From positions 1 through 39,418 of the IMG/VR virus record IMGVR_UViG_3300035670_000566: a DNA stretch of 39,418 bases; one strand, 5' to 3'. This document shows positions 1-39,418 of this stretch, piece after piece. Under the pieces are notes generated by a model. That model worked only from the letters and a program-made list of their open reading frames with translations. It was not told where the DNA came from and made no database searches. This DNA comes from a virus. The first letter of the stretch is position 1. The number at the start of each line of letters is the position of its first letter. The position numbers were made by a program, and so were the translations under genes.

Positions 1-127
1 TGGTGTTCTTGGTGTACACCCTCCACGCGGAACGGTCGCAACGCCATCCGCGTCCGAACGGGGCGAGATGGTAGTCGTGGATTTCTTCGATCAGGAACAG
101 TTCGGCGTTGGCCACCCAGAAGTCCAC
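1..127. repeat. Terminal direct repeat, copy 1 (assembly overlap of a circular genome)
   Basis: Bases 1-127 are identical to 39292-39418. The repeat lies inside the endolysin reading frame, and joining the ends restores one intact 240-residue protein. A length of 127 is a usual assembler k-mer, so this is most simply circular-contig overlap rather than a biological terminal repeat. Confidence 0.9.
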
Positions 128-376
128 AACCTGACAGGCGGTCTGGTAGTTGCCGAATCCTCTACCCTTGTTGGCACGCCACGACAGATCAGCAGCACGG
201 CCCGTTCCATGCACGGACGGCTTCGGTGTGCCAGGAGTGTTCATGTTGCGAACCTTCCATGTGCCGTTGTTCCACACGCCACCGTTGAAATGTTTGATGG
301 TGAGTTCAACGAACTTTTCGAGGCCGGCTCGTTTGCCGGTGGCGTTCGCGTCCCATCCTGTGTACTTGCGTCCCAT
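1..376 (-). CDS. M15-family peptidase endolysin, N-terminal part (continues at 39291 across the circle join)
   Basis: This is the first part of a 240-residue endolysin; the rest lies at 38945-39291. The ATG at 376-374 follows AAGGAGAAATC, a strong ribosome-binding site. The translated N-terminus contains SVHGTGRAAD (residues 54-63), matching the SxHxxGxAxD zinc motif of M15 peptidases (His56, Asp63). The second motif, WFHVE with His135, lies across the join. Family knowledge: M15 enzymes cut peptide bonds of peptidoglycan, as L-Ala-D-Glu or D-Ala-D-Ala type peptidases. The gene lies directly after the tail-fibre gene at 386 and is followed by membrane proteins, as expected of a lysis cassette. 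It looks truncated only because the circle was cut inside it. Confidence 0.9.
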   Translation of the reverse strand, partial: MGRKYTGWDANATGKRAGLEKFVELTIKHFNGGVWNNGTWKVRNMNTPGTPKPSVHGTGRAADLSWRANKGRGFGNYQTACQVVDFWVANAELFLIEEIHDYHLAPFGRGWRCDRSAWRVYTKNT

Positions 377-385
377 GATTTCTCC

Positions 386-1339
386 TTAGTTGTAGACCAA
401 TGTTACTAGACCTGAGAAGTCTGAATTTCCGCGCAGGTAACCGGGCTGGTTGCTGTGGTCGGTTAGTGCGACACCGTAGGAGGTTCCTGCTCCGAACGCG
501 CTCAGCCAGTCACCCGGCATTGTCACGTACGCCGATGCGTCATCGCCAGACAATGATTGTGTGGCTGTCGTCCCTGCGAATGTCGCTGCACCAGAAGCAG
601 ATGTCAGATTGTGGACACGGAAACTGAAGGTTCCGCTGTTGCCTCGGAAACTGTCGCCGGAACCGGCACGCTTCACGAAAATAGTTCCGCTATCAGGAGT
701 ATGGGTCTTACAACCGGACGTGATGTTCGTGCCGTAGAACCAAAGTCCATGTTGCCAAGACGTTGACTTACGGACGATGCCTTCAGCCGTCAGGTTCGTC
801 CACGTGTTGCTCGACGAATACGAGTCAGCATCAGTCGGGACAAACGAGTATGTGCCATAGGGACGCGTGTACTGGTAGATCGAGCCACTACCTGTAGCCG
901 AATTGTTGGCGACATCGGTAGCGACGATCTCAAATGTCACTTCCCACGTTTCGCCGGTAGGCGTATTGCGACGGTTTGTCGGCACGGTCATCGTTGTTGT
1001 GCCACCGCTAAACGCACCAGACGGGATCGAGTAGGTGCTGCCAGTTACAAACCCAGAAGTGGAGCCGACGAACACCTGACGCAAAGTTGCGGAAGCAACA
1101 CCAGATTCGCTGTCCGTGATAGCACCCCAACTAACGTCAAAACTGCTTCCGTTCTTCACCACGGTAGGAGTCGGGATTGTCGGAGCGGTGTTGTCGTACT
1201 GATACACCTGCTGCCAGCTACCTGACACCTTCGCATACGCGTTAGATACACCCTGCCAACTACCAGACACCTTGACATACGGGCGATCCAGGCCAGTCAA
1301 CTCCTGCCATGCGCCACCAGTCTTGATATAAGAAGGCAT
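386..1339 (-). CDS. Probable tail fibre / virion surface protein with SGSWQ repeats and an Ig-like segment
   Basis: A 317-residue protein with no single recognised family. The N-terminus has related short units (GGAWQEL, SGSWQGV, SGSWQQV) at residues 8-45, each preceded by YIK/YVK/YAK, as in phage fibre adaptor segments. Then comes a fibronectin/Ig-like stretch (NTAPTIPTPTVVKNGSSFDVSW, quoted in pieces: NTAPTIPTPT and SSFDVSW) and a Ser/Thr/Gly-rich beta region to the end. It lies between a repeat-rich fibre gene and the endolysin, the usual place for adhesion proteins. Start ATG at 1339 is one base after the preceding gene. The fibre role is inferred from composition and place. Confidence 0.6.
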   Translation of the reverse strand: MPSYIKTGGAWQELTGLDRPYVKVSGSWQGVSNAYAKVSGSWQQVYQYDNTAPTIPTPTVVKNGSSFDVSWGAITDSESGVASATLRQVFVGSTSGFVTGSTYSIPSGAFSGGTTTMTVPTNRRNTPTGETWEVTFEIVATDVANNSATGSGSIYQYTRPYGTYSFVPTDADSYSSSNTWTNLTAEGIVRKSTSWQHGLWFYGTNITSGCKTHTPDSGTIFVKRAGSGDSFRGNSGTFSFRVHNLTSASGAATFAGTTATQSLSGDDASAYVTMPGDWLSAFGAGTSYGVALTDHSNQPGYLRGNSDFSGLVTLVYN

Positions 1340-1340
1340 A

Positions 1341-2366
1341 TCAGTATTTCAACCACACGTCGCCATCGGAACCGTCACCCGACGTAGGCGTAGACGTAGA
1401 GATAAAGACCCGGTTGTTAGACGTGTCGCCGGTCGTGAACACGCCAGCCAATTTTGATGGTTCGATAGCGGCCGAAGCGTTGACATCTGCGTTGACGATC
1501 GTGCCATCCGCAATCTTCGCTGACGTGATAGCCGAATCCGCGATCTTGGCGGTCGTCACGTTTGCATCCAAAATCTTTGCGGTCGTCACAGCATCCGACG
1601 CAAGTTTGCCAGCGGTGACAGCCGTATCAGCAATCTTTGCTGTCGTCACGTTGAGGTCAAGAATCTTGGCGGTAGTCACCGCATCGGCAGCCAACTTTGC
1701 GGCCGTCACATTGGCATCAAGAATCTTCGCGGTCGTCACCGAATCGGAGGCAAGTTTGCCTGCGGTAACGTTCGCATCCAAAATCTTGACGGTCGTAACA
1801 GCATCGGAAGCCAACTCGGATGCGCCGACAGCACCAGCAGCAATCTCCGAAGAACCCACCGCATCAGCAGCGATCTTGGCAGAAGTGATCGCATCGTCAG
1901 CGATACCAGCCGTAGCGACCTGACCCCACGCCAAACCAGTTGAAGCCGACGAGTCAGCCTTCAACACGTGAGCGTTCGTGCCGACAGCCAGACGAGCGAA
2001 CGTTGAGGTGTCGTGCGTCAGGATGTCACCCTTTGAGGTCATCGTGGCCGCCAACTCGTTCGCCTCATCAGCATCAACAGCGGTGAAAACCGGGTAAACG
2101 ATGGAACCGGCTGCGTGTTGAGCAGCGGTCGTATCATCCGCACCGCGGGTCGTGACGTTCACCGTCGTGTCCGTCGCGCCGGATCGGGTAACCAAAACCT
2201 TTTCTTCGTTCGCCGTACCCGGCTCAATCACCACAAAAAACGGGTTGCTGCCATACGGCCAGCCGGTGTATGCGGCGATCACAAAGTTCGTCCCGTTGGA
2301 CGCGAGCGTGCCGGTAATAGTGGTGGACGCTGCTCCACCCTTGTAGCTTCTGCGTGTCTTTGCCAT
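1341..2366 (-). CDS. Tail fibre protein with tandem VTTAKILDANVTAAKL-type repeats
   Basis: A 341-residue protein. Residues about 155-300 are tandem 13-16-residue units of the form (V/I)TTAKI(L/A)D-NVTA-KLA-DA, a pattern seen in many phage fibre and stalk proteins, where it probably makes a trimeric beta/coiled stalk. The N-terminal 120 residues (starting MAKTRRSYKGGA) resemble a virion-attachment domain with RSGATDTTVNVTTRGADDTTA and HAAGS, similar in style to the RGYGGTTASSHSAG segment in the adaptor at 4215-5096. It is followed with one base spacing by the 317-residue fibre gene. The role is inferred from the repeats and position. Confidence 0.7.
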   Translation of the reverse strand: MAKTRRSYKGGAASTTITGTLASNGTNFVIAAYTGWPYGSNPFFVVIEPGTANEEKVLVTRSGATDTTVNVTTRGADDTTAAQHAAGSIVYPVFTAVDADEANELAATMTSKGDILTHDTSTFARLAVGTNAHVLKADSSASTGLAWGQVATAGIADDAITSAKIAADAVGSSEIAAGAVGASELASDAVTTVKILDANVTAGKLASDSVTTAKILDANVTAAKLAADAVTTAKILDLNVTTAKIADTAVTAGKLASDAVTTAKILDANVTTAKIADSAITSAKIADGTIVNADVNASAAIEPSKLAGVFTTGDTSNNRVFISTSTPTSGDGSDGDVWLKY

Positions 2367-4211
2367 TTATGCCACCAAACTCCTGAGTGTTACTACTGCT
2401 GTTCCGTCGTACTCCCACGACTTGTCGCCCGAATCAATCGGGAACCATTCTACATTCTCGACGATTGCACGGAAAGTTTCTTGACCTTCCTGGTACGAAA
2501 TGATGCGTTGGTCTGAAATGAGGCCACGCAAGAATGAGAGTTCGCTGACGACATCAAGGTAGTAGTCGCGGTTGAAACGAGAGATTTTGCGGTGTAGGAG
2601 TACGGGGACGCTGAATAGTTCGCTTCGTACTGGGGATGGGAAGACGCGGGCTTGCCAGCGTGTCAATGTGGGGCCGAGCGTGGAATCGGACGATGACCGG
2701 GTAAACGCCAGTTTGATGAGGGTTTCACCGAACTGTCCGTCAGGGCCGTCCAATGAGAGTTCGGTTGCGTTCGCTGTGTTGAATGGGGCGAGCGTCTCAT
2801 AGCCGGAGCCGTCGTGGTCGTATGAGAGTGTGATGGAGCCTTTGAGTGGACGAGTGCGGAGGTCAAAAAAGGCGAGGAACTTGCGGTCGGGGATGCCCCA
2901 ACGCCAGAACCCTGTCTCGATGTATCCGCTGGCCGCAAGGTTGGTGGCGTGTTCACGGTACACACCTTGCCCTGACACGGAGAACAGGCGGTAGTCGCCC
3001 CAGTTGACGATCGCGTTCACGTCCCCTTGTACGTCGGCCATCAAATCGGAGGCGTATGCGGGTTCGTTGGTGCTGTTGAACTGCGACAAGTCCATGCGAC
3101 CCAGGCCGGTTGATGTGCCATCAAAGTTTGTCCACCCGTACCAGACGAACCGTCCGTCACCTGACGCGCATTTGACGCTGTTGGTGGTTTCGAGGATGGG
3201 GCCGATGAGTAGGTCGCCGTTGTTGTCGGAGGTGGCGAGACGGACACCCATGTTTGTGCCGATGATGATGCTTCCCAAATATCCGTAGATGGTGGAGACA
3301 ACTTCTCCGATGGGGAGTTCACCTGCTTGTACGGGGACATCGAGGGATGTGCCGTCTGCTTTGATGGCGGTGCGGTAGATGAGACTGGTTTTGCCTGCGT
3401 AACCGGCCGCATAAATGTGGTTTTGGCCGGCTGCGAATCCGACGTAACGGAACGCGGTGTTCGGGTGGGTGTAGAGAACTGTCGGGTTGTTGCCCGAGGC
3501 TGTAATGTTCCACAGTTTGTGGCCGTCCGTTGAGCCAGTACCAGCCGCCATAAAACGGCCTTTGACATAGCCGAGGACACCCCAGTTATGACCCGTGTTG
3601 TACGACGACGCAGAAGTTGACCCGGTGTCCGTCGTGTAAATGCCGTTGCCTTCATACGACACATAGACGGTGTAGCCGTCTGTCGTCATACCGTTGATCG
3701 CCGCAGTCGGAGTGCCTGTAACAGTTGAGAACGTTGATAGGTCAGTCGTGTACTTCAACGTCTGATTGTCAGCAACGTACAGCCGATCGCCGGCCACGAC
3801 CATAAACAGGTTGGTAGACGCAGAACTCAACACCTGCGATGTCGTCTTCAACATTGACAACTGGCCCTTAGTCCACGGATCAACATTCTTAGACGTATAG
3901 AACCGGGTATCTACACCGTCAGCGGTGTCACCATACTTTTGCCCCGACCCTTTATGCCACGACACTTGCGAACGTCGCCACAAACCTTGCGGGTTGATCG
4001 CAGCCTCACCAGGGATATTGGAGTCGTCAGCAGAGTCACGCAAACGATTCTCGAACGTGCGGGTGAAACGGTTGGATTTGATATCCAACATATACGAGCG
4101 GCCACCGATAGCGACAGGGAAAACATCGGGGACTAGCGACGATGTTCCTGTCCCCGTGAAGAACGTCGGGCCACCCGTGTAGGCGGTCGTGAAATCCATC
4201 AAAGTAGCCAT
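2367..4211 (-). CDS. Large beta-rich tail protein (possible nozzle/hub, propeller-like)
   Basis: A 614-residue protein rich in repeated beta-strand patterns, for example LFMVVAGDRLYVADNQTLKY, MTTDGYTVYVSYEGNGIYT and LGSIIIGTNMGVRLATSDN, which read like blades of a beta-propeller (residues about 130-400). The C-terminal part has FRAIVENVEWFP and looks like an all-beta domain. In podovirus-like phages a large beta protein after the adaptor forms the tail nozzle; that function is inferred here from size, composition and its place between adaptor and fibres. It starts 3 bases after the adaptor gene and abuts the fibre gene at 2366. Confidence 0.55.
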   Translation of the reverse strand: MATLMDFTTAYTGGPTFFTGTGTSSLVPDVFPVAIGGRSYMLDIKSNRFTRTFENRLRDSADDSNIPGEAAINPQGLWRRSQVSWHKGSGQKYGDTADGVDTRFYTSKNVDPWTKGQLSMLKTTSQVLSSASTNLFMVVAGDRLYVADNQTLKYTTDLSTFSTVTGTPTAAINGMTTDGYTVYVSYEGNGIYTTDTGSTSASSYNTGHNWGVLGYVKGRFMAAGTGSTDGHKLWNITASGNNPTVLYTHPNTAFRYVGFAAGQNHIYAAGYAGKTSLIYRTAIKADGTSLDVPVQAGELPIGEVVSTIYGYLGSIIIGTNMGVRLATSDNNGDLLIGPILETTNSVKCASGDGRFVWYGWTNFDGTSTGLGRMDLSQFNSTNEPAYASDLMADVQGDVNAIVNWGDYRLFSVSGQGVYREHATNLAASGYIETGFWRWGIPDRKFLAFFDLRTRPLKGSITLSYDHDGSGYETLAPFNTANATELSLDGPDGQFGETLIKLAFTRSSSDSTLGPTLTRWQARVFPSPVRSELFSVPVLLHRKISRFNRDYYLDVVSELSFLRGLISDQRIISYQEGQETFRAIVENVEWFPIDSGDKSWEYDGTAVVTLRSLVA

Positions 4212-4214
4212 CGG

Positions 4215-5096
4215 CTACTTCCTGATACGTGTCGGATATTGACGGTTCAGACGTGCAGCTTCGGCGGTGATGCGGTCACGACGCAAACGGAGCAGGTTCG
4301 TGACGCTGTTGCCAATAGCACCGGCAGGTACTTCGTCGCCACGGCGGGTGTCGCCCTGCGATTCGGTGAAGTTGCGCTTCACTTCGCGGCCGGCCATCAA
4401 ACGGATTTGGGTTCCCAACACCAACAGATCCTCGATCTCCGAGGATGCGCCGATGGACGACACGGTGGTTGACTCGCTAGCGAACGGCGTGTACGGAGCC
4501 TTGTAGATAACGCGCACCGTACCCGAACGCACATATGAGTCGAACGCCATCGCATACCCGGATGCGAAGTCGCTGGTGGGCATATCGCGGAGAAGGCGAA
4601 CGTTGCGGATGATCGGATAGTCGTCGGTGAGAAAACGGTAGCGAACATCGTACAGATCAATGATGCTGGTTACGTTGGTGAGATTCACCATACGGTCGGA
4701 ACCGTTGTAGGAGATGTCCACCGTCTTCACTTGGAACAGGCCGTTCATCGGTGACGAAAGGTCAGCGAGGTCGGCGTTCAAGCCGGTGAGGACATGATGG
4801 CGGGGGAAACGCGGGTTGACGGTGATGATCGCACCAGCCGAATGTGAACTAGCGGTCGTGCCACCATAGCCACGCTCGACAGTTACAGTCTTTGCGCTGG
4901 TGTTTGCTTCCCACACATAGAACAGTTCGGTGTCAATCTCAAACACGGTGTTTTCGCGGAGCGAACCAAGATTATAGGTGAGCGTCAACAGGGTGTCATC
5001 GGAATCCACGGACGACACAAGCTTGTTACGTTCCTCGACTGTGCCAGCCAACAGTTGCTGGACAGACCGATCAATCAGATCACCGGCTGTAGTCAT
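4215..5096 (-). CDS. Probable head-tail adaptor / connector protein
   Basis: A 293-residue protein starting MTTAGDLIDRSVQQLLAG. ATG 5096-5094 overlaps the stop of the 51-residue gene upstream (ATGA) and is chosen over the earlier in-frame start at 5111. Residues about 35-100 contain VERGYGGTTASSHSAG, a small beta module common in environmental phage connector proteins. The C-terminal 60 residues are helical and basic (SVTNLLRLRRDRITAEAARL). Length and place before the large tail protein fit an adaptor joining portal to tail, but I cannot name the family. Confidence 0.5.
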   Translation of the reverse strand: MTTAGDLIDRSVQQLLAGTVEERNKLVSSVDSDDTLLTLTYNLGSLRENTVFEIDTELFYVWEANTSAKTVTVERGYGGTTASSHSAGAIITVNPRFPRHHVLTGLNADLADLSSPMNGLFQVKTVDISYNGSDRMVNLTNVTSIIDLYDVRYRFLTDDYPIIRNVRLLRDMPTSDFASGYAMAFDSYVRSGTVRVIYKAPYTPFASESTTVSSIGASSEIEDLLVLGTQIRLMAGREVKRNFTESQGDTRRGDEVPAGAIGNSVTNLLRLRRDRITAEAARLNRQYPTRIRK

Positions 5097-5248
5097 TGGT
5101 TCTTTGCCCAAGCATTGTCAACAAGGTTCGGATACGGGCGACCGGCTTTCGCAGCACGCGCCTTCGCAAGCTTCTTCTGAGCGTCAGTCAACGGAGAGGA
5201 CTTCTTGTTCGGGTTCTTCTTATCCCAAAACTGCTTCTTAGCGGCCAT
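5093..5248 (-). CDS. Small basic protein, 51 aa, unknown
   Basis: A short frame reading MAAKKQFWDKKNPNKKSSPL and ending AWAKNQ, very rich in Lys. ATG 5248-5246 follows a GTGACT leader without a strong Shine-Dalgarno sequence. Its stop overlaps the ATG of the adaptor gene in an ATGA, which supports it being translated and coupled. A similar Lys-rich start (MAAKKKLPAGG) is seen in the protein at 20890-21165. Function unknown; a small nucleic-acid-binding or internal virion protein is possible. Confidence 0.65.
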   Translation of the reverse strand: MAAKKQFWDKKNPNKKSSPLTDAQKKLAKARAAKAGRPYPNLVDNAWAKNQ

Positions 5249-5250
5249 AG

Positions 5251-5511
5251 TCACCACGCCTTACAAGACCAGTAGCGTGCGCTCGTCTTCGGGCCAGGAT
5301 TATCACAGTTATGACGCGCACGAAAGTTGCTGCGACGACCCGGCTGATCCTTCTTGATCGTCATATTCGGGTCACCGAACATCACACGCTTCACCTTGCC
5401 TTCACCAGCAGAAACGAAAACGACAGACTTCTTTCGCCCATAGCCGGGTTCGCCCTGCCTGATACGGCGGGGAGTGTCCAGTTTGACTTTTTTGCCCTGA
5501 TAGGTGGCCAT
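5251..5511 (-). CDS. Conserved-looking 86 aa basic protein, unknown function
   Basis: Starts MATYQGKKVKLDTPRRIRQG and ends with Cys- and Trp-containing NCDNPGPKTSARYWSCKAW. The segment FGDPNMTIKKDQPGRRSNFR followed by ARHNCDNPGPKT resembles small proteins I recall from environmental phage contigs, where they are uncharacterised. Two Cys and two His near the end could bind a metal. It lies in the virion module between the glycosyltransferase and the adaptor, with a 60-base gap upstream holding a candidate promoter, so it may be expressed strongly. Confidence 0.7.
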   Translation of the reverse strand: MATYQGKKVKLDTPRRIRQGEPGYGRKKSVVFVSAGEGKVKRVMFGDPNMTIKKDQPGRRSNFRARHNCDNPGPKTSARYWSCKAW

Positions 5512-5553
5512 CGTTTCTAAAAGCTTTCTGCCATTACGGGAACAGACACGGGA

Positions 5554-5582
5554 AGTATACCTTACGCACAGTCATTTTTCGA
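5554..5582 (-). promoter_or_regulatory. Candidate promoter before the 86 aa gene
   Basis: On the minus strand TCGAAA (5582-5577) and TATACT (5559-5554) are 17 bases apart. The -10 box is good and the -35 box is 4 of 6. It lies in a 60-base gap, unusual for this tightly packed module, about 40 bases before the ATG at 5511. Confidence 0.35.
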
Positions 5583-6681
5583 TGACGGCCTCAGCGTCCA
5601 GCAGGTTGTCCAACGTTGACAAAGGAACCCACGTTGTCTCCCCAGCGGTCAGGCGAACCCGATACCGGCCGATGTCAGCAACCAAAGTTTTGGTGGCCTC
5701 AACAGGAACCATCCGGCTGCCAGTCTCCACCCACTTTTCTCGGCTAATCCGACCGGACGGCGGGTGGACATCCAGCAGGCGATCCACCGCGTTATCCCAC
5801 GAAAACGACAGGGTGTCCTCAAACCGTGACTGGCGTTCCCACAAGGCCGGCCGCCCCATCTTGTAGGCGTGACGCATCGAGTCCACCAGTTCATCATGGT
5901 CTGGCACGAACCAGTTGCCGACACCAGCGAATTTGGACATGAAAGACTTTTGTTTGCGGGCCGACAGCGGGAAGTCAAACAGGTGGGAAAACATGAGATG
6001 ACCGTGGGCGGCTGTGCCGATCACCAGATTCCCTAACGCACATTGTTGGAGGGGCATCAACCCGAACCCTTCGCCCCTTGATGCCGAGACGAAACAGTCG
6101 GCGGTGGCGTGTAGATCGCGTTCCGCAATCGGATCGAGCGCATCCTTGATGACGGTGATCCGATCCTCAAAATCGTAGATTTGCGGGTCGTCAAACGTGT
6201 ACGGCGGGATTTTGATGACTAGTTCAGAGTCCGGCAGGTTCGCATCCTTGAACGCCTGAATGACCTGTGGGATGCCTTTACGCAACCACCCTGAGCCGCC
6301 AGTCAAAAAGCGGAAACGGTTGTTGTCAGGGACGTTCTGCGGAAACCAGACATCATGGTTGACTCCGAGGGGGACGACATGAACGTCGTCGTGGATGCTG
6401 TCAAACAGTTCTTTGTTCCAGTCGCATGGGACGATCACCCGGTCAAACAGGTGGCAGAACCGTTCAAAACGGGCGGGAAGACGGTCGGTTTCCCACATCG
6501 TCATAACAGCTGTGGACTGGTCGGCCCACCAGCCTTTCACCATGTCCGGCAACATTCCGAAAACGACAGTTCCAGCGTCGTCAGATAGTTCGGCTCGACG
6601 GGCGATATGGCGGGAAAACTCGTCCACCATTCTTCCGTAGCCGACATGAGGGATGTTCACCCCTTTGATGTCGTAGATCAT
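5572..6681 (-). CDS. GT4-type glycosyltransferase (family 1 fold)
   Basis: A 369-residue protein with the GT-B layout. The N-terminal half has VNIPHVGYGRMVDEFSRH (Gly-rich loop) and the middle has RVIVPCDWNKELF and HVVPLGVNHDVWFP, typical of GT4 enzymes. The C-terminal donor-binding half has FLTGGSGWLRKGIPQVIQAF and SASRGEGFGLMPLQQCALG, the Ex7E-like sugar-nucleotide site. It probably transfers a sugar from a nucleotide donor; the acceptor could be a virion protein or a host glycan. It lies within the virion genes and overlaps the 90 aa gene by 4 bases, so it would be made late with the particle. The substrate cannot be told from sequence. Confidence 0.85.
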   Translation of the reverse strand: MIYDIKGVNIPHVGYGRMVDEFSRHIARRAELSDDAGTVVFGMLPDMVKGWWADQSTAVMTMWETDRLPARFERFCHLFDRVIVPCDWNKELFDSIHDDVHVVPLGVNHDVWFPQNVPDNNRFRFLTGGSGWLRKGIPQVIQAFKDANLPDSELVIKIPPYTFDDPQIYDFEDRITVIKDALDPIAERDLHATADCFVSASRGEGFGLMPLQQCALGNLVIGTAAHGHLMFSHLFDFPLSARKQKSFMSKFAGVGNWFVPDHDELVDSMRHAYKMGRPALWERQSRFEDTLSFSWDNAVDRLLDVHPPSGRISREKWVETGSRMVPVEATKTLVADIGRYRVRLTAGETTWVPLSTLDNLLDAEAVIEK

Positions 6682-6950
6682 GGGAGGATACCGGACTCCA
6701 CTTGTGCTTTCGTTTCGGCCCGTTTCTCCACTTCGGCCGACCCATCAATCTTGCGGGGTTGCAGACCGTCGTTGCGGAGCCGTTTATAGGCATCCAAATC
6801 TTTGTCGAGGACTGCTTCTTTGTTGGCGATGTGTTGAACCTGTTGACGGCGGGTAGGGGTTGCTGCGGAACTGATACGCACATGGGCGATCCGACATCCG
6901 AAACATCCGTCCACATCAAGGTTCGGATGGGTTTCTTGGTGTTTCACCAT
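6678..6950 (-). CDS. Hypothetical protein, 90 aa, with CFGC motif
   Basis: Starts MVKHQETHPNLDVDGCFGCR; the CxxC pair, with His nearby, may bind metal. The remainder is charged and helical (AVLDKDLDAYKRLRNDGLQP). The ATG at 6950 is inside TGACATGGTG, just after the previous gene, and the stop overlaps the glycosyltransferase start. Similar small proteins occur between fibre and structural genes of actinobacterial phages as far as I recall, but the role is unknown. Confidence 0.65.
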   Translation of the reverse strand: MVKHQETHPNLDVDGCFGCRIAHVRISSAATPTRRQQVQHIANKEAVLDKDLDAYKRLRNDGLQPRKIDGSAEVEKRAETKAQVESGILP

Positions 6951-6951
6951 G

Positions 6952-7242
6952 TCACGTAATATACGCCCCGTAACCGGCTGATGTCAGTTGCGCGGCTTCT
7001 TCGTCGGTGATCTGGTTGTCATGGCCACCGTAATAAGTAGTTACTACAGTTGCCATGTCGGATGGTTCCGACTCGACATACGATCCGTCTGTCAGCTTGT
7101 AGACGTTGCGTCCTTTGGGGAGGGCCGCATAGTGGCGTAAAAGACGGTAGGAGAACCTTTCGCGTTCACCCCACGGGATCGTCTCATCAAAGTCGGACAG
7201 GTTGTAGTAGTTGTCTGACGGGCATCTGAAAATGGGCATCAT
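6952..7242 (-). CDS. Small virion-module protein, paralogous to the C-terminus of its neighbour
   Basis: A 96-residue protein (MMPIFRCPSDNYYNLSDF). From residue about 20 it aligns by eye with the last 80 residues of the 271-residue protein at 7239-8054: IPWGERERFSYRLLRHY against FPWSDYRESAISHRLFSR, NVYKLTDGSYV against NIFRLTNGTYT, and VTTYYGGHDNQITDEEAAQL against KVYLGAHEHYVTEQEKADL. It therefore looks like a free copy of that terminal domain. Its start overlaps the stop of the neighbour (4 bases). Function unknown; probably a fibre-tip or fibre-assembly domain. Confidence 0.65.
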   Translation of the reverse strand: MMPIFRCPSDNYYNLSDFDETIPWGERERFSYRLLRHYAALPKGRNVYKLTDGSYVESEPSDMATVVTTYYGGHDNQITDEEAAQLTSAGYGAYIT

Positions 7243-8054
7243 GTCACCGTGTATCCGGCCGCTACAAGGTCGGCTTTCTCTTGTTCTGTTACGTAGTGTT
7301 CGTGCGCCCCAAGATACACCTTGTCTACAAGGAACGGATCGAGGGGGTCTACGTTGGTGTATGTGCCGTTGGTGAGCCGGAAGATGTTGCGGGCGCGGAA
7401 ACCGGGGTTAGCGCGGGAGAACAGACGGTGCGATATTGCTGATTCTCGATAGTCCGACCACGGGAATCTGTCCTCCACGGGCGGCCGGAAGATCAACGAT
7501 TTAGTCCAGGTGGCGGTTTGTGTCCCGGCCCCAGACTCGCTGGCGGTGCGGATGAACAGGATGCCACTCAGCGACGAGGATGTGCCTGTACCACTAGATG
7601 TTGCGGTTCGAGGGGCGATATGACGGCCGGTGGCACTATCGCTTGTGGTTGCGCCACCTGAGCCGTAGCCGGTTCGTAGCCGGCCGACTGTGATGGCGGT
7701 GAGAGATGTCCCCGTACCGGAAGCAGAAGCGGTACGGGGAACAATGTGCAGCCCGTCAGCAGATTGGGTTCCTGCGCCTGAGTTTGTGGCTGTGCGAACT
7801 GGTACGCGAATACGGGTTGCGGTTTCAGTTCCTGTACCTGACCCAGAAGCTGTGCGTACAGGATTGATGTTCGAGTTAGCGGTTTCAGTACCCGCACCAG
7901 ACCCGGTAGCGGTGCGTGCTTTGATCCGAACAAACGAAGCGGTTTCAGTACCAGCACCTGATCCCGTAGCAGTAGCGGTAAAGGTTGCTACGCCGTCATA
8001 GGTGAGGTTTGACGCATTGTAGGTATAGTTAGCGTCGTTGTATAGGTGAGGCAT
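7239..8054 (-). CDS. Repeat-rich fibre-like protein (TATGSGAGTETA units)
   Basis: A 271-residue protein. Residues about 20-175 are about eight units of 18-20 residues around the core RTA(T/S)GSG(A/T)GT(E/Q)TA, with the DNA repeated as well (7540-7985). The last 80 residues form a distinct domain shared with the gene at 6952-7242. The ATG at 8054 follows CCTGGAGGCTAA, a strong ribosome-binding site. Low-complexity Gly/Ser/Thr repeats plus a C-terminal globular domain suggest a stalk with a tip, likely part of the adsorption apparatus (inference). Confidence 0.65.
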   Translation of the reverse strand: MPHLYNDANYTYNASNLTYDGVATFTATATGSGAGTETASFVRIKARTATGSGAGTETANSNINPVRTASGSGTGTETATRIRVPVRTATNSGAGTQSADGLHIVPRTASASGTGTSLTAITVGRLRTGYGSGGATTSDSATGRHIAPRTATSSGTGTSSSLSGILFIRTASESGAGTQTATWTKSLIFRPPVEDRFPWSDYRESAISHRLFSRANPGFRARNIFRLTNGTYTNVDPLDPFLVDKVYLGAHEHYVTEQEKADLVAAGYTVT

Positions 8055-8300
8055 TTAGCCTCCAGGTGGTGTCGGAAACTCGACAGGGCTTCCCTCAACC
8101 CAATTAGCAGGGAAATCCCGTAACGCCTGCCGATAGCCGGCCCACGCCTGTTTGTCGGTCGGCGCATCAGACGACATCGCCCAATCCGACGCGACAAGAA
8201 GATGATCCCGATAATGGCGAATCACCGACAACACAGGCTCGTCAGGGAAATACTGTTGTACCTGCTCAAAGGTGAGGTTGTTGTAAGAGGGGATGCTCAT
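8055..8300 (-). CDS. Possible tail-fibre assembly/chaperone-like protein
   Basis: An 81-residue protein starting MSIPSYNNLTFEQVQQYFPD. The end, TDKQAWAGYRQALRDFPANW, matches the W..YRQ.LRD.P pattern found at the end of many small tail-fibre assembly proteins (Tfa- and XkdW-like). Its ATG overlaps the stop of the collar-domain fibre gene (8297-8300), consistent with a chaperone encoded directly after its fibre. Assigned from motif and context only. Confidence 0.6.
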   Translation of the reverse strand: MSIPSYNNLTFEQVQQYFPDEPVLSVIRHYRDHLLVASDWAMSSDAPTDKQAWAGYRQALRDFPANWVEGSPVEFPTPPGG

Positions 8301-9142
8301 GTCTTGATGATGTAGTTGAGGACGATGTAGGGCTGGAGGTTGTTGTGCGCTCCACCACCACCCGTGTTCTGGTTGGTTGCTGTCGTGTTCTGGTTAGTGG
8401 CGGTTGTATTCTGGTTGGTGGCCGTAGTCGCCTGGTTGGTAGCGGTCGTCGCAATGTTGGTGGCGGTTTGGCTTCGAGTAGCAACATTGGAACTACCTGC
8501 GCCTGCGTCAGTCAACTCACGGAACACCGAACCAGTACCACGGGGAACTAGCGCACCATCAACCGTGTGCGAGTGCGCGTTCTGCGTGTGGTTGTGGCTG
8601 TCCTGCGTGTGGTTGTGCGAGTTCTGGGTGTGCGTGTGAGCGTTTTGCGTGTGCGTGTGAGCGTCTTGCGTGTGCGTGTGCGACGGCATTTCCGCTGAAG
8701 TCAACGTATGGGTCTTCGCACCCCCCGTCTCACCCATCGCGTCAAACTCTGTTTGACCAGAATCAAGGCCGACAGGGACACGACCCTTCAGATTCGGCAG
8801 ATTGAAAGTCGTCGAACCATCACCGCTACCGTAAGTAGTGCCAATAACACCGAACAACGACGAATACGTCGTTCGAGAAACGGCAGTACCATCGCACAGC
8901 AACCATGCGGTCGGAGCGACCGCCGTAGCCCACATATTGATAACCCCAGCAGGGATGCCGTAAGAAACCTTGTAATCCAGGCTCGTTGTAACAGCCGAAC
9001 CATTCACCCCAACCTTCGCCTGCAACGCCTCAATCGCATCATTCGCATCAGCGTGCTGGCCCGCATGAGACGGCGACGAAAGAGAATCACCCGAAGCCGG
9101 GTTAGTCAAACTGTCAAGCGAAGACGGAAAACTAGTAGCCAC
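8297..9142 (-). CDS. Tail fibre with phage tail-collar domain and HTHTQ / TATNQ repeats
   Basis: A 281-residue protein. Residues about 60-135 carry the tail-collar (PF07484-type) pattern: IPAGVINMWATAVAPTAWLL, CDGTAVSRTTYSSLFGVIG, TTYGSGDGSTTFNLPNLKGR and VPVG. Then come tandem His-rich units (HTHTQDA, HTHTQNA, HNHTQDS; residues about 155-190) and near the end TTATNQN units (about 230-260) before GGGGAHNNLQPYIVLNYIIK, the usual collar-protein ending. His-rich HxH stretches bind metal ions along trimeric fibre tips, as in T4 gp12 and gp37. Start GTG at 9142 follows a GTAGGTG leader. Confidence 0.85.
   Translation of the reverse strand: MATSFPSSLDSLTNPASGDSLSSPSHAGQHADANDAIEALQAKVGVNGSAVTTSLDYKVSYGIPAGVINMWATAVAPTAWLLCDGTAVSRTTYSSLFGVIGTTYGSGDGSTTFNLPNLKGRVPVGLDSGQTEFDAMGETGGAKTHTLTSAEMPSHTHTQDAHTHTQNAHTHTQNSHNHTQDSHNHTQNAHSHTVDGALVPRGTGSVFRELTDAGAGSSNVATRSQTATNIATTATNQATTATNQNTTATNQNTTATNQNTGGGGAHNNLQPYIVLNYIIKT
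8360..8690. repeat. Tandem DNA repeats inside the collar-fibre gene
   Basis: Two low-complexity blocks: roughly 8360-8470 with repeated GTTCTGGTTGGTGGC-like 21-base units (coding TATNQN), and roughly 8565-8690 with GTGTGCGTGTGAGCGTTTTG-like 21-base units (coding HTHTQNA). Copy number could vary by slippage or recombination. Confidence 0.75.
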
Positions 9143-9155
9143 CTACGGCCACCTC

Positions 9156-9518
9156 TCAATCCAACGTCAACGTCAACGAAGTAATCTGGAACGTATCCCC
9201 AGCAGTCACAGCAGCCGACGACGACAACGCACCCGACCACAAACAATTACCAGAAGTCGAAGCATCCCACAACGACCAATGCGAATACGTCTCCGTCGCA
9301 GCCACATTCGTCCACTCCACAGTCGCAGACGAAGCCATCGACCCAGAAGACGCAGCCGAAAACGAAATACTCTTACGAGTCGTCTCAGTCGCCGCGTTCG
9401 ACGTACCATCCTCACCCGGATCACCCGTATGCAACTTCACATACACAGCCGACACAGCAAGCGAAGTATTCCGCAACGTGTCCAAATAAGCGTTCTCAAG
9501 ATAATTCGAAATCGACAT
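9156..9518 (-). CDS. Small virion protein, LHTGDPGEDGTSN type
   Basis: A 120-residue, Ser/Thr/Ala-rich, beta-type protein. The N-terminal phrase YVKLHTGDPGEDGTSNAATE is typical of small phage virion proteins with this LHTGDPG signature, often annotated as putative tail fibre or decoration proteins. The ATG at 9518 follows GTGAGGTAACTG. It is the first gene after the capsid terminator and before the collar fibre. Confidence 0.65.
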   Translation of the reverse strand: MSISNYLENAYLDTLRNTSLAVSAVYVKLHTGDPGEDGTSNAATETTRKSISFSAASSGSMASSATVEWTNVAATETYSHWSLWDASTSGNCLWSGALSSSAAVTAGDTFQITSLTLTLD

Positions 9519-9537
9519 CAGTTACCTCACTAAAGCC

Positions 9538-9577
9538 AAAAGGCCGGGGACACGGTAATTGTACCGCATCCCCGACC
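9538..9577 (-). terminator. Strong rho-independent terminator after the capsid gene
   Basis: On the minus strand a 15-bp stem (9577-9563 with 9556-9542; three G-U pairs) closes a 6-nt loop (ACAATT) and is followed by TTTT. It lies 21 bases after the capsid stop codon and would let capsid be made in excess of the tail genes downstream. Confidence 0.88.
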
Positions 9578-9598
9578 TCAAAGCGGGTTGACTCAGAC

Positions 9599-10555
9599 TC
9601 AGGCGAGCGAGCTGGACGACTCGATGCGACGGAGAGCCGCCTCACGGAATCGACCGTAGCCACCCAACCAGTACCAGCCGACCGGCTGGAAACGGCCGAG
9701 GGTGTCGGTGATCGGGCCGCGAACGACCTTCGGAACCGAACCGTTGCCGTCCTGCTGGCTGTACGCCTTAGCGATGGCCTGACGACCCATGATGTGCGTG
9801 CAGTACACCTCGATCGTGCCGGTCGAACCGGAACCGTCCGAAGCGTTCTCGAACACCTTCGCTCGCGGAGTCTCGATGAAACGCACTCCTTCGAACGCGC
9901 CGATCTCACCGTTGTAGATCATGTCGGTGTCGACGTACACGTGCGGGTCACGCCACGCGGCCGCGCCAGTCTCACGGCGGAAGTCGTAAGCCACGTCCGG
10001 GTGGATGTAACCCATGTACAGGCCGTTGAACGTCGGAACGTTCGCGCCACGCAACTGGGCGGTCACCTTGCGGATGTCGTTGGCCTCGATGATGTCTTCG
10101 GCGGCGACGGTGGTGCGGCTCGACGGGGTGGACGATCCGCCGCCACCGTAAACCACGTTCGTGCCACCAGCGATCACATCGCGCACAATGCTGTCGATCG
10201 AGATGCCAGCGTTGTAGCCGACGACGTTCGCGGCCACCGTGTCCACGTCGAGGAACGAGGTTCCGCGAAGCTTGGCGGTGGTGAGGACGGCGTTACCGTA
10301 CTCGTTCAGGGTCACGGTGACCTGCGAGTCGGACATGGCCACGGCGGTCACGTCGGACGTTTCGGTCAGAGCGGAGGTAGCGGCCGAAAGATCGTTGAAG
10401 ATCGTGAAGGTCACCGACGATCCGGGCATGGCCTGGTTCGTGGGCTGGACTTCGACGGCTGCGTCGAACAGCAGTTCCGAACGGAGGGCGAAGTACGCCA
10501 ACCGATCAAATGCTGCCTGATCGACTGAAAGGGCTGCGGTATCTGTATATGCCAT
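9599..10555 (-). CDS. Major capsid protein (N4-gp56-like)
   Basis: A 318-residue protein with the layout of the N4-gp56-type coat family: a short N-arm (MAYTDTAALSVDQAAFDRLA), PGSSVTFTIFNDLSAATSAL, TETSDVTAVAMSDSQVTVTL and NEYGNAVLTT, then DVIAGGTNVVYGGG and the peripheral-domain phrase GLYMGYIHPDVAYDFR. The C-terminus has GWYWLGGYGRFREAALRRIE. ATG 10555 has GGAGTGAACCCC upstream. Scaffold directly precedes it and a strong terminator follows, both usual for a capsid gene. Confidence 0.88.
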   Translation of the reverse strand: MAYTDTAALSVDQAAFDRLAYFALRSELLFDAAVEVQPTNQAMPGSSVTFTIFNDLSAATSALTETSDVTAVAMSDSQVTVTLNEYGNAVLTTAKLRGTSFLDVDTVAANVVGYNAGISIDSIVRDVIAGGTNVVYGGGGSSTPSSRTTVAAEDIIEANDIRKVTAQLRGANVPTFNGLYMGYIHPDVAYDFRRETGAAAWRDPHVYVDTDMIYNGEIGAFEGVRFIETPRAKVFENASDGSGSTGTIEVYCTHIMGRQAIAKAYSQQDGNGSVPKVVRGPITDTLGRFQPVGWYWLGGYGRFREAALRRIESSSSLA

Positions 10556-10601
10556 TGGGGTTCACTCCTTCAAGTGAGATAGGTTGCCCCCCGACAGTAT
10601 G

Positions 10602-11033
10602 TCAGTAGGGCTGTTGGGCTTGACGTGCTTCAGACAGCAGCATTTCGATCTCAGCTTGGCTTTTCGCCTTTGCGATCCGGGTCATCAAATCCACGGGGGG
10701 TTCCGAGTTGTTGCCAGACGCGACCTTTGCGGTTCTGTCCCAAGCGTCCTTCTCGGCGGCCTTTGTGTCGTGGATGATTGCGGCCTCGATAGCGGCTGCC
10801 CGGATTGCATCGGCTGTGAGTTCACCGTCGTATGCCTTCACGAAATACTTGGCGACCGGAAGGTTCGGATCAACTCCGGCCTTCACAAACGCCAGTTCGC
10901 GTGCGGCTGAGGCGGCTTCGTCAGCTCTTGCTTTCAGGGCTGCGTTCTCGGCTTCCAACTGCTTCATCCTCTCGCGGAGAGGATTGCGGCCGGACTCCTG
11001 TTCTTCAACTTCGAGTTCGAGTTCGCTGTCCAT
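10602..11033 (-). CDS. Capsid scaffolding protein
   Basis: A 143-residue, highly charged, helical protein: acidic start MDSELELEVEEQESGRNPLR, a predicted coiled coil (ERMKQLEAENAALKARADEA, residues about 20-50), a middle AKYFVKAYDGELTADAIRAA, and a C-terminal DLMTRIAKAKSQAEIEMLL. ATG 11033 is preceded by AAAGGAGTGTACATA; the nearer GTG at 11042 sits on the ribosome-binding site itself. The position directly before the capsid gene and the composition fit scaffolding proteins, which template prohead assembly and then leave. Confidence 0.75.
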   Translation of the reverse strand: MDSELELEVEEQESGRNPLRERMKQLEAENAALKARADEAASAARELAFVKAGVDPNLPVAKYFVKAYDGELTADAIRAAAIEAAIIHDTKAAEKDAWDRTAKVASGNNSEPPVDLMTRIAKAKSQAEIEMLLSEARQAQQPY

Positions 11034-11130
11034 TATGTACACTCCTTTGCCCAACCATCCCCCGGAGGCAGGGGAAGGTGCTGCTATGTCTCACCTTGCG
11101 GTGGTTCCTGCCGGTATTGGCATCAGGATG

Positions 11131-11168
11131 AGTGTATCACATCTAATAGTAGATGCCACTATTGTCAG
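11131..11168 (-). promoter_or_regulatory. Candidate promoter with palindrome before scaffold/capsid
   Basis: The 110-base gap 11055-11164 is the longest in the virion module. CTGACA (11168-11163) and TAGATG (11145-11140) are 17 bases apart; a second pair, GTGGCA (11159-11154) and TACACT (11136-11131), is also 17 apart. A perfect palindromic hairpin CATCTA-ATAG-TAGATG lies at 11140-11155, over the -10 region. Possible regulated start of capsid transcription. Confidence 0.4.
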
Positions 11169-12001
11169 GCGATCGAGGACTGTCCGTCTTGTCCGACTGC
11201 AAAACTACCGCCACCAGCGAACTCGGCTTGTCGTTCTGCTTGACGCTTACGAAGCCTCTGCTGTGCGGCCGCTGATGTTCCGAACACCGCACCAACCTGC
11301 TCGGCCTGACTGATCGCCTCTTCTTGACGACCGGCTAACGGCTGGAACAGTTCGGTAGCTGTAGCGAGAGTCTGGAACGACTGGCGTGCCTGTTCGCCGG
11401 TAACGCCAGCCTGAGCCAGTTCCTCGGCCTGCTGTGCTGTCACACCAAAGCCGGCCTGCAACGTGCCTTGCGCGGCGATCTCGGCTGCTCGCGCCTGCTT
11501 CAATAGGATTGGGGTGGCACGCTGAGGATCAAGGAAATATGCGGCCAACTGGCTGTCATCCACCCCGTACAGACGGCGCATTTCTTCGACGACCTGCGGG
11601 TCGGCGTTACGGACAGCCTCATAACCCTGGTTGATTCGTTGGGCGAACTCGCCGGGAGACACGTCGCCGCCGATGAGACGGGAGAACGTTTCGGGGCTGG
11701 AATAGAACTCGCGGGGCATACCTGCGGAACGCAACGTTTGACGGTACACGTTTTCCAACTGGATGTACTCGTTTTCCGACAGGACGTTGAGGCCGGCCTG
11801 ACGACGCTGTTCGTTACCGGCGAACCGTTGACGGTATTCGTTCGTCTGCCGGATACGGCCGACAAGAATGTTCGTGTCAACGATGTCCTCTTGAAACACC
11901 ATCTGGTTCACAAACGAACTTAGTTGCTCCAAACCGTACGACGTGAGGGTTTGGGCGATGATGTCATACGCCGACTGTGCTGCTGAACCCGTATCGCTCA
12001 T
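11165..12001 (-). CDS. Hypothetical virion protein, 278 aa
   Basis: Helical and Gln/Ala-rich (QQAEELAQAGVTGEQARQSF, QEEAISQAEQVGAVFGTSAA), starting MSDTGSAAQSAYDIIAQTLT. No recognised domain. It is the third of three similar-style genes (with 12003-12989 and 12989-13720) that follow the 1564-residue protein. Together they resemble the internal or ejection proteins of podoviruses, long helical proteins delivered with the DNA. It ends with a Ser/Gly-rich tail (EFAGGGSFAVGQDGQSSIA). Confidence 0.55.
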   Translation of the reverse strand: MSDTGSAAQSAYDIIAQTLTSYGLEQLSSFVNQMVFQEDIVDTNILVGRIRQTNEYRQRFAGNEQRRQAGLNVLSENEYIQLENVYRQTLRSAGMPREFYSSPETFSRLIGGDVSPGEFAQRINQGYEAVRNADPQVVEEMRRLYGVDDSQLAAYFLDPQRATPILLKQARAAEIAAQGTLQAGFGVTAQQAEELAQAGVTGEQARQSFQTLATATELFQPLAGRQEEAISQAEQVGAVFGTSAAAQQRLRKRQAERQAEFAGGGSFAVGQDGQSSIA

Positions 12002-12002
12002 A

Positions 12003-12989
12003 TCATGCCTTCCCGAACAAGTTAGCCAACTGGTTAGTTACTTCGAACGCCCGCTGCTTGGCTTCGCTGGTGAACTCGTAGCCGAACCCTCGCTCGTTAC
12101 GCAGGTATTTGCCCCATTCGTTGTAGTTCATCGGACGAGCCTCTCCGCGATCTGTCGTAAACGTGACCGCTTGCGCCCACTTCGGGTCGGTGAAGTCAAT
12201 CGTTTCTGGGTTGATTTCGAGGATACGGGCGGCCGTCTGACGGTACGGGTCAGTTATCTGTTGGAACGTTTGACCGGCATCCAACTGTGCGCTGATCCCC
12301 GGATACAGAGTCTTAGCGGTGTTTAGCGCATAATTGTTGAACGACTGGATGTTGTCTTTGCCGGTAGCGATGTTGTTGATCCATCCGTTGAACGTCTGCT
12401 CCGACAGAGTGATGCCATAGTTGGAGGCGGTTTCCTTCAACTGTTGACCGATGAACCCGGTGGACAGTTGGGACATACCGCCAGCCGTTTTCACGGCTTC
12501 CGCACCGACAGCGTTCTGCAACGTTTGTTCGTCCCAGTTTCCACGCAAACTGTTTTCAGCAAGCTTGACAATGGTTGCGTCATCAAATGACAGGCCGAGA
12601 GTGTTGGCGATGTTGCGGATGCTGTTGGTTTGCGTGTCGATCTGCTGTTGTGCGGTCGCAGGATCGGTTTGCTTCAGGGTGTCCCATTGGCGGGCAGAGG
12701 CGGTGTTCGTCTTGAACCAGTTGGTTTGACGTAGTTCATACTCGAACTTTGCGTCCGACCAGTCGCCTTGAACCGCTTTCTGAATGAGGTCGGAGATTTC
12801 GGGAACGGCCTCGATAATGGCGAAATAGCCACCGTATTGTTCTTTGGCGGCCTGCTTCCAGTCCACAGGGGTAGCAACAGGCGCAGTCGTTGTGGGCGCA
12901 GTCGGACGGCCCCCTCGGGCTGGCGGGTTATCAAACTGCAAGTTCAGACGGTTCAACGCCCGTCGAGTCTCAATATCCATTTCAGCCAT
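12003..12989 (-). CDS. Hypothetical virion/internal protein, 328 aa
   Basis: Starts MAEMDIETRRALNRLNLQFD after ATG 12989, which overlaps the upstream stop (ATGA). It is Gln/Asn/Thr-rich and helical, with repeated short segments such as EYELRQTNWFKTN and SIRNIANTLGLSFDDATIV. No enzyme motif seen. It lies between two other unrecognised helical genes; an internal virion (ejection) role is inferred from position only. Confidence 0.55.
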   Translation of the reverse strand: MAEMDIETRRALNRLNLQFDNPPARGGRPTAPTTTAPVATPVDWKQAAKEQYGGYFAIIEAVPEISDLIQKAVQGDWSDAKFEYELRQTNWFKTNTASARQWDTLKQTDPATAQQQIDTQTNSIRNIANTLGLSFDDATIVKLAENSLRGNWDEQTLQNAVGAEAVKTAGGMSQLSTGFIGQQLKETASNYGITLSEQTFNGWINNIATGKDNIQSFNNYALNTAKTLYPGISAQLDAGQTFQQITDPYRQTAARILEINPETIDFTDPKWAQAVTFTTDRGEARPMNYNEWGKYLRNERGFGYEFTSEAKQRAFEVTNQLANLFGKA

Positions 12990-13720
12990 CACACACCGCC
13001 AATCGCGTTGAAGAACTTGTTGATATACCCCAACGTCTTATACGCCGAAGCCTCAGTCGGAGCCTCCTGCTCGGCAAACTCCTGAGCCGCCACATCAGCG
13101 GCCGGGGCTTGAACCATCGTCCCACCACCAGACGCTCGACGCTGCTCAGCGATTTCCTCAGCCTGAAACGCCCGCACAAAACGATCCGCTTCCTCATCAG
13201 TAAACCCACGACCCAACGTCTGCTGAGCAACCTGCTTCGCCACCAATTTCAATTCGTCCGGGTTTGACGTGCGATAAGTACGGCCACCACCACCCGACGA
13301 TTGCTGTCTGCCAGCAAGCCTTTGCCCCAAATAGTTCTTGTACGTGATGCCGTTAGCGTTCGCCGCCGACAACATCCGGGCAACAGCAGTCACCTCAGCA
13401 ATCGGATCATTGAACTGGGACTTCTCAATCAAACCGGCGCGTTCAAGCTGGCTCATCAAAATGTCTTGGTTGGCAGGGCTAAGACCGTTGTACAACGCAG
13501 GAGCGAAGTCGGCGGGATAAGGGCTTTCGCGCTCAACTTCACCAGCCGAGTTGACCAAACCGGGGCCGGTGTAGGTGACCATCTGGCCGTTCTCATAGAT
13601 GAACCGGGGCGGTACAGCCTCAACCCCACCCTGTTGGCCGGCCTGGTTGATAGCGTCTTCTGCGCTACCAGCCTGATCGTTCGCGCCTGCCCCGCCCTGA
13701 GAAATTTTCCTTGAAGCCAT
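12989..13720 (-). CDS. Hypothetical virion/internal protein, 243 aa
   Basis: Starts MASRKISQGGAGANDQAGSA, low-complexity at the beginning, then FIYENGQMVTYTGPGLVNSA and a region with NGITYKNYLGQRLAGRQQSS resembling segments around lysozyme-like virion proteins but without a catalytic motif. The C-terminal 100 residues are helical and charged (GFTDEEADRFVRAFQAEEIA). It follows the 1564-residue gene by 2 bases and is coupled to the next gene. Role unknown. Confidence 0.5.
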   Translation of the reverse strand: MASRKISQGGAGANDQAGSAEDAINQAGQQGGVEAVPPRFIYENGQMVTYTGPGLVNSAGEVERESPYPADFAPALYNGLSPANQDILMSQLERAGLIEKSQFNDPIAEVTAVARMLSAANANGITYKNYLGQRLAGRQQSSGGGGRTYRTSNPDELKLVAKQVAQQTLGRGFTDEEADRFVRAFQAEEIAEQRRASGGGTMVQAPAADVAAQEFAEQEAPTEASAYKTLGYINKFFNAIGGV

Positions 13721-13722
13721 AA

Positions 13723-16700
13723 TCAGCCCTCGCTATCCAAATCGACTTCTTGCAACAACAGCCGTTCCCACAGACGACCAAAATCAGGATACACCGACGA
13801 CAAACGCTCACCTTCAGCACGAAGGATGGCCGTCAAATCCTTGTTCGCGCCAGCCTTCAACGTAAACCCGCGTTCTGCCGCAACTTCTAAAGCCTTGTCA
13901 CGAACATTCAAATATTCGCGGGTTGCGATCGCAACCTCGTTGTCATCCATGCGAGGATCAAACGCGGCTTCATACAACACGTTCATTTTCGCATCAAACG
14001 CTCGAACATCAATCGGAGCTTTAGCGAAACCAGGGTATTCGTCGTATAGACGTTCCCGTTCACGACGCAAAATTGCTTCTTGTTCATCGTTCGGGTTAGG
14101 GCCGGCCGCACGAATGAGACGACGATAGATGGACGTTCCCATCAAACGTTGCGCTTCCTCAATCTGTTCTTGCGGGGTCAACTTGACACGCACACCGCCT
14201 TCAAGTTGGCGCAAGTAAACCTGGTAATCAAACTTTGATCCGACCGGCGCAAAGTAACCAGCGATCTCATCGTAGGTTTTGAAAAAACCCTGATTTGCTC
14301 GTTCCCAATTACCAAACTCGGTTGAAGCATCCAAACCGCCGACAACAGACTTCGTTTTCCCGGCCATGTACAACATGAAGTCGTCACCGAAAGTATCCAA
14401 GAAAATTTCTACGGCGGTGTCATAGTTCTGATCTTGAAGTTGCCGGAAATACTTAGAGATTTCCGTAGCGTAAATATCAGTCTGCGACAGGTCAATGGTC
14501 TCGCCGTCAATAACAATCGTCTTAGTCTGCGCTTCCTCGCTAAGAGGGGCTTTCAACTGAGGGACAGGTCGAGTTGGGCCGACAAACTGGCCGAGCGCAC
14601 GCATCATCATCAACACGCGTGCCTTACCAGTCGAATCCTCTTGAAGACGTTGCATATCGGCTTCGGTAGTAAGATCATAGTCACCTGAAGCAGCCAAAAC
14701 TTCCATGACTTGCATCGTCATGTCACCCATAAAACGGTCGTTGTCGGGGTCACCAAAAGCCGCAGACCACATCTTTTGCCACCACGGAGGATCAGGCAAC
14801 AAACCAACCTTAGGTGCGCCATAAGGTGTAAGAATTTTACGGATGTCGTCGTACTGCGGTTTGTCTTTGAGAATCCACGATGCCAATACTTGTGCGTATG
14901 GCCCAAGCCCCGGCAACACGTTGAAACCCATGTTCAAACTTTTGGCTGGTGCAACCAACCTTGTGTCAGGGATATCAAACTTGTTTTGCAGGAACTCGCC
15001 TGCCGTGTATCCACCGACACCTGCTGCGATCAGACCGGGCAAACCGAAGGTTACGCCACCGATAACGCCTGCACCGTAAGCACCCATCAACGGGATCGTT
15101 TTAGAACCGAACGGGTATTGGAACACGTATTCGCCTGACACCGGGTCGGTGTAGAAGAATCCTCGACCGTCACCGTCAGGGTCGGCGTTACGCAAACCTT
15201 GAACGGATACGTAACCGCGCTTGAAAGATTCGGGATCGGAAGTGAGACGTTGAGTCCAGTTACGCATCACTTCAGCCCACGCCGAACCAAAAGGTGAGAT
15301 GATCGCCATGATGTCAGCGAAGTTAGATCGTTCAGCGGCGTTGTAGAACAGTTCTTTCGTCGTGTCCAACGCTGCACCCTTAGCGTAAGAATCCAAATCA
15401 GAGAAAGTTAGTTTGCCGTTGGACGGGATCGAGCCGTCTGCTTTGCCCCACAGTTTTGTAGCGGCCGCATCGTTGCCGACATACCGGAAGAAGAACCGCT
15501 TGTTGAACGTTTCGCCAGCTGCTTTGGCCGCAGCTTGAACGTTGGCTTTGATGATGGCTGCTTCACCGGGGGCGAGTTCGTCGGCAAGTTTGCCAATCAC
15601 GTTGTAATACTCTTGACGGAACACAGGTGAACGGTTGAGGAACGCTTCACGCTTCGGGTACAACTCGCTGAAGAAGATGTCTACTGCCCGGTCAAACGCT
15701 TCACCGATCTGAGCGACCTTGCCCTGGTTGCCCCTCACGTTGACTGTAACTTGCGCTTTGTAGGTGTCTTTCAACTTGACGTTCGGATCGTCTGCGATCT
15801 TGTTGATTTGTGCGAGGAAGCCATCCTTATATCCGGTGACTTCTCCGGTGCGAGCCAAAACAATTGCGTCACGTGCCTTACCGGATGTTGCATCAGTAAA
15901 TTTGCCGGTTGCAATCACTTCACGCAACAAAGGGCTACCGCCTGTGGTCTGGTCAATACGCGGCCGAATGTAGTTATCGATGTACCCGCGGGCGTTCGCC
16001 TCATCCAACTGGCCTTGTGCATCTTTGAAAATGACAGACCCGACTCGTTTCTGACCGGACGCGTCGGGGATCGTGCGGTTTTTCCACATATTCTGCAAAC
16101 GGTCAACGTGCTTGCGACCTTCAGGGGTCTTACGCATCCAATCAAGGATTTCGTCGGTGGTGCTACCACCAGCGACCAGTCTTGCGATGTCGTCTTTGTA
16201 CAGCAACGAAATTTCTGCGGCGACAGCTTTTGAGTATTCTTCGATGCCGTCGCCACGGCGAACACGTCTCCACACACCAGTTTTCATTTCACGACCCGCC
16301 AACTTGACAGGATCGTATGTTTCGCGCATTGAGCCGGACACAGCCTCGGCCATCTCTGTTTGACCTGAACGAATCAAATCCTCAGGGTCACCCTTGAACG
16401 ACATACCCCAAATGTCACCCTTGAACTTTTTGTGCAACGCAATCTGAATCAACTCGAACGGGTGAAACGCACCTGTCTTGACTCCAGGAGAAAAGGTTTG
16501 ACGCAAGAACGAGTCCGACATATTGCGGAGGACATAACCACCAGTCAAAAGTGTGACCGGCCGCCAAATCCAGTTTTGCGCCCACAACAAGGCGACAGCA
16601 GGAGTACGAAGATCACCCAACTTTTCAGGATTCAACAACCCTTGCTTAGTGGTGATCTTTTGAATCGGTGACCAGCGTGCAGCGATTCGACGGACACGTT

Positions 16701-18417
16701 GCGGATCAGGCAAAAATACTGAGTGCTTCAGCATTTCTGATTGCAAACCGGCTGTCATCAGAGGATGGCCGGCAGTTACGGGATTACCGAACTCATCCAA
16801 CCAAGTGAACGTTCCACCCAAATCGGCTGAAGTCCCGATGTCATCGATAGCACCGTACAAATCTCTGTCCAAGATTTCTTTTTGGCCGAGCAAACCCTTG
16901 TGCAGAATGTCGTTCAGTTCATCGCTGACACCCAACTTGCTCATGGCTGCACGACTTGCTTGTTCAATCTCAACCGCAACATTACGGATCGAGCCGTCAC
17001 CCAAAACAAACGCGTCAGTCAAACGGTTCACAATGTCAATCCGTTGCTTACGTGGCACACGGGCCTGCAACAAATATCCGTTCACATTCTTGATCGACTG
17101 TGCAACAGCACGATCCGAACCGCCCTCAACAACGACCTGACGACCCGGCACAAGGTTGAACAGGCGAGCCGCTTTTGATTCCTTCATCGTGCCGAAATAC
17201 GGGATCTCTCGCTTGACTTCATCCCACCGGCTGATGTTGATGGAGTCAATCTTTTTTGGGCCGACACCGCGCGTGATATCGCCCAACCCGAGGGTGTCGT
17301 TCAAAAACTGGCGGGCAGTAACATCGTCGGTGACCTCGACAACACCCTTCCAAAACTTTGCGTCGGCAGACGGGAACAAACGGATCGCCTCGTCAACATC
17401 TTTGACTCTGGCAATACGGTTGACAACACTCTGACCGGCTTTAGTGTCAAGGAACTCTGCGACCTTGCTAGGAACAATGTAAACCGAATTTTTTTCGGTG
17501 AGTCCTGCGAGGGTTCGCAAACCGATTTTCGCGCCGACTTCTGTTTTAGCGAGTCGAGCGATTGCGCCTCCACCGGGAATGGCAGGCGTTTTGATTGCTA
17601 CGGCAGCGTCAACTAGGCCGGACAAAATGGAGTATTCGCGTGATCCGGGTTGTGCGACAACTGTTGCGAGCGCACGGCCGGCCGTCAACGCTTTGCCGTC
17701 AATGGTTCCGCGGAGTTTGCGAGCTTCTTCGGCTTGCTTTTCGTAGATGCGAGCGTTAGGGAACCAGCCTTCACCGACAAGATCAGGGTTTTGTACTGCT
17801 TGACCTAACAGCGTTGCGTCCCAAAACGCGTCCTCAAAACTGAACGTTCCGGGGGTATAGCTGCTGTTGCCACCGCCGAACGCTGTAGCAATCTCATATT
17901 GGAAGTCGTTGCCCGCTGTCGAGGTAGGCATAACGGTTGTGCCGGGTATTTTGCCGGTGTTTGCTGATTCTTGGATTTGGCCGGAGATGTTGTAGATCGA
18001 ACCGACTGCAGAAGTAAGAAGGTTCTGTCCTACGTCGCTTGTCCATTGAAGACCTGTGCCACCCCAACGGACAGCAGTTTTGAAAGCATCAAACGTCGTG
18101 CCGATCGTATACCACGGCTTGTCTTCCTTCTTCTCGACCCTGCCGGGATTCGACTGGATCATGCGTAAAACTTCTTTGCTCATCACGTTCTGCAAAAACG
18201 TTTTCGCTTGACCCTCATCCATCGCACCAGACGTATATGCGCGAGCAGCCGCAATAATCGCAGCCGGAGACGCGTCCGGCACAGTCTTATAGAAATCAGT
18301 TACTGCGTTAGCAAGATTGAACGACACCGACGCTTTAGTGGACTCAAAACGTCGTTCGGCCGCTTCCAACTCGGCATCAAGACTGTCTTCCTCAGCAGGA
18401 GTAAACGGAAACGGCAT
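13723..18417 (-). CDS. Very large internal virion protein (1564 aa), possible ejection protein
   Basis: The longest gene, 12% of the genome. It is mostly helical, with a few short hydrophobic stretches (MGAYGAGVIGGVTFGLPGLI followed by AAGVGGYTAGEF at residues about 1110-1150) that could insert in a membrane. I see no tape-measure repeats and no lysozyme, peptidase or MuF motif. Position after portal and before scaffold, together with size, resembles the large internal core/ejection proteins of podoviruses (T7 gp16, or N4 virion proteins) by analogy only. Start ATG 18417 overlaps the stop of the gene before it. The N-terminus (MPFPFTPAEEDSLDAELEAA) is acidic and coiled-coil-like. Confidence 0.6.
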   Translation of the reverse strand: MPFPFTPAEEDSLDAELEAAERRFESTKASVSFNLANAVTDFYKTVPDASPAAIIAAARAYTSGAMDEGQAKTFLQNVMSKEVLRMIQSNPGRVEKKEDKPWYTIGTTFDAFKTAVRWGGTGLQWTSDVGQNLLTSAVGSIYNISGQIQESANTGKIPGTTVMPTSTAGNDFQYEIATAFGGGNSSYTPGTFSFEDAFWDATLLGQAVQNPDLVGEGWFPNARIYEKQAEEARKLRGTIDGKALTAGRALATVVAQPGSREYSILSGLVDAAVAIKTPAIPGGGAIARLAKTEVGAKIGLRTLAGLTEKNSVYIVPSKVAEFLDTKAGQSVVNRIARVKDVDEAIRLFPSADAKFWKGVVEVTDDVTARQFLNDTLGLGDITRGVGPKKIDSINISRWDEVKREIPYFGTMKESKAARLFNLVPGRQVVVEGGSDRAVAQSIKNVNGYLLQARVPRKQRIDIVNRLTDAFVLGDGSIRNVAVEIEQASRAAMSKLGVSDELNDILHKGLLGQKEILDRDLYGAIDDIGTSADLGGTFTWLDEFGNPVTAGHPLMTAGLQSEMLKHSVFLPDPQRVRRIAARWSPIQKITTKQGLLNPEKLGDLRTPAVALLWAQNWIWRPVTLLTGGYVLRNMSDSFLRQTFSPGVKTGAFHPFELIQIALHKKFKGDIWGMSFKGDPEDLIRSGQTEMAEAVSGSMRETYDPVKLAGREMKTGVWRRVRRGDGIEEYSKAVAAEISLLYKDDIARLVAGGSTTDEILDWMRKTPEGRKHVDRLQNMWKNRTIPDASGQKRVGSVIFKDAQGQLDEANARGYIDNYIRPRIDQTTGGSPLLREVIATGKFTDATSGKARDAIVLARTGEVTGYKDGFLAQINKIADDPNVKLKDTYKAQVTVNVRGNQGKVAQIGEAFDRAVDIFFSELYPKREAFLNRSPVFRQEYYNVIGKLADELAPGEAAIIKANVQAAAKAAGETFNKRFFFRYVGNDAAATKLWGKADGSIPSNGKLTFSDLDSYAKGAALDTTKELFYNAAERSNFADIMAIISPFGSAWAEVMRNWTQRLTSDPESFKRGYVSVQGLRNADPDGDGRGFFYTDPVSGEYVFQYPFGSKTIPLMGAYGAGVIGGVTFGLPGLIAAGVGGYTAGEFLQNKFDIPDTRLVAPAKSLNMGFNVLPGLGPYAQVLASWILKDKPQYDDIRKILTPYGAPKVGLLPDPPWWQKMWSAAFGDPDNDRFMGDMTMQVMEVLAASGDYDLTTEADMQRLQEDSTGKARVLMMMRALGQFVGPTRPVPQLKAPLSEEAQTKTIVIDGETIDLSQTDIYATEISKYFRQLQDQNYDTAVEIFLDTFGDDFMLYMAGKTKSVVGGLDASTEFGNWERANQGFFKTYDEIAGYFAPVGSKFDYQVYLRQLEGGVRVKLTPQEQIEEAQRLMGTSIYRRLIRAAGPNPNDEQEAILRRERERLYDEYPGFAKAPIDVRAFDAKMNVLYEAAFDPRMDDNEVAIATREYLNVRDKALEVAAERGFTLKAGANKDLTAILRAEGERLSSVYPDFGRLWERLLLQEVDLDSEG

Positions 18418-18806
18418 CAGTAACCGCGATTCCCGTAACGATTCAACATCTCCAACAGATCGTCGTCAGGGAACAACGCATACAACGCACGCAAAGTCTC
18501 CACAACATTGTCCTGCGGGACACGACGCGGAACCATCCCAGCTTCCATCGACGACGGGCCAGGGCCAAAATCTGCGCCAGCAGTCACCGGCTCATCCGGT
18601 CGCTCGGTAGCACGCAACAAATCGCCGCCAGCACCCGGAACCGGACGGGCAATCCGCTGTGCCTGCACATCAGCAGGCGCAGAACCCGGTGACACCTGCT
18701 GTTGAGAACGAGCCTGAGCCGCACCCTCACCATACGTCTGCCCCGTAAAAGCCATCTTACGGGTCGCAGGATTACGAAGATCAGAACGATTCGGATAATC
18801 GGCCAT
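18417..18806 (-). CDS. Hypothetical protein, 129 aa, disordered with helical tail
   Basis: Starts MADYPNRSDLRNPATRKMAF; residues 25-90 are Pro/Gly/Ala/Gln-rich and probably disordered; the last 30 residues (VETLRALYALFPDDDLLEML) form an amphipathic helix. It lies between portal and the giant internal protein, overlapping both by one base. Such proteins can be portal-bound linkers or early scaffolds, but there is no direct evidence here. Confidence 0.6.
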   Translation of the reverse strand: MADYPNRSDLRNPATRKMAFTGQTYGEGAAQARSQQQVSPGSAPADVQAQRIARPVPGAGGDLLRATERPDEPVTAGADFGPGPSSMEAGMVPRRVPQDNVVETLRALYALFPDDDLLEMLNRYGNRGY

Positions 18807-20563
18807 CAGCCACCACCCAGTTGAGCGAGCAACCCTTCAATACCAGCCGGAGGCGCAGACGCAACAGGCTGCTCAGCACCCATACCCGGCATCGCCAAAC
18901 CAGGTTGCGCTTCAGGCGACATCGCCTCAGCCTCCTGCGCCTGACGTTCCTTCGCGGCCCGATCAACCTCGGTCACCGCGTCATACAAACTCTTGGAATC
19001 CACAAGAACCTTTCGGACAAGCAAAGCAAGATCAGCAGGCTGATACGGGCCAGCCGGATTCGCGGCCTGCTGCTGAATCGAAGACAACAACGCGGCCTCA
19101 ACACCCTCAGCGATGATCCGATCATGTTCCATATCAGGATCAGAAATCAGAGGATCAGCCTCACGTGCCGACTCCTTCGACATCAAACCAGTACCGACAC
19201 GCTGACCCAAACCGATAATCAGATTGTTCACGTCCGAACCAGCGGCCGAATATGCGACATAATGGAAGTCGGTTTCCCACACCTTGTTCGGCGTGTAATC
19301 AACCTTGCCGGCCGTCGCTCGACCCGGCATAAAAAACGACTTCGGGGTGTTACCCCAATACGCTTTTTCGATAGCGATAGCAACCTTGTCCTCAGCCAAC
19401 AACGACTGAGCGAACGCTTCCTGGGCTTCCTGCACACGAAAGTCGATCGTAGCTGACAGCACGTTTTCACCGCGACGGCCTGTACGAATGTTCGTGCCAG
19501 ATTCGCCACCGAACTCGGCGGGGATAGCACCCTCCAAACGTTCCTGACGTTCCAAACGATCCAACGCCTGCTCAGTCTTATAGCCCGGATTGACCTGCTG
19601 AATCTGAAGGTCGCCGCCCTTCAACACACCCAAAATGCCGGCCTTACCGTCAGCCAACTGGACGATCTCCGGGTTTTCACCGGGGCGAGCCACCAGATAT
19701 TCGTCAGGGAAAATGCCTCGCTCGATGGCGATTTCGGTCAACGCTTGCAGTCTTGCGCGCGTGTAATACATCCCCAACAGGCCGTCGAACTGGCCGTGCG
19801 GCTTATCGAGAGTCGTACGGTTGGCGACGATGGCGAGCGGGACACCGGCACGGTTGACGATTCGTTCCAACTCCACAGAGTCCAAACCGGCGTTCTCATG
19901 CGGGGTGAAGTTCGGATGCTCGTCTGCACCCAACACACCCATCACGATCTCGTATTCATCCACATACTCGATCACGGTGAACATCGTGTCCGGTTCCACG
20001 CGACCCATACGCAGACGGCCGGCCACAAGCGGGCCATAGTTCTGCATCAGCCACGAATACGGCTTCCGATACGTGAAAATACAATCGTACGGAACCGGGT
20101 TATCGAGGTCTTCCGAAGGACACGGGTACGTGTCCAGCGGGTTACGGACGTGCCAGCGGGGAACAAGCGTCTTGAAATCGGGTTTCAACACGACAGCCGA
20201 CGACGAATAGGCGAGCAGATGGCGGGCGCGGCGACGCAACACCATCTTCATCCGGTTCTCATCCCAGATCGCCAACATCGCCTTCTTACGGGTGTTAGCC
20301 AAATCCTTTGATCGTTCCGAACCTTCACGGAACGCCGGGAAATACGGGGATGGCATCGTGGATGCGACTCGCATCGACATCTGATCCAAACCTTGAACGA
20401 GCAGGTTGGCGACCGAAGAACGGGCGTTGCGATCCAACTCGTTCAACGGGACAATGATGTCACCGTTGGCGAGTTCACGGACGGCCTGCATCTGCTGATG
20501 CACCGGCCCCATCACCCTACGGCGATGGTTGTATAGCGCAACGATTTCTTCGATGGATCGCAT
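18806..20563 (-). CDS. Portal protein
   Basis: A 585-residue portal-type protein. Recognisable features: helical start MRSIEEIVALYNHRRRVMGP, the core phrases RHLLAYSSSAVVLKPDF and PRWHVRNPLDTYPCPSEDLD, MYYTRARLQALTEIAIERGI before the stem, and LQIQQVNPGYKTEQALDRLE followed by IPAEFGGESGTNIRTGRRGE, a tunnel-loop-like region. The C-terminus is Pro/Ala/Met-rich. Length fits podovirus-like portals. It lies two genes after the large terminase. The portal forms the dodecameric DNA gate at the capsid vertex. Confidence 0.82.
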   Translation of the reverse strand: MRSIEEIVALYNHRRRVMGPVHQQMQAVRELANGDIIVPLNELDRNARSSVANLLVQGLDQMSMRVASTMPSPYFPAFREGSERSKDLANTRKKAMLAIWDENRMKMVLRRRARHLLAYSSSAVVLKPDFKTLVPRWHVRNPLDTYPCPSEDLDNPVPYDCIFTYRKPYSWLMQNYGPLVAGRLRMGRVEPDTMFTVIEYVDEYEIVMGVLGADEHPNFTPHENAGLDSVELERIVNRAGVPLAIVANRTTLDKPHGQFDGLLGMYYTRARLQALTEIAIERGIFPDEYLVARPGENPEIVQLADGKAGILGVLKGGDLQIQQVNPGYKTEQALDRLERQERLEGAIPAEFGGESGTNIRTGRRGENVLSATIDFRVQEAQEAFAQSLLAEDKVAIAIEKAYWGNTPKSFFMPGRATAGKVDYTPNKVWETDFHYVAYSAAGSDVNNLIIGLGQRVGTGLMSKESAREADPLISDPDMEHDRIIAEGVEAALLSSIQQQAANPAGPYQPADLALLVRKVLVDSKSLYDAVTEVDRAAKERQAQEAEAMSPEAQPGLAMPGMGAEQPVASAPPAGIEGLLAQLGGG

Positions 20564-20569
20564 TACCAG

Positions 20570-20890
20570 TTACTTGCGTCCCTGTTCCTTCTTCGTGATG
20601 GCGATCAACCTCTTGACATCAGAAAGCCACATTTCAGCAGTATTCCCATAAGCGGGACGACCGCCGCCACCAGTCCTATTGCCCTGCGGATACTTTGATC
20701 CACGCGCCCACTCTCTTTTCATGCCCTTCTCGGCAGCGTAATTAGTATCCCGCAAAGTCAAACCAACTTCAGCCAAAAGCGGCTTCGCAATTTTTTGAGC
20801 CTCTGCCATCGTCATGGTTTTCTTTTGCGACTTGCTACCAGTAGTAGCTGGCTTGCGGATATAACCGCCTCGATCCCGTGCGTCCTTCAT
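20570..20890 (-). CDS. Hypothetical basic protein, 106 aa
   Basis: Starts MKDARDRGGYIRKPATTGSK and is strongly basic, with a central helix (TMAEAQKIAKPLLAEVGLTL) and a Gly-rich loop NRTGGGGRPAYGN before a helical end. The ATG is coupled to the stop of the preceding gene. It lies between terminase and portal; a DNA-packaging accessory role is possible but not shown. Confidence 0.6.
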   Translation of the reverse strand: MKDARDRGGYIRKPATTGSKSQKKTMTMAEAQKIAKPLLAEVGLTLRDTNYAAEKGMKREWARGSKYPQGNRTGGGGRPAYGNTAEMWLSDVKRLIAITKKEQGRK

Positions 20891-21165
20891 CAGATCCGTC
20901 CCTTGTTCTTCCGTTGGGCCTGAGTCATACCAATAAAAGCCTTCTGAGCAACACGGGTCGCAGCAGCGTCCAAAGTACGCATCGAATACTTATCGACCAG
21001 CGACGACTCGGCCACCACATCCTTCAAACCCTGAACAGCCTCGCGCATCGTCTTCGCACCAGCAACATTACTGCCGTAACGACGCTGAATTGCAGCAGCA
21101 GCTTGCTCGACAGGGCTGGGAGGCTTCACGTAACCTCCAGCGGGGAGCTTCTTCTTTGCAGCCAT
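20890..21165 (-). CDS. Hypothetical basic protein, 91 aa
   Basis: The start ATG 21165 is preceded by AAAAAGGAGAAGATC, clearly better than the upstream in-frame candidates. Sequence MAAKKKLPAGGYVKPPSPVE, then a helical region VEQAAAAIQRRYGSNVAGAK and SSLVDKYSMRTLDAAATRVA, ending in a basic tail RKNKGRI. With its neighbour it may help DNA packaging. No family recognised. Confidence 0.6.
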   Translation of the reverse strand: MAAKKKLPAGGYVKPPSPVEQAAAAIQRRYGSNVAGAKTMREAVQGLKDVVAESSLVDKYSMRTLDAAATRVAQKAFIGMTQAQRKNKGRI

Positions 21166-21211
21166 GATCTTCTCCTTTTTGATGGCAGACAAGCACTAAG
21201 AGTAACACATT

Positions 21212-23212
21212 TCAGGCCGATAACCACGATGGTCGCCACATTTGGGGCGGCAACTTCGGTTCCGACAGTTTCGGGGCGTGCAACAACGTAAACCACAACG
21301 CCATCGCCAAGTCCGTCCCCTTCCGCTTATCCTTCGTCCACGAACACAGTTCCTCGATCAACGCCAACGTCTTCCAGTTAGCCGTCAAAGTCGGCAGACG
21401 CAACGAACCCGACCGCACAACCGGAGGGATCAACGCCTCCAAACCCAAATTCTCGTCCAACTTGTTCCTAGACGTGGTGTGCGGAACCACCAAAACGCCA
21501 CGTGAAGCCTGCCAACGACGCACAAAATCGTGGGCCAACAAAAACCGTTGAGCCGCATTGATCTCCACCACAATATGCGACACCGGATACCCCATGTCGT
21601 CGGCCCGTTGAACCCAATCCTCCAAAATGCCTGAATACTGGCCGGTAGACATCGAGTAACCCAAAAGTTCCTCGGCCGTCAACTTCACCCGCTCCAAATC
21701 GACCACGTGATACAACCCCATATCAGGCTGTACAACAGTCCAGATCACACCCCAAAACTGGGATGGGGACGGGTCAACCGAAATGATCGACACCCACGGG
21801 GCTGACAGACCGCGAGGCAAAAACCCTGGTTGGCGTTCACGATCAATACACCCCGAATAAAACACGCCGTCCGAACCGACACCACCCGTCAACATGGTTC
21901 GCTCAACCAGCTGATAGTCCGTATCGATATCTTCCTGCTGGTACACCACTCGAAACTTTGTCGGCTGATTCTGCTTCACGAACGACAAGGTTTCTTTCCA
22001 CGACAGACGCACCGGATCGAGAAGCGGGCCGTCCGGCCATGCCGGGGCATCCTTACGGCGGCTTTTCGGGCCGGTATCCAATTCCTCGTAGTACGCCCGA
22101 TAGATCAGATGATGATATTTCTGTTTCCGAACCGGATCAGCCATCACCTCATCGACCGTCAGATCGTCGCCCGAACCCTCAGTATCGTCCACATCCTCAT
22201 AGATCACCTTGTTCAAACAATGGGCGTACAAGTCACCCGGCCCCAAACGCTGCCCGATCACCGACACCAAACCGCCCGGATCACAACGAGCCTCAGCCAT
22301 CGAATCCCAACGCTCCAACAGACGATCACGCGCAATCGACTCTTTCGAGTTCTCGGGGGAAGCCACGTCATCGAACAAACACAAGTCGGCACGGTGACCG
22401 ATGAACTCAGAATCAATACCGTACGCCGAAACAGTCGGCTCCTTGTTCTCCAACATTCCGGGGATCATCTGCTCAACAATGAATTCCTCGGCCCGCCACA
22501 ACGATCCTGACGCAATCGGCTTGAAACGCCCGTAATCATGCGCCAAACACGCCTCCGCATCAACCGCCAAACCTTTACGCACCAACTCGGGGTCTGCGAT
22601 CAAACGAGTTGGACGTTCCAACGTCTCACGAATACGACGCGAATACATCTTCGCCAACGTCTGCGAAATCGAACCGATCAACACACGAATCGCACGGTTC
22701 CGCACAATGCACCAAACCGCAACATCATGAAACAACGTCGATTTACCAGCACCAGGAGGACAGTTCAACACCATGAACTCCTTGTCCTCCGACTCCAAAT
22801 ACGACACAATCTTGTACGCCGCATCAACCTGCCACGGAGACGGGACACGCCCCAAATAGACGCGACGAAAATAATCGAAATCGTCCCAGCCGCGTTTCGC
22901 ACGCTCCGACAAACGATCATACGGAATCACCGGAGGCAACTCGGCCATATCAGCCAAATCAACCTGCAAACGACGCATCGTCTCACCAGACCTCTGCGCC
23001 TTCGCCCCAGCAACCTTCGCATCCACCTGCGCCTGCTGCAACTGGGCGTTCAACAACTTGTTCTTCGCCACCCAATTCTGGCCGGTGTTGTAATGAATAC
23101 CCGCAATCTTGCAAGCCTCAGTAATCGACACACCCGCATTGATCGCAGCCCAAAAACGAGCTTTATCATCACCCGAAATAGTCCGTCGCCCAGAATTCTT
23201 CGTGCCAGCCAT
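21212..23212 (-). CDS. terL: Large terminase with N-terminal helix-turn-helix
   Basis: A 666-residue packaging motor. ATG 23212 follows GGAGCGAT and is preferred over the upstream extension. Residues about 16-50 form a helix-turn-helix (AGVSITEACKIAGIHYNTGQ), as usually found in small terminases. Walker A is CPPGAGKST (151-159); Walker B is ADLCLFDDV (275-283). The C-terminal RNase H-like nuclease half has ISVDPSPSQFWGVIW, SHIVVEINAAQRFLL and TDLAMALWFTLL, giving the acidic residues Asp, Glu and Asp. It cuts and pumps DNA into the prohead with the portal. No separate small terminase was recognised, so the fused HTH may do site recognition. Confidence 0.92.
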   Translation of the reverse strand: MAGTKNSGRRTISGDDKARFWAAINAGVSITEACKIAGIHYNTGQNWVAKNKLLNAQLQQAQVDAKVAGAKAQRSGETMRRLQVDLADMAELPPVIPYDRLSERAKRGWDDFDYFRRVYLGRVPSPWQVDAAYKIVSYLESEDKEFMVLNCPPGAGKSTLFHDVAVWCIVRNRAIRVLIGSISQTLAKMYSRRIRETLERPTRLIADPELVRKGLAVDAEACLAHDYGRFKPIASGSLWRAEEFIVEQMIPGMLENKEPTVSAYGIDSEFIGHRADLCLFDDVASPENSKESIARDRLLERWDSMAEARCDPGGLVSVIGQRLGPGDLYAHCLNKVIYEDVDDTEGSGDDLTVDEVMADPVRKQKYHHLIYRAYYEELDTGPKSRRKDAPAWPDGPLLDPVRLSWKETLSFVKQNQPTKFRVVYQQEDIDTDYQLVERTMLTGGVGSDGVFYSGCIDRERQPGFLPRGLSAPWVSIISVDPSPSQFWGVIWTVVQPDMGLYHVVDLERVKLTAEELLGYSMSTGQYSGILEDWVQRADDMGYPVSHIVVEINAAQRFLLAHDFVRRWQASRGVLVVPHTTSRNKLDENLGLEALIPPVVRSGSLRLPTLTANWKTLALIEELCSWTKDKRKGTDLAMALWFTLLHAPKLSEPKLPPQMWRPSWLSA

Positions 23213-23414
23213 ATCGCTCCAGTAAAGCACAAACCTCCACCCGGCAGGGGGATGCCGGATGGAGGCGTGCAGGTTGCCGGCCCGGAGAGAGAGCAACAGG
23301 CCGACAACCCAGAGTATACACACAACCCCGACAGAAGGTGTACACTCAAACTACCCCCGCGCAACCCAACCCGGTCGCCGGAAGCAAGGACAACAGGAAA
23401 GGAAAACTGCCGTC
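23213..23414. promoter_or_regulatory. Divergent control region between terL and the replication gene
   Basis: This 202-base gap separates the leftward late genes from the rightward early genes. It holds an imperfect inverted repeat, GAGTATACAC (23312-23321) and GTGTACACTC (23338-23347), one mismatch, 16 bases apart. Each arm contains a -10-like box (TATACT on the minus strand at 23318-23313; TACACT on the plus strand at 23341-23346), but I found no good -35 for either. A shared operator/promoter pair is likely but unproven. Confidence 0.45.
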
Positions 23415-24191
23415 ATGGACGAGCATACCACACCCCGACTACAAGCCGACGCATACTTCGCCATCATCCCCGAATGGATACTCGACGCACCCATCAGCCC
23501 CACAGCCGTCAGAACCTTCGCCCTACTCCAACGCTACGCCAACAACCACAACACCTGCTGGCCATCCCGCAACACACTCGCCAAAAGAATGAGCTGCTCC
23601 ACCGACACCGTAGACCGCGCACTCAAAGAACTCCACAAAATCAACGCCATCAGCATCCAACACCGCACCAGCACCCCCGGCCAACCCCAAACCAACCTCT
23701 ACACACTCCACATGGGGGTAGCCGCACCGTTGCCCAGGGGTAGCCGCACAGATGCGGAGGGGGTAGCCGCACAGATGCCCACCAAATCAAAGAAGAAGAA
23801 CCAAAGCCAAGAACAAACACACACCACATCATCCGAAGATGATGGATTCGAAACCTTCTGGAACCACTACCCACGCAAAATCGGAAAAGGCGCAGCCCGA
23901 AAAGCATGGAAAACCGCCCTCCGCAAAACCACCCCCCAAACCATCATCGAAGCCACCCAGCTCTACACCATCACCTGCCCCAAAGACCCCCAATACATCG
24001 CCCACCCAACCACCTGGCTCAACGCAGAACGCTGGCTCGACCACCAAAACACCCCAACCCCCACCCCACCCACCCCCAAAACCCCACCACCCCTCTGCGG
24101 CCAATGCCGAAACGGATGGATCTACATCACCCGCAAAGACGGCACAGAAGCCGTCGCACCCTGCACCTGCCAAACACCCCCACCCACCTGA
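23415..24191 (+). CDS. Replication initiator, lambda-O-like, with winged HTH
   Basis: A 258-residue protein starting MDEHTTPRLQADAYFAIIPE; ATG 23415 is preceded by AGGAAAGGAAAACTGCCGTC. Residues about 20-85 are a winged helix-turn-helix (SPTAVRTFALLQRYANNHNT, then CWPSRNTLAKRMSCSTDTVD and RALKELHKI), the HTH_36 type found in phage and plasmid initiators. The centre encodes iterons (see 23714-23830). Residues about 140-205 (DDGFETFWNHYPRKIGKGAA, RKAWKTALRKTTPQTIIEA) resemble the C-terminal segment of O-like proteins that recruits the helicase system. A terminal CGQCRNGW...PCTC motif may bind zinc. No phage helicase or polymerase was seen, so host enzymes are probably recruited. Confidence 0.75.
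   Translation: MDEHTTPRLQADAYFAIIPEWILDAPISPTAVRTFALLQRYANNHNTCWPSRNTLAKRMSCSTDTVDRALKELHKINAISIQHRTSTPGQPQTNLYTLHMGVAAPLPRGSRTDAEGVAAQMPTKSKKKNQSQEQTHTTSSEDDGFETFWNHYPRKIGKGAARKAWKTALRKTTPQTIIEATQLYTITCPKDPQYIAHPTTWLNAERWLDHQNTPTPTPPTPKTPPPLCGQCRNGWIYITRKDGTEAVAPCTCQTPPPT
23714..23830. other. Candidate replication origin: three iterons plus A-rich stretch
   Basis: GGGGTAGCCGCAC occurs three times inside the initiator gene with TAGCCGC starting at 23719, 23741 and 23764 (spacing 22 and 23 bases, about two helical turns); copies 2 and 3 extend to GGGGTAGCCGCACAGATG. Immediately after is an A-rich segment (23780-23830). The layout copies phage lambda, where iterons and an AT-rich melting region lie inside gene O. 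Confidence 0.6.
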
Positions 24192-24253
24192 TACAATCAA
24201 CCCCACAACCAAACCCCCCACCCAGACCCCTGCCACTTGCACGGCCAGCGAGG

Positions 24254-24454
24254 ATGACACACGGAAACGTGGGTAGACGATCATGCACCGACATGATCGA
24301 GCAGCGTCCAAACGACACAAATGCGAACGGTGACCGTCCTGAAAAAACCGGCGACCAGAGAAACAACTCAAACAGCGGGAGGACTAAACCATCCCTACCT
24401 TCTCGAAGCCGGCAACCCCAAAAACCACACTTGCACAACACAACTAATATATAG
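24254..24454 (+). CDS. Doubtful ORF, 66 aa
   Basis: Reads MTHGNVGRRSCTDMIEQRPN, then polar and low-complexity. GCGAGG lies directly against the ATG, too close for a usual ribosome-binding site, and the first 45 bases are occupied by two hairpins. Listed only because the frame is open; it may be noncoding. Confidence 0.22.
   Translation: MTHGNVGRRSCTDMIEQRPNDTNANGDRPEKTGDQRNNSNSGRTKPSLPSRSRQPQKPHLHNTTNI
24278..24299. other. Perfect 8-bp hairpin downstream of the initiator gene
   Basis: CGATCATG (24278-24285) pairs with CATGATCG (24292-24299), loop CACCGA. No T-tract follows, so it is not a clear terminator; it may be an RNA structure or a protein site near the origin. Confidence 0.6.
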
Positions 24455-24645
24455 CTATACGGCCCGCGCGCTCGGCAGACTACCGGTTGCGTGTTCGGCC
24501 TGATCGATTGGCCCCACCCACCCACCGAACCGGCCCACACGTGGCCCGCGAGAATCTGATCGACGCGAGAAAGAACCGGCCCCACACCTACCGGCCCGAA
24601 CAAGAGAGGCCCGCGCGGGTGTGGTTGGTGAGTGTGTCGCGCCTA

Positions 24646-24681
24646 GTGATCTAGGTGTGTGTGGTGATCTAGGTGTGTGTG
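24646..24681. repeat. Tandem 18-bp repeat GTGATCTAGGTGTGTGTG
   Basis: Two perfect copies, 24646-24663 and 24664-24681. Related copies occur at 26470-26486 (end of a CDS), 26803-26820 (GTGAACTAGGTGTGAGAG) and 29862-29876 (GTGAACTAGGTGTCA, in a CDS). All are inside the plus-strand early region and in the same direction. Confidence 0.75.
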
Positions 24682-24738
24682 GTGTGTGTGGTGTGGCGGG
24701 TGTGGTTGGGCTTGTCGGAGATTGTCGGAGATTGGTTA

Positions 24739-24768
24739 TTGACTGGCGGTTGTGTTGGTGCTTAGAAT
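24739..24768 (+). promoter_or_regulatory. Early promoter 1
   Basis: TTGACT (24739-24744) and TAGAAT (24763-24768) with an 18-base spacer, 5 of 6 matches in each box to the sigma-70/SigA consensus. The predicted start near 24775 leaves a short leader holding GGTG...CACC and GAAGAGAGAGAGG before the first small gene at 24812. Confidence 0.7.
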
Positions 24769-24811
24769 TGCGGGTGTGGCAGAAAGTCACCTGAAGAGAG
24801 AGAGGCCAGAA

Positions 24812-24988
24812 ATGGATGGTGTGTGTGAATCGGCGCGGGTGATTCCGTACCGTGGCGCGTTTCGTGTTGTGTATGGATCAGGTAGCACGGTTGGTTGGCG
24901 TACGTTTGATGATGTGCGTGATGCGTTCGTGTTTCTGGCAGAACGTGGAACGGTGCGGGTGACGTTCGCGCGCCGGTTTCTTCCCTGA
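24812..24988 (+). CDS. Early protein, 58 aa, unknown
   Basis: First gene of the rightward early operon. ATG 24812 follows GAAGAGAGAGAGGCCAGAA; the earlier in-frame start at 24752 lies inside the promoter and is rejected. Sequence MDGVCESARVIPYRGAFRVV then a Val/Phe/Arg-rich small beta domain. No family recognised. The first tRNA-like element begins 8 bases after its stop. Confidence 0.65.
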   Translation: MDGVCESARVIPYRGAFRVVYGSGSTVGWRTFDDVRDAFVFLAERGTVRVTFARRFLP

Positions 24989-24996
24989 TGTGGTTG

Positions 24997-25045
24997 GCCT
25001 AGTCGCGGTTCTGGCGCGCGTGTGGGTTCGATTCCCTGCTAGGCA
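24997..25045 (+). ncRNA. D-arm-less tRNA-like element 1
   Basis: Acceptor stem GCCTAGT (24997-25003) with GCTAGGC (25038-25044; last pair T-G), hairpin CGCG-GTTCTGG-CGCG (25004-25018), T-arm GGG-TTCGATT-CCC (25024-25036) and A as discriminator-like base. Preceded by the conserved GTGGTTG right after a stop codon; followed by a hairpin ACCGGCCC/GGGCCGGT (25048-25068), a GAGAGAGAGGG ribosome-binding site and ATG at 25090. It has no D-arm and no CCA. Confidence 0.7.
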
Positions 25046-25089
25046 CTACCGGCCCATTCGGGGCCGGTTCTAGAGAGAGAGGGTTAGTT

Positions 25090-25347
25090 ATGTTTCGTAG
25101 GTATTGGGTTAGGCGTGTTTCGCGGGTTCGTGTGGGTGTGCTTACTCTCGCGAATGAACGTGCGGAAATGGCGCGGGCGGGTGATCGTGAGAGCGCGTTG
25201 CGCGTCGCTAGTTTGGATCAAACGTCCGATGCGTTGGGACGTGTGATCGATGACCTACAGGCGAATGTGGCGGGTTCGATTGGTTCGGCGCGTTCGTGGG
25301 TGCGTTGGTGGAATAATCTGCCGGTGTGGGAACGTCGCGTGTTCTGA
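25090..25347 (+). CDS. Early protein, 85 aa, Arg-rich helical
   Basis: ATG after TAGAGAGAGAGGGTTAGTT. Starts MFRRYWVRRVSRVRVGVLTL, a basic hydrophobic segment that might touch a membrane, then a helical and charged part (NERAEMARAGDRESALRVAS, LGRVIDDLQANVAGSIGSAR) and a Trp-rich end WVRWWNNLPVWERRVF. No family recognised. It lies between tRNA-like elements 1 and 2. Confidence 0.7.
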   Translation: MFRRYWVRRVSRVRVGVLTLANERAEMARAGDRESALRVASLDQTSDALGRVIDDLQANVAGSIGSARSWVRWWNNLPVWERRVF

Positions 25348-25358
25348 TGTGGTTGGTG

Positions 25359-25406
25359 GCCCATTCCGGTTCTGGCGGGTTCTAGGTTCGATCCCTAGAT
25401 TGGGCG
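25359..25406 (+). ncRNA. D-arm-less tRNA-like element 2
   Basis: Acceptor GCCCA (25359-25363) with TGGGC (25401-25405), hairpin CCG-GTTCTGG-CGG (25366-25378, plus a T-G pair), and a perfect 6-bp T-arm TCTAGG-TTCGATC-CCTAGA (25381-25399). Upstream GTGGTTGG follows the stop codon. The downstream hairpin differs here: GGTGAC-ACACG-GTCACC (25409-25425), then GAGAGAGAGGG and ATG 25448. Confidence 0.7.
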
Positions 25407-25447
25407 CGGGTGACACACGGTCACCTATTGAGAGAGAGGGAAACAGA

Positions 25448-26098
25448 ATGGGCAAGTATTCGCAAGAGGTGCGGGTGTGTGGCGGGTGCGCGCACCTATT
25501 GGAAACGGAACCGGATTCGGTATGGCGTGAATCGTACAAATTACCGTTTGCGTACCGTGTCGTGTGTTCGTCGTGCGGGTGTGAATGTTCGAATGGTGTG
25601 GCGCATGTGGGCGCGGTTGTGTGGGTGGATGAACTGTTGGGAATGGCGCGTAAGCGTGGGGAAGAACATGCGACGTACGATCGAAATGATGGTGAGTATC
25701 GGCCTGACCCTCTCTCCGGAGTATGGGCGGGTGAGAGTGTGCGGGAACTGTTGGGTGATCTAATTGACGCGTTAGGCGATGAGTACACGGATGATGTGTG
25801 TGACGCGTATGAATCGGGATATGCGGGTGTGTGGTCTGATACTGATTCTGTAGATGTGTGCGCGGATTGTGTCCAAGTGTTGGCCAATGGTGTGTGCGAT
25901 GGTTGGGAAGATTCGCCGGATGAGACGCGCGAGAGGCCCGCGGGTGTGTTCCCCTATTTGATCGATGGTGCGTGGCCTACTGACAACGTGACGACGTTTG
26001 CGAAATGGCCATGTGAGTGTTGCGGGTCGCGGTTGGCGGGTGAACGTCACACGGTGCTTGTGTGGGTCGCACCGGATTCTGAGAGCGCGGGCGCGTGA
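25448..26098 (+). CDS. Early protein, 216 aa, with Cys clusters (zinc-binding?)
   Basis: ATG 25448 after GAGAGAGAGGGAAACAGA; the long in-frame upstream extension crosses element 2 and is rejected. Three Cys groups: CGGC (residues 11-14), CSSCGCEC (about 41-48) and CECCGSRLAGERH near the C-terminus (about 192-204), plus C.DC in the middle. The arrangement suggests two zinc ribbons around an acidic helical middle (GESVRELLGDLIDALGDEYT). No named family. It is the largest early gene and may bind nucleic acid or host proteins (inference). Confidence 0.7.
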   Translation: MGKYSQEVRVCGGCAHLLETEPDSVWRESYKLPFAYRVVCSSCGCECSNGVAHVGAVVWVDELLGMARKRGEEHATYDRNDGEYRPDPLSGVWAGESVRELLGDLIDALGDEYTDDVCDAYESGYAGVWSDTDSVDVCADCVQVLANGVCDGWEDSPDETRERPAGVFPYLIDGAWPTDNVTTFAKWPCECCGSRLAGERHTVLVWVAPDSESAGA

Positions 26099-26105
26099 GT
26101 GGTTG

Positions 26106-26155
26106 GCGGGTGCGCGGGTTCTGGCGCGCACGTGGGTTCGATCCCCACACCCGCA
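26106..26155 (+). ncRNA. D-arm-less tRNA-like element 3
   Basis: Acceptor GCGGGT (26106-26111) with ACCCGC (26149-26154), hairpin GCGCG? read as GCGCG-less form: stem CGCG/CGCG extended to GCGCG-type pairing around an 8-nt loop GGTTCTGG (26117-26124), and a perfect 5-bp T-arm GTGGG-TTCGATC-CCCAC (26132-26148). Discriminator-like A at 26155. GTGGTTG follows the stop codon directly; ACCGGCCC/GGGCCGGT hairpin at 26158-26178, then GAGAGAGAGAG and ATG 26199. Confidence 0.72.
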
Positions 26156-26198
26156 CTACCGGCCCATTCCGGGCCGGTTTGAGAGAGAGAGAGAAACT

Positions 26199-26486
26199 AT
26201 GAATGTTCGGGAGAGTGGGCGGGCCACGTTGCGCGCGCGGTTCTATGGCCCCAATAACAGAACCGGCACACGTATTCGCGTGACGCGGTTCGACAATCCG
26301 GCGGGCGCGGTTGATCCGAACCGGATCACGGTCGCGTGGGATCACGGTCTGAACCCGCAAGAGAACTACGTGCGCGCGTTCCGTGAGTATCTGACGCGCG
26401 CCGGTTGGAATGGTGATTGGGTGTCTTCGATGGTGTCCGATGGTGCGATTGGTGTCTACGTGGGCGCGGGTGATCTAGGTGTGTGA
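26199..26486 (+). CDS. Early protein, 95 aa, unknown
   Basis: ATG after GAGAGAGAGAGAAACT. Starts MNVRESGRATLRARFYGPNN, followed by a conserved-looking RIRVTRFDNPAGAVDPNRIT and VRAFREYLTRAGWNGDWVSS, an alpha/beta mix; ends DGAIGVYVGAGDLGV. The last codons lie within one copy of the GTGATCTAGGTGTGTG repeat. No family recognised. The gene closes the first early group; the long repeat-rich gap follows. Confidence 0.68.
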   Translation: MNVRESGRATLRARFYGPNNRTGTRIRVTRFDNPAGAVDPNRITVAWDHGLNPQENYVRAFREYLTRAGWNGDWVSSMVSDGAIGVYVGAGDLGV

Positions 26487-26889
26487 CCTAGTTCTGTTCG
26501 CGTTCTTTCACGTGGCGGTTGTGGGTGTGTGGGTTCTGGCGGGCGCGTGTCTACCGGAGAATCGCGCGCGGGCGCGCCGGTATCGGGCGCGCCGGAGAAT
26601 CGAACTAGAACGCGCGGGTTACCGTTACCGTCGATGATTCTGGCGGGTGTGGCAATGTGGGCGGGCGGGCCGGTTGGCCCGCTCTCTCACGTTTCGGGCC
26701 TTAGACCACGTTCTAGGATTCGTTCTAAGGCTCTCGCGCGGTTGGGTGTGGGTGTGGGGTGCGGGTGATTCTGGCGCGGGCGGGTGATCGATGCGGGCGC
26801 GGGTGAACTAGGTGTGAGAGGCCGGCGCGGGCGGGCCGGCGCGGGTGATCGATGCGGGCGGGCCGGCGCGGTTCGGGGGATTGTCCCGC

Positions 26890-26999
26890 GCGCGATACTG
26901 GCCCGCGCGCAATACGATCGGGCGCGATACTGGCCGGGAGAATCTGGCCGGTTTGCGCGAAATACTATTGACAAGCGCGACACGGTTCGCGCACAATAC
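26890..26999. repeat. Cluster of five GCGC(N)ATAC motifs around early promoter 2
   Basis: GCGCGATACTGG (26890-26901 and 26922-26933), GCGCGCAATACG (26905-26916), GCGCGAAATACT (26955-26966) and GCGCACAATAC (26989-26999). ATAC starts at 26895, 26912, 26927, 26962 and 26996. The last two flank and enter the promoter. The same motif is found at 29975-30046, 30157-30172 and 30478-30492. Operator function is inferred. Confidence 0.6.
26968..26997 (+). promoter_or_regulatory. Early promoter 2
   Basis: Perfect -35 TTGACA (26968-26973), 18-base spacer, -10 CACAAT (26992-26997; 4 of 6). The box overlaps one ATAC motif and another ends 1 base before the -35, so a repressor bound there would block it. 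It drives the gene run from 27046. Confidence 0.68.
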
Positions 27000-27045
27000 A
27001 GGTGTCGGCAATCAGGCCGGACGAATGAGAGAGAGGAAACAAGCT

Positions 27046-27231
27046 ATGAGTAGGCAATCGGGTGTGTTGTGGGGATGTCATTGGGAACGTCACCATTATG
27101 GGGTGTGTGTGTATGGTTTGGATTCGTCTGGCGTGTTTCGGACGATTCGGTATGTGGGCAACGGTTCGGATCGTGTGACGGTTCGCGGTTCGGTTGTTGC
27201 GTTTCGTCGTTTGATTGGGGTGACGCGATGA
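27046..27231 (+). CDS. Early protein, 61 aa, unknown
   Basis: ATG 27046 follows GAGAGAGAGGAAACAAGCT. Reads MSRQSGVLWGCHWERHHYGV, then CVYGLDSSGVFRTIRYVGNG and a basic end, a small beta protein. Its stop overlaps the next ATG (ATGA), starting a chain of six genes linked by 4-base overlaps (27046-28285). No family recognised. Confidence 0.65.
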   Translation: MSRQSGVLWGCHWERHHYGVCVYGLDSSGVFRTIRYVGNGSDRVTVRGSVVAFRRLIGVTR

Positions 27232-27371
27232 TTGATTCCGGGATGATGCTCTCTTATGAGATGACGCACACGTTGATTGAGATTCTAGATTCACGTGATT
27301 GGGATTTGTTGGAAGAATTGATTGTGGTCTATGGCCACGATGAGAACACGGAAGAATTGGTGACGCGATGA
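27228..27371 (+). CDS. Early protein, 47 aa, unknown
   Basis: Reads MIDSGMMLSYEMTHTLIEIL then DSRDWDLLEELIVVYGHDEN, an acidic two-helix miniprotein. Coupled by ATGA overlaps at both ends. Its first 21 bases match, with two differences, the start of the gene at 27771 (MIDPGMM), hinting at a shared origin of the 5' ends. Confidence 0.62.
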   Translation: MIDSGMMLSYEMTHTLIEILDSRDWDLLEELIVVYGHDENTEELVTR

Positions 27372-27586
27372 CCAACGATGAGATGTGTTTCCGTGTCACG
27401 TTCACGTTTGAGTACGCGACGGTTGCGACCGTTGTTGCGGTTCCGGTTCGTGAAGATGAGGCCGACTATTCGGATGATCCGTCCGCGATTGACGTTGCTA
27501 CTGATCTGTTGGCCGATTGCTACGGTTGGGATATGGCGAGTGCGTTCGATGTGGATGTGGAACCGTTGGAATGGGTGGCGCGATGA
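27368..27586 (+). CDS. Early protein, 72 aa, acidic
   Basis: Reads MTNDEMCFRVTFTFEYATVA then a beta-hairpin-like Val-rich part and an acidic tail (REDEADYSDDPSAIDVATDL, ending DVDVEPLEWVAR). Strong net negative charge, as in some phage inhibitors and DNA mimics, but no evidence beyond composition. Overlaps its neighbours by 4 bases on each side. Confidence 0.65.
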   Translation: MTNDEMCFRVTFTFEYATVATVVAVPVREDEADYSDDPSAIDVATDLLADCYGWDMASAFDVDVEPLEWVAR

Positions 27587-27774
27587 ATCCGAACTATTAC
27601 CCTGATATCGATGATCCGGTGTTGTGTGACCATTGTGGGCATCCGTGTCACGCGGATGACGCGGTAACGGATGGCAACATCGCGTTGTGCGGGTCGTTCC
27701 GCGGTAACGGTTGTGCCGATCGTGCGATGTGGCGTGGTGATCTGATTGTCGGGATTGATGGGGGTGCGTGGTGA
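27583..27774 (+). CDS. Early small zinc-finger-like protein, 63 aa
   Basis: ATG 27583 inside GCGCGATGAA, overlapping the upstream stop. Reads MNPNYYPDIDDPVLCDHCGH then PCHADDAVTDGNIALCGSFR and GNGCADRAMW. Cys/His pattern C-x2-C-x2-H...C...C could bind one or two zinc ions. Unknown function; this operon has several other Cys-pair proteins (25448, 27995, 29247). Confidence 0.65.
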   Translation: MNPNYYPDIDDPVLCDHCGHPCHADDAVTDGNIALCGSFRGNGCADRAMWRGDLIVGIDGGAW

Positions 27775-27998
27775 TTGATCCCGGGATGATGGCAAGCTTG
27801 TCGGCCGATGATCTGGTTGGCGCGTTGGTTCGTTTCACACGTCATCGGAAACCGTGGACAGGAACGATTATCGATTCGTTGCGTGTTGGCGGTACTCTCG
27901 CGTTCCATCTGATCGATGACTATGGGCAACCGTGGTCGGCGGTTCGATTGGACGAGATCGATGTGGTTATCCGGTTGCGGGATGGGGTGACATTGTGA
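27771..27998 (+). CDS. Early protein, 75 aa, unknown (GTG start)
   Basis: GTG 27771 overlaps the upstream stop as GTGA; a second GTG lies one codon earlier. Reads MIDPGMMASLSADDLVGALV, then VRFTRHRKPWTGTIIDSLRV and an SH3-like beta pattern LIDDYGQPWSAVRLDEIDVV. A small beta-barrel is likely. The N-terminus resembles that of the gene at 27228. Confidence 0.65.
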   Translation: MIDPGMMASLSADDLVGALVRFTRHRKPWTGTIIDSLRVGGTLAFHLIDDYGQPWSAVRLDEIDVVIRLRDGVTL

Positions 27999-28285
27999 TT
28001 GACGTGTGTGCGATGTGCGATCGGACGCGCAACGATGTGGTGTACTCAGACCACGACGATTTGTGGTTGTGTTCGGATTGTTTGGCCGACACGGTTCGTT
28101 TGTGGGCCATCGATCGTTTCACGTCAATGTCCGACCGTGAGTATTCGGGTGATTGGTTCGGCGCGTATGGTGACGGTTGGGATGTGAACATCTGGCAGGA
28201 CGATGATCGTGTGCGGGTGACGTTGTATCGGTATGACGGTGGCCGGTTCTCCGATGGCGGTATTGCGTGCGGGGTGATTGGTTAG
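27995..28285 (+). CDS. Early zinc-ribbon-like protein, 96 aa (GTG start)
   Basis: GTG 27995 overlaps the previous stop. Reads MIDVCAMCDRTRNDVVYSDH then DDLWLCSDCLADTVRL: two CxxC pairs (Cys5/Cys8 and Cys26/Cys29), a textbook zinc ribbon, followed by a Tyr/Asp/Trp-rich tail (GDWFGAYGDGWDVNIWQDDD). It ends the second coupled gene chain; tRNA-like element 4 follows 10 bases after the stop. Possible nucleic-acid or protein-binding role. Confidence 0.68.
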   Translation: MIDVCAMCDRTRNDVVYSDHDDLWLCSDCLADTVRLWAIDRFTSMSDREYSGDWFGAYGDGWDVNIWQDDDRVRVTLYRYDGGRFSDGGIACGVIG

Positions 28286-28295
28286 TTTGTGGTTG

Positions 28296-28344
28296 GCCAT
28301 ATCCCGGTTCTGGCGGGCGGGCGGGTTCGATTCCCGGTATGGCA
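28296..28344 (+). ncRNA. D-arm-less tRNA-like element 4
   Basis: Acceptor GCCATA (28296-28301) with TATGGC (28338-28343), hairpin CCCG-GTTCTGG-CGGG (28303-28317), T-arm CGGG-TTCGATT-CCCG (28322-28336), discriminator-like A 28344. Upstream TTGTGGTTG after the TAG stop. The second hairpin is lacking; instead TGTCGGCA occurs twice (28349-28368 area), then a long GA tract (28370-28388). Confidence 0.72.
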
Positions 28345-28395
28345 CGATGTCGGCAACGGTGTCGGCATGAGAGAGAGAGAGAGAGAGAAAGAGTA

Positions 28396-28881
28396 GTGAT
28401 TACAATGGAAACGGAGACGCTAGGCAAGCTGTTGGCCGATGCGGGTGATAATACGATCGTAGAGTATGCGGGTGCGCGTTGGCGGTTCCGTGTCGAACCG
28501 GACTATGACACGTCAATCAACGATTACGATTGTTATGGGCGGGTCGCGCCGGTTGTGTCGCGGTATGGCCAACAACAAGAACGTCCTGATGGTTTCGATG
28601 GTGGCGCGGAGATTCTTAGCTGGCGAGGCCACGAACGGTATTGGTGGCAACCGTATGACGTGACGGACGCGGTGTATCGTAGTGCGACACGCCAAACGGT
28701 GTGTGACATCCTCGAATACGGTTTCCTGATGTTGTTCGTGGAACGGTTGCGCGATGAGGATGACGCGTATGGTCGGCCGGTTGTCGATGACTATTCCGTG
28801 GTGGGTGGCATCGAACCATTTCCTAGTGACGACGATCTGTCCGATTTGATTAGTGACGTGGTGTCGGAGATTGGTGTGTGA
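28396..28881 (+). CDS. Early protein, 158-161 aa, unknown
   Basis: Either GTG 28396 (5 bases after the GAGAGAAAGAG tract) or ATG 28405 could start; the GTG has the better spacing. Reads METETLGKLLADAGDNTIVE, an alpha/beta domain with YAGARWRFRVEPDYDTSIND and a Trp/Tyr-rich middle SWRGHERYWWQPYDVTDAVY, then a helix CDILEYGFLMLFVERLRDED and an acidic end. No family recognised. It is one of the larger early genes and lies alone between two tRNA-like elements. Confidence 0.68.
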   Translation: MITMETETLGKLLADAGDNTIVEYAGARWRFRVEPDYDTSINDYDCYGRVAPVVSRYGQQQERPDGFDGGAEILSWRGHERYWWQPYDVTDAVYRSATRQTVCDILEYGFLMLFVERLRDEDDAYGRPVVDDYSVVGGIEPFPSDDDLSDLISDVVSEIGV

Positions 28882-28888
28882 TTGGTTG

Positions 28889-28933
28889 GCGCGACCGTCT
28901 GGCGGTTTCTCCGGTTCGATTCCGGGGCGCGCA
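28889..28933 (+). ncRNA. D-arm-less tRNA-like element 5 (shortened hairpin loop)
   Basis: Acceptor GCGCG (28889-28893) with CGCGC (28928-28932), hairpin ACCG-TCTGG-CGGT (28894-28906; loop 5 nt, two bases shorter than the others), 6-bp T-arm CTCCGG-TTCGATT-CCGGGG (28909-28927, one T-G pair), A 28933. Upstream TTGGTTG after the stop; downstream hairpin ACCGGCC-AACC-GGCCGGT (28936-28953), then GAGAGAGAGG and ATG 28972. Confidence 0.72.
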
Positions 28934-28971
28934 CTACCGGCCAACCGGCCGGTTTGAGAGAGAGGATAGTT

Positions 28972-29247
28972 ATGGCAACGACAACACACCCGGATTGGGT
29001 GATCGTGCGCGGTAACGCGCGACGATGGGATTGGTACAACGAACAATCAACCACGGAACTGGCGTGGATCGATGACGATGGTTGTGATCGTGGTATCGTG
29101 GTCGCGGATGGGTCGCGTCGTGTGATCCGTTCGTGGTCGTCAAGGCAACCGGATGCGGATTGGGCCTCGCTGTACGGTGTGGCCGGTGTGGTGTCACGGT
29201 TCTTCGGCCAGGACGCGTATGGTCACACGGATTGGTTGGTGGCCTGA
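28972..29247 (+). CDS. Early protein, 91 aa, Trp/Asp-rich
   Basis: ATG 28972 follows GAGAGAGAGGATAGTT. Reads MATTTHPDWVIVRGNARRWD then WYNEQSTTELAWIDDDGCDR and SRRVIRSWSSRQPDADWASL, ending in YGHTDWLVA. A small beta domain with many Trp residues. No family recognised. The stop overlaps the next ATG (TGATG). Confidence 0.66.
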   Translation: MATTTHPDWVIVRGNARRWDWYNEQSTTELAWIDDDGCDRGIVVADGSRRVIRSWSSRQPDADWASLYGVAGVVSRFFGQDAYGHTDWLVA

Positions 29248-29630
29248 TGGATTGGTCACGCTACATCGCGTTGGGAGACGACACGTGTTCCGTGGAACCG
29301 TTGGAACAGTTATTGATCGTGGAATGTGCCGGTATGACGGAGAACGAGATTGATCGTTTGGAAACGGTGGGTGTTCTGCCTGATGGCCATTACGCGATCC
29401 CGATGATCGAGCTGTTGGCAGACGCGTTCCGGTATCGGGCCATCTTCGACGCGCCACACGATCCCGAATATTGTGCGTCGTGCGAGCTTGCGGGCAACGA
29501 TGCGACCCGGATCGACGTGGATTCCGCGCCGATGGTGAAATGGGATGTGATGGGTGATCCTCGCGCGTTCGCGTTGGTGTGCGATGAGTGTCATGAAAGC
29601 ATCGCAAACGATCCGAACCACGGTAGGTGA
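29247..29630 (+). CDS. Early protein, 127 aa, with Cys pairs
   Basis: Reads MDWSRYIALGDDTCSVEPLE then a helical ECAGMTENEIDRLETVGVLP and a C-terminal half with CASCELAGNDA and CDECHESIAND (CxxC and CxxCH), likely one zinc ion. The ATG overlaps the preceding stop by one base; the stop overlaps the following GTG. No family recognised. Confidence 0.66.
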   Translation: MDWSRYIALGDDTCSVEPLEQLLIVECAGMTENEIDRLETVGVLPDGHYAIPMIELLADAFRYRAIFDAPHDPEYCASCELAGNDATRIDVDSAPMVKWDVMGDPRAFALVCDECHESIANDPNHGR

Positions 29631-29917
29631 CGGTTCGGGCATCGTGGATCGAACGGTTGTATCTCAGACCAATCATCGGACGATGGATACCTTGCCCGCC
29701 AGAACCAATCCCGCGACGATTCTGTTGTGTGGTGCGCCATCCCGCGATGGGTGTGTATTGGCGCGACCCATACGGTGTGCGAGACGCGGGAACCGTGTGG
29801 GGGCCAGCACGTCAGGCGTGGCGGTTCCCATCGGAGACGGTTGCGCGGGAGATGGTGGATCGTGAACTAGGTGTCACGGTCGTCTATAGGACAGTAGAGC
29901 TGTTCGATTCACAGTAG
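29627..29917 (+). CDS. Last early protein, 96 aa (GTG start)
   Basis: GTG 29627 is coupled to the previous stop (GTGA). Reads MTVRASWIERLYLRPIIGRW then Pro/Cys segments (IPCPPEPIPRRFCCVVRHPA) and MGVYWRDPYGVRDAGTVWGP, a basic, Trp-rich protein. It contains a GTGAACTAGGTGTCA repeat. No family recognised. The early terminator follows 13 bases after the stop. Confidence 0.6.
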   Translation: MTVRASWIERLYLRPIIGRWIPCPPEPIPRRFCCVVRHPAMGVYWRDPYGVRDAGTVWGPARQAWRFPSETVAREMVDRELGVTVVYRTVELFDSQ

Positions 29918-29930
29918 CGGGAACCCCGGT

Positions 29931-29953
29931 CGATGTTGGTTCGGCCGGGGTTC
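29931..29953 (+). terminator. Terminator of the early operon
   Basis: GAACCCCGG (29931-29939) pairs with CCGGGGTTC (29945-29953), a 9-bp perfect stem; the two arms are only 5 bases apart, so the outermost pairs are the safest. TTCGTTGTG follows, a weak T-tract. It lies where plus- and minus-strand operons converge. Confidence 0.62.
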
Positions 29954-29974
29954 TTCGTTGTGTCGGCATCGGGG

Positions 29975-30046
29975 TCGCGCGCGATACTGATGGCGGGGCC
30001 GGCCTGATGCGCTCGCGCTCAATACTGTTGCTCGCGCTCAATACTG
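29975..30046. repeat. CGCGCTCAATACTG motif cluster at the convergent junction
   Basis: TCGCGCGCGATACTGA (29975-29990), GCTCGCGCTCAATACTG (30011-30027) and the same 17-mer again (30030-30046), the last two spaced 19 bases. Further copies at 30157-30172 and 30478-30492 lie inside minus-strand genes, where they encode (I/S)ERD-like peptides. The cluster overlaps the 3' end of the WhiB gene (peptide SISIEREQQY). Confidence 0.7.
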
Positions 30047-30462
30047 ATCGATTCTTTGTATTTGGTGAGACGTTGGTGTTCGGAACGCAACATATCGGTC
30101 AGGACGACTTCGTGGACGAGGTTCAGGAGTTCCGCTAACGCTTCTTCGCGAGGGTTGTCGCGCTCAATACGATCTCGCGTGACGGCAACAGGCACGTGGA
30201 CGGACGGTTTGCGTAGTTTGAGACGTTGTGCGGGCAACAGGCCACCGTAGATGCCGTACATATCTTCGTCCCGGTTGAATGTGGTGAGTATCCAGTCCAG
30301 GCATTGTTGTTTGACTGGGCAGGGTTCGGTGTCGTCTGTGCCGTTACAGATTTCGAGCGCGGTTTTGAGGGTGTGTTGGTCACCTTTCTCTGGGAAGAAC
30401 AGGTTGGTTTGTAACCCTCGGCAGGCGGCTTCTAGTTTCCAGTCGTCCAAAGGTTCCTCCAT
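30019..30462 (-). CDS. WhiB-like Fe-S regulator with wide Cys spacing
   Basis: A 147-residue WhiB/Wbl protein. Four cysteines: Cys14 (AACRG), Cys39 (EICNG), Cys48 and Cys54 (CPVKQQC). The middle spacing is C-x8-C, where the usual form is C-x2-C. GIYGG (70-74) and the basic LPAQRLKLRKP follow, as expected of the turn and DNA-contact region. The C-terminal 60 residues are a helical extension. Wbl proteins bind a 4Fe-4S cluster and act with the principal sigma factor; phage copies can lower host gene expression. It is the last gene of the minus-strand operon, at the convergent junction. Confidence 0.85.
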   Translation of the reverse strand: MEEPLDDWKLEAACRGLQTNLFFPEKGDQHTLKTALEICNGTDDTEPCPVKQQCLDWILTTFNRDEDMYGIYGGLLPAQRLKLRKPSVHVPVAVTRDRIERDNPREEALAELLNLVHEVVLTDMLRSEHQRLTKYKESISIEREQQY

Positions 30463-30662
30463 TGGGATGGTGCGTGGTCGCGCTCAATACTGATCTTGTG
30501 TTCAGCATTTTCGTAGAGTCGGATGATGTGTAGGCACGGATCGTTTTCGTCGAACTCGTCTGCTTCTTGGTCGCTCATAGGGAGGCTGTCGTGGGTGTAG
30601 CAGACGGGCGGCCCGCAGTATCCGTGTTCGATGCCGGCTTTGATCCATTCGTCAAATGTCAT
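30432..30662 (-). CDS. Hypothetical protein, 76 aa
   Basis: Reads MTFDEWIKAGIEHGYCGPPV then CYTHDSLPMSDQEADEFDEN and HIIRLYENAEHKISIERDHA. Two Cys and two His in the first half might bind metal. The ISIERD segment is encoded by one copy of the CAGTATTGAGCGCGA repeat. The ATG is coupled (ATGA) to the 30 aa gene upstream, and the gene overlaps the WhiB start by 31 bases. Confidence 0.62.
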   Translation of the reverse strand: MTFDEWIKAGIEHGYCGPPVCYTHDSLPMSDQEADEFDENDPCLHIIRLYENAEHKISIERDHAPSQWRNLWTTGN

Positions 30663-30751
30663 TTGTTTCTTCTTTCGCTGTTCCAGATGATGATGCCGAG
30701 TACGGCGATGGTGTAGGTGACGATGAGTGCGGTGAGGATGTCGTCAGTCAT
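30659..30751 (-). CDS. 30 aa single-span membrane peptide
   Basis: Reads MTDDILTALIVTYTIAVLGI then IIWNSERRNK: one transmembrane helix (residues 7-23) with a basic end. Both ends overlap neighbours in ATGA arrangements, which strongly supports a coding role despite its size. Function unknown; small phage membrane peptides often alter host membrane proteins or lysis timing. Confidence 0.6.
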   Translation of the reverse strand: MTDDILTALIVTYTIAVLGIIIWNSERRNK

Positions 30752-30978
30752 TTCGTTCTCGCTTGGAAGTAGTATCGGAACGCTTCGTAATGCGGGTGTG
30801 ACTCTGCGAATCGTTCGGCAGCACCCATCCAAAGGTTGACTTCCGCTCGCAACCGTTCGATCTCGTCACGCAACGCAACCAGCAGGGCGGCATGGTCTGA
30901 ATTGTTCAATGCCTCCGTGCCATGTTTTTCAATCCATGACAGTTCCACCCCTATTTGGGTCACGATGTCGTCACTCAC
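30748..30978 (-). CDS. Hypothetical helical protein, 76 aa
   Basis: GTG 30978 (or the neighbouring GTG 30981) reads MSDDIVTQIGVELSWIEKHG then a long charged helix LLVALRDEIERLRAEVNLWM. The segment (A/D)EIERLR is shared with the protein at 30971-31159, and both begin (M)(T/S)DDIV, so the two are probably related. No family recognised. Confidence 0.62.
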   Translation of the reverse strand: MSDDIVTQIGVELSWIEKHGTEALNNSDHAALLVALRDEIERLRAEVNLWMGAAERFAESHPHYEAFRYYFQARTK

Positions 30979-31159
30979 CACGCACCGCCTTCCATGCGTC
31001 TAGCGCATCATCCCATTGTCCTGTGCGGATGCCGTGGGCGAGAGCATCGCCTGCTTTACGCAATCGTTCAATCTCGTCGGCGGCATCTAAAACATTCCGA
31101 TACGACAAGAATTCGTCGTCGACTTGTTCCCGTAGTAACTTCACGATGTCGTCAGTCAT
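30971..31159 (-). CDS. Hypothetical helical protein, 62 aa
   Basis: ATG 31159 reads MTDDIVKLLREQVDDEFLSY, then RNVLDAADEIERLRKAGDAL and WDDALDAWKAVRGE. It overlaps the WhiB stop by 8 bases. It looks like a shortened relative of the next gene, with the same start and the same DEIERLR helix. A longer upstream frame exists but would run into the WhiB gene and is rejected. Confidence 0.62.
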   Translation of the reverse strand: MTDDIVKLLREQVDDEFLSYRNVLDAADEIERLRKAGDALAHGIRTGQWDDALDAWKAVRGE

Positions 31160-31430
31160 TGTCAGCCTTCTTCGCAGCTTTACGGTTCTTCGGAAGACGA
31201 CCCTCCGCGATCCGCAGTTGATCTTCACGTTCCATCCTAGTCAAACCGCCAAAAACACCATGCAAATCCCATGCTCGATGGTTGGACAGACCGTACTTCC
31301 GGCAGTCGAACATGACGGGACAAGTGTTACAAATCTTTTTGGCGTTGCGAATCTTTATGATGTCGCCTCGTACCGGCATGAAGTCGTTGACATCCATGCC
31401 TCGGCATGAGCCGTACTGTAACCATTCCAT
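31152..31430 (-). CDS. WhiB-like Fe-S regulator, standard Cys pattern
   Basis: A 92-residue Wbl protein: Cys9 (GSCRG), Cys34, Cys37 and Cys43 (ICNTCPVMFDC), giving the classic C-x2-C-x5-C, then GVFGG (58-62) and a basic tail (GRLPKNRKAAKKADND). ATG 31430 is preceded by CAGAGAGAGAGCAACA, and a strong promoter (31461-31489) lies just upstream. Family role: Fe-S-dependent transcription factors that bind domain 4 of the main sigma factor. Together with the second Wbl at 30019 it probably redirects host or phage transcription. Confidence 0.9.
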   Translation of the reverse strand: MEWLQYGSCRGMDVNDFMPVRGDIIKIRNAKKICNTCPVMFDCRKYGLSNHRAWDLHGVFGGLTRMEREDQLRIAEGRLPKNRKAAKKADND

Positions 31431-31460
31431 TGTTGCTCTCTCTCTGTTGTAGATGTTCCT

Positions 31461-31489
31461 AGTATCCCCTAGTTTTGGGATGCTGTCAA
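31461..31489 (-). promoter_or_regulatory. Strong promoter with palindrome before whiB
   Basis: Minus strand TTGACA (31489-31484; 6 of 6), 17-base spacer, GATACT (31466-31461). An inverted repeat ATCCC-N8-GGGAT (31464-31468 and 31477-31481) covers the spacer and the -10 box and could be an operator for autoregulation. It drives the WhiB operon down to 30019. Confidence 0.72.
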
Positions 31490-31493
31490 GGGT

Positions 31494-32009
31494 TTATTTG
31501 CAGGCCCGCGACCAGGGTTTGAACCCACAGCCACGGTGGATGTCGTGCCAGATGTACATTTCCCACGCCCACGCGAAGTTGTAGTACGGGTCTGCGACGA
31601 CACGCCAGTCGCCGTACTTGTTCTCGATGTCGTCGTGCCACACCTTGTTGATCTGCATCGGCCCCCAATCCCAGCCATTCCAGTTCTTGTGGGCGGGTTG
31701 ACCGTGGACGGAACCGATGATGTTCAGGCAACGCGACTCCGACCAGGCTTCCTCTAGCACGTCGATCAACAGGTGATCGGGCCATCCGGCAGCCGACGCG
31801 ATCGGGGCCAGCTCAGCGCATTTAGCGTCTGCCGGGACGAGCGTGGTCGTGGTGGTTGTGGGGGCAACCGTGGTGTTGGTGGTGGTAACAGGGATCGTCG
31901 TGGTGGTTGTGGCCGGCACAGGCGTGATCGGCATCGGAGCCAAATCGATTGGGGTGACCGTCTTTGAGGCGCATCCGACCAATAGCAAAAGAGGTAACAA
32001 ACGTTTCAT
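31494..32009 (-). CDS. Lipoprotein lytic transglycosylase-like enzyme
   Basis: A 171-residue protein. Start MKRLLPLLLLVGCASK: signal peptide with a lipobox ending at Cys13. Residues 33-57 are a Thr-rich linker (ATTTTTIPVTTTNTTVAPTT). The C-terminal 110 residues match the lysozyme-like transglycosylase fold: catalytic Glu91 in EEAWSESRCLN and the GPMQIN motif (116-121), with a Trp/Asp-rich end. It would be exported, anchored to the membrane and cut glycan strands. It lies among early/regulatory genes, far from the lysis cassette. ATG after GAGAGAGAGAAAACCT. Confidence 0.8.
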   Translation of the reverse strand: MKRLLPLLLLVGCASKTVTPIDLAPMPITPVPATTTTTIPVTTTNTTVAPTTTTTTLVPADAKCAELAPIASAAGWPDHLLIDVLEEAWSESRCLNIIGSVHGQPAHKNWNGWDWGPMQINKVWHDDIENKYGDWRVVADPYYNFAWAWEMYIWHDIHRGCGFKPWSRACK

Positions 32010-32023
32010 AGGTTTTCTCTCTC

Positions 32024-32359
32024 TCAGTATCCGGCTTGTTTCAACAAGTCGATCATCGTGTTCACGGTCAGTACGGCGTACTGTTCGCCGGGATCGGAAA
32101 CTCCGAACCGTTTAGCGATCAGCACACCGATGTCGGCTTTGCCGTTGACACGTTCTGTTTCGGTTTCACGCAGCCATTCGGACAGTTTGAGTGTCTTATG
32201 GTTCTTACATTCCCAGACGATGCCGGGGGTTCCGGTGATGTCACCTTCGTCGTGTTGGCCGGTCAAGGCTCGACGTTCAGCGTATGGGAATCCGTGTTCT
32301 CGTAGGTGTCGGACGATCAGCGTTTCAAACGCTGTCCCCTTTTGTTTTTGCTTGCTCAT
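32024..32359 (-). CDS. Resolvase-like PD-(D/E)xK nuclease
   Basis: A 111-residue protein starting MSKQKQKGTAFETLIVRHLR. ATG 32359 is chosen because the upstream extension lacks a ribosome-binding site and reads through the small zinc gene. Motifs: Glu in GTAFE, then ERRALTGQHDEGDITGTPGI and VWECKNHKTLKLSEW, giving D(x)n-ExK. This is the Holliday-junction-resolvase/VRR-like nuclease pattern in actinophages. It lies beside SSB and the recombination genes, so it probably cuts branched DNA during replication or packaging. Confidence 0.75.
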   Translation of the reverse strand: MSKQKQKGTAFETLIVRHLREHGFPYAERRALTGQHDEGDITGTPGIVWECKNHKTLKLSEWLRETETERVNGKADIGVLIAKRFGVSDPGEQYAVLTVNTMIDLLKQAGY

Positions 32360-32504
32360 CAGCTCGCTCCATCGGGAATCGCCGTGCGCGTCGAGGTTTG
32401 CAAGTGTGCATCGGCACACCGTTCAACGGCACGTGGGTTATTATGGTTTGCTCGCAGATGCGGCACAACCATTTTACCTCATGGAGTTCAGAAAGGTTCT
32501 TCAT
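32325..32504 (-). CDS. Small zinc-finger-like protein, 59 aa
   Basis: ATG 32504 lies inside the end of the SSB gene (GTGGAAGATGAAG provides GGAAG). Reads MKNLSELHEVKWLCRICEQT then IITHVPLNGVPMHTCKPRRA: CxxC with HxC makes a possible zinc knuckle, followed by a basic tail. It overlaps the nuclease gene by 35 bases. Function unknown. Confidence 0.6.
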   Translation of the reverse strand: MKNLSELHEVKWLCRICEQTIITHVPLNGVPMHTCKPRRARRFPMERADEQAKTKGDSV

Positions 32505-32877
32505 CTTCCACAACATCGGCGTTGAGCAGGGTTTTTGCGTTTGAGATGTTGCTGTCGGATTCAACGGAGGCCCAGCGAAGTGAGATTGACACGTCGTCTG
32601 CGATGATTTCGACGCGTTGCTTCTTCACACCGTCTTTGCCGGTGTAGTCGCTTTTATCGAGGCGACCCGTGACGATGACACGCGATCCCTTTTTGACGGA
32701 GGCCGCAACGTTTTCGGCTTGCTCTTTGAAGACGACGACATCATGCCAAACGGTTTTCTTGTTGTCGTCTTTGCCGGTGGTGTCGGCAACAGAGAACTTG
32801 ACGACGGCGGTTCCGCTTGCCGAATATTTGAGTTCGGGTTCACGGCCGACGTTTCCTGAGACGGTGATGGTGTTCAT
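32488..32877 (-). CDS. ssb: Single-stranded DNA-binding protein
   Basis: A 129-residue SSB with an OB fold: MNTITVSGNVGREPELKYSA, VVKFSVADTTGKDDNKKTVW, HDVVVFKEQAENVAASVKKG and SRVIVTGRLDKSDYTGKDGV are all standard SSB phrases. The end, DEEPF, resembles the acidic DDDIPF tip that contacts partner proteins. It is coupled to the annealing protein upstream (4-base overlap), as expected of a recombination/replication set. Coats single-stranded DNA. Confidence 0.93.
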   Translation of the reverse strand: MNTITVSGNVGREPELKYSASGTAVVKFSVADTTGKDDNKKTVWHDVVVFKEQAENVAASVKKGSRVIVTGRLDKSDYTGKDGVKKQRVEIIADDVSISLRWASVESDSNISNAKTLLNADVVEDEEPF

Positions 32878-33503
32878 GCTTTCATCATTTCTTTGAAGGC
32901 GACACGAAGTTTGGTCATGTCGCTGACGGTTACTGTTCCGTGCAGGTCTACGCCTGCTCGATCTGCCACCTGGTCGTGGTCAAGGTTCGCGTCGGCGCAG
33001 GCGCGTGCAAACTTGCCGAGGACTTCCGGGTCAACCGGGCTGTTGTCTTCGACGGGTTGTGCGACGGCTTTCGCTTTGGCCGGCTTCTTGACGGGTGCGA
33101 CAGGCTTTGAGCCGAGGTCTTCCCATTCTTGCTTTGTCCAGAGTGCGAGCGAGATACCGAATCGCATGGCTGCGTTGCGGAGGAAGTCTCCGACGAGTTC
33201 TTTGTCGAGTTCGGCTTTGTCGGCGCGTACTGATCCGACTCCGAGCATCGGCTTTCCGTGGACGGTGAGTCTGGCCCACATGGTTGCCATCCCGTTTTCG
33301 ACGTGGACGTGGGGGCGGCCGTTCACCCATCCGCATGGCTCCCACGACCACATGGGGTCGATCTCGATGAGGATGCGGGTGATGTCGGCGTGTCCTACGA
33401 AGTCGAGTTGCATCCCGCCTTTGGGGAGTTTGCCGACGATCTTCGGGTCGGGGACAGCGTATTTGGTGAGTACCTCTGCGAGCTGTTTGGTGGTGTCCAT
33501 CAC
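32874..33503 (-). CDS. Probable Rad52/Erf-like annealing protein
   Basis: A 209-residue protein. The first 125 residues (VGHADITRILIEIDPMWSWE, MATMWARLTVHGKPMLGVGS, LDKELVGDFLRNAAMRFGIS) resemble phage single-strand annealing proteins of the Rad52/Erf type, including the late helix with Gly before LALW. A Lys/Ala/Pro linker (residues about 135-155) leads to a helical C-terminal domain. It lies with SSB and a YqaJ-type exonuclease, the usual exonuclease-annealase pair. The family assignment is by pattern and context. Confidence 0.7.
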   Translation of the reverse strand: MMDTTKQLAEVLTKYAVPDPKIVGKLPKGGMQLDFVGHADITRILIEIDPMWSWEPCGWVNGRPHVHVENGMATMWARLTVHGKPMLGVGSVRADKAELDKELVGDFLRNAAMRFGISLALWTKQEWEDLGSKPVAPVKKPAKAKAVAQPVEDNSPVDPEVLGKFARACADANLDHDQVADRAGVDLHGTVTVSDMTKLRVAFKEMMKA

Positions 33504-33832
33504 TTGCCTCCTGTCAACTGTGAAGTCCAGATGCGAACCGGGCGGGCGTGGCAGGCCGGTCGTTCGGATGATACGAAGCGGTCGGTGGGGGCGATCAGAC
33601 CCATGCTTTCGGCACGCTTCATCGCGCCTCCGAGTGCGCGTCCGTCATGGTTCAATTCCAGTTTGTTGTCGCTGAAGTATTCCCAGATGTCGTCGGTGGT
33701 GAATTCGTCTTCGGTTTCTGCGAGGACGACGATGGCTTGGAACGCGTTGTCACGGAACTTGAGTGCGCTGTTGTTCCAGCCGCGCTCGATCGCTTCGTTA
33801 CTAAGCGTTTTCGCTAACTGCTTGTTTCTCAT
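33500..33832 (-). CDS. Winged-helix-like protein, 110 aa
   Basis: Reads MRNKQLAKTLSNEAIERGWN; the middle DEFTTDDIWEYFSDNKLELN then HDGRALGGAMKRAESMGLIA has the form of a winged helix, and the end SSERPACHARPVRIWTSQL resembles small DNA-associated proteins I recall in actinophage recombination modules. It overlaps its neighbours by one and four bases. Role in DNA metabolism is inferred from place. Confidence 0.62.
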   Translation of the reverse strand: MRNKQLAKTLSNEAIERGWNNSALKFRDNAFQAIVVLAETEDEFTTDDIWEYFSDNKLELNHDGRALGGAMKRAESMGLIAPTDRFVSSERPACHARPVRIWTSQLTGGK

Positions 33833-34071
33833 TATCTCTCTCCCTTGCTTTGTTTGTTTTTCTTGATTTTCCTGCGGAATCTTCTCATTACATTGTTGAG
33901 ACGGATGTGGGAATACTCTGCATCATGGACGAGAAGCCAGATCACTTCGGTGTCGTAAGGCACTAAACCAAACACCATGTCGCGTGCAGCTTTTGTGAGT
34001 TCGTTCTGCCCGAATTCGTCCCATTCGTCGATGTCGAAGTCCGGCCAATCAAAGTTGTACGGGCTGTTCAT
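33832..34071 (-). CDS. Hypothetical protein, 79 aa, acidic start and basic end
   Basis: Reads MNSPYNFDWPDFDIDEWDEF then a helix AARDMVFGLVPYDTEVIWLL and a strongly basic end MRRFRRKIKKNKQSKGER. The bipolar charge suggests binding to nucleic acid with a masking acidic arm. It sits between the exonuclease and the winged-helix gene, with ATGA-type coupling to both. Confidence 0.6.
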   Translation of the reverse strand: MNSPYNFDWPDFDIDEWDEFGQNELTKAARDMVFGLVPYDTEVIWLLVHDAEYSHIRLNNVMRRFRRKIKKNKQSKGER

Positions 34072-35027
34072 CTCTCTCCCTTGAACCGCATGACGCGGAT
34101 CGTTGTTGTGTTCTCATACTGACTGTACAAGTCAGGATGGTCGCTTGTAAAGGCTTTCTTGTCGAAACCTTTTCTGTTCTGCGATTTCCATGTGACGGCC
34201 GGTTGACCGTTGATGACCCCGGTGTGGGCATCCTTCATCAACTGTGCGATGGTTGCCTTCAACGTGTCTTCTTCTGTTTCCAACAGTTTCTTGGCGGCCT
34301 GCACCTCGATGATGCGACGCACCAGGTCGGCGTGTTCGGTGAGGTCGGTGGTGTCGCCGTCTGCTGTGGGGAACCGTTCGGAGATTTCGTTGTAGGTGGC
34401 CGGCCATTCGGCGGGGATCGTCCCGAGGTTCACATACCAGAGGAAGTCTTTGACGGCTTCCATGTGTTCGGCTTTCTCGTCGCCGGTCACCTTCTGACGG
34501 TGGACGTGAAGATCGAGGGTGCTGTCGAACACTCCCCAAACGATTTCGTCTACGTCGCAGCAGATCGCTTGCTGTACGCCTTGCCAATACCAGTAGGCGG
34601 GCAGTACGCCGTCCCATTCGCGGTTGTACGTTTTGATTTCTGCGACCACGTTCGGCTGTTCGCAGCCTTCCACGAAACTTTCGTAGTCGATTCCGTCGAT
34701 GGTTGCGATGAGCGGGCAGGTTTCCCAATCCAACGCGTACATGAAGTCGGGGGTGATGAACTTTGTGCCGATCTCGTCACCGAGCCAGTCGAGCAACACC
34801 CATTCGAGACGGTTGCCTCGATCCATCGCACGGCTGGTTTCTTTGACGGTCGGTGTGTCAGCAAGCTTCTCTGTTGCGAGCGCGTACTTGCTGATGAACC
34901 GATGCTGGTCGTGGACTGCGGCTGCTTCTGATGCGGCGATACGGATGCGTCCTGCATCGTCGCGGTGTCGCAACTTCAGCCATTCAAGGCTTCCGTGGTC
35001 GGGTTTGGCTATGAGCCGGTTGAACAT
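34068..35027 (-). CDS. YqaJ-like recombination exonuclease
   Basis: A 319-residue PD-(D/E)xK nuclease. Motifs: RIRIAASEAAAVHD near the start, RGNRLEWVLLDWLGDEIG (Glu), CPLIATIDGIDYESFVEGCE (Asp) and NVVAEIKTYNREWD (ExK), followed by YWYWQGVQQAICCDVDEIVW, the Gln-containing helix typical of YqaJ/lambda-exo enzymes. It would resect double-stranded DNA 5' to 3' and work with the annealing protein and SSB downstream. ATG 35027 follows AAAGGAGAGAGA. It has its own promoter and palindrome at 35044-35085. Confidence 0.85.
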   Translation of the reverse strand: MFNRLIAKPDHGSLEWLKLRHRDDAGRIRIAASEAAAVHDQHRFISKYALATEKLADTPTVKETSRAMDRGNRLEWVLLDWLGDEIGTKFITPDFMYALDWETCPLIATIDGIDYESFVEGCEQPNVVAEIKTYNREWDGVLPAYWYWQGVQQAICCDVDEIVWGVFDSTLDLHVHRQKVTGDEKAEHMEAVKDFLWYVNLGTIPAEWPATYNEISERFPTADGDTTDLTEHADLVRRIIEVQAAKKLLETEEDTLKATIAQLMKDAHTGVINGQPAVTWKSQNRKGFDKKAFTSDHPDLYSQYENTTTIRVMRFKGER

Positions 35028-35043
35028 TCTCTCTCCTTTGTTT

Positions 35044-35085
35044 TGAGACTGATCTCACCCTACAAGAAGGGTGTGGCAGAGTCAA
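35044..35085 (-). promoter_or_regulatory. Promoter and operator-like palindrome before the exonuclease operon
   Basis: Minus strand TTGACT (35085-35080), 17-base spacer, TAGGGT (35062-35057; TAnnnT form usual in Actinobacteria). TGAGA-CTGA-TCTCA (35044-35057), a perfect hyphenated palindrome, covers the predicted start site. The fit suggests a regulated promoter for the recombination genes. Confidence 0.62.
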
Positions 35086-35396
35086 TCCAATTCTTCGAAC
35101 CAGTTGACTGGCAGGTGGGTGGCCAGCGAATACACCCGGACGATGCACTCCATCGGGATGTGGTTGATGTCGGACACCACGTCGGGTTGTTCTGCGTCGT
35201 TCATCACAGTTGACACAAGTGTCAAATATCCCTCTTTGCATTTGGGCCACACCCAGCCGACTGTCAACGGCATCACGGTTTCGGGGACGTAGCCGTCTGT
35301 GAGAGTCCAGCTATGTTCGCCACCCTGGTGTGCGTCACGCCATTGGACGACAACCATCGCCCATGTCGGGTCGTCTTCGTCGTAGACTTCACTCAT
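35082..35396 (-). CDS. Hypothetical protein, 104 aa
   Basis: ATG 35396 is preceded by CCGGAGGAACCCA, far better than the upstream in-frame start, which would overlap the zinc-ribbon gene. Reads MSEVYDEDDPTWAMVVVQWR then GGEHSWTLTDGYVPETVMPL and ending LPVNWFEELD, an acidic beta-type protein. No family recognised. Confidence 0.62.
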   Translation of the reverse strand: MSEVYDEDDPTWAMVVVQWRDAHQGGEHSWTLTDGYVPETVMPLTVGWVWPKCKEGYLTLVSTVMNDAEQPDVVSDINHIPMECIVRVYSLATHLPVNWFEELD

Positions 35397-35508
35397 TGGG
35401 TTCCTCCGGGGCGGGATGTCCGTGTTGCCCACATTCGGGGCATCGTCGTCCTGCGGATTCTGGCCAGTATTCATCGCATCGCACGCAATATAAGAGGTTG
35501 TCGCTCAC
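35389..35508 (-). CDS. Zinc-ribbon protein, 39 aa (GTG start)
   Basis: Reads MSDNLLYCVRCDEYWPESAG then RRCPECGQHGHPAPEEPNE: two CxxC pairs, a minimal zinc ribbon. GTG 35508 overlaps the phosphoesterase stop (GTGA) and is 6 bases after TACACT, a -10-like box. Its 3' end overlaps the next ATG by 8 bases. Function unknown. Confidence 0.65.
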   Translation of the reverse strand: MSDNLLYCVRCDEYWPESAGRRCPECGQHGHPAPEEPNE

Positions 35509-36653
35509 CCGAATAGTGTACCTCGCCACAGGCATCGGCCGCTGTGGATCGGTACTTGCTCATACCAGAAGTCGCCGTCCCCCGGTTGGTAGGTGACGAC
35601 CGCGAACCCTTGCTGCCAGTCTTCGACCACGGTGAGTGGCCGGCCGTCTAGGTCAATGCCACCTTTGGTGGATGGGACTGCCCCATCGGTGCGGGCTAAC
35701 GTCCCCGGAGATGCCGCCATGATCGTTTTTGCGCCATCCCAATCCTCACGTGACCGTTCTGCCCATTCACGCCTGTGGATGTGGCCATAGATAACGGAGG
35801 TTTTGGATGAAGCAAGATATGAGTGAGCGGTGCTTCCGTTACTGCGTACTTTGTCGCCGTGGATGACGCGGAGCCTTTGGTTGATCCAGAAGCTCGACGC
35901 GGGGTAGCCAGCCAGATACCTAACCCGATACTCATTGAAACGACAAAGGTAAGGCACAGAAAGAACCGGCCAATCATCCGGTGTATTGCCTTTTCTAAGA
36001 CCGAACGCTGCTTTTGCGTTGTCCAATACATAGTTCACCAATCTTTCTTCGTGGTTCCCGGCGATCCATACGATGTCTGCGTTGGGGGCGCAGAGCCGGA
36101 GGGTGGCTGCGAATGTGGTTGCTCGATCAATCGAGGCTTGTGTGGTTTGTTGGAACGCTGGGGATAGCCGATATTTGCCGAGTTCGGGGAGATCAAGGTT
36201 GTCTCCGACGAGGACAACGACATCGGGTTGGATGCGGGCGATGACGGCCAGGGCTGTCTCGATCGCCTTCTCGTCGTGGGTGGCTTCCAGATCGCCTGTA
36301 ATGTCACGGTAGTAGCCGAACTGGATGTCGGGCAAGATGACGGCGGTTTCGTAGCCTTCCGGTTTCGCTATCGGCTTCGGCAGTTTGATCGACCCGATGT
36401 TGTGTTTGCCTCGCTCGACGACGGGCCATTGGGGGCCGGACTCCCATGACGGGGAGAACTGGACTCCCATCAGATCATGGATTTCTGCTTCGCCTTCGTC
36501 GTTTTTGGTGAGCGACTGGTAGATCGAGACACGGTTCACGCGACCGATTTCGTCTACAGAGATTCCTTGCCGGTCAAGAAGGTCAGCAAGTTTGCCGAGC
36601 GTGTCTTTGCGGTTAGGGGGCGGGCCGACTGTCAGATCGTCAGAGAGACTCAC
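35505..36653 (-). CDS. Metallophosphoesterase with N-terminal HTH-like segment
   Basis: A 382-residue protein. Residues about 15-48 look like a small helix-turn-helix (DTLGKLADLLDRQGISVDEI). The phosphoesterase core follows: LPDIQ (Asp109; the usual D-x-H has Gln in place of His), GDN (150-152), GNHE (199-202), IHGDK (about 268) and YGHIHR (about 291). It needs two metal ions and could act on DNA, RNA or nucleotides. Such proteins are frequent in actinobacterial phages. GTG start; it overlaps the HTH gene by 14 bases. Confidence 0.82.
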   Translation of the reverse strand: MSLSDDLTVGPPPNRKDTLGKLADLLDRQGISVDEIGRVNRVSIYQSLTKNDEGEAEIHDLMGVQFSPSWESGPQWPVVERGKHNIGSIKLPKPIAKPEGYETAVILPDIQFGYYRDITGDLEATHDEKAIETALAVIARIQPDVVVLVGDNLDLPELGKYRLSPAFQQTTQASIDRATTFAATLRLCAPNADIVWIAGNHEERLVNYVLDNAKAAFGLRKGNTPDDWPVLSVPYLCRFNEYRVRYLAGYPASSFWINQRLRVIHGDKVRSNGSTAHSYLASSKTSVIYGHIHRREWAERSREDWDGAKTIMAASPGTLARTDGAVPSTKGGIDLDGRPLTVVEDWQQGFAVVTYQPGDGDFWYEQVPIHSGRCLWRGTLFG

Positions 36654-36918
36654 AACTGCACCTTCTGTTGATGTGGCGGGCCAACGATTTGGCGTTGATC
36701 TTGTAGCCGTTCTCGTTGAGTTTAGTAGCCAACCATGCGGCCGTGTACGGGTTCTGCCCGTTTTTACGGGAGATAATGTCGGCAGTCTGAATCTTGACCA
36801 TCGTGTCGTACAACGCTGCTCGATCTTCGTTGTTCAACACGTCGTAGATCAAACTGACCGAGCATCTAGCTCTTGGCGCAGGTTTGTCGGGTATCCCTAA
36901 GGATTTGGCGAGGCTCAC
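36640..36918 (-). CDS. HTH-type DNA-binding protein, 92 aa (GTG start)
   Basis: GTG 36918 follows TTGGAGTGCT. Reads MSLAKSLGIPDKPAPRARCS then a helical NNEDRAALYDTMVKIQTADI and NPYTAAWLATKLNENGYKIN, AKSLARHINRRCSC, a helix-turn-helix with a recognition helix rich in basic residues. It heads the run of nucleic-acid genes and follows a gap with a possible promoter and hairpin, so it may be a regulator. Confidence 0.65.
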   Translation of the reverse strand: MSLAKSLGIPDKPAPRARCSVSLIYDVLNNEDRAALYDTMVKIQTADIISRKNGQNPYTAAWLATKLNENGYKINAKSLARHINRRCSCESL

Positions 36919-36976
36919 AGCACTCCAATCTGTTTATCAACGACAACAGTAGTTGTTCGTCTTCTCTCCCTTTTGG

Positions 36977-37042
36977 CACTACCCGTGTCAGGTAGTGTCT
37001 GATTTCAGGGAATAGTTGACAGACCTGGGAACACAAAGTCAA
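36977..37042 (-). promoter_or_regulatory. Possible promoter and 7-bp hairpin upstream of the HTH gene
   Basis: TTGACT (37042-37037) with TCAACT (37019-37014), spacer 17; the -10 box is weak (3 of 6). Downstream CACTACC-CGTGTCA-GGTAGTG (36977-36997) forms a perfect 7-bp stem in the predicted leader. The 157-base gap 36919-37075 otherwise holds nothing recognised. Confidence 0.35.
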
Positions 37043-37075
37043 GCATCCTTTTCTAAATAGCGTCACACGCTGGGG

Positions 37076-37270
37076 TTATTCTTGGTGAGCGTGCCAGTCT
37101 ATATGCTTGTCGAGGCGGCGACGAACAGTTTTCATGTCGTCTCGTACTTCAGTCAAGATTTTCATTGACTGACCGTGCTGGTGGGTGTTGCGTTGGTCGA
37201 GGCGATGTAGGAACCACATCACCGGCCCGCCGATGAGGGCTACGGCGATGGGGACGAATATCGCTTCCAA
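37076..37270 (-). CDS. Small membrane protein, possible holin-type (TTG start)
   Basis: From TTG 37270 it reads MLEAIFVPIAVALIGGPVMW, one transmembrane helix, then FLHRLDQRNTHQHGQSMKIL and a coiled-coil DDMKTVRRRLDKHIDWHAHQ. The form (one span, then TEVRDDMK-like helix and a His-rich end) resembles DUF2746-type proteins often found in actinophage lysis cassettes. A longer upstream reading, overlapping the preceding gene, cannot be excluded. Confidence 0.55.
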   Translation of the reverse strand: MEAIFVPIAVALIGGPVMWFLHRLDQRNTHQHGQSMKILTEVRDDMKTVRRRLDKHIDWHAHQE

Positions 37271-37274
37271 CGGG

Positions 37275-37565
37275 TCACTCGTCGTCGGAGTCGCGGTTTG
37301 CGATCTTCTTGGCTGCCCCGCCTGCGGCGAGTCCGGTGAGCGCACCGCCGATGGAGAACGACAGCGGGCTGAGAACGTCCATGAACGCGAGATCGAGCGG
37401 GGCTGCTTCTTCAGGCTGGTACACGAAGATGAGGGAGTACAGCATCCCGAGGACGGTGAGGCCGAGAACTCCTGCGAGGGTGAGGATCAGGATGGCCCGG
37501 ATGCGGGCTTCGATCTCAGTCGGGGAGAGTCGTTGACGACGGCGCGGGCTGTTTACGGGGGTCAT
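37275..37565 (-). CDS. Membrane protein, 96 aa, two spans (holin candidate)
   Basis: ATG 37565 follows CAGGAACCCCA; the earlier frame start at 37598 is rejected. Reads MTPVNSPRRRQRLSPTEIEA, then TM1 (AILILTLAGVLGLTVLGMLY, about 24-47) and a Gly/Ala-rich second span (SIGGALTGLAAGGAA, about 68-84) and an acidic/basic tail. Part of a lysis cassette with three small membrane proteins. Its first 50 bases share DNA with the lipoprotein gene (37516-37659) in another frame. Confidence 0.62.
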   Translation of the reverse strand: MTPVNSPRRRQRLSPTEIEARIRAILILTLAGVLGLTVLGMLYSLIFVYQPEEAAPLDLAFMDVLSPLSFSIGGALTGLAAGGAAKKIANRDSDDE

Positions 37566-37659
37566 TGGGGTTCCTGTATTGGTCGCTGCAAGCTGCAAGG
37601 AGGCAGGCCGCCGCTACAGCGACGACGATTCCTACTTGTATTCGCAGATAGTTTGCCAC
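37516..37659 (-). CDS. Hidden small lipoprotein, 47 aa, Pro-rich (GTG start)
   Basis: GTG 37659 reads MANYLRIQVGIVVAVAAACL then LAACSDQYRNPNDPRKQPAP and SSTTLPD. A signal sequence ends in a clear lipobox LAAC, so the mature lipoprotein would be only about 25 residues, Pro/Ser-rich. The last 50 bases overlap the ATG region of the 96 aa membrane gene in another frame, as in the Rz/Rz1 spanin layout. No strong Shine-Dalgarno; TACACT 7 bases before the GTG suggests a leaderless transcript. Confidence 0.62.
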   Translation of the reverse strand: MANYLRIQVGIVVAVAAACLLAACSDQYRNPNDPRKQPAPSSTTLPD

Positions 37660-37687
37660 GGGTATAAGTGTACCTTACTTTAGCAGT

Positions 37688-37846
37688 CTATTTGTCGTCG
37701 GTTAGGGCTGCGCCGATGTACATGATGATTGAGGCGACCGCACAAACCACGCCGATGTCGCGGGTTGTACCGGACAAGGTGATGAGGACGAGGATGAGGC
37801 CGGCGAGCATGATCCCGGCTTCTAGGAAGATTCGAAAGTATTTCAT
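37688..37846 (-). CDS. Small two-span membrane protein, 52 aa (holin candidate)
   Basis: ATG 37846 is preceded by AGGAGAAAACC and overlaps the stop of the Thr-rich protein (ATGA). Reads MKYFRIFLEAGIMLAGLILV, LITLSGTTRDIGVVCAVASI and IMYIGAALTDDK: two transmembrane helices (about 10-26 and 31-47) with short loops, small enough for a class II-like holin. It follows the endolysin group directly. Confidence 0.68.
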   Translation of the reverse strand: MKYFRIFLEAGIMLAGLILVLITLSGTTRDIGVVCAVASIIMYIGAALTDDK

Positions 37847-38943
37847 GGTTTTCTCCTGGTGGGAGCGGCTGCGACGACTCCCATTGTGACAGTTCCGGCT
37901 GTGACTGTGCGTCGTGTGCCGACATCTACGGCCGATCCGAGGGGTACGTAGGTGTCAAATTGGCCGTCGAACACGTTGATTTCGGTTTCGAACGTTTCAC
38001 GGATTTCGTCGGGGGCGTTTTGGACGGCTGCGACGACGGCTAGGGCTTCTGCTTCGGAGAGTTCGTCGGGGTTGATGGCATCGAAGATTTCGGCGGCTTG
38101 TTCGGGGGTGGCTTCTTCCAGCACTTCTGGGTCGGTGGCAAGGTCGGTCGCCTGGTCGGGCGTTATTTCGTCTGTGAGCGTCTCCAGAGGATCGGACGGG
38201 GGTTCGGTGGGGTCTGGGGCTGGGAGGCTGTCAGACGGCGTTTCAGGGGTGTCTGGGACGGTTCCTGTGGTTGGCGGGATGGTTGTTTCGGGACTGGAAG
38301 TAGGCGGCACGGTAGGCGGGATGGTAGATGTCGTCGTCGTACTCGTCGTCTGCGGGGGTGGGGCCGGCAGGGTCGTTGTGGTGGACGGCTCTGAGATAGG
38401 CGGCACGGTGCTGGTCGATGTCGTAGACGGAAGGGTTGGGGGCCATGTTGTTACCTCGCTGGTTGTTGTGGTTTCCGGCAGGGTACTCGTTGTGCTTGTC
38501 GTGGTGGTGGATGGTTCGGTCGTCGTCGTACTGGTCGTGCTAGTTGTCGTCGTTGAGGGTTCTGTGGTTGTGGTGGGCTGGGAGGGAGTGGAGTTGGTGT
38601 CAACAACGTACGATGTGCCATACCACGCCTCCGGGTTTCCGCAGCAAACCCCGGTACGAAGCCGGTATTGGCCTTCTGCTACTTCTACTTCCAGCCAACT
38701 GTCCAGCCCAAAGTAGTCGTCGTTCTGGGCGATCAGCAGGTCGTCCGGCCCGTACAGCCACAGCATCGAGTCAATCCCATACTGTTGGGCGTAGGCGCGA
38801 ACCTTGAAAACTGACGGCTCGTCAAAAACGAACAGGATGTCGGTGGGGCCGGTGACTGTGACCGTTTCGGCAGACGCTCGACCCGGTTGAAACCATGTCA
38901 ACAAGGTCAACATCAAAAGGGTGAAGCGAGGGAGATGCCTCAC
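37843..38943 (-). CDS. Secreted Thr/Pro-rich protein, 366 aa
   Basis: GTG 38943 reads MRHLPRFTLLMLTLLTWFQP with a signal peptide likely cut near ASA|ET (residue about 26). Residues 27-115 form a beta domain (VTVTGPTDILFVFDEPSVFK, LDSWLEVEVAEGQYRLRTGV and Cys-Cys) resembling pre-peptidase C-terminal domains. Residues 118-230 are a mucin-like TTTTEPSTTTT tract; 240-310 are acidic helices (ITPDQATDLATDPEVLEEAT). The end is hydrophobic (TAGTVTMGVVAAAP). Such Thr-rich secreted proteins are common in Acidimicrobiia. Its place after the endolysin suggests a cell-wall role (inference). Confidence 0.6.
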   Translation of the reverse strand: MRHLPRFTLLMLTLLTWFQPGRASAETVTVTGPTDILFVFDEPSVFKVRAYAQQYGIDSMLWLYGPDDLLIAQNDDYFGLDSWLEVEVAEGQYRLRTGVCCGNPEAWYGTSYVVDTNSTPSQPTTTTEPSTTTTSTTSTTTTEPSTTTTSTTSTLPETTTTSEVTTWPPTLPSTTSTSTVPPISEPSTTTTLPAPPPQTTSTTTTSTIPPTVPPTSSPETTIPPTTGTVPDTPETPSDSLPAPDPTEPPSDPLETLTDEITPDQATDLATDPEVLEEATPEQAAEIFDAINPDELSEAEALAVVAAVQNAPDEIRETFETEINVFDGQFDTYVPLGSAVDVGTRRTVTAGTVTMGVVAAAPTRRKP

Positions 38944-38944
38944 T

Positions 38945-39418
38945 TCAGCCGAACATTTTGGCCCACGTTACAGGCCCGACAACCCCATCCGACTTCAAAC
39001 CCTGCTTCGTCTGCCACGCCTTCACAAGCGCGTTAGTCTTAGCACCAAAATCCCCGTCAGGTGTAGCCCCGACAATCGCTTGGACGAGCTTGACCGCATC
39101 ACCCTTGCTGCCAGTCTTGACTGGGGTTCCGGGATAGGTGAACTTCAAACCGCCAGCAGGTGCGGGGGCAGGGGCCGCTGTGGGGGCGGGTGCGCCTCCG
39201 AGACTGGCGAACGCCTGCTCGTAGTACGCCGGATTGTCGGCGTGGGTGGGGGCGATCTCGACGTGGAACCAGTCGCCACCAGGCGAGCCGATGGTGTTCT
39301 TGGTGTACACCCTCCACGCGGAACGGTCGCAACGCCATCCGCGTCCGAACGGGGCGAGATGGTAGTCGTGGATTTCTTCGATCAGGAACAGTTCGGCGTT
39401 GGCCACCCAGAAGTCCAC
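38945..39418 (-). CDS. M15-family endolysin, C-terminal part
   Basis: Continues the reading frame of 1-376; the unique part is 38945-39291. It holds the second zinc motif DWFHVEIAP (His135, Glu137), a Pro/Ala-rich linker (PAPTAAPAPAPAGG, residues about 151-164) and a C-terminal peptidoglycan-binding domain (VKTGSKGDAVKLVQAIVGAT, DGDFGAKTNALVKAWQTKQG, DGVVGPVTWAKMF). Two domains, peptidase plus binding, make a standard endolysin for Gram-positive walls. The stop is followed after 1-2 bases by the GTG of the Thr-rich gene. Confidence 0.9.
   Translation of the reverse strand: MDFWVANAELFLIEEIHDYHLAPFGRGWRCDRSAWRVYTKNTIGSPGGDWFHVEIAPTHADNPAYYEQAFASLGGAPAPTAAPAPAPAGGLKFTYPGTPVKTGSKGDAVKLVQAIVGATPDGDFGAKTNALVKAWQTKQGLKSDGVVGPVTWAKMFG
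39292..39418. repeat. Terminal direct repeat, copy 2
   Basis: Identical to 1-127; see that entry. These 127 bases should be removed when the genome is closed. Confidence 0.9.

Follow-up and report, generated by a model that had tools for sequence, protein, structure and literature searches.

The t-elements of plant mitochondria and the tRNA punctuation of mitochondrial transcripts are described as tRNA-like sequences beside coding regions; RNase P and RNase Z recognize these sequences and thereby set the mRNA ends, and the sequences are not aminoacylated (PMC11658184). The PeSLs of T4-type phages (Arbiol et al., 2010, as cited in PMC3950731 and PMC4503421) are reported as repeated intergenic stem-loop cassettes associated with modular gene shuffling, and the SAS/ESAS repeats of cluster K mycobacteriophages are reported upstream of the starts of non-structural genes, about half of them with inverted repeats (PMC3203893).

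The locus compared here belongs to an uncultured bacterial virus; the window was the whole stretch of DNA, positions 1-39,418 of IMG/VR record IMGVR_UViG_3300035670_000566. As in t-elements and tRNA punctuation, the coding strand carries a tRNA-like fold between cistrons or at their ends. However, t-elements are described as homologous to particular tRNA genes, whereas the phage element has no anticodon arm, is repeated as part of a fixed cassette together with a hairpin and a ribosome-binding site, and is a predicted cleavage substrate. The cassettes share with PeSLs the link to gene shuffling, but PeSLs are reported to hold an early promoter, and the cassettes contain no promoter-like site and are built round the tRNA-like element. 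A likeness to SAS, raised in the first-pass annotation, holds as an analogy only: SAS is given as a 13-bp conserved sequence motif (GGGATAGGAGCCC) at gene starts, while the cassettes conserve structure, also on the stop side, and the motif was not enriched in the window (six matches with ≤3 mismatches vs. 7.1 expected, none in the cassette region).

Five intercistronic cassettes were located at 24989-28971 on the + strand of one operon, and all five comprised, in order, a stop codon, GGTTG, a tRNA-like element, a hairpin, a GA-tract, and a start codon. The stop codons before T1-T5 ended at 24988, 25347, 26098, 28285, and 28881, which left 8, 11, 7, 10, and 7 nt to the acceptor-like stem. GTGGTTG led four elements and ATTGGTTG the fifth. 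The hairpins after T1, T3, and T5 had the form ACCGGCC..GGCCGGT. These findings agreed with the first-pass annotation, which had placed five tRNA-like elements between genes on this strand, 7-11 bases behind stop codons, with a conserved GGTTG (GTGGTTG in four of five) and with a hairpin, GA-tract, and start codon behind them; the T4 hairpin, which it had left open, was found at 28347-28368. The features are listed below (CM, covariance model).

24739..24768, + strand: promoter-like site TTGACT-18-TAGAAT ahead of the cassette operon; the count of such sites was not above chance
24812..24988, + strand: gene 1, an ORF upstream of T1; homologues in relatives L003 (90%) and L167 (70%, at a different place in the order)
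24990-24996, + strand: T1 leader GTGGTTG
24997..25045, + strand: tRNA-like element T1, acceptor-like stem to discriminator-like A; CM match 24994-25047, 67.8 bits, seed member; 7-bp acceptor-like stem GCCTAGT/GCTAGGC, T-loop TTCGATT, T-stem of just 3 bp
25048..25068, + strand: hairpin 3' of T1, ACCGGCCC/GGGCCGGT; -16.9 kcal/mol, z -3.7
25073..25083, + strand: GA-tract, a polypurine ribosome-binding site judged from sequence, ahead of start 25090
25090..25347, + strand: gene 2, between T1 and T2; present/absent unit, 92% identity to L167
25359..25406, + strand: tRNA-like element T2; CM match 25356-25408, 56 bits, seed member; T-stem TCTAGG/CCTAGA, loop TTCGATC
25408..25426, + strand: hairpin 3' of T2, GGTGAC/GTCACC; -10.3 kcal/mol, z -2.9
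25430..25443, + strand: GA-tract ahead of start 25448
25448..26098, + strand: gene 3, between T2 and T3; phrog_3034, function not annotated
26106..26155, + strand: tRNA-like element T3; CM match 26103-26157, 67.6 bits, seed member
26158..26178, + strand: hairpin 3' of T3, ACCGGCCC/GGGCCGGT; -17.0 kcal/mol, z -3.9
26181..26195, + strand: GA-tract ahead of start 26199
26199..26486, + strand: gene 4, after T3; phrog_3199, function not annotated; in L005, L095, and L112
27995..28285, + strand: gene before T4; L005 homologue 97%
28296..28344, + strand: tRNA-like element T4; CM match 28293-28346, 68.2 bits, seed member
28347..28368, + strand: hairpin 3' of T4; -11.1 kcal/mol, z -2.7
28369..28391, + strand: long GA-tract ahead of the next gene
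28405..28881, + strand: gene between T4 and T5; 52-58% identity in L005, L003, and L095
28889..28933, + strand: tRNA-like element T5; CM match 28886-28935, 52.6 bits, seed member
28936..28953, + strand: hairpin 3' of T5, ACCGGCC/GGCCGGT; -13.8 kcal/mol, z -4.0
28956..28967, + strand: GA-tract ahead of start 28972
28972..29247, + strand: gene after T5; 97% identity in L003 and L005

The tRNA-like parts are real RNA structures. Their covariation score was 0.487, compared with ≤0.172 in slid controls and with 0/500 shuffles, and some acceptor and T-stem pairs occurred in three or four Watson-Crick forms. A descriptor scan of 24400-30000 found five elements on the + strand and none on the - strand, while 300 dinucleotide shuffles gave a mean of 0.023 and a maximum of one. 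The covariance search of the whole record placed five matches in the window, each of them on the + strand of the cassette operon. The support lies in covariation, conservation, and position and not in folding stability: the five hairpins 3' of the elements had z-scores of -2.7 to -4.0, and the tRNA-like cores, folded alone, showed no exceptional stability given their composition (z -0.4 to -1.9).

The element comprises an acceptor-like stem, a single small hairpin, and a T-arm with the loop TTCGATT/C. The interval between acceptor and T-arm fits one hairpin only, with no space for an anticodon arm, and the loop of the small hairpin varied from 3 to 8 nt and was not the constant 7-nt loop of such an arm. 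The stack of acceptor and T-stem, about 12 bp with a T-loop in tRNA, was 11-12 bp in 35 of 40 stop-adjacent elements vs. 31 of 111 chance matches by the same scanner (the descriptor matches from 6000 further shuffles). The 3' strand from the T-loop to the discriminator was 11 or 12 nt long in 38 of the 42 matches that were parsed. The base after the stem was a purine in 40/42 and the next base C in 40/42; the third base was C in 0/42, so CCA is never encoded. The acceptor sequences varied freely, which indicated that no synthetase identity is conserved.

ARAGORN detected no tRNA gene in the window and none in 20 of 21 related loci, the exception (L168) carrying a separate ordinary tRNA. Rfam 15 gave no match at the gathering threshold, and the RNA family was not found there; the best relaxed match, sub-threshold, was of T3 to tRNA-Sec (24.2 bits vs. 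a gathering value of 47). The ARAGORN search of the window for tmRNA, with its tRNA-like domain and tag reading frame, found none.

Modular gene exchange at the cassettes was well supported. In all 11 comparisons between the window and three relatives, the cassette was 80-98% identical and at least one flank had diverged to background. Between the window and L003, T4 lay in the middle of a 112-nt island of homology flanked by unrelated genes, and in both L003 and L167 an unrelated gene stood upstream of the same T4 in place of 27995..28285. The gene at 25090-25347 together with a T2-type cassette was present in the window and L167 and absent from L003 and L005, where T1 led directly to the next gene; gene 2 had no tblastn match (E ≤ 1) in any of the eight remaining relatives searched, these two among them. 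The homologues of gene 3 in L003, L005, L167, L093, and L095 aligned to its later part alone, and gene 4 was absent from L003 and L167. The modular insertion suggested by the first-pass annotation was supported, the gain or loss of genes that it had proposed to look for was seen in relatives, and instead of the same genes in the same order without a conserved cassette, the opposite was seen. Its further proposal that whole cassettes were copied between genes stood for T1 and T3 (84% identical over 75 nt) and for similar pairs in relatives. It failed for the other elements, in which compensatory changes throughout indicated long-diverged members selected for RNA structure, not recent copies. 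Its interpretation as a whole is partly supported.

The 11-12 bp stack and the hairpin close to the predicted 3' end led us to propose tRNA punctuation. RNase P is described as measuring the length of this acceptor/T-stack, counted from the elbow, on pre-tRNA, and RNAs with that stack as being cleaved (PMC4919913); hairpins of acceptor stem, T-stem, and T-loop are reported RNase P substrates (PMC11143913). AT1-type substrates of this kind retain the same part of tRNA, but AT1 is a laboratory construct, and the phage elements add a small hairpin at the place of the D-arm. The geometry of the elements is compatible with cleavage by RNase P and/or RNase Z. Other RNAs are also reported to be cut from longer transcripts by tRNA-processing enzymes (PMC11658184, PMC11143913); those accounts treat them as single substrates and do not describe repeated intercistronic cassettes.

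We consider it probable that the cassettes act as self-contained expression units between cistrons, in which tRNA-maturation enzymes cut at the tRNA-like element. The element would fold right after the stop codon within the polycistronic early transcript and mimic only the part of tRNA measured by processing enzymes, the acceptor stem on the T-arm with its elbow loop and no anticodon arm. Host RNase Z, RNase P, or both would make the cut, RNase Z behind the discriminator-like purine and RNase P at the 5' flank of the stem. As an RNase P cut would leave the upstream mRNA end bare 7-11 nt past the stop, RNase Z alone is perhaps the better half of the scheme. On the freed downstream mRNA, a stable hairpin would start within a few nucleotides of the new 5' end and precede the polypurine ribosome-binding site, and the operon would become separate messages, 5'-protected and translated independently. 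In mycobacteria, a polypurine tract and a 5' stem-loop are reported to stabilize mRNA (PMC2358910). Such actinobacterial precedents for mRNA decay would apply by analogy. Because each gene has its own stop-side and start-side half, the ~110-bp cassettes could double as homology for exchanging or inserting genes. The window encodes a RecE-like exonuclease, a single-strand annealing protein, SSB, and RusA, and the exonuclease and annealing protein perhaps carry out this exchange. RNA processing and expression, a role that the first-pass annotation had not proposed, are probably the primary function, and gene insertion follows as a consequence.

Several observations count against processing: the unremarkable stability of the lone cores together with the 3-bp T-stem of T1, the usual R-C-C-A end that the elements match by half, and the many relatives with no CM match (34 of 50 related records, in which the element may be dispensable, too diverged, or lost with contig ends). 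The classic RNase P substrate is highlighted with U at -1; this base was G in 28 of 42 parsed matches, which counts against RNase P.

The best surviving alternative, though an unlikely one, is that the element is never cut and acts as a compact roadblock, shielding the upstream message from 3' exonucleases or isolating cistrons translationally. A position a few nucleotides past the stop suits a 3'-protecting structure, and a second hairpin comes after the element. The cassette junctions are also uncoupled (36-49 nt from CM match end to start codon in the five window cassettes), while junctions of the operon without a cassette mostly overlap, judged by ORF coordinates. A plain hairpin would be sufficient for this role, however, and the 11-12 bp total, the TTCGATT-like T-loop, and the avoidance of CCA would be left unexplained. 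With rather low probability, the element is a decoy or regulatory tRNA mimic that titrates or senses a host tRNA-binding factor, such as a modification enzyme, a tRNA-targeting defence nuclease, or a synthetase. Elbow-binding factors recognize this kind of T-loop and T-stem, and operons carry as many as five well-scoring copies; a decoy needs neither a site between cistrons near the stop nor a hairpin and ribosome-binding site behind it, and the variable acceptors hold no conserved synthetase identity.

Already disfavoured, and improbable in our view, is a pure recombination cassette, kept as DNA homology with an incidental RNA fold. The switch of homology in 11/11 comparisons agrees with it, as does the presence of the RecE-like exonuclease and annealing protein. 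However, compensatory changes keep pairing and ruin DNA identity, the reverse of homology-based selection, and the elements hold one strand, a short stop distance, and a helix of constant length. Descent from tRNA genes as relics, or function as truncated tRNAs that lost the D-arm, is the least credible reading: the acceptor and T-loop are tRNA-like and the hairpin loop GTTCTGG of T1, T2, and T4 has 7 nt with U at the place of U33, but a loop of 3-8 nt gives no constant anticodon, ARAGORN and Rfam recovered nothing above threshold, and relics would not go on covarying.

If the processing model holds, the tRNA punctuation of mitochondria would have a counterpart in bacteria, encoded by a virus. 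After an RNase Z cut, the upstream mRNA would end in a tRNA-like structure, possibly with a CCA tail, and the downstream mRNA would carry a hairpin at its 5' end; with such ends on both, each gene would become an autonomous plug-in module. This would account for how some phages keep tightly packed early genes apart and shield each message with no promoters or terminators in between. With the cassette, processing of phage mRNA by RNase P and RNase Z can be tested directly. The cassette also joins regulatory RNA and gene mobility in one part, a clean natural example, and could serve as a compact part for multi-gene operon construction in laboratory strains.

The covariance model detected dozens more elements in other IMG/VR phages, both podovirus-like and siphovirus-like, mostly a few bases 3' of a stop codon. 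Among 24 CM matches in records outside the seed, 14 lay 2-12 nt past a stop vs. 1.0 expected, and a candidate start codon was found downstream in the 47 match contexts listed. The hairpin stem started a few nucleotides behind the predicted 3' end purine in 48 of 53 leaders, compared with 6.4% of shuffles. We tentatively suggest, at somewhat less than even confidence, a widespread, previously unrecognized phage RNA family, cut down to what tRNA-processing enzymes measure, that punctuates bacterial polycistronic messages as tRNAs do in mitochondria. Many early genes of the Streptomyces phages Immanuel3, Ibantik, and Success are likewise split by structured gaps of ~50-110 nt; neither a search with the model (Immanuel3) nor inspecting and scanning the sequence (Ibantik and Success) revealed a tRNA-like element in these gaps.

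No terminator-like site (GC hairpin plus T run) occurred on the + strand at any of the five cassettes. Promoter-like sites in 24400-30100 were found only at 24739 and 26968, both outside the cassettes. The motif at 24739 also precedes gene 1 in L003 and the first gene of both L005 and L088.

The window is a virus record of 39,418 nt. Its structural genes, among them terminase and portal, were transcribed leftwards, and a recombination block encoding a RecE-like exonuclease, a single-strand annealing protein, SSB and RusA lay on the minus strand. Between them was a plus-strand operon of short genes (24.8–29.9 kb); Pfam gave no assignment above the cut-off for the ten operon genes tested. At five junctions of this operon, the cassette described in the first-pass annotation was confirmed in the order of stop codon, a 7–11 nt leader with GGTTG, tRNA-like element (45–50 nt), hairpin, GA-tract, and start codon. 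The five elements (T1–T5, plus strand, 24989–28971) separated genes whose remaining annotated junctions overlapped or abutted, except for one gap of 559 nt (26487–27045) that contained a promoter-like site. The features at the front of the two gene blocks were as follows:

24739–24768, promoter-like site ahead of gene 1; same motif at the corresponding place in L003 and L005 (relatives) and L088 (a further record)
24812–24988, plus strand, gene 1, followed by T1
25090–25347, plus strand, gene 2, followed by T2
25448–26098, plus strand, gene 3
26968–26997, promoter-like site preceding the block of overlapping genes at 27046; same motif at the corresponding place in L003, L005, and L088

GC-rich repeats of the type TCGCGCnCAATACTGAT were found in non-coding DNA (26885–26935, 29972–30049, and 30475–30495), flanking the second gene block on either side, and are possibly an operator or origin. 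GT-rich tandem repeats (GTGATCTAGGTGTGTGTG) were located just upstream of the operon (24646–24695), and a glycosyltransferase-like gene (5572–6681, minus strand) was found within the structural gene block. Known relatives of the window were recognised through proteins only, its terminase matching those of Streptomyces phages at 26%, and blastn of the region against INPHARED gave no match.

A descriptor made up of T-loop, T-stem, one hairpin and an acceptor-like closing stem matched five times on the plus strand of 24400–30000 and never on the minus strand. Dinucleotide shuffles gave a mean of 0.023 matches (300 shuffles), and 6000 more yielded 111 matches. In each of the five cassettes, the 3′ hairpin had a much greater stability than shuffled sequence (z −2.7 to −4.0). 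Folded alone, the tRNA-like cores showed no unusual stability against shuffles (z −0.4 to −1.9), and therefore the case for the cores rests on comparison. In a seed alignment (A2) of twenty elements from ten records including the window, aligned by sequence only, 86.1% of the cells paired under the proposed structure, compared with at most 55.6% in slid controls. The covariation score was 0.487 (slid controls 0.065–0.172; as high in none of 500 shuffles), and it is not wholly independent because the seed members were picked partly with a pairing-based scanner. GC, CG, AU, and UA were all seen at some closing-stem pairs of A2.

Closing-stem length was mostly 5–8 bp and T-stem length 3–6 bp, and the two compensate for each other: of 40 elements next to a stop codon, 35 had a sum of 11 or 12, vs. 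31 of 111 chance matches from the same scanner. The 3′ strand from the T-loop to the next unpaired base measured 11 in 23 and 12 in 15 of 42 matches parsed from 50 (the parser failed on seven and one duplicate was removed); four gave other lengths, at least some of them through misparsing. After the closing stem, the unpaired base was a purine in 40 of the 42, the following base was C, again in 40, and the third was never C, so CCA is not encoded. One hairpin (loop of 3–8 nt) replaced the D-arm, anticodon arm and variable loop. The part of tRNA needed for decoding is thus absent from the element, and the retained part is, according to a passage of PMC4919913, what RNase P measures and is also acted on by CCA-adding enzymes.

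The element started 3–9 nt after a stop codon in 42 of 47 printed contexts, a descriptive distance that ends three bases short of the stem, with the stop being that of the longest open frame. A controlled test used only records outside the seed, searched with a covariance model (CM) built from A2, and the stop had to close at least 60 open codons. There, 14 of 24 CM matches lay 2–12 nt behind a stop vs. 1.0 expected for random same-strand positions; several of the ten failures had stops just outside this range or shorter upstream frames. On the other side of the element, a hairpin stem started a few nt from the discriminator-like base in 48 of 53 distinct leaders (58 matches), a score that 6.4% of mononucleotide-shuffled leaders attained, and a purine-rich ribosome-binding site usually followed. 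The cassette has the parts required to make a stable, translatable 5′ end from a putative cut 3′ of the element.

The favoured reading, and a reasonably probable one, is that host RNase Z, RNase P or both cut at the tRNA-like element, since no other reading accounts at once for the helix-length rule, the T-loop, the purine-C end that lacks CCA, and the adjacent downstream hairpin. CC at positions 74–75 inhibits RNase Z, and a 5′ stem-loop protects only when close to the end. If RNase Z acted alone, the upstream message would end in a tRNA-like fold; after an RNase P cut it would not, which is in tension with the outcome for RNase Z only. That the element acts uncut as an insulator is improbable, and that it is a tRNA decoy is more doubtful still; neither accounts for those four features together. 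A purely DNA-level repeat is disfavoured, as selection kept the pairing and not the sequence.

With cleavage by host RNases, the cassette would work in the manner of mitochondrial tRNA punctuation and, as regards mobility, in that of PeSLs. Identity as tRNA or tmRNA was ruled out by ARAGORN and Rfam, as a PeSL by the absence of a promoter in the cassettes, as an SAS by the SAS motif test, and as a terminator by a terminator scan of the cassettes. Titles and abstract openings of the open-access papers listed held no account of such an element, which is weak evidence of novelty; we rate the elements as a new RNA family joining two known principles.

The CM gave 37 matches in 83 sources and 23 in 89 (E up to 0.5, redundant sources included), and 16 of 50 whole records had a match at E ≤ 0.05. 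Its five matches in the window were all within the plus-strand cassette operon. Members outside the seed included L018, the record of L025 (L197, L212), L186, L178, which shares portal and terminase PHROGs with the window, and L182, a 77 kb record with tail assembly chaperone and thymidylate synthase. A pattern scan of IMG/VR found 96 stretches, and the 74 new loci among the 80 listed gave at least 27 CM matches at E ≤ 0.05. The matches in L295, L230, L231, L251, L291, L294, and L228 were ordinary tRNAs by ARAGORN; others (L250, L233, L238, L241, and L260) were ambiguous. Further members were taken by eye from the stop context (L236, L284, L283/L247, L286, L289, and L272), and the identifiers of L236 and L284 are presumably those of IMG isolate genomes. 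A diverged form in L016 (12.6 bits with filters off) was left out of the counts. The element is thus not confined to a single phage cluster.

Among cultured Streptomyces phages, Immanuel3 gave weak CM matches only, nine of ten inside annotated tRNAs and none in early gaps, and the gaps of Ibantik and Success held other hairpins and no tRNA-like element. In the early genes of Success (L317), the intercistronic gaps carried repeated long hairpins with a common AAGGACACTC loop, which were not tRNA-like. A terminase scan of GTDB contigs with two peptide patterns found no relative. A narrow DNA pattern retrieved seven stretches from bacterial genomes, about the estimated chance number; three of these loci contained tRNA/tmRNA genes (ARAGORN), and the only CM match was inside the tmRNA of L219.

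The first-pass annotation had also proposed modular gene insertion, and a gain or loss of the expected kind was found among the relatives: gene 2 with a T2-type cassette behind it was present in L167 (92%) and in neither L003 nor L005, where a gene-3 homologue stood directly behind T1. Window genes 2, 3, 11, and 12, mis-called by the ORF caller, were compared by tblastn instead. Gene 1 preceded T1 in the window and L003 and was at another place in L167. Around T4, the window and L003 shared a 112-nt island at ~97% identity (98% within the element), with both neighbour genes unrelated. Eleven comparisons with three relatives were made; they share genomes and are not independent. In all 11, the element kept 80–98% identity, and one or both flanks were at background (null mean 61%). 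At T5 and T2, the diverged flank was a distant homologue, not an unrelated gene. For the gene before T4, one boundary of the swap fell at an overlapping junction; therefore, the cassettes are not the sole exchange points.

Two variants of the fold were observed. Two elements in the virus locus L093, with minus-strand starts at 1410 and 2053 in reverse-complement coordinates, had the loop ATCGTTC vs. the canonical TTCGATT, with otherwise identical architecture. The T-stem of T1 (24997–25044) was down to 3 pairs and its 5′ half resembled that of T3, as if the T-stem had been patched by recombination between cassettes.

Follow-up and report, generated by a model that had tools for sequence, protein, structure and literature searches.

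Early Operons and tRNA-Like Elements

The stretch of DNA analyzed here, from an uncultured phage and referred to as the window (IMG/VR record IMGVR_UViG_3300035670_000566, 39,418 nt in full), contains two early operons on the + strand with tRNA-like elements located between their genes (Table 1). Window genes were assigned by hand from ribosome-binding site and reading frame, as automatic calling was poor in this GC-rich window, while it performed well in AT-richer relatives. Pfam and PHROG gave no informative match for the functions of the early genes. Only two promoter-like matches were observed between positions 23400 and 30600, a count not above that in shuffles, and each lies before a gene without an element; behind these sites a hairpin alone was present and the tRNA-like element was absent. 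The host is probably an actinobacterium, as a WhiB gene suggests.

The original prediction, made from the letters of the window, had described five tRNA-like copies, and all five were confirmed on the + strand with their positions, stems and loops. Their acceptor stems comprise 5–7 bp and their T-arms carry TTCGATT or TTCGATC, while the first-hairpin loop is GTTCTGG in three copies and GGTTCTGG or TCTGG in one each. The elements start 7–11 nt past the stop codon, between the stop and the next ribosome-binding site, with one element per non-overlapping gap within both operons. A second hairpin follows, and the ribosome-binding site is located 3' of it, not within the element. This hairpin, 2–4 nt downstream, had been overlooked in the first reading, as had the exact stop-to-ribosome-binding-site placement and the variability of the loops across relatives.

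A covariance model recovered 5/5 window copies and no further match in the window. A loop-blind finder, built from acceptor, hairpin, hairpin with a 7/8-nt loop and downstream hairpin and requiring neither C-R in the loop nor R-C after the acceptor, recovered 4/5 copies (sense strand), with 0–3 false matches per shuffled genome. The folding energy of the core alone was unremarkable (z +0.14 to −1.45); for the core together with the downstream hairpin, z values of −2.2 to −3.9 were obtained in the three copies tested. The proof of the element is covariation, not folding energy, and chance or low complexity as its source was ruled out by shuffles and slid pairings.

Table 1. Features of the two early operons (window coordinates; element stems and loops are written as acceptor / first hairpin / T-arm / acceptor, loops in parentheses).
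Feature	Position	Strand	Description
Promoter-like site, operon 1	24739..24768	+	TTGACT-18-TAGAAT
Hairpin GGTG..CACC	24772..24792	+	just 3' of presumed operon 1 start, before ribosome-binding site; weak in MFE fold
Early gene 1	24812..24988	+	58 aa; without family match
tRNA-like element 1	24997..25044	+	GCCTAG / CGCG(GTTCTGG)CGCG / GGG(TTCGATT)CCC / CTAGGC
Downstream hairpin 1	25048..25068	+	ACCGGCCC-ATTCG-GGGCCGGT; 3 nt past acceptor of element 1
Early gene 2	25090..25347	+	85 aa
tRNA-like element 2	25359..25405	+	GCCCA / TCCG(GTTCTGG)CGGG / TCTAGG(TTCGATC)CCTAGA / TGGGC
Downstream hairpin 2	25408..25426	+	GGGTGAC-ACACG-GTCACCT
Early gene 3	25448..26098	+	216 aa; weak match to phrog_3034, unknown function
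tRNA-like element 3	26106..26154	+	GCGGGT / GCGCG(GGTTCTGG)CGCGC / GTGGG(TTCGATC)CCCAC / ACCCGC
Downstream hairpin 3	26158..26178	+	ACCGGCCC-ATTCC-GGGCCGGT
Early gene 4	26199..26486	+	95 aa; weak match to phrog_3199, unknown function
Promoter-like site, operon 2	26968..26997	+	TTGACA-18-CACAAT
Hairpin, core CGGC-AATCAG-GCCG	27000..27025	+	after promoter 2, before ribosome-binding site; from fold
tRNA-like element 4	28296..28343	+	GCCATA / CCCG(GTTCTGG)CGGG / CGGG(TTCGATT)CCCG / TATGGC
Downstream hairpin 4	28347..28368	+	ATGTCGGCA..TGTCGGCAT
Early gene between elements 4 and 5	28405..28881	+	158 aa
tRNA-like element 5	28889..28932	+	GCGCG / ACCG(TCTGG)CGGT / CTCCGG(TTCGATT)CCGGGG / CGCGC
Downstream hairpin 5	28936..28953	+	ACCGGCC-AACC-GGCCGGT
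Early gene after element 5	28972..29247	+	91 aa

Occurrence and Covariation in Viral Records

In total, 58 distinct copies were counted across 21 IMG/VR records (the window phage and 20 others), a number skewed towards the consensus because the first covariance model was seeded with T-loop-bearing copies, mostly ACTAC-tailed, and one later search demanded C-R and R-C. Nearly all carriers are relatives of the window phage; one copy was found in a 77-kb phage without a detectable relative of the window phage's terminase. The aligned covariance-model matches were all on the early strand. The original prediction had called for covariation in homologues, and compensatory changes were indeed present in the 20 further records: two-sided changes were observed in 15 of the 16 acceptor and T-stem pairs, 82% remained paired, and the covariation score was 0.485, whereas shuffles gave 0.138 and slid partners no more than 0.109. 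In one relative (G015) an element occupies 6/6 gaps of about 100 nt, and the sole larger gap (146 nt) holds a hairpin and a promoter-like TTGACA sequence; in another (G011) it occupies 5/5 such gaps, two of which gave no search match and held divergent copies on inspection. Covariation in homologues and gap placement thus bear out the proposal of a tRNA-like RNA sited between early genes.

The pattern GGTTCRATNCC..GGCACTACC also matched true tRNAs and unrelated sites (L102, L110, L112, L114), which were not counted, nor were the matches at L101/L103 (G046/G047), which resemble ordinary or degenerate tRNAs. A further match, L216 (28.9 bits, without R-C and with a poor hairpin), was left out. 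The element was absent from the isolated actinophages LittleTokyo and GMA4, which are exonuclease relatives, and from the terminase relative Percastrophe, where the covariance-model matches coincided with the phage's own tRNA genes. A prophage and host search of genome contigs with the terminase and an element pattern gave no match.

ARAGORN called no tRNA in the window or in the element-bearing relatives. Against Rfam 15, nothing reached the gathering score in the window (searched at E ≤ 5) or in ten relatives (searched at gathering), and C4, the phage antisense RNA, gave no match in either; the window gave only a sub-threshold match, of tRNA-Sec to element 3, scoring 24.2 bits where gathering requires 47. 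No description of such elements was found within the open PMC literature. These results point to a family of RNAs that is missing from Rfam 15 and, as had been proposed, undescribed.

Conserved Nucleotides and Comparison With tRNA

Across the family the element measures 44–54 nt. The loop of hairpin 2 contains C-R in 57/57 copies and is of the canonical UUCRA type in 36/57; about a quarter of these loops depart from the canonical T-loop (TTCGTAA, TGTCGTAA, GTCATA, TTCATGA, and others), with C-R still present. Directly 3' of the acceptor, a purine followed by C was observed in all 48 tabulated copies (in one, a mis-started copy, only if a G-U pair closes the stem). T or G occupies position 75, except for a single C in that same mis-started copy, and CCA is therefore not encoded. 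Acceptor and T-arm together comprise 11 bp in 31 of these copies, 12 bp in 16, and 10 bp in the mis-started one. The downstream hairpin begins 2–4 nt past the acceptor in 43/48 copies, and a strong hairpin was found at this site in 37/48, compared to 85/2400 random positions; in some clades the second structure resembles an H-type pseudoknot.

The first hairpin is more variable, with loops of 3–8 nt (GTTCGG, TGGT, TAGT, TTA, AAAGG, and others). A conserved 7-nt anticodon loop with U33 is thus missing, and the UCU anticodon that could be read in GTTCTGG does not hold up in relatives. The hairpin mostly lies 0–1 nt from the acceptor and its loop mostly contains GG; moreover, in one clade the loop is TAGT in 4/4 copies with the T-loop TGCGATY and in none of the others. 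Because of this short junction, the GG loop and the co-change with the T-loop, the first hairpin may be an analogue of, or substitute for, the D-arm, in which case the anticodon arm would be the absent one. One arm is indeed absent, as originally noted, but "D-arm-less" is a doubtful label for these RNAs.

Acceptor stem and T-stem-loop are a sufficient substrate for RNase P, which applies a ruler of about 12 bp, makes contact with C56 and forms pairs with R73-C74-C75 (PMC11143913, PMC12710915); RNase Z likewise measures the tRNA (PMC4919913). Among the RNase P determinants, C-R, R73, and C74 are kept in the elements, while U or G replaces the C at position 75 and G is the most common nucleotide at position −1, where U is favoured. 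RNase Z-type features, namely the acceptor/T-arm, an unpaired purine at 73 and the lack of CCA, were found in the 48 tabulated copies.

Possible Role in mRNA Punctuation

The elements probably mark where a long mRNA is cut or protected. The idea that fits best, already contained in the original prediction, is that they are cis-acting, tRNA-mimicking intergenic RNAs punctuating polycistronic early mRNAs in one group of actinobacterial phages; we put it at about even odds (roughly 0.48). The family, its structure, placement and conserved nucleotides were observed; transcription, cutting, enzyme and protection are inferred. Each unit runs from the stop codon through a three-way junction (44–54 nt), the single-stranded R-C-(U/G)-A and a hairpin to a ribosome-binding site rich in purines and the start codon, the junction being formed by an acceptor/T-arm stack of 11–12 bp, a T-like loop containing C-R, and a D-like hairpin. 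A host tRNA-processing enzyme would recognize the acceptor/T-arm half and cut between the discriminator-like purine R73 and C74. Since CCA is not encoded, host RNase Z would be the simplest candidate, other possible enzymes being RNase P and actinobacterial RNase E; RNase P may additionally cut on the 5' side. The upstream mRNA would then end in a tRNA-like structure resisting 3' exonucleases, and the downstream mRNA would begin 1–3 nt before a stable hairpin shielding its 5' monophosphate end. Stabilization of mRNA by a 5' hairpin is known from E. coli and B. subtilis (PMC3997798). For a pure 5'-hairpin or 3'-hairpin role the tRNA mimicry would be superfluous. Further observations count against punctuation: two thirds of the copies have an 11-bp, not a 12-bp, stack, the departures from the canonical T-loop and the prevailing G at position −1 do not suit it, and the early gaps of Percastrophe, a distantly related Streptomyces phage, hold plain hairpins.

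The same cut site and products would result if junction and hairpin were protective ends of a structured barrier cut by RNase E at the R-C-U-A between them, with the tRNA likeness serving stability and not recognition by tRNA enzymes. The invariant R|C indeed sits between two structures, and the mycobacterial enzyme cuts directly 5' of a cytidine preceded by purines, at RR|CNU (PMC10641625). Nevertheless, the fit to this motif is partial (mostly C-A|C-U-A), and the C-R loop, the 11–12 bp stack and the loop-loop co-change would be left unexplained, so that we assign this reading a modest chance. A smaller chance is given to an uncut insulator or xrRNA-like block, in which the junction halts a 5'-3' exonuclease such as RNase J or keeps upstream sequence off the next ribosome-binding site. 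Such a role would be in keeping with a three-way junction that is compact, may form a loop-loop contact and sits just 5' of each gene, and with the pseudoknot-like second structure of some clades; however, a single hairpin would suffice to insulate, and the conserved unpaired RCUA is not accounted for.

That a host tRNA-binding protein, a phage protein or the ribosome uses the element as a handle controlling translation or timing of the early genes seems improbable. Although the elbow features (C-R, GG loop) persist as the stems drift, no candidate protein emerged, the early genes being without informative family matches, and the ribosome-binding site lies outside the element. Very little weight falls on the originally suggested decoy for tRNA-targeting defences, whether these are anticodon nucleases or tail-cutters like Cas12a3, which engages acceptor, T-arm, and CCA (PMC12851939). 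The elements are multicopy, tRNA-like and located among early genes, but such a decoy would require neither strict gene-junction placement nor a fixed downstream hairpin; CCA is not encoded, no anticodon loop is conserved, and since the remaining hairpin may be a D-arm analogue, a decoy for anticodon nucleases is unlikely. Similarly far-fetched is a signal to RNA polymerase (PUT-like antitermination, attenuation or termination): structured RNA is indeed repeated within an early operon, yet the elements lie at internal junctions, not once near the promoter, neither structure is followed by a U-tract, and 0/5 window elements scored as intrinsic terminators (GC hairpin plus U-tract), a purine tract coming next. 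Degenerate tRNA genes or pseudogenes, which the TTCGATY T-loops might suggest, can practically be dismissed, as covariation of the stems in paralogues and 21 records already contradicts this reading, and the architecture is constant, without other tRNA parts, a decoding loop or an ARAGORN call.

Relation to Known Systems

Mitochondrial mRNAs are freed when RNase P and RNase Z cut out the tRNAs on either side of them. Like these tRNAs, the phage elements are tRNA-shaped and lie exactly between the genes of a polycistronic transcript, a placement that suggests processing; unlike them, they are non-decoding, lack anticodon and CCA, are followed by a dedicated hairpin, belong to a phage and not an organelle, and are only putative cleavage substrates. 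RNase III sites of the T7 type, too, are structured, separate early genes and on cutting yield mRNAs with structured ends, but are double-stranded hairpin substrates without tRNA mimicry. The phage P1/P7 C4 antisense RNA and phage M3 RNA are natural phage substrates of RNase P (PMC11143913). With them the elements would share the reading of a phage transcript by host RNase P, known for C4 and M3 and putative here, although C4 and M3 are single-copy small or antisense RNAs of other structure, not repeated at gene junctions. D-armless and armless mitochondrial tRNAs resemble the elements in size (44–54 nt) and in the absence of one arm, but decode and are aminoacylated, whereas the elements have no anticodon loop and seemingly retain a D-like hairpin. 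Mimicry of tRNA is also known from the tRNA-like structures of plant viruses (TYMV and others), which RNase P accepts as substrates in vitro; they are 3'-terminal with a pseudoknotted acceptor and CCA, while the phage elements are internal and multicopy.

Rather tentatively, the elements may form a new cis-acting RNA class of bacterial viruses: tRNA mimics that lack an anticodon, have an elbow of the D/T type, occur once per gene junction and pass early mRNA to host tRNA-maturation enzymes for cutting into stable single-gene messages. If so, they would be the bacterial equivalent of the tRNA punctuation in mitochondria, with mimics that never decode. By such processing the phages would co-opt an essential, sequence-independent host tRNA maturation to make individual early mRNAs, a strategy known in mitochondria and for which we found no description in phages within the open PMC literature. 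Since it is invisible to tRNA finders and Rfam, the family may be commoner than the one phage group sampled, and its elements offer portable gene-junction parts. Synthetic minimal substrates of RNase P (acceptor plus T-stem-loop) use the same minimal tRNA half, with a 12-bp stack and RCCA where the elements mostly have 11 bp and RCUA; the family provides natural minimal substrates with an 11–12 bp ruler and many compensatory variants, on which the needs of RNase P, RNase Z, and RNase E can be probed.

Five tRNA-like elements between early genes

In this 39,418-bp phage record from IMG/VR, terminase, portal and tail genes occupy the minus strand, while small early genes cluster on the plus strand between about 24.8 and 30 kb. 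The presence of a WhiB homologue suggests that the host is an actinobacterium. The original prediction had placed five tRNA-like elements in the early block, and all five were present exactly as described; it had missed a downstream hairpin. Each window copy starts 7–11 nt 3' of a stop codon. After it come R-C-(T/G)-N, the second hairpin, a ribosome-binding site of the GAGAGA type and the start codon of the next gene. The ribosome-binding region of early genes is formed by purine tracts, (AG)n or (GA)n, of great length, at equivalent sites in relatives too.

Features of the window and of related sequences
Feature	Position	Strand	Remark
Element 1	24997-25044	+	
Element 2	25359-25405	+	
Element 3	26106-26154	+	
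Element 4	28296-28343	+	
Element 5	28889-28932	+	
Promoter-like site	24739-24768		
Promoter-like site	26968-26997		
Purine tracts	25070-25080, 26180-26195, 28370-28392		ribosome-binding region
Weak terminator-like site	26475-26491		
GC-rich non-coding stretch	26487-26965		about 480 bases, between operon 1 and promoter 2; repeated GGGCGCGGGTGAT-like words
WhiB family gene	30019-30462	minus	
Loop subclass, L148 and L155	1729, 457, 7302, 6527		L148 in reverse complement coordinates
Loop subclass, L150	3373, 3970		
Percastrophe (L267), hairpin pairs	39100-44600	minus	
GMA4 (L266), tRNA-like sequence	about 31550-31625		between genes 41 and 42

ARAGORN called no tRNA in the window, and a decoding tRNA is ruled out, as is an intrinsic terminator. 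An Rfam search gave no above-threshold match for the element, ruling out a known Rfam family, and literature searches, confined to an open-access library, turned up no description of it.

A family with a covarying fold

Relatives were sought through the terminase (128 viral contigs, 80 kept) and a RecE-like exonuclease (163, 80 kept). Two covariance models, built from 18 (R1) and 46 copies (R2), were combined with a stem finder that ignores what the loops read, to which loop filters were added in one later run. Together they located the element in 21 records of viruses (G000, G001, G002, G003, G005, G009, G011, G015, G016, G018, G032, G043, G048, G062, G079, G086, G089, G090, G095, G096 and G100), with 58 distinct copies, 57 parsed automatically plus one in G089. 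G048, a 77-kb phage with no detectable terminase relative, carries a single copy, which sits between two genes and is followed by the downstream hairpin as in the others. All 46 model-aligned copies share the strand of the early genes on either side. Loops of more distant relatives in L223, L226, L088 and L100 (TTCATGA, TTCACGA, TTCGCGA, CTCATTA, TTCACTA), suggest that the family reaches beyond what the models detect.

The acceptor stem has 5–7 bp. Hairpin 1, usually 0–1 nt from it, has a 3–6 bp stem and a 3–8 nt loop, and hairpin 2, the T-like arm, a loop of 6–8 nt, mostly TTCRAYN. Among 48 copies, acceptor and T-stem add up to 11 bp in 31 and to 12 bp in 16. A purine and then C follow the acceptor in all 48 tabulated copies, one of which requires a closing G-U pair.

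Downstream, the second hairpin starts 2–4 nt past the acceptor in 43/48 copies; these hairpins have 34 different 5' strands. A strong hairpin lies within 4 nt of 37/48 copies, against 85/2400 random early positions. In four of the remaining five (G089, G018, G005, G032) an H-type pseudoknot-like structure, read from the sequences, starts about 2 nt past the acceptor. In this clade (L041, L067, L257, L259) it appears to replace the hairpin; its stem is TAGG..CCTA, and the loop of that stem would pair with bases adjoining the ribosome-binding site.

In an alignment of 46 copies (44 distinct), which was fitted to the structure and so biases the figures in its favour, 82.1% of cells were paired (59.3% after shuffling, no more than 50% with slid partners), two-sided changes were seen in 15 of 16 pairs, and the covariation score was 0.485 (0.138 after shuffling, no more than 0.109 with slid partners). 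On four of the five measures the real alignment was matched by no shuffle; on the fifth, further pair types, 30/500 matched it. Slid controls were far lower. Because the controls fall short despite the alignment bias, the tRNA-like fold is, on this comparative evidence, real and under selection. As judged from sequence, the elements make up a new RNA family; their covariation is strong and their placement strikingly regular.

Hairpin 1 as a putative D-arm substitute

Hairpin 1 had been taken for an anticodon arm; its GTTCTGG loop is confined to close relatives, and we infer instead that it substitutes for the D-arm and that the anticodon arm is the absent one. Elsewhere the loop reads GTTCGG, GTTGG, TGGT, TAGT, TTA, TGC(G), AAAGG and others, often with GG. 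TAGT occurs in all four copies with T-loop TGCGATY, which come from two related phages and are of limited independence, and in no others. Copies with TTCGTAA or TGTCGTAA in hairpin 2 have TGCG or TTA as hairpin 1 loop, which could pair with the hairpin 2 loop. This co-change and possible pairing suggest that the two loops touch, as D-loop G18G19 and T-loop 55–56 do in tRNA. A subclass with hairpin 2 loops TGTCGTAA, TTCGTAA or GTCATA and hairpin 1 loops TTA, TGC(G) or GTAA may pair in a manner other than the D/T type. A decoy for anticodon nucleases is unlikely.

Placement and proposed processing

In the window the element occupies every internal non-overlapping junction and is absent where genes overlap; the two genes behind promoter-like sites have a 5' hairpin and lack the element. 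In G015 a copy sits in each of the six gaps of about 100 nt, and the single larger gap has a hairpin and, like a promoter, the sequence TTGACA. Two gaps of about 100 nt in G011 without model match contained, on inspection, divergent copies (GCCTAG..CTAGGC and CCCTAG..CTAGGG, each with loop GTCATA). The hairpin thus appears to mark each expected new 5' end, and the tRNA-like element those that no promoter supplies.

A single cut between R73 and C74 would punctuate the transcript, leaving upstream an mRNA with a compact tRNA-like 3' structure and downstream an mRNA with 1–3 unpaired nt and then the hairpin. RNase Z would be the best fit: it depends on the acceptor/T half and cleaves behind position 73, and CCA, which no element encodes, blocks it. 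RNase P is a possible alternative: acceptor plus T-stem-loop suffices as its substrate, with C56 and R73-C74 as contacts (PMC11143913, PMC12710915), and U75 could wobble, although the 11-bp stack and G-1 are less than ideal. Actinobacterial RNase E, which cleaves 5' of C (PMC10641625), would also cleave the R73/C74 bond. 5' hairpins stabilise mRNAs (PMC3997798). Transcription, cutting and protection are predicted steps, and the function is a well-grounded inference rather than a result. The original observation is supported in full, its interpretation in part.

Gordonia phage GMA4 has an unannotated tRNA-like sequence with an ACCACC end, preceded by a strong hairpin and not called by ARAGORN. 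In several large early-gene gaps of Streptomyces phage Percastrophe, a long hairpin stands right before a short one, with a ribosome-binding site after it; this resembles the element layout, with a plain hairpin where the tRNA-like element would stand.
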